Of a stretch of DNA of 64,000 nt, positions 1 to 64,000 are shown in pieces. A program made the position numbers and the translations under genes. The notes beneath the pieces were generated by a model that saw only the letters and a list, made by a program, of their open reading frames with translations, had not been told where the DNA came from and ran no database searches. Numbering within the stretch: the stretch's first letter is position 1; each line of letters begins with the position of its first letter. The stretch is from Agaribacillus aureus (lineage in GTDB: Bacteria > Bacteroidota > Bacteroidia > Cytophagales > Cyclobacteriaceae), in NCBI GenBank assembly GCA_030442055.1, contig JAUJEB010000007.1:248001-312000 (forward strand), written 5' to 3'.

Positions 1-2111
1 TGGATGATTTTATCGACTATTATTTTAGCTTCTTCAGGTGTATTGACCGGCAACCTGCCAACGCCAATATCCAATAGGTGATCTCCGCTACTGTTTTCGA
101 CCCACTCTCCTTCGTCATCATCTAAAAATCCATAGTAATCATCTGAGGAATAGGTTCTCGTCGGCCACAAAGAGTTTCGTGACTGGTATACCGGAACTTT
201 ATTGGTGTTTATGGTCTCCCTGTTTTTATAATCAAAAGAGCAATCACCAAACAACAACAGGTATTTTAGCTTGTCGCCGGTGCCCTGGTCGTAAAGATGT
301 TTCATGAAATCCCTAATGGCCGTCACATCCTGCGCCCCGGAGGAAAATTCATTGTAAACTTCTTCAATAGTCACAACCTGGACACTCAAGCCGTCATGCG
401 TCTCACGAAAAGTTGCCAGCCGTTGTGCCTCTGACATAAAATCCGGATGGGAAATGATAACCATATCTGTTACCTCACTCCCATGCAAATTCTGGTTTTT
501 AACCGTGCCATGATAAGTCGGCGAAAGGTAATTACCATTGAAAGCGATAAATTCCTTCAGTTGGTCTGTGCCAGTGCCAAACATGGCTTTTCTGTTGCCG
601 GCATCGTAATCAAACAATTGTGCTTTGGGTCTCAGGGGATCGCTGACATCCCAAATGGTAGCCTGGTCTGGAAAATCACCGATTTCAAAAGTGCTGCTCG
701 CATCCTCCAAACTATTCAGGGATCTGAATAAAGTTTGATCGCCAAATAGGGATAATTTTCTCTTAGCTGTCAGAAACAGGTAATCCAGGTAGCCTGTGGA
801 TTCTATATTGGCACTTGGGTTAAACTGCAGGTTGACCGTGACCTGATTGTCAGCATCTAAAATGTTAGTATTAAAATCAAATTTGCTGACCTGGTCGTCC
901 CCTTTCAAACCGTAAATATAACTGGTGACACCGGAAAAACTTTGTTGTCCCACCGGGCTTGCATCCACTGATATATCGAAAGTAGCGTTGTCGTCAAAGG
1001 AAGTAAAACTTAATGTGCTGACTTCAATCGAAGCGGAAGTATTTGAAGCGATACCTTCAAGATTGAAAACAAAGTCTTTGCCACTTGATTTGAATCCGTC
1101 TCCATACCACTTCCTGCCTGAAGATATTAAGTTAAATTTATCCTCTTCAAAGGCTTCATAATAGTCGTATTCATTTATCACCGGAAAACTTGTGCCGAGG
1201 TTGTCAGCATTTCCGATACGAAGTCCTGCCGAGGAACCAATAGTTAGAAAATAATAAGTAGTATCGGAATAGATGTTTTTTTCGTACTTAAATGTTTGTT
1301 CTGATTCATCAAAACGGTAGTGGTCAGGTCCCTGCCCATAAAATAAAATAACATCGTTACTATCAAAAGTACCATCATTTTCACCTTCGACCACAATAGC
1401 ATTTTCAGTTAGATCCTGAAATCTTGTCACATCATTGGCCTGAGGGAGCATACCGCCACCGTTGCCAAATATTTTGATTTTTTTTGGATCTATACTATTG
1501 ATATCAACCCCGGCATCTGCCAGCTGATTGGCATCAATTTGGAATATGCCACTCGTTGTAACCCCAAATTTATACCAGCTGCCCCCGGAAAGAACAGAAT
1601 TTGACTGGCTCATTGTTCGTTGGGCAGAAGGCCGCGTTTTATTTGTTTCAGGGGTATATTGAATGGTAAAAGCAACCATCTTTTCCCATTTTTCATTGAT
1701 AGGATCAAATCTTAATGGGACGAGCGACAAAAATATTTCAGGTTTTTTTTTGTAGGATCGCGTGTGTAAAGTAACCGACGGTAGTGCCGAACCTACCAAG
1801 TTTGATACCAGGATTTCCTCCAGTGGCGTTAGAGGTTGGTATTGAATATTTTCAAGGTGAAAACTGAGAATTTGCCGATCTGTCAGGGCTGTTTCAAAAA
1901 GGGGAAGCTTTGAAATGTGTGCCCTGTATCTGGCACCTGCGAAGTATAAATTTAATTCCGGATTTCCCTGGATATTGACCTGGCTCCTGGGCAATTCCCA
2001 TTGCAACTGCACGTGTTTAGACATTTCAACCTGCCCATGCGAGGAAAGGCTAAAAATGGCGCACAAAAGCATTGTGGTTATAACCTTTATCTTTACCTCC
2101 GGATTTTGCAT
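1..2111 (-). CDS. porU: PorU, type IX secretion system C25-family sortase (partial)
   Basis: The minus-strand frame runs off the left edge of the window, so only about the first 703 residues are visible. It opens with an N-terminal signal peptide (hydrophobic TTMLLCAIFSLSSHGQ). A long beta-rich region follows, with typical PorU phrases such as GGSWYKFGVTTSGIFQID and FGNGGGMLPQ. It enters the gingipain-like C25 peptidase domain (VIISHPDFMSEAQRLA, YLLLFGDCSFDYKNR, GVGRLPVNTPEEA). The catalytic Cys region and C-terminus lie outside the window. In the family, PorU cleaves C-terminal domains of T9SS cargo at the cell surface and attaches the cargo to A-LPS. Start chosen: ATG at 2109-2111, directly before the signal peptide. 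Its presence marks the genome as a T9SS-bearing Bacteroidota. Identification rests on recognised family phrases, not on a search. Confidence 0.88.
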   Translation of the reverse strand, partial: MQNPEVKIKVITTMLLCAIFSLSSHGQVEMSKHVQLQWELPRSQVNIQGNPELNLYFAGARYRAHISKLPLFETALTDRQILSFHLENIQYQPLTPLEEILVSNLVGSALPSVTLHTRSYKKKPEIFLSLVPLRFDPINEKWEKMVAFTIQYTPETNKTRPSAQRTMSQSNSVLSGGSWYKFGVTTSGIFQIDANQLADAGVDINSIDPKKIKIFGNGGGMLPQANDVTRFQDLTENAIVVEGENDGTFDSNDVILFYGQGPDHYRFDESEQTFKYEKNIYSDTTYYFLTIGSSAGLRIGNADNLGTSFPVINEYDYYEAFEEDKFNLISSGRKWYGDGFKSSGKDFVFNLEGIASNTSASIEVSTLSFTSFDDNATFDISVDASPVGQQSFSGVTSYIYGLKGDDQVSKFDFNTNILDADNQVTVNLQFNPSANIESTGYLDYLFLTAKRKLSLFGDQTLFRSLNSLEDASSTFEIGDFPDQATIWDVSDPLRPKAQLFDYDAGNRKAMFGTGTDQLKEFIAFNGNYLSPTYHGTVKNQNLHGSEVTDMVIISHPDFMSEAQRLATFRETHDGLSVQVVTIEEVYNEFSSGAQDVTAIRDFMKHLYDQGTGDKLKYLLLFGDCSFDYKNRETINTNKVPVYQSRNSLWPTRTYSSDDYYGFLDDDEGEWVENSSGDHLLDIGVGRLPVNTPEEAKIIVDKII

Positions 2112-2283
2112 CAAATAATAATAAATTTATGCAATTTAAATACTTACCTACCAACGTAAAACCACGAATTATATTTAAATGTTCCGCAATTAAATCATAA
2201 TTCACGCTGAAAATAACACAAAACCTTATGTTATCTTGCATATGGATTTTTTTAGTCAATAAACAATATCCTACTAAGTTATA

Positions 2284-3000
2284 TTAATTCGATTTATTGT
2301 GGGTGTCCGGCATTAAAAAATTATTGACTATTGAAAGTAAGATATACAATATAATTACCAGTGGAAAGGCTTTAACCCTAAAAAGAATTAAGACAGTTAT
2401 CGAGCTTAAAATGAAAATATATTTCATTTTATTGGCCGCCCATTGGAATCCGGCAAACTTTAAAGCCATCAATCTAATCTCCGATACCATTAAAATGGAA
2501 AAAACAAGACTGATTATCGAAAGCAGGTAAGGTAAGGGCAATGTTTCGGTAAGCCATGATTTTTCGGATGAGATAATAAATGGCAAAGAACTTATCAACA
2601 AAGCGTTCGCCGGGGTTGGCAGTCCGATAAACTGATCGGTTTGCCGTACATCTATATTAAACTTAGCTAATCTCAGTGCTGAAAATACAGGAATGATCAA
2701 CCCCGAATAGGGTAGCCAGCTATTGTCCGAGACAGATTGGATCATGGCAAAGATTATGATACCCGGCAAAAGTCCAAAAGTGACCATGTCAGCAAGAGAA
2801 TCCAACTCCTTGCCGATTTCCGATTTTACACGCAAAGTTCTGGCAGCAAAACCATCCAGAAAATCGAACAAACCCGCTAACCAAATAAGATAAGCGCCAC
2901 TCTTCAAGTCCTGGTTTTGCAGAACCAGTATAATGCCTACACTACCACATAGTAAATTAAGACAAGTAAATAAATTGGGAATGTTTTTTTTCAATGACAA
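2284..3000 (-). CDS. pssA: CDP-diacylglycerol--serine O-phosphatidyltransferase
   Basis: This 238-residue integral membrane protein transfers a phosphatidyl group from CDP-diacylglycerol to L-serine, the first step of phosphatidylethanolamine synthesis. The CDP-alcohol phosphotransferase signature is complete: D49-G50, A53-R54, G63, D67 and D71, with the family spacing. The start fits the family (MSLKKNIPNLFTCLNLLCG, first membrane segment), and six to eight hydrophobic segments follow. The gene lies downstream of the MBL-fold hydrolase gene on the same strand and upstream of porU, so the three may be partly co-transcribed. I see nothing unusual in it. Confidence 0.93.
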   Translation of the reverse strand: MSLKKNIPNLFTCLNLLCGSVGIILVLQNQDLKSGAYLIWLAGLFDFLDGFAARTLRVKSEIGKELDSLADMVTFGLLPGIIIFAMIQSVSDNSWLPYSGLIIPVFSALRLAKFNIDVRQTDQFIGLPTPANALLISSLPFIISSEKSWLTETLPLPYLLSIISLVFSILMVSEIRLMALKFAGFQWAANKMKYIFILSSITVLILFRVKAFPLVIILYILLSIVNNFLMPDTHNKSN

Positions 3001-3018
3001 ATTCTTAACTATGCGAGG

Positions 3019-3669
3019 TTAGGCCATATTGATGGCACAAAACGGATTTGACTTTTTTTCCTCTCCTACGGTGGTACTTGAGCCATGACCACAATAAACG
3101 GTCACATCATCACCCAATGGAAAAAACTTTTGGTGAATGCTTTGAATTAAAGTGTCAAAATTTCCTCCGGGCAAATCTGTCCGGCCGATACTTCCCTGAA
3201 AGAGCACATCTCCCCCAATGCAGAACTTTTGTTCAGGTTGAAAGAAAGCAATGTGTCCCGGTGAGTGCCCAGGGACAAAAAGGACTTGCAGTTGAGATTG
3301 ACCGAATTTTATAACGTCACCCTCCTCTATGAAATAATCTATTTCGGCTTCTGTGTAATTGGGAAAACCGTAGTTATGAGAATAAGCTTTGACCGCCTTC
3401 AGCAATGGCTCTTCCAGCTGATGCGTGCCAAGGGAGACTTTATATTTTTCCTTGATAAAGTAATTTCCCAGCACATGATCAATGTGGCAGTGCGTGTTCA
3501 AAAGTTTTACCACATTCAGCTGGTTATCCTCAATGTAACTGGTTATTAACGCCTTTTCTTCACTTTCATAACAACCCGGATCAATAATGATACTCTCCCT
3601 GGTTTCGTCGCTTAGAATATAGGTATTTTCCATAAATGGGCCAAAGACAAAGGATTGGATCTTGATCAT
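3019..3669 (-). CDS. MBL-fold metallo-hydrolase (GloB / YcbL type)
   Basis: A 216-residue metallo-beta-lactamase-fold hydrolase. Metal ligands are visible: H60-x-H62-x-D64-H65 (THCHIDH), H139 in GHSPGH, bridging D154 (GGDVLF) and H195 (YCGHG). This is the compact glyoxalase-II-like single-domain group, which usually cleaves a thioester such as S-lactoylglutathione or another thiol adduct; the true substrate is unknown. I place the start at the ATG whose product begins MIKIQSFVFGPF. A longer in-frame ATG at 3705 adds 12 residues of poor quality and would leave only about a 10-nt leader after the predicted -7 box at 3723-3730. It is divergent from the oxidoreductase gene at 3757. Confidence 0.87.
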   Translation of the reverse strand: MIKIQSFVFGPFMENTYILSDETRESIIIDPGCYESEEKALITSYIEDNQLNVVKLLNTHCHIDHVLGNYFIKEKYKVSLGTHQLEEPLLKAVKAYSHNYGFPNYTEAEIDYFIEEGDVIKFGQSQLQVLFVPGHSPGHIAFFQPEQKFCIGGDVLFQGSIGRTDLPGGNFDTLIQSIHQKFFPLGDDVTVYCGHGSSTTVGEEKKSNPFCAINMA

Positions 3670-3722
3670 GGTCGGAGCATGTTGGGTTACTGAATTTTCC
3701 GCCAATTTGCGGCAATATTTGA

Positions 3723-3730
3723 CAAATATA
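3723..3730 (-). promoter_or_regulatory. Bacteroidota -7 promoter box for the MBL hydrolase gene
   Basis: The minus strand reads TATATTTG, a full match to the Bacteroidota housekeeping -7 consensus TAnnTTTG. Transcription would start near 3716, about 47 nt before the chosen start codon. A -33 TTG was not clearly placed. Confidence 0.5.
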
Positions 3731-3756
3731 AAGATATCTTATTTTAATTTAGCCTC

Positions 3757-4809
3757 ATGAACATTGATTATTTAATTGTGGGCCAAGGTCTGGCAGGATC
3801 GATTTTGTCTTATCAATTATTAAAACGAGGGAAGCGGATTATGGTAGTCGATGATCCTCAGCTGCAGTCGTCATCCAACGTAGCAGCCGGCTTGTTTAAT
3901 CCGATAACAGGGAAAAAGATGGTGAAAACCTGGTTAGCAGATGATTTATTTCCACAGCTGATAAATTTTTACGGTGAACTGGAGCACTTTCTTAATGCCC
4001 GTTTTTTATATCAGAAACCCATTTACAGGCCCTTTACAAGTTTTGCCGAGCAAAATGAATGGATAGCAAAAAGTGCGGATCCGACACGGCAGAAATTTAT
4101 ACAAAAAAACCATCATACCAGTGCCTACGGTGATTTTGTGTATGATGCCTTTGGCGGATTGGAACTAAATTTTTCTGGTTACGTTGATATTGCTACCTTG
4201 CTAAAAGAATACAGGGCTTTTTTACGGCGAGAGCAGATGATTGTGGAAGAAGCTTTTGAAGAAGAAAAACTGACTATTTTCGATGATTCGGCGCAATATA
4301 AGCATATTGAAGCCGAAGCAGTGGTTTATTGTGATGGGCCTTTTTCAGAAGAAAAAAGTCATTTTTCCTGGCTCCCGTTCCGCCGGGTAAAAGGAGAAAT
4401 TTTAATCATTGAACCTAATGAGCAGATACCTGTTATATTCAACAGAGGTATATTTATTTTACCGTTGGAAAATGGTTATTGCAAGGTTGGTTCTACCTAT
4501 GATTGGGAAGATACTTCCTGGGATGTGACTGAAAAGTCGGGGATGGAACTAAAGGGGAAACTCGATGCTTTTTTTAAAAAGACCTATAAAATTATAGATC
4601 AGGTAGCTGGTATCAGGCCGGCAACTCTCGACCGGAGGCCCTTCATGGGAACACATCCGGTTTTGAAAAGGTTGTTGATATTTAATGGGTTTGGTACAAA
4701 AGGGGTGTCATTGATGCCTTATTTTTCAGAAAAATTTTGCAATTTTCTTATATATGGCAAAGAGTTGCCATTTGAAGCAAATATTAATCGGTATTTTTCG
4801 TTATATTAG
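3757..4809 (+). CDS. FAD-dependent oxidoreductase (DAO family)
   Basis: A 350-residue flavoprotein of the glycine/D-amino-acid oxidase family. The N-terminus carries the FAD-binding Rossmann motif G9-x-G11-x-x-G14 (VGQGLAGS), then an acidic end of the second strand (VVDD). Near the C-terminus GIRPATLDRRPFMG and NGFGTKGVSLMPY match the second FAD-contact region of DAO-type enzymes. The substrate cannot be read from the sequence. There is no signal peptide, so it is cytoplasmic. The gene is 26 nt upstream of the large outer-membrane gene on the same strand, so the two probably share a transcript. Confidence 0.85.
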   Translation: MNIDYLIVGQGLAGSILSYQLLKRGKRIMVVDDPQLQSSSNVAAGLFNPITGKKMVKTWLADDLFPQLINFYGELEHFLNARFLYQKPIYRPFTSFAEQNEWIAKSADPTRQKFIQKNHHTSAYGDFVYDAFGGLELNFSGYVDIATLLKEYRAFLRREQMIVEEAFEEEKLTIFDDSAQYKHIEAEAVVYCDGPFSEEKSHFSWLPFRRVKGEILIIEPNEQIPVIFNRGIFILPLENGYCKVGSTYDWEDTSWDVTEKSGMELKGKLDAFFKKTYKIIDQVAGIRPATLDRRPFMGTHPVLKRLLIFNGFGTKGVSLMPYFSEKFCNFLIYGKELPFEANINRYFSLY

Positions 4810-4835
4810 GATTAAAAACAAATTATTTTCAGCGT

Positions 4836-7800
4836 ATGAGTTTGAGGGTTATCAAGATTTCATTTTTAATGCTTACTCTAATTTTTCCGATGGCAAAACT
4901 GTCGGCGCAGGAAACCATTGGAAGCTTTGGAAAAAACAGAATTCAGTATAAGATATTTGATTGGAAGTTTTATAGTTCAGATAATTTCGATGTCTATTTT
5001 TATGATGGAGGCAACAACCTTGCGAAAATGGCGGCTTCTTTTCTTGAAGGTGAATTTGACCGGCTAACCGATGTGCTTGGATATCAGCCGTACTCAAAAA
5101 CCAAAATTTTTCTTTACAACTCCGTCAGTGACCTGCAACAAAGTAATGTTGGTGTTAATGAAAACATCTTTACCATTGGGGGCCAAACGAACTTTGTGAA
5201 ATCTCAGGTCGAAATTGCCTACCCTGGCACCATCAGCAGTTTCAAAGAAGAACTTCTCTACAGCATCTCCAAAATGTTGATCAACGATATGATGTTTGGA
5301 GGAAGTATTACCGATATGTTTCAAAGCGGATTATTGCTTTCACTGCCTGATTGGTTTCTGGACGGCGCTGCAGCCTATATTTCTAAAGGCTGGAGTGTAG
5401 AAATGGATGATCAGATCAGGGATTTATTTGGTGCCAGAAAATTTAAAAAGCTCTCGAGGATCAGTGGCAATGAAAGTACACTAGTAGGGCAATCACTATG
5501 GAATTACATTGCCGAAAACTATGGCAGAAGTAATATCTCCTACATACTGAATCTAACCAGAATCATAAGAGATGAGGAAAAAGGCATTGCCAATACTTTA
5601 AGCGTGCCATTTAAAAGATTTTTGGCTGACTGGCAGCAGTATTACGCGGAAATAGCTGCTACCGTGAATAACAACTACACTGCCGCAAAAGCCGAGGCCA
5701 AATTACAAAAACGAAATCGCAAAGAGCTTCTTTATAGTCAGGTCAGTCTAAGCCCCGGAAGTAACTACCTTGCCTATGCCCAGAATAATGATGGAAAATA
5801 CAAAGTCATTATTAAAGATACGAACACTGGAAAGGAAAGGACAGCCTTGATTGGTGGTTACAAGGTTATAAATCAGGAAGTAGATCACGAGATACCGGTA
5901 CTTAGCTGGAAGGATGATCACACGCTGGGAATTATCAACGTAAAAGCGGGCAAAAGTTATTTATGGCTGTACGATATAAATACCAAAAGAAAATTTAAGA
6001 AAGAGCTTGGAAGATTTAATCAGATCAAGGAGTTTGACTTTTCTACCAATGGCAATTTATTGGTGCTGAGTGCAGATATCAAGGGAAAGAGCGATATTTT
6101 TATCATTAGTCTGAGGCGAAACGGTCTTAAAAGAGTAACCAACGATATTTATGATGACGTAAGTCCCAAATTCATCCCCAACTCAAAATCCATTGTTTTC
6201 AGCTCTAATCGCACAAGTGATACGATTGATGTGAAGTTTAATGATTATAAGGTTTTGGGTGATAACTACAATTTATTCATATACAATCTTGATACTACCC
6301 GAAATGTGCTTTACAGAGCTACCAATACCTTGAGTAAAGACTTTAAACCAATTCCCAAAGATCCCAATACCATTTATTATCTCAGCGATCAAAAAGGAAT
6401 TGTAAACCTTTACAAATACACCGTCGATAAAAATCTATTTACCCAGGTATCAAATTTCAACTATAGCATCCAGGACTATGATATTGATTTTGAGCAACAG
6501 AATTTATCTTTTGTAATGATCAATAAGGGGAAAGATTTTGTGTACATGGATAAATCATTTGATTTTGACAAAAATATTTTCACCCCGCAGACCAGGCGTC
6601 AGGAAGTGCTTCAGGCCAGGTTTATTACCAACCGTCTGAATAAATTTAAGTTAAGTCAACAGCAAAACGAAGAAGAAGATCCACAGCCGGAATTGGAGGT
6701 GATCGATGAAAATACGATCATTGAGGAAGTGGAAGCCGACATTGAGGATGAAACGGATATCATCGATACCGACAATTATGTATTTGACAAAGACGTCGTA
6801 GAACAAAAGCAGGAAAGCAATAACACCTCCTTCCTTTCCAATTATCGAAAGCTTCAGAAAGAGAGCAAGGTAGTGGGGCCTTTGCCCTATGAAACCAGGT
6901 TCAGTGCAGATAATTTAATTACCTCCTGGGTCATTGATCCTATGAGGGGCTTTGGTATTCAACTGGAAGCCAGAATGAATGATATGCTTGAGAACCATCG
7001 ATTTTACGGAGGTATTTTAGCCATTACGGATCTGAAAAATAATGATCTATTTGCGGAATACCAGTTTTTGAAGTACAAAATAGATTTTGGTGCGCGCTAT
7101 GAAAGAAAAACTATTTCAAGGTCGGCAGATGATGACAGTAATATCAGGCAGCGATACACTTTGAACAAAGTGGAATTAAGTGCCTCTTATCCTTTGAGTG
7201 TTACTTCCAGGTTAAGCTTCAAACCATTCTATGCCCTCACAAGGTCGTTTGACTTAAATGATGCACTGCTGATCCCGGGTAACCCGTTGGTACCTATCGA
7301 TACCGAAGCTAATTATGCCGGGGGTACTGTGGAATTTGTTTTTGACAATTCTTCAGTAAAAGGGCTTAACTTATATGAAGGAACCCGGGGTAAGGCGTCA
7401 TTTACCCATTACCAAAGTCTCAATGAAGACAGGAGACCAAGCTTCAGCAAATTAAGTATTGATTTAAGGAACTATCAGAAAATACATAAAGAGTTTGTGT
7501 TTGCCACCCGTTTATTTTACGGGCGATACTTTGGTAGCAACTCTCCGAAGTTTTTGCTAGGAGGTATGGACAACTGGCTCTTTAAAAAGGCCGACTCACA
7601 GGAGGGGAATGATCCACTGGCCATTGTTTCCGAACAGGACAATAGCAATCTATTATTTGTAGACTATGTTACCAATCTTCGCGGCTTTAACTACAATAAA
7701 TTTAATGGATCAAATGCGATTCTTTTTAATGCAGAGTTGAGATTACCAATTGTCAAATATTTGAGCCACGGCCCTATTTCTTCCAACTTTTTAAGAAATC

Positions 7801-8075
7801 TTCAGTTTATAGGATTCTATGATATTGGATCTTCCTGGAATGGTGATAGACTTTGGCCGGATGAAAACAGCTTGAATCGCGAGTTAATTCAACCTGAAGA
7901 TTCGCCTTTTGAGGCGCTTATTGACAATTTTAATAGCCCGTGGCTTTCCAGCTATGGCGTCGGTGTGCGAACCGTATTTTTAGGTTATTACATGAAGTTT
8001 GATGTGGCCTGGCCTATCGAAGATTATGAGGTGAAATCCACCAAATTCTACGTAACGCTGGGTTATGATTTCTAG
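4836..8075 (+). CDS. Large secreted protein: degenerate peptidase-MA-like domain, PD40 beta-propeller and C-terminal outer-membrane barrel
   Basis: A 1079-residue exported protein. A signal peptide (FLMLTLIFPMAKLSAQ) leads into a gluzincin/peptidase-MA-like region at about 25-250. The expected HExxH helix reads EELLYSISK, and the usual WFxEGxAxY reads WFLDGAAAY, so metal catalysis is probably lost. PD40/TolB-type propeller repeats follow at about 295-600 (SPGSNYLAYAQN, SPKFIPNSKSIVFSSNRTS), then a very acidic linker at about 605-655, then a C-terminal beta-barrel-like region of about 400 residues ending in Tyr-Asp-Phe, a typical outer-membrane terminal aromatic. It resembles Bacteroidota proteins annotated as TolB-like or Omp85-like. 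Function unknown; a role in outer-membrane transport or anchoring is an inference. Confidence 0.75.
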   Translation: MSLRVIKISFLMLTLIFPMAKLSAQETIGSFGKNRIQYKIFDWKFYSSDNFDVYFYDGGNNLAKMAASFLEGEFDRLTDVLGYQPYSKTKIFLYNSVSDLQQSNVGVNENIFTIGGQTNFVKSQVEIAYPGTISSFKEELLYSISKMLINDMMFGGSITDMFQSGLLLSLPDWFLDGAAAYISKGWSVEMDDQIRDLFGARKFKKLSRISGNESTLVGQSLWNYIAENYGRSNISYILNLTRIIRDEEKGIANTLSVPFKRFLADWQQYYAEIAATVNNNYTAAKAEAKLQKRNRKELLYSQVSLSPGSNYLAYAQNNDGKYKVIIKDTNTGKERTALIGGYKVINQEVDHEIPVLSWKDDHTLGIINVKAGKSYLWLYDINTKRKFKKELGRFNQIKEFDFSTNGNLLVLSADIKGKSDIFIISLRRNGLKRVTNDIYDDVSPKFIPNSKSIVFSSNRTSDTIDVKFNDYKVLGDNYNLFIYNLDTTRNVLYRATNTLSKDFKPIPKDPNTIYYLSDQKGIVNLYKYTVDKNLFTQVSNFNYSIQDYDIDFEQQNLSFVMINKGKDFVYMDKSFDFDKNIFTPQTRRQEVLQARFITNRLNKFKLSQQQNEEEDPQPELEVIDENTIIEEVEADIEDETDIIDTDNYVFDKDVVEQKQESNNTSFLSNYRKLQKESKVVGPLPYETRFSADNLITSWVIDPMRGFGIQLEARMNDMLENHRFYGGILAITDLKNNDLFAEYQFLKYKIDFGARYERKTISRSADDDSNIRQRYTLNKVELSASYPLSVTSRLSFKPFYALTRSFDLNDALLIPGNPLVPIDTEANYAGGTVEFVFDNSSVKGLNLYEGTRGKASFTHYQSLNEDRRPSFSKLSIDLRNYQKIHKEFVFATRLFYGRYFGSNSPKFLLGGMDNWLFKKADSQEGNDPLAIVSEQDNSNLLFVDYVTNLRGFNYNKFNGSNAILFNAELRLPIVKYLSHGPISSNFLRNLQFIGFYDIGSSWNGDRLWPDENSLNRELIQPEDSPFEALIDNFNSPWLSSYGVGVRTVFLGYYMKFDVAWPIEDYEVKSTKFYVTLGYDF

Positions 8076-8141
8076 CGTAGCGGCCAGTTTTTTAATTGGA
8101 AGACGTTAAATAACCCCTTTTCTCAATTATTTCACTTATTT

Positions 8142-8170
8142 TTAAGGCCAAATTGCCATTATGGCCTAAA
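8142..8170. other. Short dyad before the yicC-like gene
   Basis: TTAAGGCCA and TGGCCTAAA form inverted arms around a 12-nt spacer, 12 nt before the start codon at 8182. It could be a weak terminator for the upstream gene or an operator; the sequence does not decide. Confidence 0.3.
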
Positions 8171-8181
8171 GAATATCATTT

Positions 8182-9060
8182 ATGGTGAAATCTATGACCG
8201 GCTTTGGTCAGTCCAAACTCGACAGCGAAGACATTAATCTTGGTGTTGAAGTTAAAACCCTCAATTCAAAATTCCTGGATTCGATCATTAAATTACCCAG
8301 AGAATTTTCCGATAAGGAATTGGACGTCAAAAATATTCTCACCGACCGCCTGATAAGAGGAAAGGTAAGTGTTGCCATTACCTTCCTGAGAAAAGATGTT
8401 TCAGCGGTCAAAATGGATATCAACCGAAAGCTGTTTAACGAATATTATCAAAACCTGCTGGCGGTAGCGAAAGAAGCCAAAGCTCCGGAGCAGGATGTTT
8501 TTAAACTGGCGATCCAAATGCCCGAAGTAGTTTTGCAACGGGATGCTGAAGAAGATTTGAGTGAGGACTGGAACGTATTACTAAAACATATTCATACTGC
8601 TATTGATCAATGTGACGATTTCCGTGTCAAAGAAGGCGGGGGGTTGCAAAAAAAGCTGCTGTCATATATTGAAAATATCGGGGCCTTTTTAACAAGTATT
8701 GATGAACAGGATCCACAGCGGATACAGGCGGTAAGAGAAAGGCTTAATCAGAAAATAACTGAATTGCAGCATGTAGAGAAAATAGACAATAACCGGTTTG
8801 AGCAGGAGTTAATCTATTATATTGAGAAGTTAGATATCAACGAAGAAAAAGTACGCTTAAAAAGCCATTTGGATTACTTTGTTGAGGTAATGAACAATCC
8901 CGTGTCTCAGGGAAAAAAATTGGGTTTCATTTCTCAGGAAATAGGCCGTGAGATTAATACGATTGGTTCCAAGGCCAACGATGCGGTCATACAAAGGTTT
9001 GTAGTAGGTATGAAAGAAGAGCTGGAAAAAATAAAAGAACAATTACTAAATATCCTTTAA
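8182..9060 (+). CDS. yicC: YicC-family endoribonuclease
   Basis: A 292-residue protein with the family N-terminus MVKSMTGFGQS and the C-terminal DUF1732 block (EIGREINTIGSKANDAVIQ...VVGMKEELEKIKEQLLNIL). E. coli YicC is an endoribonuclease that opens around RNA hairpins and helps degrade the small RNA RyhB; family members are cytoplasmic oligomers. Length and both termini are normal. It is followed by a hairpin terminator at 9065-9081. Confidence 0.92.
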   Translation: MVKSMTGFGQSKLDSEDINLGVEVKTLNSKFLDSIIKLPREFSDKELDVKNILTDRLIRGKVSVAITFLRKDVSAVKMDINRKLFNEYYQNLLAVAKEAKAPEQDVFKLAIQMPEVVLQRDAEEDLSEDWNVLLKHIHTAIDQCDDFRVKEGGGLQKKLLSYIENIGAFLTSIDEQDPQRIQAVRERLNQKITELQHVEKIDNNRFEQELIYYIEKLDINEEKVRLKSHLDYFVEVMNNPVSQGKKLGFISQEIGREINTIGSKANDAVIQRFVVGMKEELEKIKEQLLNIL

Positions 9061-9064
9061 CTTT

Positions 9065-9089
9065 ACCGCCGGCCTGGCGGTCGGGTTTT
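9065..9089 (+). terminator. Intrinsic terminator after yicC
   Basis: ACCGCC (9065-9070) and GGCGGT (9076-9081) form a 6-bp GC-rich stem with a 5-nt loop, followed by CGGG and four T. It lies just 3' of the yicC stop and before the kinase start. Confidence 0.55.
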
Positions 9090-9114
9090 GTTATCAACCG
9101 ATTCATTTAAAACT

Positions 9115-10122
9115 ATGTCCAAAAAATATCATATTTACGGTTTGGGGAATGCGCTGGTAGATATCGTTACGGAAGTTGATGATGACTTTTTTAGGAATCA
9201 CCAGGTTAAAAAAGGCGTTATGACCCTCGTGGATGAAACCAGGCAATATCAACTTTTTGAGGCAATCCATCTTCCTGACAGTGAGCGTCAATGCGGTGGT
9301 TCTGCCGCCAACACGATCATTAGTGCCAGCCAGTTTGGAAGCCGGTGTTTTTATAGCTGCAAAATTGCCAACGACGAGATGGGATTGTTTTATTTGCAGG
9401 ACCTGATAGCAAATCGCATTGATACCAACTTAAATGGCGACGGCCTGGATGAGGGGATTACCGGTAAATGTTTGGTTATGACCACGCTGGATGCCCAGCG
9501 CACCATGAACACCTTCCTGGGGATCACATCGAATTTTTCAGTAAAGGAGCTGGATGAGCAGGCTATCAGCGAATCTCAATACATATATATCGAAGGTTAT
9601 TTGATAACCTCTGAAAATGGGCGGCAGGCGATGAAAGCGGCTAAGGCCATGGCGGAAAAACACGGTATAAAAACAGCCCTTACCCTATCCGACCCCAGCA
9701 TAGTGCAACATTTCAAGAAAGAAATGGAGGAAGTAGTAGGCGATGGCGTAGATTTATTGTTTTGTAATGAAGAAGAAGCGTGCCTGTTTACTGATACAAA
9801 CAATATCCTGGAGGCGCGGGAAAGGCTCAAATATTCCGCTAAGAAATTTGCCATTACCCTCGGTGCCAACGGGGCCTCTATCTTTGACGGAGATACTTTT
9901 GTGGATATAGAACCTTATAGGGTCCAGGCAGTAGATACCAATGGTGCCGGCGATATGTTTGCCGGGGCTTTTTTGTTTGGTATTACACATGGGCATACCT
10001 GCGCGGAATCAGGAAAGATCGCCAGTCTTGCTTCGTCTAAAGTAGTGTCCAAGTTTGGGCCAAGACTGAATATTGAACAAATTCAGGAGATCCTTGAAAC
10101 CTTGTTTAAAGTGGAGGATTGA
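9115..10122 (+). CDS. PfkB-family carbohydrate kinase, adenosine-kinase-like
   Basis: A 335-residue ribokinase-fold enzyme. The N-terminus GLGNALVDIVTEVDDDF and the following QCGGSAANTI loop are typical of the adenosine-kinase-like group. The C-terminal signature DTNGAGDMFAGAFLFG carries the anion-hole GAGD and the catalytic Asp. It phosphorylates a nucleoside or sugar 5'-hydroxyl with ATP; adenosine is the likely substrate by family, not proven. Start placed at the ATG at 9115 (MSKKYHIYG). An in-frame TTG at 9088 lies in the terminator tail and would add nine unlikely residues. Confidence 0.87.
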   Translation: MSKKYHIYGLGNALVDIVTEVDDDFFRNHQVKKGVMTLVDETRQYQLFEAIHLPDSERQCGGSAANTIISASQFGSRCFYSCKIANDEMGLFYLQDLIANRIDTNLNGDGLDEGITGKCLVMTTLDAQRTMNTFLGITSNFSVKELDEQAISESQYIYIEGYLITSENGRQAMKAAKAMAEKHGIKTALTLSDPSIVQHFKKEMEEVVGDGVDLLFCNEEEACLFTDTNNILEARERLKYSAKKFAITLGANGASIFDGDTFVDIEPYRVQAVDTNGAGDMFAGAFLFGITHGHTCAESGKIASLASSKVVSKFGPRLNIEQIQEILETLFKVED

Positions 10123-10139
10123 GTGAGTGCCGTAGTTAA

Positions 10140-11027
10140 TCACTTCAGGCCCACGGCCCGATTGGGATAGTCGGTGATGATCCCATCCACGCCCCATTCA
10201 ATCATTAATTTCATTTCTACCAGATCATTGACTGTCCAGGGAATTACCTTCATCCCTTTCTTTTGCAATTTACTGACCGTCTCGGCGTCCAATAGTTTAT
10301 AGTACGGGCTGTAAATAGCTGGCGTAAAGCCCAGTTTCTTGAGCTGACTTTTGTAATTTAATTTATTGCCCACTAAAAAAGCCAGCGTTACCTTGGCATC
10401 TTTTTCATGCAGATACTGTAATACCCGATGATCGAATGATTGAATAATTACCCTCTCCCAGGGTAACGACTGCTGAACTTCCGTATAAACCAGGTCGCTG
10501 AATTTTGCAGGCGCCGGGTGGTAAATATTGTCACCTTTTGGATTGCTTTTTATTTCGATATTGTAGTTTACCGGGGCGAGATTGTTTTCTTTAATATGCT
10601 TCTCAACAACTTCGATCATTTCGCTGAGTAAAGGCTTGTGTGCGGTTACTTTTTCCTGTTCCGGGAATCGTGGGTTGCCGGAAATACCGCAATCATATTT
10701 CCTGATGGTTTCATAATTCATCTCATAAATATTATGAGATTTTTCATTGGTGCTCTCAATGACCTGGCCACTTTGATCGGTGCATATGGCGCCGGACATG
10801 TAGGGCTCATGGGAAATGACAACCTGTTTGTCCTTGGAAATTACCACATCTAATTCCAGGGTGGTGACCCCCAGATCTACAGCTTTGATAAAGGCATTGA
10901 TAGTATTCTCCGGCAACAAGCCACGGGCGCCGCGGTGTCCCTGAATATCCACTTTTTGCGAGAGCGCCGTATAGGGAAGAACAAGCATGAGAAATATGGT
11001 GGGCAATAAAACTTTACGATAGTTCAT
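10140..11027 (-). CDS. Secreted glycerophosphodiester phosphodiesterase
   Basis: A 295-residue GDPD-fold enzyme with a signal peptide (VLLPTIFLMLVLPYTALSQ), so it is periplasmic or surface-located. Catalytic and metal residues are visible: H31-R32 (GHRGARG), E40 (PENT), E58 and D60 (TLELDV) and H73 (ISHEP). It hydrolyses glycerophosphodiesters to glycerol-3-phosphate and an alcohol, likely for phosphate or glycerol salvage. The C-terminus VDGIITDYPNRAVGL is the usual barrel end. It converges with the kinase gene, with 17 nt between them. Confidence 0.92.
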   Translation of the reverse strand: MNYRKVLLPTIFLMLVLPYTALSQKVDIQGHRGARGLLPENTINAFIKAVDLGVTTLELDVVISKDKQVVISHEPYMSGAICTDQSGQVIESTNEKSHNIYEMNYETIRKYDCGISGNPRFPEQEKVTAHKPLLSEMIEVVEKHIKENNLAPVNYNIEIKSNPKGDNIYHPAPAKFSDLVYTEVQQSLPWERVIIQSFDHRVLQYLHEKDAKVTLAFLVGNKLNYKSQLKKLGFTPAIYSPYYKLLDAETVSKLQKKGMKVIPWTVNDLVEMKLMIEWGVDGIITDYPNRAVGLK

Positions 11028-11214
11028 GAGGTGGTTATTTTATTACTTGAAAATATATTTTCAAAGTATAATATTAGACAATAGTTGGTGAATAAATTCC
11101 GTATTTTTGGCAAAATCTAATATAAAAAAATTTCGGAATTGTATTTAGCGCTTTAAATAAAACTAATTTTTGGTAAAAAAATACAGGACCTCATTAATTA
11201 TTTAGGCCATGGCC

Positions 11215-11415
11215 ATGTCATTTGATAACATCAGAACAGGGAAAAAATACTACCTTAAAAATTTTGGCGAGGAGTCTACTTTTGAAGTTCACGAGGTAAT
11301 GGGGAATGGGGACTATCGTGTAAAAGATATTCATACACTTGAAATGTTTTTTCTAAGCGAATTGATTAAGTACGGGAAGGGAAAAGACTACACATTTGAA
11401 GAAGTTCCGGGCTAA
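11215..11415 (+). CDS. Small conserved Bacteroidota protein
   Basis: A soluble protein of 66 residues (starting MSFDNIRTGKKYYL; two more residues if the ATG at 11209 is used). It is charged, probably an all-beta small domain, with no membrane segment or known catalytic motif. It resembles small conserved hypothetical proteins of Cytophagia that I cannot assign to a function. It stands alone, about 125 nt upstream of tRNA-Val. Confidence 0.6.
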   Translation: MSFDNIRTGKKYYLKNFGEESTFEVHEVMGNGDYRVKDIHTLEMFFLSELIKYGKGKDYTFEEVPG

Positions 11416-11539
11416 TCTTTTCCGGGGTAAAAGCGCATCAGATAATTAGTAATTTTTTTATTTATATTTTTGGAAAAATCAATTTCTATCCTACATTTGC
11501 ATTCCCATTTACGGCAACGTGATGGGATTAAAATTTTTA

Positions 11540-11614
11540 GGGCGCTTAGCTCAGTTGGTTCAGAGCACTTGGTTTACACCCAAGGGGTCGGGGGTTCGAA
11601 TCCCTCAGCGCCCA
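11540..11614 (+). tRNA. tRNA-Val (anticodon UAC)
   Basis: The cloverleaf is complete: acceptor GGGCGCT / AGCGCCC, D-arm GCTC / GAGC, anticodon stem CTTGG / CCAAG around loop TTTACAC (anticodon TAC), T-stem GGGGG / CCCTC around TTCGAAT, discriminator A at 11614. The CCA end is not encoded. It marks the left border of the accessory region. Confidence 0.95.
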
Positions 11615-11618
11615 CCTC

Positions 11619-11660
11619 GCCCGCCATAGCCTGAAAGGCGACGGCGGGCTTTTTGTTTTT
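11619..11660 (+). terminator. Strong terminator after tRNA-Val
   Basis: GCCCGCC (11619-11625) pairs with GGCGGGC (11643-11649). An inner GCC/GGC pair stacks within the loop, and a T-rich tract (11650-11660) follows directly. Confidence 0.85.
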
Positions 11661-11816
11661 AGCTCCTAAAACAAACTATTTTTTACATCCCTTGATGAGC
11701 CACATTGGATGAGAATCAGCCAAGATCTAATCAAGCTTAATCCATTACTTCTGCTCGAACTAATCTCAAAGACATAGCCGGGTGCGATTAGGACCTAACT
11801 CTGGAAAAACCACCAT

Positions 11817-11917
11817 ATAACCAATACCGATATAGATTTCATCAAAAATCCTTTAGATTAAGGTTTTGATAAAATAAATATAAGTACCACATTGTGGTGC
11901 ATAGCGAATTGTTGTGG
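11817..11917 (+). repeat. Palindromic repeat family A, copy 1 (attC-like)
   Basis: About 100 bp, copied at 17600-17700 and 18682-18781; copies 1 and 2 agree perfectly over the first 60-odd bases. Outer arms (ATAACcAATacCGATATA and its counterpart ending CGAATTGTT) are inverted, as are inner arms TCAAAA...TTTTGA (with CCTT/AAGG inside) and CACCACA/TGTGGTG. It ends within 10 bp of the next start codon. This nested architecture resembles an integron attC site, but the box sequences only loosely fit the attC consensus. A promoter or regulatory repeat is the alternative. Confidence 0.6.
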
Positions 11918-11922
11918 TTAAT

Positions 11923-12489
11923 ATGAAAAATCTAAATAGAATACTTATAGCAATTAGTTTTTTAACATTGGTTAATTGCAAATCGACTTGGGTTAAAACA
12001 ACCGAAAATACTGTTGAAAAAATCAATGACAGGAGCGTTCTTATTGACCGAATTGAAAAAATTAAACGGAAAGACCATTTTATGAAATCTGAATTTTATA
12101 AGTATGGGAAATCCAAAATTCTGAAATCTGAATTTTTTTCAGATACTTTAATGAGAACGAATTCGGAAACATATCTAAAAGACAGTTTAATAATTAAAGA
12201 AGTATATTTTGGTATTGAAGCGTTGTCACCACCAACAGATAAAAACGAACCATATGCAAGAGTATTTAAAGAAGTTTACTATTTTAATTCTTCAAAAAAT
12301 GGAATTTTAAAAAAGAAGGAAATAGAAATTAAAAACTTTGGAGAATATGAAAAAGCTAAATCTAAACTGATTGAGATGAAATTCAAAACGACTGAAATCA
12401 ATCATATAGATTACCTAAAAATTAAAGAGAATTACGAACAAATAATTGAACTATTTAAAAATACTAACCACAACAATGGCTATAATTAA
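11923..12489 (+). CDS. Putative lipoprotein (cassette-like gene)
   Basis: A 188-residue protein with a lipoprotein signal (ILIAISFLTLVNCKS, lipobox LVNC). The mature part is lysine- and glutamate-rich, with no motif I recognise. Base composition is clearly more AT-rich than the core genes to the left. Start at 11923 (MKNLNR), just after repeat A copy 1; an in-frame GTG at 11914 lies inside the repeat and is unlikely. The last codons and stop (HNNGYN) overlap the left arm of the attC-like site at 12471, as stop codons do in integron cassettes. Function unknown. Confidence 0.65.
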   Translation: MKNLNRILIAISFLTLVNCKSTWVKTTENTVEKINDRSVLIDRIEKIKRKDHFMKSEFYKYGKSKILKSEFFSDTLMRTNSETYLKDSLIIKEVYFGIEALSPPTDKNEPYARVFKEVYYFNSSKNGILKKKEIEIKNFGEYEKAKSKLIEMKFKTTEINHIDYLKIKENYEQIIELFKNTNHNNGYN

Positions 12490-12598
12490 TTGCTTGTTCT
12501 CGCCTACTTCTGAAAATCCGCGAGGATTTTCAGTCTGGTGTGTACTTGCGAAAGTTCGTGCTAACCCACGCAACTACTCATAGCCGAGACCGTTGGCA
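12471..12598 (+). repeat. Palindromic repeat family B, copy 1 (attC-like)
   Basis: Outer arms CAACaatGGCTAT and ATAGCCgagaccGTTG are inverted, with unequal spacers of 3 and 6 nt, the attC layout. An inner perfect hairpin CTGAAAATCC/GGATTTTCAG sits at 12510-12533. A second copy lies at 25316-25441 and shares the flanks TAATTGCTTGTTCTCGCCTA, ACTTGC and CTACTCATAGCCGAGAC. The inner stem differs between copies but stays perfectly paired. Confidence 0.7.
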
Positions 12599-12615
12599 GC
12601 CATTAAAAAATAACC

Positions 12616-13536
12616 ATGAGTACAAAACGACTTTCAACATACGACAAGCTTTTTGACAAATACTTTGACAAGGAAATCATTAAATCGGGAACGAAATATG
12701 AGATTCTTGCGGCTATGGTTCTCAAACATCTAATTGATGCAGGGAAAGTAATTCATGATATCAAGCTAATAGGACAAAGTACTGTTAAACATCAGATTGA
12801 TGTATATTTTGAAGACAATGGCACTAACAGGCGTATTTTAATTGAATGCAAAGATTTTGATATTTCACAAAACCCTGTTGGGCTTGGCATAATAAGGGAT
12901 TTCAGTGCTGTAGTTGACGATGTTCAACCTGATGAAGCATTTGTTTTTACGTGTAATGACTTTACTAGAGATGCAAATAAGTTTGCGAAACATAAAGGAA
13001 TAAAACTAGCCATCTTAAGGGAGTTTCAGGACAAAGATATGGAAGGAAGAATCCAAAAGATTATTCTTCGTTTTCATATTCTTCATGCTACAACACCAAC
13101 TGTTGAAGCCGCAATCGAAGAAACACATTACCCAAAACTAAAACAGGATTTAGAAGATGAGCAGTTGAGTATGACCTACCTTGGAAAGGAACAACCTTTC
13201 TATCTCAATACACCTGATGGAAGGTTTCAATTCAATGAATACGTTGAGAAAATATGGAATGAACACCCTAAAGACACTGAAGGACCTGTAGAATTAAAGC
13301 ACAAACTAGAAAACTCGACTATTGAAGTAGCCAATCGCGGAGGTGTTCCTATTTTGGGATTGATTTTGCGATTTGAAGTAATTCATGACATAGAGATTCA
13401 AGAAATTGTGTCGGATAAGGTTGCAGAATTGATAGTGACAGGATTTAAAGACGAGGATGTTATCATTTTTGACCAGGATATTGAACGATTTGAAATTGAC
13501 GATGATACAGGAGAAATAATTAAAATTAAAAAATAA
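12616..13536 (+). CDS. Mrr-like restriction endonuclease-fold protein
   Basis: A 306-residue soluble protein. The N-terminal half carries a PD-(D/E)xK nuclease core: D62 in HQIDVYF and E77-C78-K79 in ILIECKD, with helix KYEILAAMVLKHLI before it, as in Mrr-type type IV restriction enzymes. The C-terminal half (about 165-306) has no family I recognise. A defence role against modified DNA is plausible by family, not shown. The gene is a single cassette-like unit: a family B site ends 15 nt before its ATG, and its stop codon lies in the left arm of the next site (ATAACGGCTGCC). Inverted 9-mers TTGGCAGCC (12593-12601) and GGCTGCCAA (13538-13546) bracket it. Confidence 0.72.
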   Translation: MSTKRLSTYDKLFDKYFDKEIIKSGTKYEILAAMVLKHLIDAGKVIHDIKLIGQSTVKHQIDVYFEDNGTNRRILIECKDFDISQNPVGLGIIRDFSAVVDDVQPDEAFVFTCNDFTRDANKFAKHKGIKLAILREFQDKDMEGRIQKIILRFHILHATTPTVEAAIEETHYPKLKQDLEDEQLSMTYLGKEQPFYLNTPDGRFQFNEYVEKIWNEHPKDTEGPVELKHKLENSTIEVANRGGVPILGLILRFEVIHDIEIQEIVSDKVAELIVTGFKDEDVIIFDQDIERFEIDDDTGEIIKIKK

Positions 13537-13546
13537 CGGCTGCCAA
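13533..13546 (+). other. Left end of an attC-like site interrupted by the intron
   Basis: ATAACGGCTGCCAA after the nuclease stop matches the left-arm pattern (AAC plus a GGCT-type core) of the sites around it. The expected right arm is absent next to it; group II intron sequence begins at once. Read on the minus strand, the intron 3' end joins TGGCAGCCGTTAT. Confidence 0.5.
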
Positions 13547-14787
13547 TGAGTAGATGGCTCCGCCAGCGGTAACTGACGGAGTGCACCTCTCATACCACCA
13601 AGCGTACGGGCCTCGTACTTGGCGGTTCATTGAATTCCGGGTTTGAATTTAGTGTAGTAGTCCAGCATACTCTCATAACCTTTTCTTCTTAGACGCGACA
13701 ACGTAATTGTTGTTCCGAGGATGGGACTTTGAGCTACTGCCCAGCCTCCCATTCTTGTCCTGCTCCGGGCATAGGTCTGTGCTTGCGGCACTCCTAATCT
13801 GATCAAGTTTTTACGCTTCCTTTCTAGCTTCTTCCAATCATGCCATATGCAGTATCTCAGCCGGTTTCTCAACCACTCATCGATTTGTTTGAGCTTTGCG
13901 TGAATACTTGCCAATCAGTAGTTGTTCACCCAGCCCATCCATATTTCTTTGAGCTTTTGGAGCCGTTCCACGAAGCTGTATGGCAAAGTTTTCTTGGTGA
14001 TGGCTTTGAGTTTGCGTTTGAGGTTTTCCCAACGGCCTTTTTTCACTACTAGTTGGTATTTGCTCTTTTCGCCTTTCTTATTGGTAGGAACAAAACTGTG
14101 CCCTAGTAGCTCAAAGTTATTCGGCCTGCGTATCCCGCTCTTTTCCCTGTTGATGGTAGCTCTAGTTTATCTTTTAAGAACAAATAAACTTGGTTACCGA
14201 TCTTCCGGGCTTCTGCCTTTGACTTTGTATAGACACTAAAGTCGTCAGCATAGCGGACAAATTTCAGGCCTTGGCTTTTGAGGTACTTGTCCAGTTGATC
14301 CAGCAATATATTGGATAGCAGTGGACTCAAAGGATTTCCTTGTGGCATACCCTTCCTGCGTTTGCGCAACTTCCCGTTTATCCGGATATGTGCACGTAGC
14401 CATTTTCTGACCAACCACAGGGTGGTAGGACATTTTACCTTGTTGTAGATCAGTTGCAGTAGCTTGTAGTGTTGTACTTCATTAAAGAAACCCTTCAGGT
14501 CAATATCCACAATATCCTGATAGCCATCGTTGATGTTTTTCAGGGATCGTTTTACTGCTCCGTGAAGATTCTTTTCGGGGCGGAAACCATAGCTTTGCTC
14601 TTCGAAATCAAACTCGAATTTAGTCGCTAACTGTTGGCTTACCACCTGTTGAAGCCATCTGTCTACTACTGTGGGAACCCCCAGTAGTCTGGTCTTCCAA
14701 TTCCTCTTGGGAATTTCTACTCCCTTGATAGCTTTGGGCACATATTTCCTGTTCAGGATAGAGATGACCGTTGTTATCCTGTTGTTT
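13547..14787 (-). mobile_element. Group IIC-like intron, 5'-truncated, 3' end intact
   Basis: On the minus strand, a maturase remnant is followed directly by domain V (13594-13628: GAACCGCC...GGTGGT arms with a GTACG/CGTAC inner stem) and a domain VI-like stem (GCTGGCGGAGCC region), ending about CTACTCAT at 13547. No 5' ribozyme domains lie upstream of the maturase: recognisable maturase stops near 14787 and the neighbouring plus-strand gene begins. A complete 3' end with a missing 5' end is what incomplete target-primed reverse transcription produces. The maturase C-terminus (GGWAVAQSPILGTTITLSRL...GYESMLDYY) is of the IIC kind, and IIC-attC introns are known to insert on the bottom strand of integron attC sites, as seen here. 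Exact ends are uncertain by a few bases. Confidence 0.8.
13627..14787 (-). pseudogene. ltrA: Group II intron reverse transcriptase/maturase, degenerate
   Basis: Reading on the minus strand, the remnant begins at about RT block 1 (VEIPK...TRLLGVPTVVDRW), so about 60 N-terminal residues are missing. Intact blocks follow: FEEQSYGFRPEKN, VDIDLKGFFNEV, GMPQGNPLSPLLSN and the catalytic FVRYADDF. A one-base loss near 14160 shifts the frame after KDKLELP (sense continues as INREKSGIRRPNNFELLG in another frame). A CGA-to-TGA change near 13917 gives a stop within WVNNY-(R)-LAS. The thumb/X domain and C-terminus IDEWLRNRLRYCIWHDWKK...DYYTKFKP remain, and the final TGA overlaps the first base of domain V. 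There is no endonuclease domain, as in IIC maturases. Not functional. Confidence 0.88.
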
Positions 14788-15172
14788 AAAGATTGTTTTT
14801 TTAGGTATCGTATTAATATTGACATTTCTTAAACCAAATGGTATTATAAGTTTTGACCAGTTTGAAGGTGAGGACTTATTTATAGCACAAAGAGAAGGTG
14901 CAGCGAACTGTATGACTACTTTTAAGTTAAAACCTAATAATAAATTTAAAGAAAGAAGTGTTTGCTTTGGGGTAAGCGAAACAAGAGGAAGTTATAAAAT
15001 TCTAAATGACACAATTTTCTTTTCAGAGAGCGCACCTAGAGGAGATGAAGAATATTACAAATTCGCAATTCTGCAAAAATCCAAATTCAGAGATGAAATA
15101 GCATTATTCAGATACCGAAATCGAAGTGATACAATTGGACACGAACTTTGGATAATGAAAAATGATTTATAA
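14786..15172 (+). CDS. Hypothetical protein, probably 5'-truncated by the intron junction
   Basis: About 128 codons are open from the intron junction. The product reads LKIVFLGIVLILTFLKPNG, a signal-peptide-like start, then FDQFEGEDLFIAQREGAANCMTTFKL, GSYKILNDTIFF and GHELWIMKNDL. I recognise this as a small secreted conserved hypothetical of Bacteroidota. No ATG precedes the signal-like segment; TTG codons at 14771 and 14786 lie in or beside intron sequence. The native ATG was therefore probably lost at the junction. It ends at a bidirectional terminator. Function unknown. Confidence 0.5.
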   Translation, partial: LKIVFLGIVLILTFLKPNGIISFDQFEGEDLFIAQREGAANCMTTFKLKPNNKFKERSVCFGVSETRGSYKILNDTIFFSESAPRGDEEYYKFAILQKSKFRDEIALFRYRNRSDTIGHELWIMKNDL

Positions 15173-15173
15173 A

Positions 15174-15200
15174 GGAGGACTACACAGCCCTCCATTAATT
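15174..15200. terminator. Bidirectional terminator between converging genes
   Basis: GGAGG (15174-15178) and CCTCC (15189-15193) form a stem with a 10-nt loop. AAA precedes it and ATTAATTTTT follows, between the converging stops at 15172 and 15202. Confidence 0.55.
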
Positions 15201-15201
15201 T

Positions 15202-15570
15202 TTAAGATTTTGTAATTTGTTCAAATCCTTCCCATAAGATTTTCAAATCAAAGAGAGCTGACTTCTCCTCTTTATCAAAACATAAATCTGTATGATATAG
15301 AGCAAAATCATGAATCATCCTTAAAGATTTGATGAATTCATCAATACCATGAAATTTAATGTAATCAATAAATTCTGATTCCGAAGCATTTAAAGGTGTT
15401 GGAACTTTAGGCTCAGTTGAACCATCGACCGTTTTCAAAAGGCTGTCATTTAGACAAACATTTTGACCATTTGTGTTTCGCATAATGTAATGGATTAAAT
15501 GAATAAAAAGAGGATAGGTCACTGCGAAACACATCAAAGCAACGCCTTGAACGGTCTGTGGGACTTGCAC
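15202..15570 (-). CDS. Hypothetical protein on the opposite strand of the cassette region
   Basis: A frame of 122 codons on the minus strand. The better start is probably the ATG at 15534 (MCFAVTYPLFIHLIHYIMRN), because the first 12 codons fall in CCACAGACCGTTCAAGG, which resembles the right end of the attC-like sites. The product has one hydrophobic N-terminal stretch and a charged C-terminus (DKEEKSALFDLKILWEGFEQI). No family recognised. It is the only intact gene on the minus strand in the cassette cluster. Confidence 0.45.
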   Translation of the reverse strand: MQVPQTVQGVALMCFAVTYPLFIHLIHYIMRNTNGQNVCLNDSLLKTVDGSTEPKVPTPLNASESEFIDYIKFHGIDEFIKSLRMIHDFALYHTDLCFDKEEKSALFDLKILWEGFEQITKS

Positions 15571-15777
15571 CCATATGCCTATCCAAGATTTTTTGTTTAA
15601 GCCGAATTTTGGTTTTTGGCGTCATTTGATAAAGTATGATGTATTTCGCACTTCAAAGATACGATTAAAAGTGACACGAGGGAAGAAAAGTCGATAACAT
15701 TATAAGTACACCTGAATTGTTTATAGATTTAAACAAGCAAAGTTTTTCTTGCTCTTTTTTAAGTACATTTGGTTCTT

Positions 15778-16602
15778 ATGTCAAAAAAATCAAAAATAAT
15801 AGTTCAAAATACAGAGATCTCCTTTACAAATAATGAAATCGGAGAATATATTTCGTTAACTGATATAGCAAAATATAGAAATTCTACAGAGCCATTTTCC
15901 ATTATAAACAACTGGATGAGAAGCAGAAGCACTATTGAATTTTTAGGACTTTGGGAGAAGTTGAACAATCCAAGTTTTAAACCTCTCGAATTCGAGAGGT
16001 TTAGAAATGAAGCTGGAAGTAACTATTTTGTTTTATCTCCAAAAAGATGGATTGATGACACAAATGCAATAGGAATCACTTCCAAATCTGGTAGATATGG
16101 CGGTACATACGCACATAACGATATTGCTTTTGAGTTTGCTTCTTGGATTTCATCGGAATTTAAGCTTTACTTAATCACAGAATTTAAACGGTTAAAACAA
16201 GAGGAAAACAGTCGATTAAATTTAGAATGGAATTTACAAAGAACTATTTCTAAAATTAACTACCGAATACATACAGACGCCATCAAAGATAAACTTATCC
16301 CAAAAGAAATTACAAAGAAGCAAGTAGCGTTTGTTTATGCCAATGAAGCTGATTTGTTGAATGTTGCTTTGTTTGGAATAACTGCCAAAGAATGGAGAGA
16401 TAGCAACCCTGACCAAAAAGGTAACATTAGAGACTATGCTTCATTGGAACAATTAGTTGTTTTAAGCAACATGGAGGGAATTAATGCTTTACTAATTCAG
16501 CAAGGATTATCGCAAAGTGACCGATTAATTCAACTCAATAAAATTGCCATAACACAGATGAAATCTCTAATTGAAAGTAATTCGATTAAAAAATTAAAAT
16601 AA
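15778..16602 (+). CDS. KilA-N domain protein
   Basis: A 274-residue protein. The N-terminal half is a KilA-N domain (phage-type DNA-binding): GEYISLTDIAKYRN, INNWMRSRSTIEFLGLWE, KSGRYGGTYAHNDIAFEFASWISSEFKLYLITEFKRLK. The C-terminal half (LEWNLQRTISKINYRIHTDAIK...SLEQLVVLSNMEGINALLIQQGLSQSDRLIQLNKIA) is the conserved tail often attached to KilA-N in bacteria. Such proteins come from phages and mobile DNA; the cellular role is unknown. Start at ATG 15778 (MSKKSKIIVQ) rather than the TTG three codons earlier. The attC-like palindrome at 16608 begins 5 bp after the stop. Confidence 0.82.
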   Translation: MSKKSKIIVQNTEISFTNNEIGEYISLTDIAKYRNSTEPFSIINNWMRSRSTIEFLGLWEKLNNPSFKPLEFERFRNEAGSNYFVLSPKRWIDDTNAIGITSKSGRYGGTYAHNDIAFEFASWISSEFKLYLITEFKRLKQEENSRLNLEWNLQRTISKINYRIHTDAIKDKLIPKEITKKQVAFVYANEADLLNVALFGITAKEWRDSNPDQKGNIRDYASLEQLVVLSNMEGINALLIQQGLSQSDRLIQLNKIAITQMKSLIESNSIKKLK

Positions 16603-16607
16603 AAGCC

Positions 16608-16674
16608 GATAACAATGGCTAAAAAATCATAGCCACTCTTCGAGATGGCAACGCTTTTTAGCCGGGTCGTTATC
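16608..16674 (+). repeat. attC-like 67-bp imperfect palindrome
   Basis: GATAAC-aat-GGCTAAAAA (16608-16625) pairs with TTTTTAGCC-gggtc-GTTATC (16655-16674). The two unequal spacers and the stem-loop-containing apex (CTCttcGAG) follow the attC plan: R''-L''-apex-L'-R'. It lies between two same-strand genes, 5 bp after one stop and 13 bp before the next ATG. This is the clearest single site in the cluster. Confidence 0.72.
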
Positions 16675-16687
16675 TCTCACTTACTGA

Positions 16688-17236
16688 ATGACGAAAACAG
16701 AACTTCTTAACGTTGCAATCAAGATTTTTGGGCTTTACTATTTTGTCCGATTTGTCCAACATTTCATGGAATTCCTTTTCATGGCGTTTGGGACCAACTT
16801 TTATGATGACGATCAACTTCAAGGTTGGTTTATATATGCTGGAATTTTCTTGACATTTCTCGTAGATTTTGTCTTCGCTTATTTTGCTATTTTCAGAACT
16901 GAGTACATAGTCAGCAAAATTTCAAGAAACAACGAAGGAACGCTCGAACTCCAAACTACCAAAACAGATTTGCTTGAAATAGCACTTGCTATAATTTCAA
17001 TTGTGGCAATTCTTAACTCAATCCCGGACCTCTTATCACAACAGGTGAACAGCATTTACTACCATGATCACAAGGAAGTGGAATTCTGGACAACTACTAT
17101 GAAAAATCATTTATATCAGAGCTTGTTCATGCTTGCCGTTGGAATCTTCTTGCTGTTTAATTCTAGAAACTTTGCTAAATGGATAGTGAATCGTGGCGAA
17201 CGAGATGATAAACATGACGAAAATAGCAAGAGATAA
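16688..17236 (+). CDS. Hypothetical four-helix membrane protein
   Basis: A 182-residue protein with about four hydrophobic segments (near 10-35, 47-70, 95-115 and 143-160), a charged loop QTTKTDLLEIA and a hydrophilic lysine/aspartate-rich C-terminus (NRGERDDKHDENSKR). No known family recognised. It is a single cassette-like gene behind the attC-like site at 16608, with a stop followed by AGATAACAG, which could be the left arm of a degraded next site. Confidence 0.6.
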   Translation: MTKTELLNVAIKIFGLYYFVRFVQHFMEFLFMAFGTNFYDDDQLQGWFIYAGIFLTFLVDFVFAYFAIFRTEYIVSKISRNNEGTLELQTTKTDLLEIALAIISIVAILNSIPDLLSQQVNSIYYHDHKEVEFWTTTMKNHLYQSLFMLAVGIFLLFNSRNFAKWIVNRGERDDKHDENSKR

Positions 17237-17599
17237 CAGACTGTATTGTCCTTAAGCTAATTTAGCTATTTTCAAAGGCAGATAGGATCAGATACTTTTA
17301 TAGAAAATTAAAAAGTCCAGCTTTCAGATGACAGCTTGGCGTTGACACCAATTAAAAAAACGATATGAAAATACCTCGCTGGGTGTAGAATTTCCGCACC
17401 TATATATTTTTTCGAGGACTGGACGAAGCATATTAATGCTGGCCATCATTCAGGATCGTCGTATTATTGTTATTCCGGGATCACCTATTTTTGATAATTG
17501 AAACTGTAAACCAATTTTAACATTAGATACAAACCGGATCAGAGCTTTGATTAATGTTGACCTGATATGTGGAGCAAAACCACTGGAGTATTCACTCAC
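17237..17599. other. Intergenic stretch with repeat C copy 1
   Basis: No coding frame of quality. It contains the perfect short dyad AGCTAATTTAGCT (17254-17266), a possible site remnant CAGCTTGGCGTTGACA, and repeat family C copy 1 (17383-17575), running directly into repeat A copy 2. Confidence 0.5.
17383..17575. repeat. Dispersed repeat family C, copy 1
   Basis: It matches 26503-26695 without gaps over the first 95 bp at roughly four bases in five, then more loosely. Shared blocks include CACCTATATATTTTTTC, the dyad AGCAT-N4-ATGCT and GTTATTCCGG. It has no open frame on either strand. Nature unknown. Confidence 0.6.
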
Positions 17600-17700
17600 A
17601 TAACCAATACCGATATAGATTTCATCAAAAATCCTTTAGATTAAGGTTTTGATAAAATAAATATAAACACCACATTTAGGTGTATATCGAATTGTTTACG
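17600..17700 (+). repeat. Palindromic repeat family A, copy 2 (attC-like)
   Basis: See copy 1 at 11817. Here the outer arms are clearest: AACcAATacCGATATA against TATATCGAATTGTT. The similarity to copy 3 extends about 35 bp further left (TGTGGAG..GCAAAACC.CT), so the unit may be about 135 bp. Confidence 0.62.
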
Positions 17701-17714
17701 ACATGCAGTTAATG

Positions 17715-18602
17715 ATGAAAATTCAATCGACACTTGCCATACTCCTACTTATACCATTTTTGTCGTTAGCCCAAAACACAGAAGAGGTAATTCAAAAGAT
17801 TCGTGACCGATATTATAGAATCAACGGAGGGTCCGTAAAACTTGTAAAACAATCAATTCAGGGCACTGACTACTATCTGGAAAATGATAAACTATCAATT
17901 GCGAAGAAGAAGGCTCAAAATGGAAGATATGAATATTACTTTGATCACCAAAATGGTGATTATTACCCCTATTTCATTTATTTCGAGCCAAACAGCACCT
18001 CAAGTTCCCAGCTAAGGGCGTATTATGATGACAATGCTGAACTTGTCCTTTTTAAGGAAGCAGATATTGATACTACTTACGGACAATTTGATAATTATCC
18101 TTTTAAATACCTGAAGCAAGATGCTTACAATGCAATCAATTTATTTTTTAATACTTCTATCATATCCAAATATCCGAACGATACCAGAGTTGATAGAATT
18201 TTAGCAGAAGTTAAAAAGATCAATGAATCAATAATCAGCGCAGATACGATTGATTTTTATGATGAAGGAGAAGGAAGTGGAGGCAAATTTCAATATCTCA
18301 ACGAAAAGCAAATGCCAGTTAAGATCTCAACATTTGACGGAGGAGAACATGGCGGAGGGATCCTGAATGAATACTTCTCTAATGGTCAGTTGATATATTC
18401 AACTGATGAGTACGAATCGTGGGTCGGGTTCTACTCAAGAGTTACAGTTACCGTGAAATTTTATGAGAGAAATGAGCCATTTAGGGAGGATTATTTTGAT
18501 CGGGAAGCCCCTGGAGAGGTTTTTTCCAAATCAAATGATGAGTATTTCCTGGAGTGGTTTAAGGTTGATAACGTTATCCCAAGTATAGTGTACCCGGAAT
18601 AA
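17715..18602 (+). CDS. Secreted hypothetical protein (cassette-like gene)
   Basis: A protein of about 295 residues with a clean signal peptide (STLAILLLIPFLSLAQ), then a mixed alpha/beta mature part with aromatic-rich strands (YEYYFDHQNGDYYPYFIYFEP, GGEHGGGILNEYFSNGQLIYSTDEYESW). The GGGxxxEYFxNGQL region resembles antitoxin-type or MORN-like repeats only faintly; I do not assign a family. The ATGs at 17703, 17712 and 17715 are all possible; the last sits closest to the signal peptide. It follows repeat A copy 2 and precedes repeat A copy 3. Confidence 0.62.
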   Translation: MKIQSTLAILLLIPFLSLAQNTEEVIQKIRDRYYRINGGSVKLVKQSIQGTDYYLENDKLSIAKKKAQNGRYEYYFDHQNGDYYPYFIYFEPNSTSSSQLRAYYDDNAELVLFKEADIDTTYGQFDNYPFKYLKQDAYNAINLFFNTSIISKYPNDTRVDRILAEVKKINESIISADTIDFYDEGEGSGGKFQYLNEKQMPVKISTFDGGEHGGGILNEYFSNGQLIYSTDEYESWVGFYSRVTVTVKFYERNEPFREDYFDREAPGEVFSKSNDEYFLEWFKVDNVIPSIVYPE

Positions 18603-18681
18603 AGCGGTAAAATTTGATATAGTGCATGCCTTTGAACGGTTAATAAATGTGTAGTGCAAAACCGCTAAAATATACACGTAT

Positions 18682-18781
18682 ATAGCTAATACCGATATGA
18701 ATTTTATCAAAAATCATTGGATTAAAGTTTTGATAAAATAAATATAAGCACCACATTGTGGTGTTTAGCGAATTGTTGGCG
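18682..18781 (+). repeat. Palindromic repeat family A, copy 3 (attC-like)
   Basis: A more divergent copy (see 11817). Inner arms TTATCAAAAATC / GTTTTGATAA and CACCACA/TGTGGTG are intact, and the right end is GCGAATTGTTGGCG. It lies 28 bp before the mscS-type start. Confidence 0.6.
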
Positions 18782-18809
18782 ATAATTCAGAGTATTTTTA
18801 TATCGAGTT

Positions 18810-20000
18810 ATGATAGACAGTGAACTATTTCGAGAATTCATTGATTATGCTGGTAACTTTATCATAGCCGCCGTAATCATCACCTTGGTAGCGCTGGAAA
18901 TCTGGTTAATCAACAAAGCTGCAAACTATTTAAGAGGTAAAGTCCAGCAATCATCACTTAAAAACTTAAGCATTCAATCATTTGAATTAATAAGCGCTCA
19001 AAAACAGAGATTGGCATTAAGAGGAGTGATAGATGTTGTGCAAATCGCTGTTATTCTGCTGGACATCTATTTTTCGCTTGTTTTTATACTAAGCATTTTT
19101 CCAAAGACCAAAGAGGTTGCCGGTTCATTAATTGATTTCATTTTTATTCCATTAAAAGAATCATTCTACGCCCTAATAAATTATTTGCCGGATTTATTTT
19201 CTATTATCATTACTGTTATCATCTTCAGATATCTAATCAGAATGGTTAAGTCATTCAGTCGGGAAGTGGAGAAAGGCAATTTCCTGATAACAGGATTCAA
19301 ACCATATTGGGCGAGGACCACCGGAAGCATTATAACATTTTTATTATACGCTTTTATGATCATTTTAATTCTTCCCTACCTGCCGGGTTATGAGTCAATT
19401 GCTTTCAAAGGCGTAGCGGCATTTCTGGGGGCACTGGTAACAATTGGGGGAAGTTCGGTTATTGCCAACTATATGGCTGGCATCGTGATATCATATATGA
19501 ATCCTTGCCAGAAAGGAGATTGGGTAGAGATAGAGAACACTACAGGAGAGGTTGTGGAGATCTCACAGTTTGCCGTAAAGATCAGGACCACTAGGAAGGT
19601 GGTTGTTTCGATCCCGAATACTAAAGTCCTTCAATCTCACGTCATTAACCTCAGCGGAGAACATGAGAACCACAGGACCTTGCTTCATACCACGATTAGC
19701 ATCGGATATGATGTGCCCTGGAGGCAGGTTAATAATTTGTTGATTTTGGCTGCAAAAAAGACCGAGGGAGTAGACTTATCTGTTAGTCCTTTTGTCAGGC
19801 AAATTAAACTTGATGATTTCTACGTAGTTTATGAGCTAAATGTATATTCCCTCGATGTACATCGGATGTTTGAGATATATTCTGAGCTGCATAAGCAGAT
19901 TCTGGATGCTTTTGCAGAAGCTGAAGTAGAAATATTGTCACCTCACTATCGCGCCGAAAGAGACGGAAGTTCCAGCACCATCCCGGATAAGGAGGGATAA
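18810..20000 (+). CDS. MscS-family mechanosensitive ion channel
   Basis: A 396-residue membrane protein. Hydrophobic segments at about 14-36, 70-95, 110-135, 165-190 and 200-230 lead to the pore-lining TM3 and the MscS beta domain: FLGALVTIGGSSVIANYMAGIVISYMNP, then GDWVEIENTTGEVVEISQFAVKIRTTRKVVVSIPNTKVL, then the alpha/beta cytoplasmic domain. MscS channels open on membrane tension and release solutes in osmotic downshock. It is in the inner membrane. Unlike most genes here it is a recognised core-type function inside the cassette cluster. It is followed by an attC-like site at 20009. Confidence 0.9.
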   Translation: MIDSELFREFIDYAGNFIIAAVIITLVALEIWLINKAANYLRGKVQQSSLKNLSIQSFELISAQKQRLALRGVIDVVQIAVILLDIYFSLVFILSIFPKTKEVAGSLIDFIFIPLKESFYALINYLPDLFSIIITVIIFRYLIRMVKSFSREVEKGNFLITGFKPYWARTTGSIITFLLYAFMIILILPYLPGYESIAFKGVAAFLGALVTIGGSSVIANYMAGIVISYMNPCQKGDWVEIENTTGEVVEISQFAVKIRTTRKVVVSIPNTKVLQSHVINLSGEHENHRTLLHTTISIGYDVPWRQVNNLLILAAKKTEGVDLSVSPFVRQIKLDDFYVVYELNVYSLDVHRMFEIYSELHKQILDAFAEAEVEILSPHYRAERDGSSSTIPDKEG

Positions 20001-20008
20001 TAAAAATC

Positions 20009-20125
20009 GCTAACAAATAATCAGCTTAACGAGCCGACCGGCCTATTTGCAAAAGCCTGTTCAGAAAGCTACATTTAATGAAATTTGAAAAGCTACGCTT
20101 ACTGAGCTTAGCTGCGCGGTTTGCG
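20009..20125 (+). other. attC-like site between mscS and the AraC/GyrI gene
   Basis: The left arm GCTAACAAA..TCAGCTTAA and the right arm TTAGCTGCGCGGTTTGCG are inverted in the attC order (GCTAAC with GTTTGC; CAGCTTAA with TTAGCTG), about 117 bp in all. It fits the pattern of the neighbours but is less well paired. Confidence 0.45.
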
Positions 20126-20150
20126 GCATTTGTGGAAAATAAAAGAAGAA

Positions 20151-21578
20151 ATGCAATCTGAAATAAACGAAACCAGACAAGAATATATCAAACGAATTAA
20201 CTATGTGCTGGACTTCGTTGAAAAAAATCTCGATGCAGATTTATCCCTTAAAAAACTTTCCGAAAAAGCTCATTACTCATCTTTTCATTTTCATAGGATA
20301 TTTTCTGCAATTATTGGTGAAAATCTAAACGAATTTATCAATAGAAAACGAATAGAACGCATTGCATCCATCCTGCTTGTGGAAGGCAATAAGCCTATGA
20401 AAGAACTTGCTTATAGCTATGGTTTTAACAGTGAAAGCTCATTTTCAAGAGCGTTTAAAAAATATTATGGTATTAGCCCTACTGCGTTTAAATCGGAAGG
20501 AATAAGTACACTTAGCAAGATTGGTATAGAACCTCTGACCTTGGAAAAATACATTTGCAGCATTGATAACATTAAAAAATGGATTGATATGAATGCTCAA
20601 ATAACAGTAAAAGAATTGCAGGAGATACAACTTGCCGGTATAGCGAATATGGGAGACTTTGATGAGATGGGTAATATGTATCAAAGACTAATGGAATGGG
20701 GGACTCAAAAAGGAGTGTTAAGTATGTCAGGTTTTAAAGCCGTCACCATTTATCATGATAACCCAAACGTCACCGAGACGTCAAAAGTAAGATATAGCGC
20801 ATGTGTAACCGTTGCCAAAGCTATTAAAGCTGAAGGGGAAATAAGACCCCTAGTAATCCCAAAAGGCAACTATGCCGTCGGAAATTTTGAAATTGAAGCA
20901 AAGGACTTTCCAAAAGCGTGGGAAAGCATATGTGTATGGGTAGTAGAGAATGGCCATAAGTTTAGAGATGGGGATTATTTTGAATTGTATCATAATGACC
21001 ATAAAACTCATCCTGAACAAAAATTTATAGTAGACATTTGTATTCCTGTTGAAAGAAATGTTAATACCAAACCTGACAGAAATAAAAAGACGACAAACAA
21101 CAGAGGTCTATCTGATTGTAGTGTGCAACCGAGCCAGGGTCAGGCACTGTTAGATTATCGTCAATTGATAAATTACATGAAAGCATTAAGATCTTTTTTC
21201 CATAAAGAATATGCCGATGATTTTAAATTAGGCACCATTTACCAAGGCAATATAGATTTTTCCTATTTCTCGCTGACTACTCAGGAGTTGAAAAAACAAA
21301 AATTGAAATTTGTCATAATACTTAATTACAGGCTGATGCATTTTGAAATTTGTTTATCCGGTCAAAATAAAAGCATCCGAAAAAAGTATTGGGAGTTATT
21401 CAAAGGTAGTAGCTGGAATAAGTATCATTTAGCAGAATCAATTGATGACAGTCTGTCAATCCTCGACCATATAATAGTCGAGAAGCCTGATTTTGATAAT
21501 ACAAGTCTCTTAACAGCGCAGATAGAAACTGAGTCATTAAAATTTATAAATGAAATTAGAGGTATTCTTGAGGGATAA
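20151..21578 (+). CDS. AraC-type regulator fused to a GyrI-like domain and a C-terminal DUF7000-like domain
   Basis: A 475-residue protein. Residues 1-110 are a double helix-turn-helix AraC domain (YVLDFVEKNLDADLSLKKLSEKAHYSSFHFHRIF, MKELAYSYGFNSESSFSRAFKKYYGISP). Residues about 128-290 are a GyrI-like small-molecule-binding domain (MNAQITVKELQEIQLAGI...FELYHNDHKTHPEQKFIVDICIPV). Residues about 325-470 resemble a domain that also occurs alone in Bacteroidota (DUF7000-like: LLDYRQLINYMKALRSFFHKEY...YQGNIDFSYFSL). It probably senses a ligand through the GyrI part; targets are unknown. Start at ATG 20151 (MQSEINETRQ). The three-domain fusion is unusual. Confidence 0.82.
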   Translation: MQSEINETRQEYIKRINYVLDFVEKNLDADLSLKKLSEKAHYSSFHFHRIFSAIIGENLNEFINRKRIERIASILLVEGNKPMKELAYSYGFNSESSFSRAFKKYYGISPTAFKSEGISTLSKIGIEPLTLEKYICSIDNIKKWIDMNAQITVKELQEIQLAGIANMGDFDEMGNMYQRLMEWGTQKGVLSMSGFKAVTIYHDNPNVTETSKVRYSACVTVAKAIKAEGEIRPLVIPKGNYAVGNFEIEAKDFPKAWESICVWVVENGHKFRDGDYFELYHNDHKTHPEQKFIVDICIPVERNVNTKPDRNKKTTNNRGLSDCSVQPSQGQALLDYRQLINYMKALRSFFHKEYADDFKLGTIYQGNIDFSYFSLTTQELKKQKLKFVIILNYRLMHFEICLSGQNKSIRKKYWELFKGSSWNKYHLAESIDDSLSILDHIIVEKPDFDNTSLLTAQIETESLKFINEIRGILEG

Positions 21579-21883
21579 AAACTAAGCCCAACATTGTAAG
21601 CATTAGCTGGGATAATGCAAAAACGAAAGTATAATTATGACACTAAGGCAGTACTAAATTGAAAAGTTAGCGTGTAAAAATCCGCTGCTACTCACATACC
21701 AGACATTATCAACAAAACACCACTAGTCACGTATGCTCGATTTAATATAATGTGATCTTGCTATCACAACATATCTGTGATAGGTAGAACTTCATAATCT
21801 TTTCTAACTTATTTTCAAAAAGAATATAGGTAAGGTGTAATGTTCTTCGACTTTAGCCACTAAATAAAAAAAAGGACAAAATT
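21579..21883. other. Intergenic region with an operator-like dyad
   Basis: AT-rich and without a coding frame. It carries AAGCCCAACATTG just after the regulator stop, which could be the left arm of a degraded attC-like site, and the overlapping dyads described at 21751-21783. Confidence 0.45.
21751..21783. promoter_or_regulatory. Overlapping dyads, possible operator
   Basis: CTATCACA (21761-21768) and TGTGATAG (21776-21783) are perfect inverted arms around 7 nt. TGTGAT (21751-21756) also pairs with ATCACA (21763-21768). Three half-sites in a row, 100 bp before the hydrolase gene and behind an AraC-type regulator, suggest a regulatory site; the cognate protein is not known. Confidence 0.4.
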
Positions 21884-23272
21884 ATGAAGAATGTCAAATT
21901 GATATTACTTGCACTGATAATCCCATTATTCACAAGAGCACAGGACATCTCCGGACAATGGAATGGTGTGTTAAAAGTCCAGGGAATGGAATTAAGATTA
22001 GTCTTTCACATTACCGAAGAAGTATCGGGATACACGGCTACTATGGATAGCCCCGATCAAAATGCCACCGGGATCCCGGTGAGTTCCACCAGCTTTGAAA
22101 ACGCAGCTTTAGAACTTAAAATAGATGCTTTGAACGCCGGATACACAGGGGTCTTTGAAGAAGGGAACGGTATCAAAGGAACTTTTAGGCAAGCCGGCCA
22201 AGCTTTCCCTTTAAGGCTTGTCAGGAAGAAATTAGAAAAGAAAATCCTACGGAGGCCACAGGAACCCAAAAAACCCTTGCCTTACTATAGCGAAGATGTT
22301 ATATTTCCTGGAGGAGATAAAGGCGTTGAATTAGCAGGCACCCTTACCCTGCCAGAAAAAGAGGGACAGTTTCCGGTAGCTATTTTAATAAGTGGTAGTG
22401 GCCCTCAGAATAGAAATGAAGAATTCATGACGCACAAACCCTTTCTGGTGTTATCCGATCACTTAACTCGAAATGGAATTGCCGTCTTACGATATGATGA
22501 CCGGGGATTTGCATCATCTACAGGAAATCATGGAAATGCTACATCTGAAGATTTTGCTGATGATGTAAGATCAGCTATTGCCTATCTAAAAACAAGAAAG
22601 GAGATCAATAAAAAGTATATTGGATTGATCGGTCATAGTGAAGGTGGACTGATTGCCCCTATGGTAGCTGCCGATACCAAAGTGGCATTTATCGTGCTAT
22701 TGGCCGGTCCCGGAGTTTCTGGTGATCAGATCTTACTTAAACAGATTGAGACCATAGGCAGGTTGCGAGGTGCTGATGAAAAGACGCTGCAAGAAGAAAT
22801 AAACCTAACCCGAGGTGCCTTCGAATTGATTCATCAATACCGTGAAGATGAATCTCTGGAGAAAAGACTTACAGCATATGTCAGCGATGCAATATCAAAA
22901 AGTAACGGTGTCCCCGAAGGCGTGAATAAGGAAGATTTCATAAGTACGCAGATTTCGCGATTAACAAGACCATGGATGAAATATTTTCTAAATTACGACC
23001 CTCAGGTTTCATTAAGCCAGGTAAAATGTCCCGTACTGGCACTCAATGGCGAAAAAGATGTACAAGTGACGCCAGGCAATTTGATTGTGATCGAAAGTGG
23101 CGTTCGAAAAGGAGGTAACTCGGATGTTACTATTAAAGAATTCTCTGGCATGAATCATTTATTTCAAACTTGCAAAACAGGAGCCATGGATGAATATGCC
23201 ACGATTGAGCAAACAATGGATCCTGTAGTATTAGAAGAAATCTCTAATTGGATACGAAAACAAGTAAGATGA
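21884..23272 (+). CDS. Secreted alpha/beta hydrolase
   Basis: A 462-residue protein with a signal peptide (LILLALIIPLFTRAQ). Residues 20-115 form a small beta domain (GQWNGVLKVQGMELRLVFHI) found before many Bacteroidota alpha/beta hydrolases. The hydrolase domain has the oxyanion region ISGSGPQNRNEE, the nucleophile elbow GHSEGG (Ser nucleophile), a late Asp (LNGEKDVQV) and His (MNHLFQT). It is probably a periplasmic esterase or acylpeptidase of unknown substrate. Its stop overlaps the start of the sigma-factor gene (ATGA), so they are translationally coupled. Confidence 0.87.
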   Translation: MKNVKLILLALIIPLFTRAQDISGQWNGVLKVQGMELRLVFHITEEVSGYTATMDSPDQNATGIPVSSTSFENAALELKIDALNAGYTGVFEEGNGIKGTFRQAGQAFPLRLVRKKLEKKILRRPQEPKKPLPYYSEDVIFPGGDKGVELAGTLTLPEKEGQFPVAILISGSGPQNRNEEFMTHKPFLVLSDHLTRNGIAVLRYDDRGFASSTGNHGNATSEDFADDVRSAIAYLKTRKEINKKYIGLIGHSEGGLIAPMVAADTKVAFIVLLAGPGVSGDQILLKQIETIGRLRGADEKTLQEEINLTRGAFELIHQYREDESLEKRLTAYVSDAISKSNGVPEGVNKEDFISTQISRLTRPWMKYFLNYDPQVSLSQVKCPVLALNGEKDVQVTPGNLIVIESGVRKGGNSDVTIKEFSGMNHLFQTCKTGAMDEYATIEQTMDPVVLEEISNWIRKQVR

Positions 23273-23760
23273 GCAGTGATTTTTATCAATTCTCCATTCT
23301 GCCTTTTGCCGCAATCATTATCAAGATTTGTAGAGCTTATACAAATTCACAGGAGGATTTTGAAGATTACTATCAGGAAGTTTGTCTGCAAATATGGAGG
23401 AGTAAAGACAATTTTAAAGGACAATGTGAATGGTCTACATGGGTTTATAGAATATCACTGAACGTATGTTTGACCCTACTCAAAAAGAAGAAAAATGGTC
23501 AACAACATTTTACTTCAGATAGGCTACCGGATGACGTAACCACTGATAATAAAGCATTCGAAAACGAATCACTTAATCAACTTTATAAAGCCATTAAGTA
23601 TTTATCAGAAGTTGATAGAGCTGTTATCTTATTATACCTTGATGAAAAGCCCTATTCGGAAATCGCCAATATTCTCGGAACTAATCCCAACAACATTGGT
23701 GTCCGGGTGAAAAGAATTAAAGAACGTTTAAAAAAAATATTAGATGGAAAAATCAATTGA
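23269..23760 (+). CDS. ECF RNA polymerase sigma factor
   Basis: A 163-residue sigma-70-family protein with region 2 (ICRAYTNSQEDFEDYYQEVCLQIWRSKDNFKGQCEWSTWVYRISLN) and region 4 (SEVDRAVILLYLDEKPYSEIANILGTNPNNIGVRVKRIKERLK). Start at the ATG overlapping the hydrolase stop by 4 nt; an upstream in-frame TTG at 23248 lies inside the hydrolase gene. The end overlaps the next gene by 17 nt. Arrangement and overlap suggest that the downstream membrane protein controls it. Confidence 0.9.
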   Translation: MSSDFYQFSILPFAAIIIKICRAYTNSQEDFEDYYQEVCLQIWRSKDNFKGQCEWSTWVYRISLNVCLTLLKKKKNGQQHFTSDRLPDDVTTDNKAFENESLNQLYKAIKYLSEVDRAVILLYLDEKPYSEIANILGTNPNNIGVRVKRIKERLKKILDGKIN

Positions 23761-24391
23761 AACCATTTGGAAAGAAGGCTTTCTGGAGAGTGAAGCATTA
23801 GTAGCTCCCAAAATAAACGACCTATACAATCAAAAATCAAAGCAACTGATCGCTAAAATGAAACGGATGTTCAAAGTCAACATAACGGCTATTGTTATTT
23901 TATCTATCATTTTCCCTATTCTACACTATTTCCTGGATGCTACCTGGCAAGGAGTTGCCGCATCCGTCATGCTGCTTACTTTGGCTTGGTATAGCAAGCG
24001 GCAAATGAAAGGAATCAAAACCTTGAATCAGGGAGTTAACAGCTATGAATATCTTAAAACATTTGATCAGTGGCTCAAAAATGCCCTTTCCAGAAACGAG
24101 AAAATAATCCGATTTTCTTATCCTCTTAGCCTTCTAATTGCCATGAGCACCTTGTGGTCTGCCTGGAATAGTCAAGAAGAACTTACCGCCAAAATAGCAC
24201 AAAAATTCCCTGGCTTAATCTTTATAGGAAATGTCCCCCTTGCTTTACTGGTTGTTGCAGGGATCGTGACGCTGTTGATGTTCTATTTTTCAGGCAACAT
24301 CTACAGATGGGACATACGATTAGTGTATGGACGTGTGTTCGATAAATTGGAAGAAACGATTGCTGAAATGGAGAAACTGAGGAGAGAATAG
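23744..24391 (+). CDS. Membrane protein paired with the ECF sigma factor (possible anti-sigma)
   Basis: A 215-residue protein: a soluble N-terminus of about 45 residues (IETIWKEGFLESEALVAPKINDLYNQKSKQLIAKMKRMF) followed by four hydrophobic segments (about 47-64, 70-84, 120-137, 160-187) and an amphipathic tail. It has no zinc anti-sigma motif. The 17-nt overlap with the sigma gene indicates coupled synthesis. An anti-sigma role is an inference from position. Confidence 0.7.
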   Translation: MEKSIETIWKEGFLESEALVAPKINDLYNQKSKQLIAKMKRMFKVNITAIVILSIIFPILHYFLDATWQGVAASVMLLTLAWYSKRQMKGIKTLNQGVNSYEYLKTFDQWLKNALSRNEKIIRFSYPLSLLIAMSTLWSAWNSQEELTAKIAQKFPGLIFIGNVPLALLVVAGIVTLLMFYFSGNIYRWDIRLVYGRVFDKLEETIAEMEKLRRE

Positions 24392-24642
24392 GACGTTTAG
24401 CTGGCCAGAGGTATCTGACCATTAACCTTTAAGTCTGACTATTTAATTTTTCAAAACCGATCTGATGTCTTATATTTCAAATAAAAAAACGCACCAAAAA
24501 AATGTGTAACTGCCATTACGGCAAATTCAACTACACCCGGGTCCACTAGGAATTGCTAAGGCTACTGATAAACCCGAAATTAACATATAAAAAGCCATAA
24601 TAGATGATTATGCGAGACCGTTGAAAATAATTTATAAGCATA

Positions 24643-25308
24643 ATGTATTTAAAAAAACTGCTCTTAGTACTCTTGATTTTTTTGCTTCCAGTCCAACTAA
24701 TCGGACAGAAAGTGGAATGGTATGAATTTGACTTTGAAAATATTAAAATTAATTTTCCGACAGAAGAGGTCTTTCAACTTGACACAATCGTAAAAGGAGT
24801 TAGAATTAATCAACTTTACACCACAATTGGGAATTCAACACTCATTGTTCAAAAACTTCCCGCGGAGAACAAATTGAATGATGAAAATTTATCTAATCTT
24901 CCATACGATTATAAATCATTGGTTGAATATTATGACGGAGTTATAGCTGGAGTAAAGAACAGTTCGAACGCTAAAAAAGTTGAAAAAAAGGAAATAAAAT
25001 TAGGAGAACTTATAGGCTACAACTCTATTTATTACGATGAGAATGGGAATTCATTCAGCGAGTCAAATAGTTTTTTGGTAAACAATAGCCTAATTATCGT
25101 TTCTGTCTACAACCTGAAGCTAGAACAAAAGGAAATTAAAGAGGGTTTTTTTAATTCTCTAAATTTGGACAACCTTGGTTCATTGAAACAATACACAGGA
25201 AAGTCTAAAGCCTATCAACAAGGGTATGTGTTTGGTAAATTACTTCTCTATGCACTAATCGGTATTGGACTGTTTTTCCTTATTAGAACATTGCGAAAGA
25301 AGAAATAA
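24643..25308 (+). CDS. Exported hypothetical protein with C-terminal membrane anchor (cassette-like gene)
   Basis: A 221-residue protein with a signal peptide (LLLVLLIFLLPVQLIGQ), an AT-rich, lysine- and asparagine-rich extracytoplasmic domain, and one C-terminal membrane helix followed by RTLRKKK. Upstream GCGAGACCGTTGAAA (24613-24627) resembles the right end of family B sites, and a family B site follows at 25316, so it has the position of a single cassette. No family recognised. Confidence 0.62.
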   Translation: MYLKKLLLVLLIFLLPVQLIGQKVEWYEFDFENIKINFPTEEVFQLDTIVKGVRINQLYTTIGNSTLIVQKLPAENKLNDENLSNLPYDYKSLVEYYDGVIAGVKNSSNAKKVEKKEIKLGELIGYNSIYYDENGNSFSESNSFLVNNSLIIVSVYNLKLEQKEIKEGFFNSLNLDNLGSLKQYTGKSKAYQQGYVFGKLLLYALIGIGLFFLIRTLRKKK

Positions 25309-25315
25309 ACCATTA

Positions 25316-25441
25316 AAACAAGGCATAAGTAATTGCTTGTTCTCGCCTACTCTGAAAATTCCAACGGAATTTTCAGCTTGGTGTGCACTTGCAAAGTTAA
25401 TCGTTAGACCGCGTAGCTACTCATAGCCGAGACAGTTATAA
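25316..25441 (+). repeat. Palindromic repeat family B, copy 2 (attC-like)
   Basis: See copy 1 at 12471. The inner hairpin is CTGAAAATTCC/GGAATTTTCAG (25352-25376): 11 bp against 10 bp in copy 1, with both arms changed together. The outer arms AACaagGCATA and CATAGCcgagacaGTTAT are weaker than in copy 1. Confidence 0.65.
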
Positions 25442-25462
25442 CCTATTGGACGAAATATAGAA

Positions 25463-25882
25463 ATGACCTACTACGAAACACAGTTAAGAAAAATCAGACA
25501 GAATATTTATTCAAATCAGTGGCAGCTAGATACCGTGATTGCAACTCGAAATTATATTGATAATAATTATGCCAAGGATTTGAATTTGGATTTACTGTCG
25601 CATACTCGATTTGTCTCAAAGTATCACCTATTGCGTCTGTTCAAAAGATACTATGGGCAAACCCCTAAAAAATATCTGATGAACAAACGAATAGAGAAAT
25701 CTAAAGAACATTTGAAAAGTGGAATGACAGTTACACAGACTTGTTTTGCAATTGGGTTTGAAAGTTTGGGTTCATTTAGTGTGCTTTTTAAAAACAGAAC
25801 CGGATTAACGCCAACTGAATTTCGAAATGAGCAACTTTCAAGAAGCAACTTAAATTCTGATTCCGGAACTTGCGAGCCTTAA
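25463..25882 (+). CDS. Small AraC-family regulator
   Basis: A 139-residue protein that is essentially only the DNA-binding domain: first HTH (NYIDNNYAKDLNLDLLSHTRFVSKYHLLRLFKRYYGQTPKKYL) and second HTH (TQTCFAIGFESLGSFSVLFKNRTGLTPTEFR). There is no ligand-binding domain. It is 16 nt upstream of a VOC protein, a frequent Bacteroidota pair, and probably regulates it. Confidence 0.88.
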   Translation: MTYYETQLRKIRQNIYSNQWQLDTVIATRNYIDNNYAKDLNLDLLSHTRFVSKYHLLRLFKRYYGQTPKKYLMNKRIEKSKEHLKSGMTVTQTCFAIGFESLGSFSVLFKNRTGLTPTEFRNEQLSRSNLNSDSGTCEP

Positions 25883-25898
25883 TATCAATATATGGCCA

Positions 25899-26294
25899 AT
25901 GAAAGTAACAGTTATTAGTATACCCGTACGAGATCAGGAAAAAGCATTAAAATTCTATACCGAAAAATTGGGATTCATTAAAAAACTTGACATGCCTTTG
26001 GAAGGAGGTAACAGATGGTTAACGCTGGTCTCTCAAGAAGCACAGGAAGGACCTGAAATCTTACTGGAACCAGCCCCCAATCATTTTGAACCATCTAAAG
26101 TCTATCAAGATGCATTGTTGGCGGCCGGAATTCCCTATACGCAGTTTGATGTTGATAACGTTCAATCTGAATATGACCGACTTACAAAACTCGGCGTCGA
26201 ATTCAGCATGAAACCAACAGAAATGGGAACTGCAAAAGTCGCCGTCTTTAATGACACCTGCGGCAATAACATCCAAATCGTCGAAATCTTGTAG
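25899..26294 (+). CDS. VOC-family (glyoxalase/bleomycin-resistance fold) protein
   Basis: A 131-residue vicinal-oxygen-chelate protein: VISIPVRDQEKALKFYTEKLGF at the start of module 1 and AKVAVFNDTCGNNIQIVEIL at the end of module 2, with the metal-ligand-type Glu near the C-terminus. Catalytic or binding role and substrate are unknown. It forms an operon with the AraC-type gene just upstream. Confidence 0.88.
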   Translation: MKVTVISIPVRDQEKALKFYTEKLGFIKKLDMPLEGGNRWLTLVSQEAQEGPEILLEPAPNHFEPSKVYQDALLAAGIPYTQFDVDNVQSEYDRLTKLGVEFSMKPTEMGTAKVAVFNDTCGNNIQIVEIL

Positions 26295-26857
26295 TTAAAC
26301 TGCGGCTGCCGGCATGAAATGATAACAGCTAAACAAAAAGACAAATAGATGTATTTGCAAAGGCTTTGACAATCAGCTAGCTTTAAAGAAGTTAAAAACG
26401 TTGGCGAACAATGTTTTAATCGGGACGTTATAAGTAAAATAAAAACTGTGACACTGGATTTGGATTGCTCCTGGCTGTGTATAGAAAAAAAACAAAACCA
26501 GTTGTAGAATTTTCAACACCTATATATTTTTTCAGCATACCGAACAAAGCATATCAATGCTGGTCGTCATTTAGGATTGTGGTATTATCGTTATTCCGGC
26601 TCATCTCTTTTTGTAATTGAAACCGTATAACCATTTCAAGACAAGATAGCAACCAAATCAAAAGTATTAATTGACGCTAACCTGGTGGGCGGATATAGGA
26701 AATTTTACCCATCTCTAAAACCATTGGCAACCGACATATTTGGTCATATGTGTCGTCCGCAACCTATATCATTGCCACAATAACCAATAATGGTACAACA
26801 AATTTTATGAGACAAACGCTCAACTTTGTTCCATTGAAAATCAAAAACAAAAAAACA
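26295..26857. other. Long intergenic region with repeat C copy 2
   Basis: No coding frame of quality. GATAACAGCTAAAC (26322-26335) and CAGCTAGCTTTAAAGAAGTTAA (to 26395) could be the arms of another decayed site. Repeat C copy 2 is at 26503-26695. Confidence 0.45.
26503..26695. repeat. Dispersed repeat family C, copy 2
   Basis: See copy 1 at 17383. The two copies are 9.12 kb apart in the same orientation. Each lies in a long intergenic gap. Confidence 0.6.
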
Positions 26858-27172
26858 ATGGAAGAAGCTACAGCATATTACTCTATTCTGGATGTTACGC
26901 CAACCAATGAAGATTGGATCCCTGGCTACATTGAGCCAGCAAATAAACTAGTTGCCCAATATGGAGGAAAGTATCTGGCCAGAACCAGCAGCCACGAACG
27001 CCTCGAAGGTGACGGTGAAAGTGCTGCACTGCGAATCATCATTGCATGGCCCTCTAAGGAAGCGGCCTTAGCATTTATGAAAGATCCGAACTACGTGCCT
27101 CATCTTAAGGCCAGGACAGCCGGATCCAGGAGCAACCACTTTCTCATAGAAGCTAAGGATGATCTCGCTTGA
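26858..27172 (+). CDS. DUF1330-family protein
   Basis: A 104-residue ferredoxin-like-fold protein of the DUF1330 / dimeric alpha-beta barrel type: VAQYGGKYLARTSSHERLEGDGESAALRIIIAWPSKEAALAFMKDPNYVPHLKAR. Start at ATG 26858 (MEEATAYYSILDV); the longer upstream frame from 26750 is not homologous-looking. Function unknown. It is followed by a perfect hairpin at 27192. Confidence 0.82.
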   Translation: MEEATAYYSILDVTPTNEDWIPGYIEPANKLVAQYGGKYLARTSSHERLEGDGESAALRIIIAWPSKEAALAFMKDPNYVPHLKARTAGSRSNHFLIEAKDDLA

Positions 27173-27191
27173 AAGGTTTAAAATTATCGTA

Positions 27192-27230
27192 GATTTTCCT
27201 GCATCATGCAGGAAAATCCATCTTCTTTTG
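27192..27230 (+). terminator. Hairpin terminator after the DUF1330 gene
   Basis: GATTTTCCTGCA (27192-27203) and TGCAGGAAAATC (27207-27218) form a perfect 12-bp stem with a 3-nt loop. CATCTTCTTTT follows, so a T-rich tail is present though imperfect. Confidence 0.7.
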
Positions 27231-27292
27231 ATAATGAAAGCTTGATTTAGGTCCCTATTAACACCCGGATCACGGGTAGAACGAAAGTTGAC

Positions 27293-27430
27293 ATGTTAAA
27301 AAGAACGATCAGCTCAAAGTTTGAATCTATCAATCAGGGGTATAATCGCGTTTTTCAGCCGAACGAGTTGAGCATAGGCATGGTGGTGCCTATTGAAAAT
27401 TATGCTCAAAGCCCCGTACCAACCATGTAA
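27293..27430 (+). pseudogene. N-terminal fragment of an LLM-class flavin-dependent oxidoreductase
   Basis: A 45-codon frame, MLKRTISSKFESINQGYNRV through VVPIENYAQSPVPTM, then a stop. It matches the first residues of Bacteroidota LLM (luciferase-like monooxygenase) oxidoreductases, which normally continue about 300 residues more (ERVQLAEKLGF...). Nothing after the stop resembles the rest of the gene in any frame, so this is a gene remnant left by deletion. Confidence 0.65.
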
Positions 27431-27582
27431 CATCGCAGAAGCTTACAATCTTTGCTATGTATTGTTAAATTTAAATTGGTATGGTTTGTGCCATTGTAAG
27501 GGTAGATGGTTATCTGGCCCGCTCCCTATAGCCAGACGTTTGCAAATATTAAAATCGTAGAGATAACAAGGAAAAATTAATC

Positions 27583-28026
27583 ATGGGAAAAAAAGTACAG
27601 AATTTGACAATCTTAGTATTGATTGTTTTTGCGATAATTCCTCGGCTGAGCGCACAGACGATAAAGGACAGATCTCACAATACGATCGGGTATATCAAAA
27701 ATGATGGGACCGTAAAAAGCAGATCTCACAATACAATCGGATATATCAAAGATGATGGAACAGTAAAAGGTAGATCCCATAATACAATCGGGTACATCAA
27801 AGATGATGGAACTGTAAAGGGCAGATCCCATAATACAATAGGATATGTCAAAGATGATGGCACAGTAAAAGACAGGTCTCATAATACAATCGGATATATT
27901 AAAGATGATGGAACGGTAAAAGACAGATCTCATAATACCATCGGTTATGCGAAAAACGTTAAAAGGAAGTGGGCCGCAGCAAAATTTTTCTTTTTTGACT
28001 TTGAAAATGAAAATTCACTATTCTGA
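27583..28026 (+). CDS. Secreted beta-flower repeat protein
   Basis: A 147-residue protein with a signal peptide (LTILVLIVFAIIPRLSAQ). The mature part is five full 17-residue repeats of the form RSHNTIGYIKDDGTVKx, a sixth partial unit, and a tail WAAAKFFFFDFE. I recognise it as the Bacteroidota family named 5-fold beta-flower protein, in which each repeat forms one blade-like hairpin. It is exported; function unknown. Tail and signal peptide match the family, so the repeat count, not the frame, is what varies. Confidence 0.8.
   Translation: MGKKVQNLTILVLIVFAIIPRLSAQTIKDRSHNTIGYIKNDGTVKSRSHNTIGYIKDDGTVKGRSHNTIGYIKDDGTVKGRSHNTIGYVKDDGTVKDRSHNTIGYIKDDGTVKDRSHNTIGYAKNVKRKWAAAKFFFFDFENENSLF
27670..27951 (+). 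repeat. 51-bp in-frame tandem repeat
   Basis: Five complete 51-bp units from 27670 to 27924, then a 27-bp partial unit, all in frame with the beta-flower gene. Units differ mainly at synonymous positions and at the last residue (S/G/D). The gene could expand or shrink by slippage without a frameshift. Confidence 0.85.
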
Positions 28027-28154
28027 CAAATAAATAGCAAATGAAATGTGGCGACTGGATTGGCTAAGGAGAACGATTTAGCAAACAAAAAATCCAACTG
28101 GTTGTGACATTTTCGGAATTTGGGCTACTAACTATATAAACAGACAAGTCGAAT

Positions 28155-28658
28155 GTGAAATCTTTAAAGCGCAATTTCGTACAAATTATCGATAAGCATC
28201 AGGGCATCATTAACAGCCTTTGTAAGGCTTATTACCTTGATCCAAATGATCAAAAAGATACTTTTCAGGATATCATATTCCAGCTGTGGAAATCTTTCGA
28301 CACTTTTCGAGGGGCCTCCGAAATTAGTACCTGGATTTACAGGGTAGGGCTGAATACAATTCTCGCAAAAGTTCGGAAAGAGAAAAGAGGAATAAGTACG
28401 GAATATATTAACGCTTCCCATGCAAATAAATCCATATCCAAAGCAATTGCCGATGATGACCTGCAACTCCTGCATATCATCATCCAATCGTTAAATCACC
28501 TGGATAAAGCCATCGTCATTCTCCACCTGGAGGGCTACAGGAACAAAGAGATCTCACAGTTATTGAAGTTGACCCCAACCAATGTCAGCACCCGGCTAAA
28601 CAGGATCAGAACAGAACTGAAATCGAAATTTAAAATTCAGAATTATGAATTTAAATAA
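28155..28658 (+). CDS. ECF RNA polymerase sigma factor
   Basis: A 167-residue sigma-70-family protein with region 2 (LCKAYYLDPNDQKDTFQDIIFQLWKSFDTFRGASEISTWIYRVGLNTILAK) and region 4 (LNHLDKAIVILHLEGYRNKEISQLLKLTPTNVSTRLNRIRTELK). It is similar in layout to the factor at 23269. The end overlaps the next small gene by 14 nt. Confidence 0.9.
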   Translation: MKSLKRNFVQIIDKHQGIINSLCKAYYLDPNDQKDTFQDIIFQLWKSFDTFRGASEISTWIYRVGLNTILAKVRKEKRGISTEYINASHANKSISKAIADDDLQLLHIIIQSLNHLDKAIVILHLEGYRNKEISQLLKLTPTNVSTRLNRIRTELKSKFKIQNYEFK

Positions 28659-28833
28659 TCTTAAACCTGCCTGGAGGCAATTCCGGTCATTGAATGCAAT
28701 GGAGCGGATAGGTGAAGAGGAAATCCTGGGCATCATAGCATGTCAGGAGAATCTGGCAGCAGCCAGGCTGTCGCGATTCCTATTCAATACGGTGATGTTT
28801 ATCATGCTGACCATTTGCTGTCAGGGCGGATGA
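28645..28833 (+). CDS. Small membrane protein between sigma factor and lgt
   Basis: A 62-residue protein: a soluble amphipathic N-terminus (LNNLKPAWRQFRSLNAMERIGEEEILGII) and one C-terminal hydrophobic segment (LFNTVMFIMLTICC). It overlaps the sigma gene by 14 nt and the lgt start by 4 nt (ATGA), so three genes are translationally coupled. I have seen similar short proteins behind ECF factors in cytophagal genomes; an anti-sigma function is an inference. It may be the shortened form of a longer membrane partner like that at 23744. Confidence 0.6.
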   Translation: MNLNNLKPAWRQFRSLNAMERIGEEEILGIIACQENLAAARLSRFLFNTVMFIMLTICCQGG

Positions 28834-29663
28834 TTTCTTTTATTCTCTGGGATGTCGATCCCGGCATTATTCCAACATTTGAATTTTTGAGGTGGTATAG
28901 CTTATGCTGGGCAATTGGAATAAGCCTCGGATACCAGGTCCTCAGGGTCATTTACAGGAGGGAAGGACTTTCACAAAAGGAACTGGACAAGCTGGTCGTC
29001 TATGTGGTTTTAGGAACGGTAATAGGTGCGCGTCTTGGCCATATTCTATTTTACGATCCTATATATTATTTAAACAATCCGATCGAAATTTTGCCCATCC
29101 GTATTAATCCAACTTTTCAATTTACAGGACTTGCAGGGCTGGCTAGTCACGGTGGTGTCGTGGGGGCCTTATTCTCGTTATTCCTGTACAACCTTAAGTA
29201 TAAAAGGAACTACCTATGGATAGCAGACAGGTTGATGGTTGCCGGAGCTTTGCTGGGTGTGTTTATCCGATTTGGAAATCTGATGAATTCAGAAATTATT
29301 GGCATTCCATCGACGGTCCCATGGGCATTTATATTCGCAAGAATTGATCAGGTCCCCCGGCATCCTGCGCAGCTTTATGAAGCCGTCTTTTATTTTTTGA
29401 CTTTCATTTTTTTGTTCAGTTTATGGAGATCCGGAAGGGTTGGGCAATACTGGGGGTTGATATTTGGATTGGGGCTGATGTTGATCTTTGTTCAAAGATT
29501 CGTTATTGAATTTATTAAAGAGGATCAGACAAAATTTGAGGAGGGATTGATCCTGAATATGGGGCAGACGTTGAGCATTCCAATGATACTGACAGGTGCC
29601 ACCGTAATAATATGGAGCCTGAAACATGGGCCAACAAACAACGGGCTCCATCAGCGGAATTAG
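28830..29663 (+). CDS. lgt: Prolipoprotein diacylglyceryl transferase
   Basis: A 277-residue inner-membrane enzyme that moves diacylglycerol from phosphatidylglycerol to the lipobox Cys of prolipoproteins. Residues matching the essential E. coli set are present: H107 (ASHGG; E. coli H103), R147 and N150 (IRFGN; R143/N146), RHPAQLYE, and R223/E227 (RFVIEF; R239/E243). The start MISFILWDVDPGI overlaps the small gene's stop. It sits in an ECF sigma operon, an unusual place for lgt, and may be an extra or stress-related copy; that is an inference because the rest of the genome is not visible. Confidence 0.9.
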   Translation: MISFILWDVDPGIIPTFEFLRWYSLCWAIGISLGYQVLRVIYRREGLSQKELDKLVVYVVLGTVIGARLGHILFYDPIYYLNNPIEILPIRINPTFQFTGLAGLASHGGVVGALFSLFLYNLKYKRNYLWIADRLMVAGALLGVFIRFGNLMNSEIIGIPSTVPWAFIFARIDQVPRHPAQLYEAVFYFLTFIFLFSLWRSGRVGQYWGLIFGLGLMLIFVQRFVIEFIKEDQTKFEEGLILNMGQTLSIPMILTGATVIIWSLKHGPTNNGLHQRN

Positions 29664-29819
29664 TTTTTATGAGGTTTGGTAAGGAAAAGCCGTCTTTAGA
29701 ATTTACCAAACCAGAGATAATCAAAGGTCTATTTGGAGTGATAGCGGTAATTAAACCACTGAAATTTGATTCTTTATCAAACCAATTATCTTTGAAGAAA
29801 TTGATGCTTTATACAAATA

Positions 29820-30923
29820 ATGACCCCGTCTTCATTGATAATCAACTTTTTAATTGCTTTCGGCACTTGTCAGGCATTTTTTATTGCCTTGATAATACTT
29901 AGATCAGCAAATAAAACCCTTTTTAAAAAGCTTTTTGCGTTGTTTTTGATCATTGAAGGAATTACACTCTTTGAAAGGCTATTGGTCGAAACCGAACTCA
30001 TAAGATTTCTACCTCATATCTTGGGAGTTAGTCATCCTATCAGCTTTATCAAACCTCCTTTAATATTGCTTATGGCATTTGCCATAACTGAAAAGTATTT
30101 CAGCCTTCATAAAAAGGACTTTTTACACTTTATTCCATTTGTGTTGATGTTGGGTCTTAATATACCGTTTTATTTTCTAAGCGGTAATGAGAAATTGGAA
30201 ACGGTGAGCGCTTTCATGGAAAAGATTCCGTCTTATGAAAGTTTTGATTTTTATTTCAGTCTGAGCTTCTTTGCTTATATTGGCATATACATCTTTTTGG
30301 GTATTGGAAAACTAAAACGTTTCAAGCGACAGGTTACAAATAATGTTTTGGTCAATTGGTTTCACGTTATTTTGATGCTCTACTCTTCCTTTTTGGTCTT
30401 GCACCTTGCTTACTTTATGATCCAGCCAATTGGCAAGTATAATTTTGCGATGATCAACCAGTTAAGTATGCTGACTATGACCTTCATCATTCAATCAGTG
30501 GCTTATAAGTTAATCAATAAATCAACTGTATTTAATAACAAAACACCGGATTTAAGAAATCTGGAAAAACGTAATAATGATGAGCGTTTGATAATTGATA
30601 AATTTATGATAGACAAGGTTTATTTGGATGACACTTTGAGTCTTCAAAATTTTTCTGAATCGGTTTCTCTCCCTGCCTCTTATGTATCAGCTATCATCAA
30701 TCAAAAATTCAATTGTTCGTTTAAAAAATTAGTGACACAATATAGATTGGATGAAGCCAAGTCCATGATCCAAAAACACAATGGAAGAAAAATCAAATTA
30801 ATTGAAATAGCCTTCGACGCAGGCTTTAATAACAAAGTCTCATTTTATCGGGCATTTAAGGAATTTGAAGGGATCTCACCATCTGAATATTTGGAAAAGT
30901 TACAAAACCAGCAAAAACCTTAA
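29820..30923 (+). CDS. AraC-family regulator with N-terminal membrane domain
   Basis: A 367-residue protein: about seven hydrophobic segments over residues 1-240 and a C-terminal AraC HTH domain (LSLQNFSESVSLPASYVSAIINQKFNCSFKKLVTQYRLDEAKSMI...LIEIAFDAGFNNKVSFYRAFKEFEGISPSEYL). It is a membrane-bound one-component regulator type common in Bacteroidota. The signal is unknown. A dyad at 30932-30954 and an SRPBCC gene follow. Confidence 0.85.
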   Translation: MTPSSLIINFLIAFGTCQAFFIALIILRSANKTLFKKLFALFLIIEGITLFERLLVETELIRFLPHILGVSHPISFIKPPLILLMAFAITEKYFSLHKKDFLHFIPFVLMLGLNIPFYFLSGNEKLETVSAFMEKIPSYESFDFYFSLSFFAYIGIYIFLGIGKLKRFKRQVTNNVLVNWFHVILMLYSSFLVLHLAYFMIQPIGKYNFAMINQLSMLTMTFIIQSVAYKLINKSTVFNNKTPDLRNLEKRNNDERLIIDKFMIDKVYLDDTLSLQNFSESVSLPASYVSAIINQKFNCSFKKLVTQYRLDEAKSMIQKHNGRKIKLIEIAFDAGFNNKVSFYRAFKEFEGISPSEYLEKLQNQQKP

Positions 30924-30931
30924 CAAAATAA

Positions 30932-30954
30932 GGTTACAAAACCGTTTTGTAACC
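30932..30954. promoter_or_regulatory. Perfect dyad between AraC and SRPBCC genes
   Basis: GGTTACAAAA (30932-30941) and TTTTGTAACC (30945-30954) are perfect 10-bp arms around CCG. There is no T-tract, so operator and attenuating hairpin are both possible. It lies 9 bp after the regulator stop and 55 bp before the SRPBCC start. Confidence 0.45.
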
Positions 30955-31009
30955 GGGAATTAAAATGGTATGCTTAACTATGCTTCAATAACTAATTAAA
31001 AATAGCATT

Positions 31010-31450
31010 ATGAAGTTTAAAGGTTCAATTACAATTCACCAGCCAAGAGAAAAGGTGGTAGCTCTTTTTTTGGATGCTGACAGTTTGAAAGAATACCAGG
31101 ACGGTTTTGTAAAAAAAGAATTGCTTAGTGGTATCGCGGGAGAAAATAAAGCTGAATCAAAACTGTATTACAAATACGGGAACAGAGATATGATATTGAC
31201 CGAAACCATAACCAGTAACAATTTACCGGAGTCTTTTGAAGCACATTATCATCACAAACATATGGACAATACCATGAAATGTACTTTTATTGAAATATCT
31301 CCCAATGAAACCGCGTATGATTATGAATTTGAATACACCAGAATTAATTGGATTTTGCCCAAATTAATGGCTATACTTTTTCCTGGTATGTACAGAAAGC
31401 AAGGGGAAAAATGGATGAAACAATTTAAAGAATTTGCCGAAAAACAATAA
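31010..31450 (+). CDS. SRPBCC-family protein
   Basis: A 146-residue START/Bet v1-like protein: MKFKGSITIHQPREKVVALFLDADSLKEYQDGFVKKELLSG is the typical first strand and helices, and the C-terminal long helix (GMYRKQGEKWMKQFKEFAEKQ) closes the pocket. It binds an unknown hydrophobic ligand. It is downstream of the membrane AraC-type gene, which probably controls it. Confidence 0.85.
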   Translation: MKFKGSITIHQPREKVVALFLDADSLKEYQDGFVKKELLSGIAGENKAESKLYYKYGNRDMILTETITSNNLPESFEAHYHHKHMDNTMKCTFIEISPNETAYDYEFEYTRINWILPKLMAILFPGMYRKQGEKWMKQFKEFAEKQ

Positions 31451-31690
31451 GCAGATAGGTAGAAAACTGAAAATTTATGACAAACTTGTGGCAAAATGCG
31501 GCGGGTTTGAGAGAAAGTGAAAAACCGTGCCTTATACCTCGGTAAACGACATATGTTTTCGCTTTTTAACAGGGCAGGGGAAATTGGTATCCTTCCAACC
31601 CCTACTTATCAAAGCCGGGGCAGTTATGCGCAAGTATTGAGGCCTGAAGTTTGGCGTTGACAGTAACAAGTGTTCCCAGAAAGTGTAATG

Positions 31691-32500
31691 ATGTCAAAAG
31701 CAGAAAAATACCAACAAGAATTTATACAATTCAGAAATGAATTAAAATCGTTTATTTATCGAATTGTCAATCACAGACAAGAAGCGGAAGATATAACCCA
31801 GGACACTTACGTAAAGGCATTTAAAAATCTCGACTCTTTTCAGGAAAAATCGTCATTCAAAACCTGGACATTTTCTATTGCCACCAACCTGTTAAGAGAT
31901 AGTTTCAGGGCAAGGCGAAAGTGGGGTGAGGACTGGCAAGACCTGGGAAAAGAGTTTAATCAGGAAAATGAGCAAATATTACGGGACAAAGTTGATATTT
32001 CGCACACCTCCGAGCATGGCAAGTTTGTGATCCGCGAGCATATAAATTTTTGCTTTACCTGCATTAGCAAGACGCTTCTTCTGACTAATCAAATTTGCCT
32101 CATGCTCAAAGAGGTTTACAATTTTAAAGTCAATGAAATAATGCTTATTACCAATTTGACCGAAGGCAAAGTAAAACATGCCATAGCCGGGGCGCGAAGA
32201 GATATGAGCCGGATTTTTGAAAGGCGGTGTAGCTTAATAAGCAAAAAAGGGATTTGTCATCAGTGTACGGAGCTCAATAATGTTTTTAACCCGGAACAGG
32301 ATGCCCACATGGAAGCCAATAAGGTCAAAATGGCTAAGGAAGCGGAGCAGGCAAATTATGATGAACTATTGCAGCTCAGATTGCAGCTGGTCAAAGCTAT
32401 CGACCCCCTGAATGCAGAAGGGACCAACCTACATAATTTTATTACCGAGAATTGCCCGGATTGGGCCAAGCATCAAATGCTTAAACAGGTAAAGCATTGA
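31691..32500 (+). CDS. ECF sigma factor with C-terminal cysteine-containing extension
   Basis: A 269-residue protein. Residues 1-90 are sigma region 2 (FIYRIVNHRQEAEDITQDTYVKAFKNLDSFQEKSSFKTWTFSIATNLLRD) and about 120-175 region 4 (QICLMLKEVYNFKVNEIMLITNLTEGKVKHAIAGARRDM). A C-terminal extension of about 90 residues begins with ERRCSLISKKGICHQCTELNN, a possible metal-binding CxxC element, and ends in a helical tail. Start at ATG 31691 (MSKAEKYQQ); ATGs at 31688 and 31670 are alternatives. No anti-sigma gene follows, which fits an extension acting as a built-in regulator. Confidence 0.82.
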   Translation: MSKAEKYQQEFIQFRNELKSFIYRIVNHRQEAEDITQDTYVKAFKNLDSFQEKSSFKTWTFSIATNLLRDSFRARRKWGEDWQDLGKEFNQENEQILRDKVDISHTSEHGKFVIREHINFCFTCISKTLLLTNQICLMLKEVYNFKVNEIMLITNLTEGKVKHAIAGARRDMSRIFERRCSLISKKGICHQCTELNNVFNPEQDAHMEANKVKMAKEAEQANYDELLQLRLQLVKAIDPLNAEGTNLHNFITENCPDWAKHQMLKQVKH

Positions 32501-32596
32501 TAGCAAGCACATTAAATTGACTTCGTCCGTTTTCTGATAGTTTATCGTCTAAACTTTAGATGACAGATTTTATAACGATTAACTTAGAAAACAACG

Positions 32597-33166
32597 ATGA
32601 GAAAACTTGCTATTTTGACCTTTTTATCACTGGATGGTGTCATGCAGGCCGTCAAATTGCCGGAGGAAGATACCTCGGGTGGTTTTGAATATGGAGGATG
32701 GGCTGACAAATATTGGGAGGAAGTAATGGCCCAGGTACAGGAAGAAGCTATGTCTGAACCTTATGACCTGTTGCTGGGCAGAAAGACCTACGAGCTTTTT
32801 GCCGAATATAACTCAAGTACATCGGGTCCCAATCCCCTCAATGACCTGACCAAATACGTAGCCACTAATACGCTTGGCCAATTGGAGTGGGAAAATTCAA
32901 TACCTATCTCCGGTGACATCGCAAAAGCCATAGCCAAACTCAAGTCGCAGGATGGCCTCCTGTTGCAGGTTCACGGTAGCTGGCAATTGATCAATACCCT
33001 GCTTAAGAATGATCTGGTAGACGAATTTCGTCTTTGGACTTTTCCGGTCATCCTTGGCAAGGGCAAACGTTTATTCCATACTTGTAGCTTTCTGGATAAC
33101 CTGTCACTGCTTAAAACCAAATCCACTGCAAATGGCGTGATCATGAGTATTTACAAACGTCGTTGA
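32597..33166 (+). CDS. RibD-C / dihydrofolate-reductase-fold protein
   Basis: A 189-residue protein: MRKLAILTFLSLDGVMQAV, LLLGRKTYELFAEYN, LKSQDGLLLQVHGSWQLINTLLKNDLVDEFRLWTFPVILGKGKRLF. This is the stand-alone RibD C-terminal family (DHFR-like fold, NADPH-binding). It is usually annotated as dihydrofolate reductase family; the true substrate is unknown, and it is not a folA housekeeping enzyme. Confidence 0.88.
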   Translation: MRKLAILTFLSLDGVMQAVKLPEEDTSGGFEYGGWADKYWEEVMAQVQEEAMSEPYDLLLGRKTYELFAEYNSSTSGPNPLNDLTKYVATNTLGQLEWENSIPISGDIAKAIAKLKSQDGLLLQVHGSWQLINTLLKNDLVDEFRLWTFPVILGKGKRLFHTCSFLDNLSLLKTKSTANGVIMSIYKRR

Positions 33167-33315
33167 TTCAGGTATAGGAGCAAACAGTTTTTCCTGCCGG
33201 GATTTAAGAGATGACAAGGTGAATTTGCCAATGAGGTTTTAGTAATTCTCAAGATTAATTGATAGTTTAGAAAGTGTTGGTGCTTACAATGACGGGCAAA
33301 TTCGCTTTGTTAAGA

Positions 33316-33347
33316 TTGTGGCCTGCCCTAACCATAATTTAAATTTG
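33316..33347 (+). promoter_or_regulatory. Bacteroidota promoter for the sialidase gene
   Basis: A -33 TTG (33316-33318) and a full -7 match TAAATTTG (33340-33347) with 21 nt between. Predicted transcription begins near 33354, only two bases before the ATG at 33356, so the message would be nearly leaderless or the start lies further in. Confidence 0.4.
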
Positions 33348-33355
33348 AGATTTCC

Positions 33356-34498
33356 ATGTATTTAAGAATTAACCTGGTGAAGCATGTGGTAATTTTTCAA
33401 ATGATGCTTTTCCCAATTTGTGCTTTCTCCCAGCCCCATAATGCTGTGGCAACAAATGAAAAAATAGCATTTACAAATTTATTCAGTGCCGATATGAAGG
33501 AAGGTGTTTCCTGCTACAGAATACCTGCCCTGCTTACGGCGAAAAATGGAGATCTTATAGCGGCTATAGATGAGAGAGTGCCCTCATGTGATGACTTAAG
33601 GTCTAATGCCGATATAAATATTGTTATTCGAAGAAGTAGCGATAATGGAAAAACATGGTCGGAAATAGAACCCATCGTGGATTACACTCCCGGTGAATCT
33701 GCCTCCGACCCCTCAATGATCCTGGACAAAGTTACCGGAGAAATTTTTATGTTTTTTAATTACATGAACCTATATGGGGCAAAAGGGGAATATTATTTTA
33801 AAATGGTTAGAAGTCAGGATCATGGAAAGACATGGTCTTCTCCTGTAGATATAACTTCACAAATTTCAAAAAAGGAATGGAAGAAGGATTTTAAATTTAT
33901 TACCTCTGGCAAAGGGATACAGACCAGGTCAGGGAAATTGCTTCATACGCTTGTTAATTTGGATAGAGGCCTCTACATTTTCGGGAGTGATGATCATGGA
34001 AAATCATGGCACCTTATCGATACCCCAATCACTCCGGGGGATGAATCTAAAATAATTGAATTAAGTGATGGCAGTTGGATGATAAATAGTCGGGTAAATA
34101 AATCCGGATTAAGATATATTCATACGTCAACAGATAACGGTATAAGTTGGACTTCAAAACCTGACTCTTCTCTGATCGATCCGGGCTGCAATGCAAGCCT
34201 GATTTATTATGCCACCACTACCGGGCGGGAAAATACTAAGAGAATACTTTTTTCTAATCCCAAGACCTCAGACACCAGGGAAAACTTGTCGGTTCAAATA
34301 AGCTATGATGAAGGAAAAACCTGGTCTGACAGCAAGACTATATATACAGGTAAATCGGCTTATTCTTCCATGTGTATTTTAAAAAATGGAAGCATAGGCC
34401 TGCTATTCGAGAAGGATAACTATAAAAAAAATGTATTTACAATAATATCTTTAAATTGGCTAACTAATGGCAAGGATAGTTTTAAATCCCAACGTTGA
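33356..34498 (+). CDS. Secreted sialidase (BNR-repeat exo-alpha-sialidase)
   Basis: A 380-residue protein with a signal peptide (VVIFQMMLFPICAFSQ). The sialidase Arg motif (F/Y)RIP is present (CYRIPALLTAKNGDLIAAIDER), and five Asp-box repeats of the form S-x-D-x-G-x-(T/S)-W are spread through it (RSSDNGKTW, RSQDHGKTW, GSDDHGKSW, TSTDNGISW, ISYDEGKTW). It is a six-bladed propeller that removes terminal sialic acids from glycoconjugates (GH33-like). No sialic acid transport or catabolism genes are nearby, so it may supply surface trimming or serve other genes elsewhere. Confidence 0.88.
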   Translation: MYLRINLVKHVVIFQMMLFPICAFSQPHNAVATNEKIAFTNLFSADMKEGVSCYRIPALLTAKNGDLIAAIDERVPSCDDLRSNADINIVIRRSSDNGKTWSEIEPIVDYTPGESASDPSMILDKVTGEIFMFFNYMNLYGAKGEYYFKMVRSQDHGKTWSSPVDITSQISKKEWKKDFKFITSGKGIQTRSGKLLHTLVNLDRGLYIFGSDDHGKSWHLIDTPITPGDESKIIELSDGSWMINSRVNKSGLRYIHTSTDNGISWTSKPDSSLIDPGCNASLIYYATTTGRENTKRILFSNPKTSDTRENLSVQISYDEGKTWSDSKTIYTGKSAYSSMCILKNGSIGLLFEKDNYKKNVFTIISLNWLTNGKDSFKSQR

Positions 34499-34613
34499 TA
34501 TATCCCAAGGTGAAAGCTCATATGGATGGAGCATATTGTTGCACCTCCGATATAAATGATATTAATACCATGTATATTAGAGGGCATAACTAAAGTTTAC
34601 AAACGACACCTGA

Positions 34614-35357
34614 TTGACTATACCTTTTGAACCGGAATTTTTAGGAGTATCGGTTAATGTTCACTTGATACTTGAATATCTGGCATTTTTTATAGCCTTT
34701 CGCTATTATCTGGTATTGAGGCGGAATAGCCAAGATGCTATTTCCAACAAGAACAGGCTTTCAATTATTTTAGGAGCTATTGTCGGCGCTTTTTTGGGTT
34801 CCAGGCTCATGGGGTACCTGGAAAATCCGATAATTGTATTAACACAAGCAAATCTTTTTTACCTGCTCAATACCAAAACGATCATGGGAGGATTGTTTGG
34901 CGGTTTAATTGGCGTCGAAAGTGTCAAAAAAATGATCGGGGAAAAGCAATCCTCCGGTGATTTATTCACGTTGCCTATAATCGCTGGAATATTTATAGGA
35001 AGAATAGGATGCTTTTTAAGTGGAACAAATGAATTTACCTATGGCACAGAAACATCCTTTTTCATGGGAATGGACCTGGGTGATGGCTTACTAAGACATC
35101 CCACATCCCTCTATGAATTGGTATTCCTGGTCCTGCTGTATTTGATAATTAACTATTTTAAAAAGTCAAAAAAATTGGAAAATGGAGATTTGTTCAAGAT
35201 CTTCATGATTTCGTATTTTGGTTTTCGCTTCCTGATAGAATTTATCAAACCCAATGTTTTCTGGGTATTTGGGTTAAGCAGTATACAGTGGCTATGTATT
35301 ATTTGTTGGATATACTATATCAAATTTTTTAGAAAAGTCTTTCAATATGCCTACTAG
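34614..35357 (+). CDS. Lgt-like membrane protein lacking Lgt key residues
   Basis: A 247-residue multi-pass protein homologous to prolipoprotein diacylglyceryl transferase. Retained: R130 (GRIG), RHPTSLYE (161-168), R205 and E209 (FRFLIEF). Replaced: the essential His of HGG is M91 (TIMGGLFGG) and the Asn after GRIG is C133 (GRIGCFLSG). The fold and part of the lipid-binding site are therefore kept, but normal lipoprotein modification is unlikely. Start is TTG 34614 (a stop lies just before it). It overlaps the radical SAM gene by 11 nt, so the two are translationally coupled. A role in handling a diacylglycerol or phospholipid substrate is an inference. Confidence 0.8.
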   Translation: MTIPFEPEFLGVSVNVHLILEYLAFFIAFRYYLVLRRNSQDAISNKNRLSIILGAIVGAFLGSRLMGYLENPIIVLTQANLFYLLNTKTIMGGLFGGLIGVESVKKMIGEKQSSGDLFTLPIIAGIFIGRIGCFLSGTNEFTYGTETSFFMGMDLGDGLLRHPTSLYELVFLVLLYLIINYFKKSKKLENGDLFKIFMISYFGFRFLIEFIKPNVFWVFGLSSIQWLCIICWIYYIKFFRKVFQYAY

Positions 35358-36735
35358 GAAATATACATATTATGACTATACCCTCAGTCTTTGCCCTGAA
35401 TGCTTGAAGCGTATTGATGCTAAAATTGTATTCGAAGGCGAAAATGTTTTTATGCTGAAAAGATGCCCGGAACACGGTGCCTCGAAAGTACTGATCGCTG
35501 ATGACAAGGAGTATTATAAAAACATAAGAAATTACAATAAACCTTCCGAAACACCCTATAAGTTTAATACGGCGACTCACTACGGTTGCCCTTATGACTG
35601 TGGGCTTTGCCCTGACCACGAGCAACATTCCTGCCTGACGGTAGTGGAAATCACCGACAGATGTAACCTGACCTGCCCCACATGCTACGCCGGCTCATCA
35701 CCGACCTATGGCAGGCACAGAACTTTGCAGGAAGTCAAAGTCATGCTTGATACCATTGTCGAAAATGAAAGAGAACCTGATGTAGTTCAGATCAGTGGTG
35801 GAGAACCCACCTTGCACCCCCAGTTTTTTGAAATACTGGATTATGCGAAATCTTTACCTATTAAACACTTGATGGTCAACACCAATGGCATTGCCATTGC
35901 CAAGGATTTTAATTTCGCGAAGCGTCTTAAAAGTTACACCCCGGATTTTGAAATATATCTTCAGTTCGACTCCTTTAAGAAATCAGTACTTGAAACCATG
36001 AGGGGAGCGAATTTGATAGGTATTCGCGAAAAAGCCCTCGAACATTTAAACAAATTAAACTTATCCACTACCTTGGTCATAACCTTGCAGAAAGGATTGA
36101 ATGACGATGAAATTGGCAAATCCGTATCATTTGCACTGGAACAGAGATGCGTTAGGGGCGTAACCTTTCAGCCAACGCAAATAGCGGGTAGATTGGATAA
36201 TTTCAACCAGCAAACCGATAGAATTACCTTAACGGAAGTAAGAAGAAAAATTTTGGAGCAAACCGATATTTTTCAACCCAACGATTTGATTCCCGTTCCC
36301 TGCAACCCCGATGCCCTGATGATGGGCTATGCCGTAAAATTGGGTGGAAAAGTGCTACCATTAACCAGGTACATTGACCCGGCCGACCTGCTGGATAACA
36401 GTAAAAATACCATCGTATACGAGCAGGATGAAGGCCTCCATCGCAGAATGTTTGAGATTTTCAGTACCGGGACATCGACCGAAAAAGCGTCCTCAAAGCT
36501 ACACTCATTGCTCTGCTGCCTGCCCTTTGTCAAAGCCCCGGACCTTGGCTATGATAATTTGTTCAGAATCATTATTATGCAATTTGTAGATGCATATAAT
36601 TTTGATGTAAGGGCCATAAAAAAATCATGTGTTCATATTGTAAACAAGGATAATAAAATTATTCCCTTCGAAACAATGAACCTGTTTTACAGAGACGAGA
36701 AAAAAGAATATTTAGAAAAACTTAGAGCATTATAA
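35347..36735 (+). CDS. COG1964/Tes-like radical SAM enzyme with extra Fe-S cysteines
   Basis: A 462-residue protein. An N-terminal knuckle has C16-x2-C19 and C40 (LCPEC...RCPEHG). A second cluster C81, C85, C88, C96 (GCPYDCGLCPDHEQHSC) precedes the canonical radical SAM motif C106-x3-C110-x2-C113 (DRCNLTCPTCYA). QISGGEPTLHP is the SAM-binding GGE motif. The layout is that of COG1964, the group containing archaeal Tes, which joins lipid tails through sp3 C-C bonds. Together with the overlapping Lgt-like gene this suggests a lipid or lipid-anchored substrate; the reaction is unknown. It is cytoplasmic or membrane-associated. Cysteines near 394-396 (LLCCLPF) may bind another cluster. Confidence 0.85.
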   Translation: MPTRKYTYYDYTLSLCPECLKRIDAKIVFEGENVFMLKRCPEHGASKVLIADDKEYYKNIRNYNKPSETPYKFNTATHYGCPYDCGLCPDHEQHSCLTVVEITDRCNLTCPTCYAGSSPTYGRHRTLQEVKVMLDTIVENEREPDVVQISGGEPTLHPQFFEILDYAKSLPIKHLMVNTNGIAIAKDFNFAKRLKSYTPDFEIYLQFDSFKKSVLETMRGANLIGIREKALEHLNKLNLSTTLVITLQKGLNDDEIGKSVSFALEQRCVRGVTFQPTQIAGRLDNFNQQTDRITLTEVRRKILEQTDIFQPNDLIPVPCNPDALMMGYAVKLGGKVLPLTRYIDPADLLDNSKNTIVYEQDEGLHRRMFEIFSTGTSTEKASSKLHSLLCCLPFVKAPDLGYDNLFRIIIMQFVDAYNFDVRAIKKSCVHIVNKDNKIIPFETMNLFYRDEKKEYLEKLRAL

Positions 36736-36751
36736 AATAATTTTATTAGAA

Positions 36752-36940
36752 ATGGAGGGAATTCTGACAATGATCATCATCCTGTATCTCATAGCTCATA
36801 CTCCTGCGATCATTATGCTTATCATTGGGCTAAGAAGGCTAAAAACCAAACCTGAAAGCGCCAAAACATTATTAATAATTGCCGGGATCTATTTCCTTAT
36901 CGGAGGTGGAATATGCGGGTCACTTTTAACCGGAGGTTAA
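36752..36940 (+). CDS. Small two-helix membrane protein of the Lgt-like/radical SAM set
   Basis: A 62-residue protein with two hydrophobic segments (about 7-26 and 39-58) joined by a basic loop (GLRRLKTKPESAK) and ending GGGICGSLLTGG. It lies 16 nt after the radical SAM gene. Similar small proteins with the same GGGICGSLL ending occur in other Bacteroidota. No function is known; it could be a partner or scaffold of the membrane step. Confidence 0.7.
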   Translation: MEGILTMIIILYLIAHTPAIIMLIIGLRRLKTKPESAKTLLIIAGIYFLIGGGICGSLLTGG

Positions 36941-37102
36941 TCATCAAAGTGTACCGTCATGTCTGGAAAATTATGGCGGACCTTTGGACCCAACACTTTT
37001 GTCGGGAAGTAGTCAAAATTAAAGCCGGGGTTGATGATGTATTGGGCTTTGGAAATTAAACAGGACTTCCCTATGGAGCACCTAATTTATCAAATCAAAT
37101 AA

Positions 37103-37975
37103 ATGGACTCACTTCCATTTGCCTTAGTAATGATCTCGATTTTTACCCATGCTTATTGGAATTACCTGATCAAGCGGTCAGGAAACAAACATATATTTAC
37201 AGCATTGAGTAAACTGGCGGAGATTACAATTTTCCTTATTCCTGCCATTTACTTTTTGGCAACCACCGGATTTAGAATGGAGTTTTTGTTACTAATAACA
37301 GTTGCAGCTTCCATAACTTTTTTGAATTACTTTTTTCTTGCCAGCGCTTATAAATATGGAGACCTTTCTCTGGTATATCCTATTTCCAGGTCAAGTATTA
37401 TTTTTCTTCCGATTATCGCCTTCTACTTTATTGACGAAAGGATAGACGGCATAGGAATATCGGCCATTCTTATGATCCTTCTCGGAACTTTTGTTATGCA
37501 CATGGAATCACCCGATAAACAAGGGATTCAAACGATCCTCAAAAATATTGGTAACAAAGGGAGCATTTATGCGATGCTGGCTGCGCTTGCGGTAGCGGGA
37601 TATACACTCTGGGATAAAATATCCATTTCTAAAATGGAACCGTTTTTATATTTCTATATGTATACCTTCATCGTGGCCATATGCTACAATTCGATGATTT
37701 CCATAAAATTTAAAAAAGAACAAATCAAGCACGAATGGCGCATTAACCGGGCTCGAATTTTGCAAGTCGGGTTTTTTAATAGCTTCACTTATGTTTTGAT
37801 TCTTACCGCACTGACCATGAGTAAGGCTACTTATGTAGGTGGACTAAGGCAGTTGAGTATAGTAATAGGCGCATTTCTTGGCTATAAATTACTGGGTGAA
37901 AAATTGACTTTGCCCAAAATCATAGGCATTGTAATTTCCATTATTGGCGGTAGCTTAATCTATTGGGCGAAATAA
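37103..37975 (+). CDS. EamA/DMT-family transporter
   Basis: A 290-residue protein with ten hydrophobic segments in two EamA-type halves: ALVMISIFTHAYWNYLIKR ... LVYPISRSSIIFLPIIAFYFIDERI ends the first, and ARILQVGFFNSFTYVLILTALTMSKATYVGGLRQLSIVIGAFLGYKLLGEKLTLPKIIGI the second. It exports or imports a small metabolite, unknown. It is 162 nt after the small membrane gene, so membership in that operon is possible but unproven. Confidence 0.87.
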   Translation: MDSLPFALVMISIFTHAYWNYLIKRSGNKHIFTALSKLAEITIFLIPAIYFLATTGFRMEFLLLITVAASITFLNYFFLASAYKYGDLSLVYPISRSSIIFLPIIAFYFIDERIDGIGISAILMILLGTFVMHMESPDKQGIQTILKNIGNKGSIYAMLAALAVAGYTLWDKISISKMEPFLYFYMYTFIVAICYNSMISIKFKKEQIKHEWRINRARILQVGFFNSFTYVLILTALTMSKATYVGGLRQLSIVIGAFLGYKLLGEKLTLPKIIGIVISIIGGSLIYWAK

Positions 37976-38110
37976 TGTATATCAATCAATATAAAAAATA
38001 GATAGGCGCAACTGGATTTAATTGTGTATTTGTTAACTTCAATCCCAACGGAGGCTGGCATATGCATCGCCTGTTTACAGCAGCCAGACATTATTCACAG
38101 TTAGTTTAGC

Positions 38111-38968
38111 ATGGAAAATATTCCGGTAAGAGGCATTAGAGCAACCCGAAGGGAGCCTGATTTTTCAGAAAGCTTTAGCATACGGGATATGCAGCATTTA
38201 CTAGCCGGGCAGGACATGTTTCAGGACCTTCACCGGCATGATTTCTTCTATGTGCTGGCTTTGAAAAAAGGATCGGGAGATCATGATATAGACTTTACAC
38301 CCTATCGGATATACGATAATTCTGTTTTCCTCATGCGTCCGGGGCAGGTACATCAACTCACATTGACCGCCGGAAGTGTGGGATACCTGTTGGCATTTAA
38401 AACCGATTTTTACAATCCTCAGGATAAGATATCAATGCAACTACTGCGCAAGGCAAGTAGTGCGAATTTTTATCAGTTTGACGACACCGGCTTCAAAAAG
38501 TTAATGGCAATACTAACACACATTTTTGAGGAGTATACGCATAGGCAGAAAAGATACCAGGAAGTGATTAAAGCAAACCTGAGCATTTTCCTGGTCGAAC
38601 TTGTCAGACAACACAGCCAAAACCCCACGGATCATGCAAGCAATTATGCGCAGGAACGGTTGGAAGAATTTTTGGAGCTTTTAGAAACACATATTTCCGA
38701 TCATAAGCAAGTGTCGGCTTATGCCGATATGTTAAACCTTTCCACCTATCAGCTTAACACCATCACCAAAACCACACTAGGTAAAACCTGTTCGGCACTG
38801 ATTAATGCGCATATAATCTTAGAGGCTAAAAGATATCTTTTGACAACTTCCAATCAGGTAAACCAAATAGCCCATCATCTTGGTTACCAGGATGTTTCCT
38901 ATTTTATCAGATTCTTCAGAAAACATACGGGACATTCGCCTGAAGCATTCAGAAATAATTTTAGATAA
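38111..38968 (+). CDS. AraC-family regulator with cupin N-terminus
   Basis: A 285-residue protein: cupin-like sensor (residues 25-110: QDLHRHDFFYVLALKKGSGDHDIDF...VFLMRPGQVHQLTLTAG) and C-terminal HTH pair (about 190-283: QVSAYADMLNLSTYQLNTITKTTLGKTCSALINAHIILEAKRYL...INQIAHHLGYQDVSYFIRFFRKHTGHSPEAFR-like). It is cytosolic and ligand-responsive by family; ligand and targets are unknown. Confidence 0.9.
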   Translation: MENIPVRGIRATRREPDFSESFSIRDMQHLLAGQDMFQDLHRHDFFYVLALKKGSGDHDIDFTPYRIYDNSVFLMRPGQVHQLTLTAGSVGYLLAFKTDFYNPQDKISMQLLRKASSANFYQFDDTGFKKLMAILTHIFEEYTHRQKRYQEVIKANLSIFLVELVRQHSQNPTDHASNYAQERLEEFLELLETHISDHKQVSAYADMLNLSTYQLNTITKTTLGKTCSALINAHIILEAKRYLLTTSNQVNQIAHHLGYQDVSYFIRFFRKHTGHSPEAFRNNFR

Positions 38969-39082
38969 GTCCTGTTAAACTCCATTATTGTCCTATCGGA
39001 CAGATTATCGGTTACGCTACCTTTGCCAATAAATAATGCGTTGTAATCTATTTGTTTAATGAGAAGCCTAAATCGAACTAAT

Positions 39083-39730
39083 ATGAATCAGTCTTGGGAC
39101 CAACAATATAAAAACCATTGGGAGGAAAGGTATAAAGATCACGAATTTGTTTATGGCAAAGATGCCAATATGTTTTTTAAGGAATGGCTTCCGAAATTTG
39201 AACCGGGATCCATCTTGATGCCGGCAGATGGAGAAGGCCGGAACGGGGTATTTGCAGCCCGGCTTGGGTGGAAGGTGACCTCCTTTGATCTGAGTGAGGC
39301 AGGACAAGCAAAAGCATGGCAGCTGGCCAAAGAAAATGGTGTTGTCCTCGAATACATAGTTGGAGATTTAGAACAAATTCAGTTTGAAAAAGCAACATTC
39401 GATGCGATTGGGCTTGTATATGCACACTTTTCGGCAGTAAAGAAGTCGATATTTCATAAGAAATTAGACGATTGTCTTAAACCCGGTGGCCTCATTATTT
39501 TCGAGGCTTTCAGCAAAAGTCACCTGACCCTTAACAAGCGCAACCCCAAAGTCGGAGGTCCGAAAGATATGGATATGTTGTATTCTGAAGCCGAAATAAT
39601 GGCCGACTTTGAAAATTATGAAATACTAGTGTTGGAGGAAAAAGAAATTCTATTAAATGAAGGCAAGTATCACAACGGTAAAGGTTCTGTGATTAGATTT
39701 GTAGGGAGAAAAGCTGCAATCAAAATTTAA
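39083..39730 (+). CDS. Class I SAM-dependent methyltransferase
   Basis: A 215-residue enzyme of the TehB/thiopurine-type group: motif I ILMPADGEGRNGVFAARLG, post-I acidic VTSFDLSEAGQAKA, motif II-like FDAIGLVYAHF and motif III KPGGLIIFEAF. Start at ATG 39083 (MNQSWDQQY) rather than 39059. It lies one base before the C45-type hydrolase gene, so the two form an operon. The substrate is unknown. Confidence 0.85.
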   Translation: MNQSWDQQYKNHWEERYKDHEFVYGKDANMFFKEWLPKFEPGSILMPADGEGRNGVFAARLGWKVTSFDLSEAGQAKAWQLAKENGVVLEYIVGDLEQIQFEKATFDAIGLVYAHFSAVKKSIFHKKLDDCLKPGGLIIFEAFSKSHLTLNKRNPKVGGPKDMDMLYSEAEIMADFENYEILVLEEKEILLNEGKYHNGKGSVIRFVGRKAAIKI

Positions 39731-39731
39731 A

Positions 39732-40745
39732 ATGTACCACCCAAGATTATACGGAGACTTTTATGAAATGGGACTTAAATATGGGACTTTGCTTTATGAA
39801 AAAGCAGGTTTTGCCATCCCTGAGATAAGTCCGGAGAAACACAGTTTTGGACTGAAATCCTATGAGATTCTCAAAGACTTTTATCCGGAGGTAGTAGAAG
39901 AAATTAGCGGTTTTGCGAAAGGCATTAATGATCGTCCGGAGAATCTGGCGGCCTTTCTCTTAAGTATTGGTGTGCTTGACAGCAATGGTCAGTGTAGTGT
40001 CTTTGCCTATGGAAATAAGGAGACTGTAATTGTTGGAAGAAATTACGATATGCTTTTCGAGTTTAAAAAATTTACGGAAAGCAGTTTAATTGCTCCCCGG
40101 GACAAGTTTGCTTATATCAGCCAGTCGGATGTTTTTATTGGCCGTGTGGATGGTGTAAATGAAAAAGGATTATTTATTGCGATGTCGTTTGTAAATGGCA
40201 CAAAAATACAACCCGGCATTAATTTTTATTTTATTGTCAGGAAAGTGCTGGAGAATTGTGAAAACACAAAACAAGCTGTATCCCTGATTCAGGAAACTAT
40301 AGTTTCATCTGCCAATAACTATATTATTGCCGATAGATCCGGAGATTTGGCAGTGGTGGAGTCTGCTCCGCAAAAGAAGTTTGTCAGAACCCCCCAGCAT
40401 AACTTCATTTTTATCACAAATCAATTTGTTTCAGAGGGAATGAAAAAATTTGATCGAGGTGGTGTTGAATGGAGCAAAAGCAACGAAAGATATTTTGGTT
40501 TAGAGGAGAATCTAAAGGCTATTGAAGAAATGGATTTGACCAAAGCCAAAGAGGTTTTATCTGACAACTGTGTCTGTTTGGACTTGAAAAAGGAAAAGTT
40601 TGGAACCATATGGTCTGTCGTCGCCAATTTGAATACGTTAAAGATTGAAAGAGCAGAAACAAAACCCAGGACTACAAATTATAAACCCGAAACCAGGCTT
40701 AACTGGTGGTTGAATAAGAAAAACAATACCCACCGGAGTAAATAG
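39732..40745 (+). CDS. C45-family Ntn-hydrolase (acyltransferase/choloylglycine-like)
   Basis: A 337-residue protein of the acyl-CoA:6-aminopenicillanate acyltransferase family. The nucleophile Cys is C88 in DSNGQCSVFAYG; VGRNYDML, a GVNEKGL turn and ANNYIIADRSGDLAVVES follow in the family order. In this group the mature enzyme often starts at the Cys after self-cleavage, as it could here. It hydrolyses or transfers an amide-linked acyl group; the substrate is unknown. Its C-terminal tail (KPRTTNYKPETRLNWWLNKKNN) is unremarkable. Confidence 0.82.
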   Translation: MYHPRLYGDFYEMGLKYGTLLYEKAGFAIPEISPEKHSFGLKSYEILKDFYPEVVEEISGFAKGINDRPENLAAFLLSIGVLDSNGQCSVFAYGNKETVIVGRNYDMLFEFKKFTESSLIAPRDKFAYISQSDVFIGRVDGVNEKGLFIAMSFVNGTKIQPGINFYFIVRKVLENCENTKQAVSLIQETIVSSANNYIIADRSGDLAVVESAPQKKFVRTPQHNFIFITNQFVSEGMKKFDRGGVEWSKSNERYFGLEENLKAIEEMDLTKAKEVLSDNCVCLDLKKEKFGTIWSVVANLNTLKIERAETKPRTTNYKPETRLNWWLNKKNNTHRSK

Positions 40746-41027
40746 AGATCTTGGCCGGCAGGTTTGACTTTATATATTTGCTAACAATAAATTAATAAAC
40801 GTCATTTAATCCGCAACCCAAAAATCAGCAAGAATCTTATAGGTCCGCCAAAGCATTTCTATCCAATTTCCAAATACCAGGAGGATTTTTCACATTAATC
40901 AGCTATCTTTGAAAAGCGTTCAGGGACGCAACTCGCTCGCAGGAAGGCTTAAGGCCACCCTTTTATGATTTTGGTTTTTAACAGTATATCGGTAAGCGAG
41001 CGCTGATATGTATTCCTGTTAAACACT

Positions 41028-42269
41028 ATGTCATATCAGAGATCCATTCAAGTCAATGCACCCCTTAAGTTTTACAAAAAGGAGGCGAAAAAATTACTCA
41101 AACAATACCTGGAAAGTAATCCAGAGGCCCTCGAGTTTTTTAACGATTTTCACCCGCAAAAAACATCAATAAAAGAACCTAAACTCTCAGATGCACAGTT
41201 GGTAATTGCCAGGCATTATCGTCAAAAGACCTGGGCTCATTTACTCAAAACGGTGGAATCCAACAAGCAATTCAAATTGCTGGAAAAAGCATTTCAATCA
41301 AGAAATAAAAAAGGAATTAGCAGGCTTTTGACCAAGTATGATATCCTTTTTGAACGGTTGCTGCTAAGGACAGCCGTACTATATGGTGATATTCATCTGG
41401 TTAAGTTTCTGTATGAGCTGGGAGCGAGAGATATCCAGGATGCATTGGGCCAATCGATTTATACATGTTCCAAAGAGATCACAGATTTTTTGGTTTCCAA
41501 GGGAGGTGATATGGAGGGTAATGATCGATATGGACTGCTGGGGTCAAGTGCTTGCGAATTGCTCAACCCGGACTCCCTTAAATTTACTTTGAGCTACAGA
41601 AGGCAACCTGTTCCGGAATATGTATTGTTTCGGTATTTTATGATACTGGTTGGGACCTATATGAGAAATCCAAAAGGCAAACATCAATGTATTGAGGTGT
41701 TGATTGACCGGGGCCTGCAATTGGAAGATACCCCTATCATGGCCTTTCACCAGGGGAGAATAGATTTATTGGAAAAACATCTTAGCCACGAACCGCAGCT
41801 GATTAACAGAAGGTTTTCGCTCAAAGAGATATTTTGTAAACCATTTTTTGATGATCATACCGACGGATTGCATTTGACACCATTGGAAGGTACCACGCTC
41901 CTTCATTTGGCTATTGAGTATGATGAGAGAGAAATTATGAAATGGCTGGTAGAAAATGGCGCAGATGTCAATGTAGCCAGTATGATCGGTGAAGATGGGT
42001 TTGGTGGACACACGCCTTTATTTCATACAACCGTTACTTTTATCCCGGAGGATACATCAAAAGCTGCTTTCTTACTGGAAAATGGCGCAAACCCCAATTA
42101 TCGCTGTTCTATAAAGAAGCAACTTAAATATACAGGGAAGAGACACATGGCCGATGTGAATGAGTACCGGGACGTCACGCCAATCTCCTACGCCGGGCAA
42201 TGGTTGGATGAACAGACCATTTCGGTAGAGACGCTGGCGCTTTTAAGGAAAAATGGTGGTGTCGCCTGA
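41028..42269 (+). CDS. Ankyrin-repeat protein
   Basis: A 413-residue soluble protein. Clear ankyrin repeats are in the C-terminal part (about 275-345: TTLLHLAIEYDEREIMKWLVENGADVNVASMIGEDGFGGHTPLFHTTVT, KAAFLLENGANPNYR), with weaker units around residues 95-170. The N-terminal 95 residues (APLKFYKKEAKKLLKQYLES) form a domain often found before such repeats in Bacteroidota. It is a protein-binding scaffold of unknown partner. It lies 11 nt before an SRPBCC gene, on the same strand. Confidence 0.83.
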   Translation: MSYQRSIQVNAPLKFYKKEAKKLLKQYLESNPEALEFFNDFHPQKTSIKEPKLSDAQLVIARHYRQKTWAHLLKTVESNKQFKLLEKAFQSRNKKGISRLLTKYDILFERLLLRTAVLYGDIHLVKFLYELGARDIQDALGQSIYTCSKEITDFLVSKGGDMEGNDRYGLLGSSACELLNPDSLKFTLSYRRQPVPEYVLFRYFMILVGTYMRNPKGKHQCIEVLIDRGLQLEDTPIMAFHQGRIDLLEKHLSHEPQLINRRFSLKEIFCKPFFDDHTDGLHLTPLEGTTLLHLAIEYDEREIMKWLVENGADVNVASMIGEDGFGGHTPLFHTTVTFIPEDTSKAAFLLENGANPNYRCSIKKQLKYTGKRHMADVNEYRDVTPISYAGQWLDEQTISVETLALLRKNGGVA

Positions 42270-42280
42270 ATTTTATCGCT

Positions 42281-42817
42281 ATGAAAATTTTAAAAATTGC
42301 AGGAGTTACATTGTTAGCAGTAATGACTGTATACATCGTGATAATCATTGTGTTGCCTTCAAAAGTTTTTGTGGAAAGATCAATTGTTGTCAACGCAAGG
42401 CCGGAAGAGGTTTATAATTACCTGGAAGATTTAAGGAATTTTCAGGAATGGGCGTATTGGGCTGAGATAGACCCCTTGACAGCATACGAATATAAGGGAG
42501 CTTTAAAAGGTGTGGGAAGCCGGATGGATTGGCACAGTGAACACGTTGGCATGGGATATGGTAGCTTATGGATTGTTGCTACCATCCCTCCCCGTCAAAT
42601 CAATCTCGACATCCAGTTGAGGGAATTTGATAAACCTGCACAGATGACTTTTAATTTTCTGGAAGAAGGAAATGGGACCAGAATAACCTGGAATTTCCAG
42701 ACAAAATTTTATGGGTACTGGAAATTCTTTGTGCCGATGATGGAGGAAGAATTAGGGCCCGCTTATGAAAAAGGCCTGCGGAAGATTAAAAGCGTTTTAG
42801 ATAGTCAGCCAAGCTAA
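42281..42817 (+). CDS. SRPBCC-family protein with N-terminal membrane anchor
   Basis: A 178-residue protein. An N-terminal hydrophobic helix (ILKIAGVTLLAVMTVYIVIIIVL) precedes a Bet v1-like domain (VFVERSIVVNARPEEVYNYLEDLRNFQEWAYWAEIDP ... RITWNFQTKFYGYWKFFVPMMEEELGPAYEKGLRKIKSVL). It is likely membrane-tethered with the domain outside. The ligand is unknown. It is coupled to the ankyrin gene by an 11-nt gap. Confidence 0.85.
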   Translation: MKILKIAGVTLLAVMTVYIVIIIVLPSKVFVERSIVVNARPEEVYNYLEDLRNFQEWAYWAEIDPLTAYEYKGALKGVGSRMDWHSEHVGMGYGSLWIVATIPPRQINLDIQLREFDKPAQMTFNFLEEGNGTRITWNFQTKFYGYWKFFVPMMEEELGPAYEKGLRKIKSVLDSQPS

Positions 42818-43125
42818 AATCCAATACGCAAATTAAAGCTTTGGCACCGCCTGAATACCTAAGGGAAAATTTTCCAGGTTCATCAAATTCATGGAGCCCG
42901 ATAGTATTGTGTAATTCTGTGAGCGATGCGATAAACACATTTTTGAATTCAACCAAAATTCTTTTAGATTGGGTATTACCATGTCCTATTCAGGAGGCAA
43001 AGGCATCGAAAAAGAGACTAGAGCTAGTGTTTATATAATAACCTTCAGGGCCCATCTGAAACGATGGCGATTTATCGTATGCCAGTAGGGTTAGTAATAT
43101 TTAAACCAGATCCCAATCAACAACT
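42818..43125. other. Intergenic gap before the GH117 gene
   Basis: No convincing coding frame: a 65-codon plus-strand frame with a TTG start has no recognisable features. I see no terminator or repeat. Confidence 0.4.
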
Positions 43126-44394
43126 ATGAAGCTAAATGTAATTCTTATCGCTGGTTTAATAACAGTGATTTCGTGTAATGACAAAAAACCGGAAACCTCA
43201 AAAGCAGACGAGTATCCGGATGGTTTTCCATACGGAAATGTACCCAGAGAAAAACCTGGTACACCGTTAAGTGCGGCATTTAACAGGATCTACGATGGCA
43301 CTTACACAGGACTGGAGGTAGCCTCCAATGAGCTGTTCTCAAGGTTTAAGTACACGCCCCTGAAGGGTTTTGATTACAACAATCATGACGGAACAGTTTC
43401 CCGTCGGGATGTTACCAAGATAATCCGGCATAATGGCAAATATTATGTATGGTATACCCATAGACAAACAGCTGTACCACCTGACGAAACCGGCGGAAAT
43501 GACACGATCCCTTCCCGGGACTGGGATCTCTCGGAGATATGGTATGCTACAAGTGATGATGGTTTTACCTGGGAGGAACAGGGGGTAGCGGTACCTCGGC
43601 TTGAAAAACCATATGCTGGATGGCGCTCGGTGTCTACTCCTGATATTCTGGTTTATAAAGGGAAATACTACCTCTACTATCAGGCCTACACCATGATGCC
43701 AGGTGGTCCTGGTACCAAAGGGGACGATTGCCCGGTCGCGGCTTCAATGGCAGACTCCCCCGATGGTCCGTGGACGCCTTCCAATAAGATAGTTCTCGAC
43801 AATGGCCCTGAAGGAACCTGGGATCAATATGTAATTCACGATCCTTATTCGTTGATCTACAATGGCAAGATTTACCTTTACTACAAAGGAGAAATGGGAG
43901 GTAAACCCAAAGTAAGGGCGCAGGGGTTGGCAATTGCTGATGATCCGTTTGGCCCCTTTGTAAAGCATCCGTTGAATCCGGTCATTAATTCCGGACATGA
44001 GACGGCCTTGTTTCCATTTAAGGAAGGTCTTGCCGCCCTGGTGAGTCGTCATGGCCTGGAGCACAATACCATTCAATACGCTCCCGACGGTGTGAACTTT
44101 GAAATTGCCGCTATTTCATCTCTGTTTCCAATTGCACCGGGGGCCTATGTGCCGGATGCCTTCCTGGACAATGGCAATGGCAGGGGAATTACCTGGGGGC
44201 TATGTCATTTCAGGAATATCCGTAAATCTGATGGGAAAAGCCACAGTATCCTCGCCCGCTTTGACTGCGACCTCAGCCTTGACATTCACGACCCTGAAAT
44301 GAAGGAAAGTGATATCTTCAATGATCCCGAGATAAATTTTAAGTTTGGATTGAGTGAAAAACAGCGAAAGCGTATCCAGGAAAGCAAAAAGTAA
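43126..44394 (+). CDS. GH117-type glycoside hydrolase lipoprotein
   Basis: A 422-residue protein with lipoprotein signal (ILIAGLITVISCND). Five-bladed propeller phrases are typical of GH117: KIIRHNGKYYVWYTH, DWDLSEIWYATSDDGFTWEEQG, VSTPDILVYKGKYYLYYQAY, GPEGTWDQYVIHDPYSLIYNGKIYLYYKG, NPVINSGHETALFPFKEGLAALVSRHG. GH117 enzymes remove 3,6-anhydro-L-galactose from agar oligosaccharides and related activities. The conserved His in NSGHE is present. It is followed by a sulfatase, so a sulfated algal galactan is the likely substrate; specificity is not settled by sequence. Confidence 0.82.
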   Translation: MKLNVILIAGLITVISCNDKKPETSKADEYPDGFPYGNVPREKPGTPLSAAFNRIYDGTYTGLEVASNELFSRFKYTPLKGFDYNNHDGTVSRRDVTKIIRHNGKYYVWYTHRQTAVPPDETGGNDTIPSRDWDLSEIWYATSDDGFTWEEQGVAVPRLEKPYAGWRSVSTPDILVYKGKYYLYYQAYTMMPGGPGTKGDDCPVAASMADSPDGPWTPSNKIVLDNGPEGTWDQYVIHDPYSLIYNGKIYLYYKGEMGGKPKVRAQGLAIADDPFGPFVKHPLNPVINSGHETALFPFKEGLAALVSRHGLEHNTIQYAPDGVNFEIAAISSLFPIAPGAYVPDAFLDNGNGRGITWGLCHFRNIRKSDGKSHSILARFDCDLSLDIHDPEMKESDIFNDPEINFKFGLSEKQRKRIQESKK

Positions 44395-44509
44395 GCGTCC
44401 GTCCGGTTTGATGACGAAAGCTTAGCACAGTGCTTATAAACAACATTAGTAAGCACAGAAACCAAATATGTTGTACTGAGCTCAGATCAACTTAATAAAA
44501 AATTAAAAA

Positions 44510-45901
44510 ATGATTAATAACTTATCACATACAATCTTCATCACCTCATTCTTGATTGTTTTTAGCATCGTATCATTCGGGCAGGGGAAACCAAATGTTG
44601 TACTGATTATATCGGATGATGCGGGCTACGCCGATTTTGGATTCCAGGGTAGCACCATGATGAAAACCCCGCACCTTGACAAGCTGGCTGAACAAGGAAT
44701 GATATTTCGCCAGGCTTACGTAACCGCTGCCGTTTGTGGACCTTCCCGCGCTGGACTCTTAACCGGTAGGTATCAGCAAAGATTTGGTTATGAAGAAAAC
44801 AATGTACCTGGCTATATGAGCAAGTCGTGCCTGCCGGATAAAGAAATGGGTTTACCGCTTGATCAGGTTACCATGGGTGATTATATGAAGTCTCTGGGAT
44901 ACAAAACGGGTTATTTTGGTAAATGGCACATGGGAAATGCAGACAAATATCATCCTACTAAGCGAGGATTTGATACGTTTTATGGCTTTAGAGGAGGGGC
45001 CCGTAGCTATTTTGCGTTTAACGAAGAGAACCCAAACCACCGGCAGGAGGATTATCTGGAACGGGGGTTTGGAGGATTTCGCGAAGCGGACAAATATTTG
45101 ACCTATGCCCTGGCGGATGAAACAGCTTCTTTTATTGAAAAACACAAGAATGAACCGTTTTTTGTAGTACTGGCCTTCAATGCCGTGCATACGCCTATGC
45201 AGGCGCGGGAAAAGGACTTGGAGGCATTTCCGGAATTAACGGGTAAACGAAAATATTTGGCTGCTATGACCTTATCTATGGATAGAGGGTGTGGGGTGGT
45301 ACTTGATAAATTGGCGGAGTTAGGACTGGAGGATAATACTATTGTGATATTTACCAACGATAATGGCGGGCCGACGGATACCAACACCGCTATCAATGAT
45401 CCTTTAAGCGGTACAAAGGCCAATCATTTGGAGGGAGGAATCCGGGTGCCGTTTCTGATGCGATGGCCGGGAGTTGTGCCGGAAAAGTCAACCTATGATT
45501 TTCCAATAAGCACCCTTGATTTATTGCCGACATTTTTTGTCGCGGCGGGAGGAAGTCTCAATGCTTTAAAAGAGATCGATGGCGTAGATCTTCTACCTTA
45601 TATATCAGGTAAAAATGTGAGGCGTCCACATCAAACACTTTTTTGGAAAAAAGAAAACAGAGGTGTTATTCGCGAGGGCGACTGGAAGCTGCTCAGATTT
45701 CCCGATCGCCCCGCGGAATTATATAACATTGCCCAAGATATTGCGGAAGTCAACAACCTGGCAATGAAACATCCGGATAAGGTGAAAGAAATGTATAAAA
45801 AACTTTTTGAATGGGAATTAACCCTGCAACGCCCGCTTTGGCAATTGCAAAGAAAATATGAAGGTAAAGCAATGAAGCGGATGGATGCATACCGTAAATA
45901 G
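44510..45901 (+). CDS. S1-family sulfatase (formylglycine type)
   Basis: A 463-residue secreted enzyme with a signal peptide. The Cys-type sulfatase signature is C76-G-P78-S79-R80 followed by GLLTGR; C76 is oxidised to formylglycine by a maturase located elsewhere. Metal ligands D36-D37 ([10 protein letters not shown]) and DNGG ([10 protein letters not shown]) are visible. S1 sulfatases desulfate carbohydrates. Together with the upstream GH117-type gene (115 nt away) it forms a two-gene algal-glycan module, without a SusC/SusD pair in view. Confidence 0.92.
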
Positions 45902-45966
45902 TCACCTGATTATCTGAAATATTACCTTCACATTTAGTATGGATATTTCAACACATATCTCTAAAT

Positions 45967-46302
45967 TTGGCCAAAATTTTGAAAAAGCAATCTCTTCATA
46001 TCCTCCTGGCGGCGATCCTGACCTTTTCGGTTACGGATTATGTCTGGATTCAGCTGCTTAAAGATAACCAGGCTTTTGTTGAAGTCGAATTTGATAGTGA
46101 TAGCGGCGAAAAATTACAAGAAGGTGAAGAGAACGGATTAAAGTTTGACTCCCCATATTTAGCCGGATTTCCACCTTCATCACCGGCCTGTCAACCTTTT
46201 TTTTCGGGCTTCCTGAAAGTTGGCAATTCCTATGTTGCCGATACAAAGAAAAGTAAACCGAAGCTGTTTATACTTCATCGCCAGCTGAAGCTTCATTGTT
46301 AA
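45967..46302 (+). CDS. Small exported hypothetical protein
   Basis: A 111-residue frame with a TTG start (45967). An N-terminal hydrophobic stretch (SLHILLAAILTFSVTDYVW) is followed by an acidic segment (EVEFDSDSGEKLQEGEENG) and a proline/serine-rich part (AGFPPSSPACQPFFSGF). It looks like a short membrane-anchored or secreted protein of Bacteroidota. No family recognised; the start codon is uncertain. Confidence 0.5.
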   Translation: MAKILKKQSLHILLAAILTFSVTDYVWIQLLKDNQAFVEVEFDSDSGEKLQEGEENGLKFDSPYLAGFPPSSPACQPFFSGFLKVGNSYVADTKKSKPKLFILHRQLKLHC

Positions 46303-46465
46303 AATAAACCACCCACATTTCCGAGAACATTACCAAGACATCGCGCTATGGTGCACAAAAAGTGTAACCGGCAGATGTTATATGTATCGGACCAATTCCC
46401 TACAGTGTATTTCATACTACCCGTATGATTTACACCTCATCAATTTTATCAAAAAAATTTTAACA

Positions 46466-47446
46466 ATGAATATATATTCTGTATTAGAAAATTTTGCACA
46501 TCCTGCCACCCTGTTTTTCTTTCTGGGTATGCTGGCCGTACTGGTGAAATCTGATCTGGAAATCCCCCCTCAGATTGCCAAATTTTTAAGCATCTATCTG
46601 CTCTTTGATATTGGCATCAAAGGAGGAGAAGAACTCTTTCACAGTGGGTTTAACAGCCAGGTAATTACTGTCATGATCGTCTGCGTTCTGGGTTCCTTTC
46701 TGGTTCCATTTGCTATGTATTACATTTTAAAAAGAAAACTGAATGTATACGACGCCGGTGCGGTTGCTGCTACTTACGGATCTATTTCCGCAGTTACGTT
46801 TGCAACAACCACGGCCTTTTTAGAGGCACAGGGAGAGGTCTTTGGCGGCTACATGGTCGCAGGAATGGCTTTGATGGAATCTCCGGCCATTATTGCAGGC
46901 TTGATATTGATAAGGCGCCATGTTAAGTCCGACAGAAAAAAGCCGGAAGCGGCAAATAATGGCTTAAGTCATATTTTAAAAGAGTCATTTTTTAACGGGT
47001 CAGTGTTGTTACTAGTCGGAAGTTTAGTGATAGGTTATCTGGCAGGAGAAACGGGTGAGAGAGAGTTGAAGCCGTTTGTCAATGAAATTTTCTTTGGCAT
47101 GCTTAGTTTATACATGCTGGATATGGGACTTCTGGCTGCCAGGCGAATCAGGGAGTTAAGAAAATCAGGGCCATTCGCTGTCTCCTTTGCCATATTGTTT
47201 CCCCCCGGCATAGCCATATTAGGAATTGTTACCAGCTATTTGTTAGGGTACTCAGCGGGAGATGCTTTGCTTCAGACGGTATTGCTGGCAAGTGCCTCTT
47301 ACATAGCTGTGCCAGCGGCCATGAGGATTGCTGTTCCCCAGGCCAACATGAGTATTTTATTGCCGATGTCTTTGGGGGTGACATTCACCTTCAACATTGC
47401 AGTTGGCATTCCGCTTTACTATTTCTTCATTCAATTAATCTGGTAA
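46466..47446 (+). CDS. sbtA: SbtA-type sodium-dependent bicarbonate transporter
   Basis: A 326-residue protein with about ten membrane segments in two repeats: FLGMLAVLVKSDLEIPPQIAKFLSIYLLFDIGIKGG, ATYGSISAVTFATTTAFLEAQG, MALMESPAIIAGL, GMLSLYMLDMGLLAARR, ASASYIAVPAAMRIAVPQANMSILLPMSLGVTFTFNI. This is the SbtA/COG3329 permease family: Na+/bicarbonate symport in cyanobacteria, untested in Bacteroidota. Start at ATG 46466 (MNIYSVLENF). It is followed at 11 nt by an SbtB-type gene, the classic partner. Confidence 0.9.
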   Translation: MNIYSVLENFAHPATLFFFLGMLAVLVKSDLEIPPQIAKFLSIYLLFDIGIKGGEELFHSGFNSQVITVMIVCVLGSFLVPFAMYYILKRKLNVYDAGAVAATYGSISAVTFATTTAFLEAQGEVFGGYMVAGMALMESPAIIAGLILIRRHVKSDRKKPEAANNGLSHILKESFFNGSVLLLVGSLVIGYLAGETGERELKPFVNEIFFGMLSLYMLDMGLLAARRIRELRKSGPFAVSFAILFPPGIAILGIVTSYLLGYSAGDALLQTVLLASASYIAVPAAMRIAVPQANMSILLPMSLGVTFTFNIAVGIPLYYFFIQLIW

Positions 47447-47457
47447 AAAATCACATT

Positions 47458-47757
47458 ATGGAACTTTTAAAAATAGAGATAATTATATCCAATACATTTC
47501 TCCAGGATCTCATACAAAAACTTGAAAAAGTGGGAGTTCACGGCTACACAGCCATTGAAATATTCAAGGGAAAAGGAATCAAAAAGGGAGAACAGTTGTC
47601 GGAAGGACTGCTTCCCACAACACGTAATTCACTGGTATTTACAGTAAGCACCGCCGAAATCACGCAAAAAGTAATAGAGAACATACAACCCTATCTGGAT
47701 GATCGCGGAGGTTTGATCATTACTTCCAGGGTTATATATGCAAGTGGACTTTCATAA
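47458..47757 (+). CDS. sbtB: SbtB-type PII-like regulator
   Basis: A 99-residue ferredoxin-fold protein: LKIEIIISNTFLQDLIQKLEKVGVHGYTAIEIFKGKGIKKGEQ (PII strand-helix and start of T-loop), then NSLVFTVSTAEITQKVIENIQPYLDDRGGLIITSRV. SbtB proteins bind adenine nucleotides (cAMP, AMP, ADP, ATP) and block SbtA. It lacks the C-terminal CGPxGC redox element of some cyanobacterial forms. It is in an operon with sbtA and the DUF2490 gene. Confidence 0.85.
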   Translation: MELLKIEIIISNTFLQDLIQKLEKVGVHGYTAIEIFKGKGIKKGEQLSEGLLPTTRNSLVFTVSTAEITQKVIENIQPYLDDRGGLIITSRVIYASGLS

Positions 47758-47767
47758 TGTAAAAACC

Positions 47768-48496
47768 ATGAAAAAGATAAAGCTGCTGATATTGTATTTT
47801 GCCCTGGTCTCATGGATGGCAAAACTTCACGCCCAGGAAACAAAAACTTATATGGATGCCTGGTTCTTATTGCTCAATCATTATGAAATTAGTGATCAAT
47901 GGTCGGCAGGGAGCGAGATTCACTGGCGAAATACACGTTTTCTTAAGGACAAGGAGCAATTGCTTCTTCGTCCTTTTGTAGATTATCGGAGAAACGATAA
48001 AGTGGTTTATACGCTGGGGTACACCTATATTCGTTCTTATCCATTTTCCGAAATGGCGATACCAAAAACAAAACCCGAGCATAATGTTTGGGAACAAGTT
48101 ACCCTGAAACATACGCTTCATAAGCTTGCCATTGCCCACCGCTATCGGGTGGAACATCGGTTTCAGGGTAACCTGAAGCAAAACGATACCAATGATTATT
48201 TCGTGAACGGCTATTCGTTTTCTAACCGGTTCAGGTATCGGTTGACCATGAAGTACCCTATTCACCAACGACTGTTTTTTCAGGTATTTGATGAATTATG
48301 GATTAAAAGTGATCAACTATTTAACAACCTGGATTTTGGCCGAAATTGGTTTTACATAGGATTTGGAAAAAAAGTGTTTGATCATGGAAGTATTCAAATT
48401 GCCTATTTGTACCAACTAATTAAGTTAAATGCCTTTCTTTATGAAAAACACCCGACCGTTCAGCTTACTTTTCAGTATGATGTTAAAAAAGGCTAA
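47768..48496 (+). CDS. DUF2490 outer-membrane protein
   Basis: A 242-residue protein with a signal peptide (LLILYFALVSWMAKLHAQ). The mature part is a run of amphipathic beta strands with regular aromatics (WFLLLNHYEISDQWSAGSEIHWR, VDYRRNDKVVYTLGYTY, RFRYRLTMKYPI), as in DUF2490 barrels. The start at 47768 is 10 nt after the SbtB stop. It may be the outer-membrane end of the SbtA/SbtB set, which is a positional inference. Confidence 0.85.
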   Translation: MKKIKLLILYFALVSWMAKLHAQETKTYMDAWFLLLNHYEISDQWSAGSEIHWRNTRFLKDKEQLLLRPFVDYRRNDKVVYTLGYTYIRSYPFSEMAIPKTKPEHNVWEQVTLKHTLHKLAIAHRYRVEHRFQGNLKQNDTNDYFVNGYSFSNRFRYRLTMKYPIHQRLFFQVFDELWIKSDQLFNNLDFGRNWFYIGFGKKVFDHGSIQIAYLYQLIKLNAFLYEKHPTVQLTFQYDVKKG

Positions 48497-48518
48497 ATAC
48501 GAAGTATAACAATAGATA

Positions 48519-48561
48519 AAATGAGTGCACATACCCTGATCCAGGGTATATGCACTCATTT
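48519..48561. terminator. 43-bp near-perfect palindrome, bidirectional terminator
   Basis: Arms at 48519-48537 and 48543-48561 are 19 bp with a single mismatch and a 5-nt loop (GATCC). AAAT at the left foot and ATTT at the right foot give a U-rich end in both directions. It lies 22 nt after the DUF2490 stop; the next gene is on the opposite strand. Confidence 0.6.
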
Positions 48562-48765
48562 GACTGGTTCCTTTAACCGCGATACAAGAATTCAAAGCTG
48601 GTTTCAGCAAATTAACACCTGGCTGAAACTCGCCAAAGCTAAAATACCAGTTTGGCATGTTTATGAAGATGCTGATAGAACAATTCCCTATCAGGAAAGT
48701 ACTTTATTACTGGCCGGCCCTTGAAATCATATAGCCGAAAAGTTAGCCCGGTATCAGCTTTCGTG

Positions 48766-49323
48766 CTAATCGTATTTAATATCTGCAAACACCCCGTCAG
48801 TAACCTTGAAAGTATTTTGGGTATCATCATCAAAGGCCTCGTAAGAAAAGGTGCCTGATATGAGTTCATTATCCCTGTCAATCTTTGTAACCGTAATGGT
48901 CGCAACGTCTGTTTCGGAGGAGGAAGCATCTTCATCCACAGCGGGACGGTTTTTTACAATGACGGTACCAAGTGCGAAGTTGATGAATATATTGCCGGTT
49001 CCGGAAAAGGTATCTCCTGCACTAAGTCTGGAAAGGTCGGTTCCTGTCATGGCCATGGCAATAGACACCGTATCCTTACCAAGGAAATCAACACCGCCAA
49101 GTGCGAAAGAATAGATATCGTTGGTAGTGCTCAAGGCGCCTGTGACAAATGGAAAGGTCGCTGCATAGGTTTGTCCGTTTATTTTGCAGGTGATACTTCC
49201 GGGGGTACCGGGTGCAACATCGTCGTCAGGTATCAGGCCGGTATCGTCATCAGACCCGCAGGCGGTAAATAGTACTAAGGCAATAATCCACATACCGGTG
49301 GATCTTAGGAAAAAGTTTATCAT
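48766..49323 (-). CDS. DUF6252-like lipoprotein
   Basis: A 185-residue protein with lipoprotein signal (WIIALVLFTACGSD), a low-complexity DDDxxLIPDDD linker and a beta-sandwich domain (ITCKINGQTYAATFPFVTGAL...DLSRLSAGDTFSGTG...TITVTKIDRDNELISGTFSYEAFD). This is the Bacteroidota DUF6252 type: Gxx-W-like ligand-free surface lipoproteins. Function unknown. It is divergent from the LytS-type gene. Confidence 0.72.
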   Translation of the reverse strand: MINFFLRSTGMWIIALVLFTACGSDDDTGLIPDDDVAPGTPGSITCKINGQTYAATFPFVTGALSTTNDIYSFALGGVDFLGKDTVSIAMAMTGTDLSRLSAGDTFSGTGNIFINFALGTVIVKNRPAVDEDASSSETDVATITVTKIDRDNELISGTFSYEAFDDDTQNTFKVTDGVFADIKYD

Positions 49324-49432
49324 CTCACAGAAAGCGTTTAATCAACAATTTGGCTTTAATTCTAGCTGAATAATCCTTACTTTTCAATTAATATTTATTT
49401 ACTGTTGCGTTTCGTTTATTCCCCGATGAAAA

Positions 49433-51295
49433 ATGCCGGATAACCGCTTTACCAGGACCATTGTCCTGCCAAACGATTTAATTCCTGAAATACCCATAGG
49501 AAAATTGTACGGTTGTATACTAGCCATGCTATTGGCTGTTGGCATCTGCCTGTCATCAAAAGCGCAAGGCCAAGTGGCAGACTCCTTATTGACTTTGCTA
49601 AAATCAAATCCGGCTCACGATACCATGAGGGTAAAATTGCTGGTCAACATCGCCAACAGTGTTGTATGGAACGATGCTGCCGAAGCGATGGTTTACGCTG
49701 ATCAGGCGCTTGAGATTTCAAGAGAATTGGGTTGGCAAAGAGGAATCGCCTCATCCTTGCGCCAGAAAGGGGTGACCTTTTATTACATGTCAGATTATCT
49801 TCGCGCCCTTGATGTCTTCCAGGAAGCTTTAGTGGCAGGTGAAACATTGCCTGAAAAAAATTTGGTTCCCAGTATTTACAATAACATGGCCAGCATTTAT
49901 GCAGAACTTGAACAATACGATAAAGCGCTGGAATATTATGAAGCGTTCCTGAAGAGCGCCAGGGAAACTGGTCAAAAGGCCTTTGAGGTAATAGCGCTTA
50001 CCAACATTGGCGTTCTGTACAATGATCTTGACCAACCCGGCAAAGGGATTGATTACCTTGACAAGTCACTGGTTCTTGCCAGAGAAGCCAACCTGGCCAA
50101 TTTTGTTTCAGCGATATTAAATAATCTGGCCATAGCTTATGAGGCAAAAAATGATTTTGCAGAGGCCATTGGTTTTTACCACCAGGCGGTTGAAGCGGCA
50201 AAAGAAGCAGGAAATAAGAATGCCCAGGCCTCGGCCTTGAATGGCATTAGCAAGCTGCAGTTGAAGCAAAATGATAGCGCTGGGGCAGAAGCAAATAGTC
50301 TCGAGGCTTTAAAGCTGGCAAGGGAGGTAAATTCTTTGGAGCGGCAATCTGATGTGTGGAAAACCTTGTCTAACGTATACGAATTAAAGGGAGCCGGCAA
50401 CCGGGCCCTGGATGCCTATAAGCGCCATATCTCTTTACGTGACAGCGTACTAAGCCAAGAAAAGAAAACCGAGATCACCCGCAAAGAGATGCAGTTTCAA
50501 ATGAATAAAAATCAGGCGGTGGCGGAGGTTGAACTAAAAAGGGAACGGCTTATTCGCAATGTTTCTGTCCTCGGCGGTATGATGCTGTTGCTGGGGTCTG
50601 TGCTGGCGTATTGGATGTACAAAAAAAGAAGAGACACCCTGGCAATGCAACAGGAAGCGGATTTTAAGGCAAAAGTGGCTGAAACGGAGCTCAAAGTGCT
50701 GTTGTCACAAATGAATCCGCACTTTATTTTTAACTCGCTTAATTCTATCAGCGATTATATCAGTAAACACGATACGGAAAAGGCAAATCACTATCTGCTA
50801 AAATTTTCAAGCTTGATGCGGATGACGCTGGAAAGTTCCGAGCGAAAGGAGATCAGCCTGGAGGAGGACTTAAAATTAATTGAAACGTATTTGCAGATCG
50901 AATCAATGCGACTGAACCATAAATTTACCTATGAAATTAAGATTGACCCCGCCATAGACGTCTCCAATACCCTCATCCCTCCATTAATCCTGCAACCCTT
51001 TATTGAAAACAGTATCTGGCACGGTATTTCTAAAAAGGCCGGCAACGGTAAAATATCTTTGGAAATAAAGAGGGATGGTGACTTTATCGTTTATAGCGTG
51101 GAGGATGACGGTATAGGCCGTCAGAATGCTGCGAAAGAAAATAAACTACACGAACATTCAATGGGTACAAAGATCAGCCAAAATCGTATCTCAATTATTA
51201 ACAAATTAAAAGGCGCTGAGGGTGATATTCGAATGATTGACAAGCCCGAGGGATTAAGGGTTGAGGTGAAATTGCCGCTGGAATTGGTTTTTTAA
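49433..51295 (+). CDS. TPR-containing LytS-type sensor histidine kinase
   Basis: A 620-residue protein. An N-terminal hydrophobic segment (ILAMLLAVGICLSSKAQ) exports a TPR domain (about 60-340: NNMASIYAELEQYDKALEYYEAFL, TNIGVLYNDLDQPGKGIDYLDKSL and others). A coiled coil and a membrane helix (VSVLGGMMLLLGSVLAYWMY, about 375-395) follow. The His_kinase domain has phospho-His H430 in QMNPHFIFNSLNSI, and the ATPase part has PFIENSIWHGI and SVEDDGIGR. It signals to the LytTR regulator 7 nt downstream. Confidence 0.92.
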   Translation: MPDNRFTRTIVLPNDLIPEIPIGKLYGCILAMLLAVGICLSSKAQGQVADSLLTLLKSNPAHDTMRVKLLVNIANSVVWNDAAEAMVYADQALEISRELGWQRGIASSLRQKGVTFYYMSDYLRALDVFQEALVAGETLPEKNLVPSIYNNMASIYAELEQYDKALEYYEAFLKSARETGQKAFEVIALTNIGVLYNDLDQPGKGIDYLDKSLVLAREANLANFVSAILNNLAIAYEAKNDFAEAIGFYHQAVEAAKEAGNKNAQASALNGISKLQLKQNDSAGAEANSLEALKLAREVNSLERQSDVWKTLSNVYELKGAGNRALDAYKRHISLRDSVLSQEKKTEITRKEMQFQMNKNQAVAEVELKRERLIRNVSVLGGMMLLLGSVLAYWMYKKRRDTLAMQQEADFKAKVAETELKVLLSQMNPHFIFNSLNSISDYISKHDTEKANHYLLKFSSLMRMTLESSERKEISLEEDLKLIETYLQIESMRLNHKFTYEIKIDPAIDVSNTLIPPLILQPFIENSIWHGISKKAGNGKISLEIKRDGDFIVYSVEDDGIGRQNAAKENKLHEHSMGTKISQNRISIINKLKGAEGDIRMIDKPEGLRVEVKLPLELVF

Positions 51296-51302
51296 AAGAT
51301 AC

Positions 51303-52073
51303 ATGGAAACATTAAAAACAATTATTGTAGACGATGAAAAGCACTGCATTGACCGGTTGGAGAACCTGCTGTTGGCACATCGTAGCGACGTTGAGGTGAT
51401 CGGTAGCTATCAATCCTATGCCAGCGCGTTGGAGGCCATTACAGCCTTGCACCCGGATTTTATCTTTCTGGATGTACAACTGGGGGACAAGACGGGATTT
51501 GAACTGCTGAAGTCTTTAAAATCAATTGATTTTGATGTAGTCTTTACAACAGCCTTTGACAAGTATGCTGTCGAGGCTTTCCGCTTTAGCGCGACAGACT
51601 ATCTCCTCAAACCTATCCTCGCCGACGACCTTGAAAAATCGATCGGGAAACTTCAGGAAAAAGTGCTCACAAAAGATCTGTCCAAAAAATTCGATATACT
51701 TTTTCACAATCTTCAACAGGGCAAAAACAGCGCAAAAAAAATAGGTATCCCAACGGCTGAGGGACTTACCTTCATTCAGGTCGCCGATATTGTGAGATGT
51801 GAATCGGACATTAATTATACCCGCATTGTCAACACCTATGGTTCACCACTAACCGTGGCGAGAACATTAAAGCAGTTTGAAGAATTATTGATGGATTACA
51901 ATTTTTTTAGAGTCCACAAATCCCACCTGATCAACCTTTCCCACGTTAGTAAGTATAACAAAGGCAAAGGTGGTGTAGTCGCCATGAGTGATGGCTCGGA
52001 AATTGAAGTTTCCACACGCCGGAAGGATCTCTTTCTGAAACGTTTGCGCCAGATGCAAATGTTGTTGCCATAG
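51303..52073 (+). CDS. LytTR-family response regulator
   Basis: A 256-residue protein: receiver domain (residues 5-120) with D10-D11, phospho-acceptor D57 (FIFLDVQLGDKTG) and KP near 101, and a C-terminal LytTR DNA-binding domain (about 150-254: GLTFIQVADIVRCESDINYTRI...FFRVHKSHLINLSHVSKYNKGKGGVVAMSDGSEIEVSTRRKDLFL). It pairs with the TPR histidine kinase directly upstream. Targets are unknown. Confidence 0.94.
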   Translation: METLKTIIVDDEKHCIDRLENLLLAHRSDVEVIGSYQSYASALEAITALHPDFIFLDVQLGDKTGFELLKSLKSIDFDVVFTTAFDKYAVEAFRFSATDYLLKPILADDLEKSIGKLQEKVLTKDLSKKFDILFHNLQQGKNSAKKIGIPTAEGLTFIQVADIVRCESDINYTRIVNTYGSPLTVARTLKQFEELLMDYNFFRVHKSHLINLSHVSKYNKGKGGVVAMSDGSEIEVSTRRKDLFLKRLRQMQMLLP

Positions 52074-52193
52074 TCGTGAAATAGCTCATAAAACTCAAAT
52101 CAGCACTTTTGGTTTTGATCTATCACCTGAAGCCGCATGTTGACGATCATGCGATAAAAGTTACAAATCATAGGAAAACTAAACGCCGCAAAA

Positions 52194-52679
52194 ATGAAAG
52201 ATATATTGATTGAAAAACTAGGCGAGAAAGATATCGATAAATTCATAGAAGTCATCCGGCTTTTTGAAGACGTTTTCGAAATGAAGAATTTCTCACTACC
52301 TGAAACAAGCCATTTGCAAAACCTTCTGAAAAAAGAAAGTTTTTTTGCGTTTGTCGCCTCAGACAACGAGAAGGTGGTTGGGGGATTAACAGTATATGTG
52401 CTTGATCAATACTACTCGGTCAAACCCCTGGCTTATATTTTTGACCTTGCCGTTGATACCAAATATCAAAGGCAGGGTATCGGCAGAAAACTAATAGCGG
52501 CTGTAAACAATTATTGCCATGAAAAAGGTTTCGAAGAAGTTTTTGTTCAGGCCGATAAGGTAGATGATTATGCTATAGATTTTTACAGGTCAACGAGACC
52601 TACGGAAGAAGAGCAGGTGGTTCACTTTTATTATATGCTGAATGGTGATACAACTTCCCGAAACCATAAAGCCCAATAA
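52194..52679 (+). CDS. GNAT acetyltransferase, AAC(3)-I-like
   Basis: A 161-residue GNAT-fold protein. Features shared with the AAC(3)-I aminoglycoside family are LFEDVFEM, YLxNLLKKESFFAFVASDNEKVVGGLTVYVL, YIFDLAVDTKYQRQGIGRKLI (acetyl-CoA Q/R-x-x-G-x-G/A loop) and VFVQADKVDDYAIDFYRST. It could modify aminoglycosides or another amine. Resistance is possible but not shown by sequence. Confidence 0.8.
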   Translation: MKDILIEKLGEKDIDKFIEVIRLFEDVFEMKNFSLPETSHLQNLLKKESFFAFVASDNEKVVGGLTVYVLDQYYSVKPLAYIFDLAVDTKYQRQGIGRKLIAAVNNYCHEKGFEEVFVQADKVDDYAIDFYRSTRPTEEEQVVHFYYMLNGDTTSRNHKAQ

Positions 52680-52769
52680 AACAGATCCAGGATGCAAGGA
52701 TGACATGGGCTGATCAGTCACTTGAAAATGATCTGCAAATGAATTAGATTGGAGCTATTAAAAATATTT

Positions 52770-53087
52770 ATGGAAAGAATAGTAATTGTAGCATACAAAC
52801 CTTTCCCCGGAAAAGAAGCCGCATTGATAGCACTGATGGAAGCGCACTGGGAAATTCTTAACAGAGAAAATCTGGTTTCAAGCCGGAAGCCGACTATAAT
52901 GCAGGCTAAGAACGGGACAGTTATTGAAGTTTTTGGGTGGAAGTCCAACGACGCCATAGCGTCTGCCCATACTAATCCCGCCGTGCAAAAAATGTGGGAT
53001 GACTATGCCCAGGTCTGCGAATATGTACCCATAGGCAACGTAGATGAAAGCACCCGTTTGTTTTCTGAATTTACACCTTTAAATTAA
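52770..53087 (+). CDS. Small dimeric alpha-beta barrel protein (ABM-like)
   Basis: A 105-residue protein: IVIVAYKPFPGKEAALIALMEAHWEILNREN, then VIEVFGWKSNDAIASAHTNPAVQKMWDDYAQVCEYVP. The strand-helix-strand plan is that of antibiotic-biosynthesis-monooxygenase/Dabb-like domains. Start at ATG 52770 (MERIVIVAY). Function unknown. Confidence 0.72.
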   Translation: MERIVIVAYKPFPGKEAALIALMEAHWEILNRENLVSSRKPTIMQAKNGTVIEVFGWKSNDAIASAHTNPAVQKMWDDYAQVCEYVPIGNVDESTRLFSEFTPLN

Positions 53088-53316
53088 ATTTTTGAATACG
53101 CCAACCAGCTGTTCTTTCAACCCCCATCTCTAGCCTGTGATCGCTGCCGAATATCCCTCAAATTAACCCGCCAGTAAAGGAGTTCTTGCTAATCCGGTAA
53201 GAAATACTAAATTTATTGCCGCAAAGCACCGGGGCATGGAGGCCCCGAAAAACACGTGTGCACAGTTTTGCTGCCTTGCGGGATTTCTCCACTTTAAATA
53301 CAAACATGAAGTAACG

Positions 53317-53979
53317 ATGAGATTTTTTAGACTGAAGCATAACTTTAACTGGAAGTACGTCATAGGAGAAATTCTATTAATCTTTGTAGGTATCAATCTT
53401 GCCATTTGGTTTAATAACTGGAATGCTTCCAAGAAATCGGACCGTGACAAAAAAATTGTGATGGCCAAAATTACAGAGGAGATCAGGAACAATATGGAGG
53501 AATTGAGCGCGGCGAGAAAAAGCAATCAATTAATTACCCAGGCTTTTTCGGTATATCAAGAATATTTTGAGGGGAACTCTTCAGAAATAATTGCTTCTCC
53601 TGAGGAGCTGTATACGCTTAAAACCAAATACCCTGGTTTCTTTAGAGTAAGGGATTCCGTGGCATATAAAAATGGTTTATTCCATTACCAGGGGGGCACG
53701 TTTATTAACCTTGAAATTCCGGAATTGACTGAAATAGCCTGGGAAACGGCGAGGACCATTAACATCGCCAATGAATTTGACTATGAATGCCTCTATGATT
53801 TGGAAAGTATGTATAATCTCCAGCAGATGGTCAAAAAAGAAGTAAACAAAGCAGCTGATGCTTTGCAAAAAAGAGAGATAAGGAATCTGATGAGTATTCT
53901 GGAGTTTATAAATCAGTTGGACTTTCAATTGCTTAAAAAATATGAAGAGATGCTTAAGAATATGCAAAACTGCAGCTAA
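53317..53979 (+). CDS. DUF6090-family membrane protein
   Basis: A 220-residue protein with the family start: MRFFRLKHNFNWKYVIGEILLIFVGINLAIWFNNWN (one membrane helix), then a helical extracytoplasmic domain (KKIVMAKITEEIRNNMEELSAARKSNQLIT). DUF6090 proteins occur in long paralogue sets in Cytophagia; function unknown. Start at ATG 53317. Confidence 0.82.
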   Translation: MRFFRLKHNFNWKYVIGEILLIFVGINLAIWFNNWNASKKSDRDKKIVMAKITEEIRNNMEELSAARKSNQLITQAFSVYQEYFEGNSSEIIASPEELYTLKTKYPGFFRVRDSVAYKNGLFHYQGGTFINLEIPELTEIAWETARTINIANEFDYECLYDLESMYNLQQMVKKEVNKAADALQKREIRNLMSILEFINQLDFQLLKKYEEMLKNMQNCS

Positions 53980-54019
53980 TGGTTTAGGTAATGGTAAATT
54001 AGCTCAAAATATAGTTCCT

Positions 54020-55525
54020 ATGCTTTCACTTTTTAGATTCGTGCTGCTTGTTATTATTATCGCTTCGTGCAAACCTGTGGAGCAAGATATTTTTCTGGGC
54101 CAGGGTATGATGGCTGGTGAAGTTAGTGCTACCTCGGTTATCTTACAGTCCAGGTTAACGCTTAGCGATACTTTGGTTGCAGGCGATTTACCCGGAAAAC
54201 AGGGGCTCGGCAGATTTGAAATTGATGTAGATTCTGCCTTTACCAATCCAATTGTCTCAAGCGTTCTTAGAGCCTTACCCGAAAGTGACTTCATCATCAA
54301 AGAGAAGGTTGAAAACCTAAAACCGGGCTCCCGATATTTCTATCGCCTTCGGTTTGGTAGGGATAGTACTATACTTTTTACTAGTGAAACAGGCACTTTT
54401 AAAACCTTACCGGCGCCAGATAGTCCAGGTACTATATCTTTTGTGGTAGTGACCGGCATGAATTATTATTATTTCCATTTTGGACGGTATGACAGGACCA
54501 AAGCGTATTCCGGAGATGATAAACACCTTGGTTATCCGGCGCTCGAGACCATCAAAAACCTGGCTCCTGACTACTTCATTGGTACCGGTGACAATGTCTA
54601 TTTTGATCATCCCAAGGAATCCAATTTTAAAAGGACGCTCGATGCCGGCAAGCAACCGCACCCGGGAAGATACGGAGGAAAAGAGGTAACCGATGAAACA
54701 GGGATGAGAAGGAAATACCATGAACAATTTGTACAGCTAAGATTTCGTGAACTTTTTAAAAACCTGGGTACTTACTGGGAAAAAGATGACCACGATTATA
54801 GATTCAACGACGCCGACCCCTATCAGGAGTCTCCAATATCCCATGAGTTGGGCATTAAAAATTTCAGGGAGCAGGTGCCGGTAGTGGATCCGGAGGATAA
54901 AGAGGCCAAAACATACCGTACCCATCGCATGGGCCGGGACCTTCAGATTTGGCTGCTGGAGGGAAGAGATTACAGAAGCCCAAATCAGCAGGATGATGGG
55001 CCCGACAAAACGCTTTTAGGAGCAGCACAGCTAAAGTGGCTTAAAGAAACATTGTTGGCAAGCGATGCTACTTTTAAGCTCATCATTTCACCGACACCAA
55101 TAGTGGGACCTGATGATGCTTATAAAAGGGATAATCATGTCAACCATGCGGGATTCAGGCATGAAGGCGAAAACCTGCTGCTTTGGTTAACTGAAAATGA
55201 CTTCCTTAAAAAAAATCTATACCTCATTTGCGGTGACAGGCACTGGCAATATCATGCGCAACACCCCAGTGGCTTTGAGGAATTCTCAACAGGAGCATTG
55301 GTGGATAATAATGCCCGGGCAGGCCGGCTGGCTGGAGATCCGGATTCTACCGATCCGGATGGATTAATTAAACAGTATTATGTTCAGGGAACCCCCGAAT
55401 CGATAAGTGGCGGATTCCTGTCTGTAACAGTAGACAGAAATAATGATGTTCCTAAAGCGCTTTTTACATTCTACGATGAAACAGGGGAAATTTTATATAA
55501 GGCTGGTAAGGAGGTTCAAAAATAA
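54020..55525 (+). CDS. PhoD-like alkaline phosphatase family lipoprotein
   Basis: A 501-residue protein with lipoprotein signal (FRFVLLVIIIASCKP). An N-terminal fibronectin-like PhoD domain (GMMAGEVSATSVILQSRL, KPGSRYFYRLRFG) is followed by the metallophosphatase core: TGDNVYFDHP (metal-binding GDNxY), YWEKDDHDYRFND (DDHD), LEGRDYRSP and GDRHWQYHA. The PhoD family hydrolyses phosphomono- or diesters with Ca2+/Fe3+; the substrate is unknown. Start at ATG 54020. Confidence 0.88.
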   Translation: MLSLFRFVLLVIIIASCKPVEQDIFLGQGMMAGEVSATSVILQSRLTLSDTLVAGDLPGKQGLGRFEIDVDSAFTNPIVSSVLRALPESDFIIKEKVENLKPGSRYFYRLRFGRDSTILFTSETGTFKTLPAPDSPGTISFVVVTGMNYYYFHFGRYDRTKAYSGDDKHLGYPALETIKNLAPDYFIGTGDNVYFDHPKESNFKRTLDAGKQPHPGRYGGKEVTDETGMRRKYHEQFVQLRFRELFKNLGTYWEKDDHDYRFNDADPYQESPISHELGIKNFREQVPVVDPEDKEAKTYRTHRMGRDLQIWLLEGRDYRSPNQQDDGPDKTLLGAAQLKWLKETLLASDATFKLIISPTPIVGPDDAYKRDNHVNHAGFRHEGENLLLWLTENDFLKKNLYLICGDRHWQYHAQHPSGFEEFSTGALVDNNARAGRLAGDPDSTDPDGLIKQYYVQGTPESISGGFLSVTVDRNNDVPKALFTFYDETGEILYKAGKEVQK

Positions 55526-55715
55526 AAAGTCTGATAATTGACAACTTGTCGAAGTGCTTTCAACGTCTTGTAAACCATGTGTCTTAAGGTATCGGATGTT
55601 TCAAAGGAAAATGGAATTGGATGTAGGGAAAATGGTGTGGATTTTACTAAAGGGGGCGTTATGCGATTAATCTGGTGCTGGTGTCAATTAACGACTAAAA
55701 ATCTGTCTGATACAC

Positions 55716-56447
55716 TTGAAAACAATCACAAAAAAATCTGAAATTAAAATACATCTTGAAAGTTCTCTGGCAATATATCATGCAGGCGGATTACATGCTT
55801 GTATGGCCAGTGTACACAAGACCATTTTATCCAATAAGGTAAAGTTTCCGCTTTTGGAATATTGCGGAGGGGAAATTTACAACGTCATACCTGGCGATGA
55901 GCAATGCACTTTCTGTGACCTGGTTCAATCGTTAAAAACCGAGGGAGGCAATGTGATTTCGGGAATCATCCTGCAAAAAAGATTGACAGATGACTTTAAC
56001 CAATCTATTGAAAAGGCTACTGATTTTATTGCAGAAGCCGGAATTTGGTATGTGTGCGATATTATTGGGGAGAGGGTATTTGGTTTCGCCTTGTTAAATC
56101 AGCCGCAAAGAACATTACCCCTCCTGAAAAGACTATCAAACCATCACAGCCATTGGGTTGTCAGAGCTTTGGGTGCCGGGGTACATTACGCCGTTAAAAA
56201 AGGATTAAATAAAGAGGCGGTAAAAGCTGCCTTTCAAATCTTGTTGTCAAAGGCCGGAGTGCGGAACAAAGAGATAAGGCAAGGTATCGGCTGGGCGGCC
56301 AAAACCACGGCAAAATTTCATCCCAAAATCGTGGAACACTTTAAAAATAAAATTGATAACCAGGAAAAGGTAGCCAATTGGTTTAGAAAAAAAATAACCA
56401 TTGGTTTAAGTAAAAACAATTATATTGAGCAGTTGAAATTAAAGTAG
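55716..56447 (+). CDS. HEAT-repeat / DNA alkylation repair-like protein
   Basis: A 243-residue all-helical protein with a TTG start. The C-terminal part (HWVVRALGAGVHYAVKKGLNKEAVKAAFQILLSKAGVRNKEIRQGIGWAAKTTAKFHP) resembles AlkD-like HEAT repeats (the IG(W)A..TxxKF element). The N-terminal half is unusual, with cysteines in CGGEIYNVIPGDEQCTFCDL. Base-excision activity is not assured. I assign the fold, not the reaction. Confidence 0.55.
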   Translation: MKTITKKSEIKIHLESSLAIYHAGGLHACMASVHKTILSNKVKFPLLEYCGGEIYNVIPGDEQCTFCDLVQSLKTEGGNVISGIILQKRLTDDFNQSIEKATDFIAEAGIWYVCDIIGERVFGFALLNQPQRTLPLLKRLSNHHSHWVVRALGAGVHYAVKKGLNKEAVKAAFQILLSKAGVRNKEIRQGIGWAAKTTAKFHPKIVEHFKNKIDNQEKVANWFRKKITIGLSKNNYIEQLKLK

Positions 56448-56527
56448 ATTTATAATTTCCATTTGGTTGATCCAGTGCGACTTTTTATTGCCAATGTTAA
56501 GACCGGAACAAAGAAATGGTTATATCA

Positions 56528-57181
56528 ATGAAATCATTTGCAGGACTATTGGGTACGGTAGTAATTGGCCTGCTATACGGCTGTGCCGGTGACCGGTCCA
56601 AAACGCATTCGGATTTGGAGGACCAGGAAATTGTGTCTCCCGGAAAGGATCCCGAACCCAGGAAAAGTTTTGAGGAGACAATAGCGATATTAAGAGCATC
56701 GGGAATAGTCGATGAAACCCAGGATCCCAAAATACCTGAAGACATGCCGCAATATGATGACAGGGAACTGGTTGGATTCAAGCTTTTTCGGATCGGCCTG
56801 GAAAACAAAGATCTTAACAATCTTAATATGCCGATGACTTTTTTTTATAAGTCTGAGATCTGGAAGTGCAGCTTTAAAAACACCAATCTTCATCAATCGA
56901 ATCTTTGTTGGAATGATTTTATTGATGTGAATTTTTCGACAGCTGACCTTTCCGGCTCGGATCTCCGGGCGTCCATTTTTGAAAACGTTTTATTTAGAGA
57001 AACAAATCTCAGCGGTGCTGATCTGAGAAAATCTTATTTTGAAGGTTGTGATTTTACTTTATCCAAAATGTTGGGAACAAAGCTTACCAGAGATGCAGCC
57101 AGCACACTTAATTTATCAGAAACCCAAATACGGGATATTGACTGGCAGGACAATGAAGGAGAGGAACCTGCCGGAGATTAG
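56528..57181 (+). CDS. Pentapeptide-repeat lipoprotein
   Basis: A 217-residue protein with lipoprotein signal (GTVVIGLLYGCAGD), an acidic linker, and pentapeptide repeats at about 95-190 (CSFKNTNLHQSNLCWNDFIDVNFSTADLSGSDLRASIFENVLFRETNLSGADLRKSYFEGCDF), which form a right-handed square helix. Function unknown. Start at ATG 56528 (MKSFAG); ATG 56516 is an alternative. Confidence 0.82.
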   Translation: MKSFAGLLGTVVIGLLYGCAGDRSKTHSDLEDQEIVSPGKDPEPRKSFEETIAILRASGIVDETQDPKIPEDMPQYDDRELVGFKLFRIGLENKDLNNLNMPMTFFYKSEIWKCSFKNTNLHQSNLCWNDFIDVNFSTADLSGSDLRASIFENVLFRETNLSGADLRKSYFEGCDFTLSKMLGTKLTRDAASTLNLSETQIRDIDWQDNEGEEPAGD

Positions 57182-57332
57182 ACCTACTGCCGCAGGATAC
57201 CTGTAGTTTTCCCCGTAAATAGGCTGGCATATAACCAGGCAAGAGTAATAGTTAAATAACAATAACTTATCATGCAGGTTGTGGGAATTCTTGTAAAAGA
57301 TACCGAGATTTAAATTTTTAAACATCCGGGAA

Positions 57333-57686
57333 ATGGAATTAATAATACACGAGCAAAAAAATGGAAAGGTAGCCGAGTTGAGATCCGATATTGTATTGAG
57401 AAACATAGAGGATTTTGTCGATTTAATTGGGAACGCCAATTATCTGGATGCTGCAAGGATCGTTATCAGGGAAAGCAATTTGCCGCCGGATTTCCTCGAC
57501 CTGAAAACCAAAGTCGCCGGCGAAATATTACAAAAATTCTCTACCTATGATCAAAAACTTTCTATCATTGGTGATTTTTCAAATATTGAAAGCAAAAGCC
57601 TAAGAGACTTTATTAGAGAAAGCAATGAAATCGGTCGAATTGTCTTTACTAATAGCAAGGAAGAAGCATTTGCCGGATCCGTTTAA
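57333..57686 (+). CDS. DUF4180-family protein
   Basis: A 117-residue protein: MELIIHEQKNGKVAEL, RNIEDFVDLIGNANYLDAARIVIRESNLPPDFLDLKTKVAGEILQKFSTYDQKLSIIGDFS, SLRDFIRESNEIGRIVFTNSKEEAF. This is the DUF4180 family, soluble, function unknown. Complete and of normal length. Confidence 0.85.
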   Translation: MELIIHEQKNGKVAELRSDIVLRNIEDFVDLIGNANYLDAARIVIRESNLPPDFLDLKTKVAGEILQKFSTYDQKLSIIGDFSNIESKSLRDFIRESNEIGRIVFTNSKEEAFAGSV

Positions 57687-58005
57687 GCTAAATAAGGCCT
57701 CCCAGATTGATCCGCCGAATACCGTATTTATGGTTGGCGAAAAATTTTGGAAGCTATGCTAGCCCGGGTTTGGATCAATGGTGCAGAAAGACCAAGGTGA
57801 CGATTCCTTTCAACTTAAAGCACCGGGTGCGTTAAAAGACATGATCTTGTAACTCTTTGCCCCGGCATTACACCTGAAGCATTATTACGGATCATCGGAA
57901 ATTAATACCTTTGCCTGGAGATCGTCGACAATGATCATAACAACGATGTTGAAACATTGTCCCGCGTTCATAAATGTGTAATAATAAACAACCAACGCTA
58001 AGCTC
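57687..58005. other. Intergenic gap before the dinB-type gene
   Basis: No coding frame, terminator-grade hairpin or known repeat seen. Confidence 0.4.
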
Positions 58006-58554
58006 ATGAGACAGATAAAATGGTTTGACAGGAAGTTCGATTTTTCTTTTGATCAAAATATTTTTCCTTCAATAATTGACAGGTTAAGTGGTGTTCCAAT
58101 TCGCCTGGCACATAAAGTTGAAGCTATTCCCGGGGAGCATCTTACCATTAAACCTGATAACACCTGGTCTATTGCAGAAAATATTGGTCATCTTATCGAC
58201 CTGGAACCCTTGTGGCAGGGAAGGCTTGAGGATATTTTAAATGGCGAAAAGGAACTTAGGGAGGCAGATTTACTAAATAAAAAAACGGATCAGGCCAACC
58301 ACAACGATCAGGATGTAAATGAATTGGTTCAGACTTTTTCCGGGATGCGGCGTGCGACCGTGGCAATGCTGGAGGCGCTTACGGAAGTGGAGGTTTATAA
58401 ATTTGCTTTGCATCCCCGATTGAAAAAACCCATGAGGACCATGGACCTGTTTCTCTTTGTGGCAGAACACGATGATCACCATCTGGCAAGAATCACAGAG
58501 ATCAACAAAATGCTTTCTCGCCATAAAACAATCAATCAGGAATTGCATAAGTAA
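58006..58554 (+). CDS. DinB-family protein
   Basis: A 182-residue four-helix-bundle protein. DinB metal-type His residues fit ENIGHLIDLEPLWQGRL and AEHDDHHLARITEINK. Family members are putative metal-dependent thiol transferases or unknown enzymes; function not known here. Confidence 0.82.
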   Translation: MRQIKWFDRKFDFSFDQNIFPSIIDRLSGVPIRLAHKVEAIPGEHLTIKPDNTWSIAENIGHLIDLEPLWQGRLEDILNGEKELREADLLNKKTDQANHNDQDVNELVQTFSGMRRATVAMLEALTEVEVYKFALHPRLKKPMRTMDLFLFVAEHDDHHLARITEINKMLSRHKTINQELHK

Positions 58555-58988
58555 ATTGATATCAGCCTGGCGTCATTTTTTTGTTGAGAGAATTTATTTA
58601 CTGATCATTATCTCCGAGTGTGTCGCAGATCCAACTTATTTTTGAAATTTTAGCTTGACACTTCGGGGTTTTGCGGTAGATATCATTAATAACCTGGCTG
58701 TCGTTCTAGTCGTGAGTTTTTGCATGGCACGACAACTCCCTCTATTCACCTTCCTCAAAATGGTCCGGTCAAACGCTGCAAAGGTACCGGACGCTAACAA
58801 ATAGAGGTTAGATATGGCATATCCTTACATTCAGTATGAGTTTATTGGTATAAATAAATACATTATATCTATATTTGTATAACTAATGAATAATAAAAAA
58901 ATACACCAGTTAGTTGAATTGAAAGAAATTTGATGGCTACCATGTTGGGTTTGGTGCATTCAACGGAAATTTTAAAAAGCGAATTGGC
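58555..58988. other. Intergenic region with promoter
   Basis: No coding frame seen over 430 bp. The right half carries the promoter described at 58845-58877, giving about a 105-nt leader for the next gene. Confidence 0.45.
58845..58877 (+). promoter_or_regulatory. Bacteroidota promoter for the carboxypeptidase-regulatory-domain gene
   Basis: A TTGG at -33 (58845-58848) and a full TATATTTG -7 box (58870-58877), 21 nt apart; transcription would begin near 58884. Confidence 0.55.
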
Positions 58989-60212
58989 ATGAAACGATTC
59001 ATAGCAACAGTATTAAGTTTTTTTTGTACCGCAGCTGTCTTTGGACAAAACGGATATATTAAAATTAGCGGAAAGATTCTGGACCATGATACTAAAAAAC
59101 CCCTGGCATATGTTAGCATTAGTGTCAGCAAGTCTTCGATTGGTACGGTTTCAAATGAGGAAGGAGCGTTCAATTTTTATATACCCTCCAGTTTAAAGGA
59201 GGATACCCTTGTTATTTCCCATATTGGCTATGAAACGTTGAAAAGAAAGGTCACTAATTCACAGAATATAGGGATCTTTTACTTGAAGGAATCAACAATT
59301 ACATTAAAGGAAATAGTGGTGTCTGCCAGTGGTGCAAAAAGCCTCATAGAGAAATCCTTTCGCGCAATTCCCAATGTTTATACAACGGATCCCTATCTGA
59401 TGGAAGGCTTTCACAGAAGTTGGGAAAGAGTAAATTTCGCCGATAGCATTTCATACCCGGGAACCTTGATAGAAGCTGCGGTAACAATTTATGATCCCGG
59501 GTATGGGAAAAAGGAAAACCGGAAATTTTCCGAGCAAATTTATATCAATGAAATAAGAAGAAGTGCGCTTATGGACGGGTGGAATTATAACAAGAATGCC
59601 CTTAGACAGCTATTAAATGAGAACTTGGTAAGACACAATCAATCTCAAATAATTGATATCAAATCATTTTTGAATTTCCCGAATTCCCTGATATATGAGT
59701 TTGAAGGGGTAACTGAGATTGACGGTGAAAATATAACTATTATCAAAATTGAGACCACCAATGATAAAAATTTTTCAGCTACGTTTAGGGTTTATCTCAG
59801 CGACAAGGACTTAGCGATTCTTAGGATTGATCTATATGGAGAAACGAAGGGAATTGATTATGCACAACATATCTGGCAACTGGATACTGTATCTGCTAAA
59901 TTCATTTTTAAGCGGCATTTAAACAAACCATTTTTGAGCTATGCACAAACGAAATATTTTATAAAAAAAATAGATCTTGTTAAAAAAAGTATCATTCAAA
60001 CCGAGGAGTACTTCAGGGAGTTATTGATAAATAACATTGTTTTGAAGGACGTGGACTATGCGCTAAAAAAGTTGGGACCAAGGTCTGGATCAAGGTCCAT
60101 GGCCCTGAAGGCCGGAACTTACAATCAATCTTTTTGGCAAAACTATAACTTGATTAAAGAGAACCCTGCCGATCAGGAGGTGATTTTGTTTTTTGAAAAA
60201 AAGGCAAACTGA
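58989..60212 (+). CDS. Secreted protein with N-terminal carboxypeptidase-regulatory-like domain
   Basis: A 407-residue protein with a signal peptide (ATVLSFFCTAAVFGQ). Residues 20-105 are a CarbopepD_reg_2 beta-sandwich (ISGKILDHDTKKPLAYVSISVSKSSIGTVSNEEGAFNFYIPSS...DTLVISHIGYETL). The rest is a DUF-type C-terminal domain of Bacteroidota outer-membrane-associated proteins (LIEKSFRAIPNVYTTDPYLMEGFHRS...). It has no TonB-dependent barrel. Probably periplasmic; function unknown. Confidence 0.82.
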   Translation: MKRFIATVLSFFCTAAVFGQNGYIKISGKILDHDTKKPLAYVSISVSKSSIGTVSNEEGAFNFYIPSSLKEDTLVISHIGYETLKRKVTNSQNIGIFYLKESTITLKEIVVSASGAKSLIEKSFRAIPNVYTTDPYLMEGFHRSWERVNFADSISYPGTLIEAAVTIYDPGYGKKENRKFSEQIYINEIRRSALMDGWNYNKNALRQLLNENLVRHNQSQIIDIKSFLNFPNSLIYEFEGVTEIDGENITIIKIETTNDKNFSATFRVYLSDKDLAILRIDLYGETKGIDYAQHIWQLDTVSAKFIFKRHLNKPFLSYAQTKYFIKKIDLVKKSIIQTEEYFRELLINNIVLKDVDYALKKLGPRSGSRSMALKAGTYNQSFWQNYNLIKENPADQEVILFFEKKAN

Positions 60213-60395
60213 AGAATCAATAAATGCTATTCACGACAAACAATCGAGACCACTCATTGTGTGTAACCAGGTTGTAAATATCCACCAGGTCAAGTGTATT
60301 ACATCATAACCAGCTAATGCTAATCTTTTATTTAACATAAGTCCATGGTGTAGCGCTTCAATGGAATTTGTTATTCAAAGCCGGGATTAATGGTT

Positions 60396-61436
60396 CTATG
60401 ATTTCTTAAGGTACTTTGCAGGTGTGTAACCTGTTTGGGTTCTGAAGGCATGTATAAATGCAGTTGGACTACTATATCCCAGGGAAAAAGCGATTTCTTT
60501 AATGCTCAATGTTCCAAGTTTTAAATATTGTTTGGCCAGGGCCGCTAACACAGCGTTGAGAATTTGTCGGTAGTTGAGCCCTTCTGCTTTTAGTTTTCGT
60601 TGCAAAGTGCGTTCGGAAAGGTTTAATGTCTCAGCGACCTCGCCTAAAGTAGGAATTCGACCCTCCAATAACCCCACCACCTTTCGCTGAATCGTCGACT
60701 GAAGATCATTACCTTGCTGGTGGGCAAGTAGCGCCCGGGTTTGTTGATGGTAAACCGATACCGGCACTGCTTCCATTAAAGATACAGGAATATCCAGATC
60801 AGATCGCGCATAAGTTACCTGGCACCGATCAGATTGGTGAATGATCTCATTGACAACAAATTTAAGCGTATCCTTTCCGGCATATTGAGCTGTTGGAAGA
60901 TGGAGCCGGTGTGGTGAGATGGCCCGTCCCGGTCCCGCAAGGACCTCTACGCCCTTCATCAAACACCCGGCATACAAACATATCATTTGGTTGGAGGAAT
61001 TGGATGGTAATCTTTTCAGTAGCCCCTTTCCGGTTATCTGAACAGTCAGCTGTTGTCGATGTAACCGGCATTCCATACCTACCATGTTGTTGCAGGAATT
61101 GTTGAAAGCAACGAACCTTTCTACACCTTGCAAAATATTAATACTGTTTTGGACAAAAAAGAAAACAGCACCGTAATACTCCGGTATAAATACCGAGCCT
61201 GCATTTAAACCTAAATTGATATCCCTGGTATGATTAATGGCGTTGAGCCAGAATTGATTAAAAGATGAGATGGAAATTTTTCTTTCCGGATTATGAAAAT
61301 CTTTCCGGTCAAAATCCAATCCTTCCAATAGAAAACCCGGATGTTCCAGGTTCTCTGCCAGGTAAATCCATACCTGCGATAACATGCTAAGCGGGATCAT
61401 ATTCAAATGTCGTAAATTATTGATCAAGTGTCGCAA
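60396..61436 (-). CDS. AraC-family regulator with arabinose-binding-like N-terminal domain
   Basis: A 346-residue protein of the OruR/ArgR-like AraC group: N-terminal Arabinose_bd-type sensor (residues 20-210: IPEYYGAVFFFVQNSINILQGVERFVAF) and C-terminal HTH (RIPTLGEVAETLNLSERTLQRKLKAEGLNYRQIL...LSIKEIAFSLGYSSPTAFIHAFRTQTGYTPAKYL). It is divergent from the DUF998 gene, 60 nt apart, and likely shares its control region. Confidence 0.9.
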   Translation of the reverse strand: MRHLINNLRHLNMIPLSMLSQVWIYLAENLEHPGFLLEGLDFDRKDFHNPERKISISSFNQFWLNAINHTRDINLGLNAGSVFIPEYYGAVFFFVQNSINILQGVERFVAFNNSCNNMVGMECRLHRQQLTVQITGKGLLKRLPSNSSNQMICLYAGCLMKGVEVLAGPGRAISPHRLHLPTAQYAGKDTLKFVVNEIIHQSDRCQVTYARSDLDIPVSLMEAVPVSVYHQQTRALLAHQQGNDLQSTIQRKVVGLLEGRIPTLGEVAETLNLSERTLQRKLKAEGLNYRQILNAVLAALAKQYLKLGTLSIKEIAFSLGYSSPTAFIHAFRTQTGYTPAKYLKKS

Positions 61437-61496
61437 AGTATAACTGATAAATTACGTCATCACCCGTATAATATTGAAGAAATCAATTAAGATCAT

Positions 61497-62120
61497 ATGT
61501 TAAAGCAATCGACATTTTTAAAACTTATTTCCTTAAGCATTATACTGGGTGTTGTTGGTTATCTGGTGTTGGTAATCTATTTAGGCAATCTTAAACCTGG
61601 CTACAGTCATTTGACGGATCTGGTAAGTGAATTGGGTGAAAAAGGATCGTTCAGAGGATATTGGCTCAATGCTGTGCTTATGTGGAGCGGGAGCTCCCTG
61701 ATATTATTTGGAGTTCTTCTGAACAGATTGTTACCCCCAGGAAGATTTGGAAAATGGGGGCCGGTTTTCATATCCGCATTCGGAGGCTCTGTCCTGGCTG
61801 GCGGCTTATTTCCCTGCGATCCCGGATGCATAGCTCCCGTTTCTCTCAGCGGACATCTTCATGCCATATTAGGATTACCGGCGATGCTTACAGTGCCGCT
61901 AGGATTTATTTTAGTATCATTTAGAATGAAAGAATCTTCACATTGGCATAACCTGGCTTTGTTTATCCGGGTGTCCGGCTTTTTAACCTTGCCGTTGATG
62001 ATCATTGGTTCCTCCGTTTTTCCTGCGTTGGGATTAATGGGATTGGGTCAACGGATTCCACTTTTATTTCAACTGGGGGTCCCGTTGATCATGGCGGTGA
62101 GATTATACAAACATCCTTAG
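61497..62120 (+). CDS. DUF998-family membrane protein
   Basis: A 207-residue protein with about six hydrophobic segments and the DUF998 phrases KPGYSHLTDLVSELGEKGSFRGYWLNA, FPCDPGCIAP and GHLHAILGLPAML. Function unknown. It is divergent from the AraC-type gene at 61436, which may regulate it. Confidence 0.87.
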   Translation: MLKQSTFLKLISLSIILGVVGYLVLVIYLGNLKPGYSHLTDLVSELGEKGSFRGYWLNAVLMWSGSSLILFGVLLNRLLPPGRFGKWGPVFISAFGGSVLAGGLFPCDPGCIAPVSLSGHLHAILGLPAMLTVPLGFILVSFRMKESSHWHNLALFIRVSGFLTLPLMIIGSSVFPALGLMGLGQRIPLLFQLGVPLIMAVRLYKHP

Positions 62121-62387
62121 CCTTGAAAAGACTTTATGGTCACGTCAGGTTTGGTCCATGGAGGGTTTCAATTCTGCCAACCTACGGGTACAAGGTACCT
62201 AGATCAGACAACGCCTACAAGCAGCTGACCCGCCGCCAATGGTATGCAATTCCCTACCCCGGATTTTAACCGGCGCATAGCAAATATTCAATTTGGTGAC
62301 AATAGTCATATTTTAATCCTTTGAAGCACATTATATTCATAGCAGGAGGGCAGATTAAGTCCATATGTTTTACAAAAGGAAACCAGT

Positions 62388-62798
62388 TTGAACCTGTCAA
62401 TAAAGTTGTTGATTGCTGATGATCATGAGATGATAAGAGATGCGCTGAAAGCATTGCTACTCAAAACAAACTCCGTAACTGTTGAAGCCGAGGCCTCCAA
62501 TGGCCGGGAGGTTTTAGACATACTAAACAACCATACTACTGACTGTGATGTAGTGTTAATGGATATCAGTATGCCCGAAATGAATGGCATCGAAGCAACC
62601 CGTCTGATTGCAAAGCACCATCCTTCGGTGAAAGTATTGGCGCTTACGATGTATGACGAGCAAGATTTTATCAACGAAATGTTCAAAGCAGGAGCCCTTG
62701 GTTTTCTGTCAAAACTAACGACGCAAAAAACTTTGCTGGAAGCGATAGAAACAGTCTACAGGGGAAACATATTTATTGAAGATCCCAGGAGGAGCTAA
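62388..62798 (+). CDS. NarL/FixJ-type response regulator lacking its HTH domain
   Basis: A 136-residue frame (TTG start) covering a complete receiver domain: DDHE (11-14), phospho-acceptor D59 (VVLMDISMPEMNG), T/K region ALTMYDEQDF and AGALGFLSKLTT. Typical NarL-type proteins continue about 75 residues more with an HTH (LTxREKEVL...). Here it stops after the linker (GNIFIEDPRRS), and I find no HTH continuation in the next 200 bases in any plus frame. It is either a truncated gene or a receiver-only regulator. Confidence 0.75.
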   Translation: MNLSIKLLIADDHEMIRDALKALLLKTNSVTVEAEASNGREVLDILNNHTTDCDVVLMDISMPEMNGIEATRLIAKHHPSVKVLALTMYDEQDFINEMFKAGALGFLSKLTTQKTLLEAIETVYRGNIFIEDPRRS

Positions 62799-62856
62799 CC
62801 TGGCATTATAGGCTTTTTATCGGGCTAACCTCAAGACTACAACTCGTGCTATTGGT

Positions 62857-62889
62857 TCCGGACTGCCGCCACCCAACCGGTGGCAGACC
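62857..62889. terminator. Hairpin between the receiver gene and the edge lipoprotein gene
   Basis: CTGCC-GC-CACC and GGTGGCAG form a bulged GC-rich stem around a short AC-rich loop, between the receiver stop and the converging lipoprotein stop. There is no clear T-tract. Confidence 0.3.
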
Positions 62890-63015
62890 TTATGTAATCG
62901 GTTAAGTGGCGCAGTTCAGATGTTTTTACCTTAAGAAGCCTATTGGCATTTGGTACAAAGTATCGCGGGGCAATAATGACATGCCTCCAGGCTCGGCAGG
63001 CAGCTCGTTTTACAA

Positions 63016-63996
63016 TTATTGGTCAGTAACAATCTCTCCCATTTCCACCACCTCAAAGTCCTTTACCTTCACAGTTTTTAAATCCCGCAAATCGTCATTG
63101 TCCCAACCATCGTTTGGCGCGCCGCTCAGATACATGTTGGAGCCGACATCGGCCAGAATAAGCCCGTATTTTTTCAACGCTCGCAGGATAACCTGGTTGG
63201 TTTCGGAATATCCGCTGATATCAAATGCCTCCTTTAACCTCAGCCGTGCCCCAAAGGGAAGCAATTCGTCACTGGTTTGCCCTGAAACCAAATGACTGGC
63301 CGGGAACACATAACCCTCGTAGATCTTTGACCTTTGAATTGTAAAGCGAATAGCGTGGTCGATTTCACCTTTCTGAACTTCGGGATATCTTACCAACAAG
63401 GGAAATATAGGCAACCCTGCGGCATCTGCCGAAGTCCAGCCCTCGGTCCGGAATTCTACTTTGCTTAAATCCCATTTGGCTGCTGAAGATGCTTCCCAGC
63501 CACCATTGCTTTGGCTCGCATTGTAAAGCTCATACAGCATGTTGCTATTGGCCTCAATCACCAGCACGTGGCTATCGCCCTTTCCGTTACCTTCGATGGG
63601 GGCATCCAGCGGAATAGGGAATGGCCCCTGATCACTTTCGGCACCGTAATTGCCATCGTAATCGTTCTTTCGGAATGTTATAGGCACCAGGGGCTGATCT
63701 TTTCCAACAACTGCGTACGGGATCCCAATAGGGGAACCATTGTATAATCCGCTGCCAAAATCAGCAAATAAGCCTACATCCAGGCCAATGTTTTCTAATA
63801 TTTTGGTGGAATTTGCGTCCACGGGCTGGGTTGAAATATCCTGATTTAATGGATGACTCGCCGGAAATAGCGTCATGTTCTCTGCGGTGGCTAAGTCCAG
63901 GCTATCGTTATCAATAGCAGGGTCATCATCCGAGCAGCTAAAAAGTGTGGCAGTCAAATATATACCAAATAAAAATGTGATGGGTCTGAATTTCAT
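63016..63996 (-). CDS. Conserved lipoprotein of unknown function
   Basis: A 326-residue protein with lipoprotein signal (FLFGIYLTATLFSCSD, lipobox LFSC). The mature part has phrases conserved in a widespread exported family: PASHPLNQDISTQPVDANS, GSPIGIPYAVVGKDQPLVPITF, PFPIPLDAPIEG, HVLVIEANSNMLYELYNA, TSADAAGLPIFPLLVRYPEVQKGEIDHAIRFTI, LRLKEAFDISGY, ALKKYGLILADVGSNMYLSG. The family is a secreted beta-rich protein of unknown role. It is complete, with the ATG four bases from the window edge. Confidence 0.82.
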   Translation of the reverse strand: MKFRPITFLFGIYLTATLFSCSDDDPAIDNDSLDLATAENMTLFPASHPLNQDISTQPVDANSTKILENIGLDVGLFADFGSGLYNGSPIGIPYAVVGKDQPLVPITFRKNDYDGNYGAESDQGPFPIPLDAPIEGNGKGDSHVLVIEANSNMLYELYNASQSNGGWEASSAAKWDLSKVEFRTEGWTSADAAGLPIFPLLVRYPEVQKGEIDHAIRFTIQRSKIYEGYVFPASHLVSGQTSDELLPFGARLRLKEAFDISGYSETNQVILRALKKYGLILADVGSNMYLSGAPNDGWDNDDLRDLKTVKVKDFEVVEMGEIVTDQ

Positions 63997-64000
63997 AATG

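Follow-up and report, generated by a model that had tools for sequence, protein, structure and literature searches.

We found that three adjacent genes of Agaribacillus aureus, located in a window of 64,000 nucleotides (the whole stretch of DNA analysed), probably form a system for fixing or remodelling lipid on a microprotein. In the reading that we prefer, and put forward tentatively as somewhat short of an even chance, they are one module in which the microprotein is the dedicated cysteine substrate of an Lgt-like enzyme and a radical SAM enzyme modifies the lipid.

Organization of the locus

The three genes and the two cysteine codons discussed below are located as follows.

34614..35357, plus strand: Lgt-like gene (247 aa, TTG start, integral membrane protein)
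35010..35012, plus strand: tgc codon of C133 of the Lgt-like protein, at the Asn146 position
35347..36735, plus strand: radical SAM gene of the Tes/TrsS kind (462 aa)
36752..36940, plus strand: two-TM microprotein gene (62 aa), the proposed substrate, with the tail ...FLIGGGIC-GSLLTGG
36914..36916, plus strand: tgc codon of microprotein Cys55, the conserved C-terminal Cys

The ORF coordinates agree with an earlier note on this DNA: the radical SAM gene begins within the last 11 nt of the Lgt-like gene (overlap 35347-35357), and 16 nt separate its end from the small membrane protein gene. The TTG start of the Lgt-like gene is in line with the starts of its nearest orthologues, and the family of the radical SAM protein is presumably COG1964, as it had been labelled earlier. 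A degenerate pseudogene was rejected, the frames being open and 58 columns at least 90% identical over 105 Lgt-like sequences. A viral origin was also rejected, a scan of viral contigs giving 104 pattern matches and 0 relatives, and so was an anti-phage defence system, for which there was no specific PADLOC match: no PADLOC model matched the Lgt-like protein or the microprotein, and the radical SAM protein matched only two viperin models, with which it shares the core (49 and 47 bits).

Linkage of the Lgt-like gene to the radical SAM gene

Co-occurrence of the two genes in other genomes, on which the earlier note had made its proposal depend, was found: in 395 Bacteroidota genomes, the Lgt-like gene was present in 31/31 that have a close homologue of the radical SAM protein (the host genome among them) against 1/364 of the others, values inflated by vertical descent. 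Where the radical SAM gene was the sole criterion for choosing loci (n = 80), the Lgt-like gene lay upstream, on the same strand and within 4 kb, in 75, a linkage that distinguishes it from Lgt and the radical SAM gene from Tes. With the homologous start of the radical SAM gene, the pair overlapped in 57/80 loci, the overlap being exactly 8, 11 or 29 nt in 55 of these; a further 5 pairs were within 100 nt. The Lgt-like gene was missing in five of the 80 loci, L103 and L142, which begin no more than 310 nt from a contig end, and L147, L166 and L171, which do not. The mirror-tree correlation between the two proteins, likewise inflated by vertical descent, was r = 0.87 (n = 72 pairs) and was reached in 0/2000 shuffles. 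Because of this co-occurrence and adjacency, the pairing is beyond chance; the analysis supports a coupling that is real and deep, between two proteins whose characterised relatives both act on membrane lipids.

All three parts are kept in the distant versions L187, L191 and L192, whose radical SAM proteins are 38-41% identical, and also in L188, Nonomuraea L184 and M. branderi L200, whose radical SAM proteins are without the N-terminal cluster cysteines. A small membrane protein with the Cys motif is found again in Bacteroidota that are more distant and, in plasmid records, which are all the Actinomycetota evidence, in Actinomycetota; the radical SAM gene was present in 4/4 plasmid records with an Lgt-like match.

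The Lgt-like protein keeps the lipid-side residues and has a changed active site

The Lgt-like protein matched Pfam LGT with 84.4 bits (cut-off 24.9) and did not reach the cut-off of the NCBIfam lgt model TIGR00544 (47.1 bits, 118.9 needed), with which the same scan gave 132.9 bits for the Lgt encoded at 28740-29663 of the window; the host genome has further LGT-family genes. The AlphaFold2 model (pLDDT 89) has a fold in common with E. coli Lgt (5azb), its sole PDB fold match with E<=0.001 in Foldseek (E 4.5e-7, TMq 0.59).

Residue conservation was counted over 105 family sequences, the E. coli numbering of the matched positions being in part assumed. The equivalents of Arg143, Arg239, Glu243, Gly154 and RHPxxLYE are retained, and the lipid-side Arg and Glu residues are kept as the earlier note had described, R130, R161 and R205 in 105/105 each and residue 209 as E in 84 and D in 21. 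Asn146 is an important residue of the Lgt signature motif, and the Cys reported opposite it, C133, was found in 105/105. Arg143 and Arg239, matched in the alignment by the invariant R130 and R205, are given as essential in an excerpt of PMC4728403.

The Met that had been claimed at the essential His is present in the protein studied here but is not conserved as a replacement, column 91 being mixed (M 54, V 37, I 6, L 4, A 3, T 1). A second alignment sets F95 against His103 instead, with F 55, L 42, A 6, I 1 and V 1 in that column, and neither column contains a His in the 105 sequences. Mutation of His103 gives an inactive Lgt, according to an excerpt of PMC8689077. The Tyr26 equivalent is also lost in the alignment, and with both this residue and His103, the proposed catalytic base, missing, the transfer mechanism proposed for Lgt is therefore unavailable to the Lgt-like protein. 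Other polar residues are conserved, H17 in 103/105, E21 in 104/105 and D157, like C133, in 105/105, and judged from the sequences they look like an active site; the protein could instead be a lipid-binding scaffold and not a catalyst.

The radical SAM protein is related to, and distinct from, Tes and TrsS

Pfam found Radical_SAM (84.8 bits) and Zn_ribbon_HMPTM (72.2 bits) in the radical SAM protein. Its closest PDB relative is the Tes/GDGT-MAS tetraether lipid synthase of M. jannaschii (7TOL, E 3.8e-72), an enzyme that joins the lipid tails of archaea; the structure model matches it in fold (TMq 0.77), and three metal-ligand spacings are the same. Tes has four metal sites, a rubredoxin Fe and three [Fe4S4] clusters (N-terminal, radical SAM and C-terminal). 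The rubredoxin-type set C16-C19-C40-H43, the N-cluster C81-C85-C88 with H91 and the radical SAM set C106-C110-C113 are conserved in 112-113 of 113 sequences; the position of Tes Met439, at the C-terminal cluster, is Met in 109/113, and C319 and C428 are conserved in 113/113 and 112/113. Tes Tyr459, in contrast, is replaced by Ile431, Ile in 111/113 of the family, whereas the part of PMC9433317 consulted gives this Tyr as invariant among 1000 homologues from archaea.

The protein is not a Tes orthologue, with 289.2 bits of the 450 needed for NCBIfam NF045702; as a control, protein L189 of another Bacteroidota genome scored 493.8 bits with the same model. Thus, of the earlier proposal that an Lgt-like protein is coupled to a radical enzyme forming C-C bonds, the gene coupling and the lipid-acting relatives hold, and the C-C chemistry is conjectural in view of the Tes score and the Tyr to Ile exchange. 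A TrsS orthologue was also rejected (NF045646, 331.5 of the 490 bits needed), although TrsS, a radical SAM (seleno)protein, is the top NCBIfam match, over residues 12-453 of 462; the gene studied here has no in-frame TGA and adjoins the Lgt-like gene, whereas the relatives that score highest with TrsS, L183 and L185, adjoin a methyltransferase gene. None of the best 25 NCBIfam radical SAM models listed reached its cut-off. The RiPP maturase SkfB ranks after Tes among the relatives, in sequence (E 1.5e-4) and in fold.

The relatives beside methyltransferase genes (L183, L185 and, by neighbourhood, L186) have part of the same metal ligands, and these ligands are therefore no proof of a lipid substrate.

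The microprotein has a conserved C-terminal cysteine motif

In the microproteins, which are small and fast-diverging, a positively charged loop is followed by a transmembrane helix and then by a lipobox-like motif with the profile [IV][GS][LF][GS]xC. The strict motif was found in 81/284 small ORFs within 900 nt 3' of the radical SAM gene and in 5/3388 elsewhere in the same loci. In these 81 matches the Cys is 3-14 residues from the C-terminus, and the net charge preceding the last helix is positive in 76/81 (mean +3.1, against +0.1 for the tail). From this charge pattern, the Cys is probably outside the cytoplasm.

The motif was also approached blindly, by taking the most hydrophobic small ORF starting -45 to +80 nt from the radical SAM stop, which gave an ORF in 69/80 loci. 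With Cys counted among the letters of the hydrophobicity filter, a Cys was located within the last 25 residues in 67/69 (shuffles: mean 31.5, maximum 43) and [GS]xC was present in 61/69 (shuffles: mean 5.2, maximum 12). Two to four motif-bearing copies were found in 12/80 loci, as would be expected of substrates more than of a fixed subunit; in L115 one copy has Phe replacing Cys and the second is intact. Given the conserved motif and the sometimes tandem copies, the small membrane protein thus resembles a substrate. The earlier note had recognised a "2-TM partner" following the radical SAM gene, which is correct, and had overlooked both of these features.

No strict-motif ORF was found in 17/80 loci, nor a relaxed-motif ORF in 9/80; four of the nine stop at a contig edge, L145 has an evident copy, and in L147, L150, L175 and L177 no such ORF was seen although the sequence is present. 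There was no unlinked homologue in the host genome, the sole second match having E 0.17. A tie of the Lgt variant at L003 to a Cys-tailed microprotein was dropped, no such ORF being found in this 3.7 kb locus.

Canonical lipoproteins have an N-terminal signal peptide with the lipobox [LVI][ASTVI][GAS]C. The microprotein was rejected as such a lipoprotein, its motif being C-terminal and departing from the lipobox with a small residue at -2 and mostly I, V or T at -1. Lipidation of a C-terminal Cys of the CaaX type, with ICMT, is eukaryotic; the conserved C-terminal Cys is common to both systems, whereas no prenyltransferase was seen and the Cys of the 81 strict matches is at the distance from the end given above. 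The Pfam ICMT cut-off of 24 bits was passed by a gene in 3/3 distant Bacteroidota operons tested (L070 59, L071 49 and L187 50 bits); that of L070 falls short of the NCBIfam model for isoprenylcysteine methyltransferase (93 bits, 160 needed) and matches PEMT too. Pfam ICMT had no match among the window genes scanned.

Proposed function and alternatives

In the mechanism that we propose, the last TM helix of the microprotein would run from the positive cytoplasmic loop to the Cys at the outer face of the inner membrane, on the side where the active-site cavity of Lgt opens, and the residues before the Cys would be a lipobox-like signature. The Lgt-like protein would grip a diacylglyceryl lipid by its kept Arg and Glu, and pass it to the Cys or hold it against the Cys, with an altered active site (Cys133, His17, Glu21, Asp157) standing in for His103 and Asn146. 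Before transfer, the radical SAM enzyme, on the cytoplasmic side, may alter the lipid by tail coupling, alkylation or a similar reaction. The earlier suggestion of an undescribed membrane-lipid or lipid-anchor modification is thus narrowed: given a microprotein with a Cys motif, a lipid anchor on a protein is favoured over bulk membrane lipid. A bolder version, which we hold to be doubtful, is an old and patchy lipidation system outside the N-terminal lipobox pathway, in which the radical SAM enzyme would make an unusual (e.g. tail-coupled) lipid, to be attached to the Cys at the C-terminal end of a TM helix by an Lgt that has been repurposed and has a Cys in its active site; the resulting microproteins of Bacteroidota and Actinomycetota would be C-terminally lipid-anchored or stapled to the membrane.

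An alternative that we judge unlikely is the remodelling of bulk lipid, where a non-catalytic Lgt-like lipid platform and a structural or redox microprotein would feed a radical SAM enzyme that couples or alkylates phospholipid acyl tails. The equivalents of His103, Tyr26 and Asn146 are gone while the lipid-side Arg and Glu are retained, the radical SAM protein shares with Tes its fold and the majority of its metal-ligand positions, and Tes binds phospholipids according to the consulted part of PMC9433317, all of which fit this alternative; it leaves unexplained, however, the C-terminal Cys motif with its multiple copies and the new polar residues H17, E21, C133 and D157, and the radical SAM protein is below the Tes cut-off. 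This alternative is near the view of the earlier note.

It is less probable still, and in our opinion improbable, that the target of the radical SAM enzyme is the microprotein, for instance through formation of a thioether or C-C bridge in the [GS]xC tail, with the Lgt-like protein as a lipid-facing chaperone or later lipid adder, as in a membrane-bound RiPP pathway. In favour of such a pathway, the radical SAM gene adjoins genes for small proteins that diverge fast, are in some loci present in several copies and share a single conserved Cys tail, and the enzyme is related to SkfB; but Tes is much nearer than SkfB, no listed NCBIfam model reached its cut-off, and the Cys is probably outside whereas the enzyme works in the cytoplasm. 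It is very improbable that the genes serve separate functions and have only co-transcription in common. The parts are sometimes split (on separate contigs in G181 and G414, the Lgt-like gene only in G164 at the thresholds used, 101 nt to 3.9 kb apart in 13/80 loci), but the linkage holds where the flanking genes differ, across two phyla and at protein identities as low as ~30-40%.

The usual account of lipid attachment to bacterial proteins has a single pathway (Lgt, LspA, Lnt) that acts on N-terminal lipoboxes. If our preferred reading is true, there would be another Lgt branch, dedicated to substrates of its own and joined by a radical lipid enzyme, and the concept of the bacterial lipoprotein would be broadened. 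A role would also be assigned to one group of the Tes-like proteins of bacteria; excerpts of PMC8941075 and PMC11868695 treat the bacterial activity of such proteins as unconfirmed. No description of the three-gene module was found in a search of open-licence papers on Tes, Lgt, TrsS/TrsM, COG1964 or the gene pair. The preferred reading predicts a mass shift on one cysteine; the module is small and is carried by cultured strains, e.g. of Mucilaginibacter, Chitinophaga, Maribacter and Winogradskyella.

Organization of the gene module

The earlier note had placed an Lgt-like gene, a radical SAM gene overlapping it by 11 nt and, 16 nt further on, a gene for a small membrane protein at 34614-36940, and the ORF coordinates bore this out. 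These genes and the other features of the A. aureus genome (9.39 Mb) considered here are the following:

34614-35357, + strand, Lgt-like protein gene
35347-36735, + strand, radical SAM protein gene
36752-36940, + strand, gene for a 62-aa two-TM protein (the microprotein)
28740-29663, + strand, second LGT-family gene of the window, lying some 5 kb upstream of the module; NCBIfam lgt 132.9 bits against a cut-off of 118.9
33356-34498, flanking gene, BNR-repeat/sialidase-like protein
37103-37975, flanking gene, EamA transporter, weakly similar to a phosphonate-associated family (133 of 288 bits)
contig C31:288335-289051, LGT paralogue with Cys at the place of E. coli Lgt Asn146 and a GCFNAGCCYG motif

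The genome holds four LGT-family genes (the module one, that at 28740-29663, and one each on contigs C1 and C31), so that the module gene is one among several paralogues. The 28740-29663 protein has SHGG and RFGN at the places of E. coli Lgt His103 and Asn146, respectively, and contig C1 encodes a further LGT of this kind. For the C31 paralogue, which carries the GRLGCFNAGCCYG motif, no function was found, and a microprotein was not seen within the 3.7 kb of its locus.

Linkage of the Lgt-like and radical SAM genes

A family-level search of 148 genomes found full-length orthologues of the radical SAM protein (at least 69% identity) in eight, A. aureus included, and a contig-edge fragment in one more. 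In all eight fetched neighbourhoods (A. aureus excluded, the fragment included) an Lgt-like gene was nearby: six gene pairs overlapped, one Lgt-like gene abutted the fragment and one lay 3.7 kb away. The products of the flanking genes at 33356-34498 and 37103-37975 gave no BLAST match at 1e-4 in these eight loci; the genes flanking the module vary between lineages.

Among 395 Bacteroidota genomes, 34 encoded a radical SAM protein at E<=1e-20, in 31 of them with a match at E<=1e-100. The earlier note's proposal turned on co-occurrence of the two genes elsewhere, and an Lgt-like protein (E<=3e-32) was found in 31 of these 31 genomes versus 1 of the 364 remaining (G164), with a Fisher p of 3e-45 that ignores kinship; related genomes are non-independent samples in all these linkage counts. 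By coordinates, the Lgt-like gene was within 1.3 kb of the radical SAM gene in 29 of the 31, and on a different contig in G181 and G414. In G212 and G443, two of the other three radical SAM genomes, the protein is Tes-type and the 18 kb of sequence taken at each locus showed no Lgt-like gene; the third, G241, has a remote form of the module.

When genome contigs were scanned with the radical SAM alignment, at least 584 relatives were found, and the 80 best-scoring among them were studied (79 titles name Bacteroidota lineages; L178 says only 'bacterium'). In 75 of these 80 loci an Lgt-like gene was upstream on the same strand, overlapping the radical SAM gene in 57 (23 by 11 nt, 16 by 29, 16 by 8, 2 by other lengths) or separated from it by up to 100 nt (5), 101-1500 nt (10) or 1.6-3.9 kb (3). 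No upstream Lgt-like gene was seen in five loci: L103 and L142 begin less than 310 nt from a contig end, and L147, L166 and L171 have no contig end within 310 nt. The distance matrices of the two proteins correlated with r = 0.87 over 72 pairs, a value reached in 0 of 2000 permutations.

The Lgt-like protein has a conserved cysteine at an active-site position

Compared with the PDB, the AlphaFold2 model of the Lgt-like protein (pLDDT 89.2) matched a single fold at E<=0.001, that of E. coli Lgt. In E. coli Lgt, Arg143 and Arg239 are reported as required (PMC4728403) and mutation of His103 as inactivating (PMC8689077). The essential Arg residues are retained in the Lgt-like protein, whereas neither of the two candidate alignment columns offers an equivalent of His103, and the Asn146 place is taken by Cys throughout. 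As the earlier note had it, R130, R161 and R205 are kept and a Cys replaces the essential Asn; the three Arg residues and this Cys (C133), together with G144, D157 and E168, were invariant across 105 sequences. Position 209, E209 in that note, is Glu in 84 and Asp in 21. H17 (103), E21 (104) and H162 (103) were near-invariant. By its sequence, the Lgt-like protein keeps the lipid-side residues and carries a different, strongly conserved residue set at the active-site positions.

The radical SAM protein is related to tetraether synthase

Among solved structures, that of the tetraether synthase Tes (7TOL) came closest to the radical SAM protein in sequence (E 3.8e-72, by profile 1e-93). Its AlphaFold2 model (pLDDT 74, pTM 0.80, stretches below 50 in the C-terminal third) matched 7TOL with E 4.3e-35 and a TMq of 0.77 over 515 alignment columns, with MoaA far behind (2e-9). 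Measured against the published metal-ligand spacing of Tes (PMC9433317), the rubredoxin spacing C16-x2-C19-x20-C40-x2-H43, C81-x3-C85-x2-C88 with H91, and C106-x3-C110-x2-C113 were each kept in 112-113 of 113 relatives, conservation of the Fe-S ligands being partly general to the superfamily; the N-terminal cluster motif is absent from the Actinomycetota and G241 proteins. Of the 113 relatives, 109 have Met at the Tes Met439 position. At the Tyr459 position, described as completely conserved in 1000 archaeal homologues (PMC9433317), 111 of the 113 have Ile. On the curated NCBIfam models the protein stayed below the cut-offs for TrsS (331 of 490) and Tes (289 of 450), and it is therefore neither a Tes nor a TrsS equivalog. 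As a control for the Tes model, the G212 protein exceeded its cut-off:

L189:8864-10321 (G212), protein over the Tes cut-off, 493.8 against 450
L190:8107-9582 (G443), protein just under the Tes cut-off, 441.9 against 450

In a 19-sequence tree, Lgt-linked radical SAM proteins were separate from Tes and from methyltransferase-linked ones, with deep forks supported at 81-91, none starred, and long branches flagged.

Downstream microproteins share a cysteine tail

Downstream of the radical SAM gene at least one small hydrophobic protein is encoded, diverging quickly and sharing a tail with the consensus [IV][GS][LF][GS][IVT]C[GSV]. A strict rule required [GS]xC at most 25 residues from the end and, directly ahead of it, 15 hydrophobic residues free of charge. 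Of the 284 small ORFs lying in the 900 nt past the radical SAM gene, 81 carried this motif, versus 5 of 3388 in the rest of these loci with both strands counted. Such ORFs occurred in 63 of the 80 loci, with two to four in 12: four separate ones in L176 (Hymenobacter ruricola) and three each in L121, L159, L165 and L180. With the rule relaxed, the counts were 98 of 284 versus 18 of 3388, and 71 loci among the 80 had a match; of the nine missed, four stop at a contig edge, L145 holds an evident copy, and L147, L150, L175 and L177 had no motif-bearing small ORF under this rule. Small ORFs were also picked independently of the motif, by taking the most hydrophobic one that begins close to the stop codon of the radical SAM gene (present in 69 of 80 loci); 67 of 69 had a Cys in the last 25 residues, shuffles giving 31.5 on expectation and 43 at most. 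In L115 the first small ORF past the radical SAM gene has Phe for the conserved Cys, and an intact second copy is next to it. No model exceeded its cut-off in Pfam/NCBIfam scans of the microproteins of the window, L187, L188, L184 and L200, or, in Pfam only, of one Mucilaginibacter copy, not every protein being run in both.

Net charge flanking the last microprotein helix averaged +3.1 before it and about 0 after it. The positively charged side of a membrane helix is cytoplasmic (the positive-inside rule), so the charge bias suggests that the cysteine probably lies at the outer face of the membrane, like a lipobox cysteine.

Three parts recur here and in the distant versions described below: an Lgt fold that has lipid-binding Arg residues and a signature-motif Cys, a radical enzyme of Tes-like type, and a helix whose end, probably at the outer face, bears small residues and Cys. 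The simplest joint reading is that a lipid would be transferred to, or fixed at, the microprotein tail cysteine and that the radical SAM enzyme would tailor the lipid involved, all the chemical steps being hypothetical. The main rival is a complex remodelling bulk lipid, in which the Lgt-like protein merely presents the lipid; this rival accounts neither for the Cys tail nor for the additional microprotein copies. A third reading, in which the radical chemistry acts on the microprotein, is disfavoured because the Cys appears to be outside.

Distant versions of the module

Distant versions are represented by few records. In three Bacteroidota operons (L187, L191, L192), with radical SAM proteins 38-41% identical, the radical SAM gene is accompanied by an ICMT-family gene, a gene for an Lgt-like protein that carries GCFFxGCCYG, and one for a small membrane protein whose C-terminus reads LIFGSCLSILFNPK, LLFGACMVGIGGASLFNLFK or LLFGACIIGLGGYSLFH. 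In these distant operons the methyltransferase gene (ICMT/PEMT family) stands between those for the radical SAM and Lgt-like proteins; the Pfam scan covered the following:

L187:4784-5377, Pfam ICMT 50 bits against 24; a DUF4395 gene adjoins it inside the operon
L070:2865-3479, Pfam ICMT 59 bits against 24
L071:2787-3488, Pfam ICMT 49 bits against 24

The G241 version (L188) comprises an Lgt-like protein, a radical SAM protein and a membrane protein ending LLSGGMCIFLPQPL. Actinomycetota versions, from Nonomuraea (L184) and Mycobacterium branderi (L200), combine Lgt-like proteins with GRxGCHLTEAPGRP, radical SAM proteins and membrane proteins ending ILSAGICTGINPSLYG, ILSGGLCTGLNPADYAG and IITVGVCTGLNPAMYTGA.

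Ten plasmid records encoded the radical SAM protein, four of them (Persicobacter, Nonomuraea and two Mycobacterium) with an Lgt-like match too. Six of the ten records were examined, and in three of these the radical SAM relative, from haloarchaea or Mycolicibacterium, is next to a methyltransferase gene:

L185:5893-8171
L186:4974-7177
L183:5971-8339

No Lgt-like gene was found within 5-6 kb on each side of these three. Their radical SAM genes overlap or abut a methyltransferase-domain gene, and redoxin or CcdA-type genes are near.
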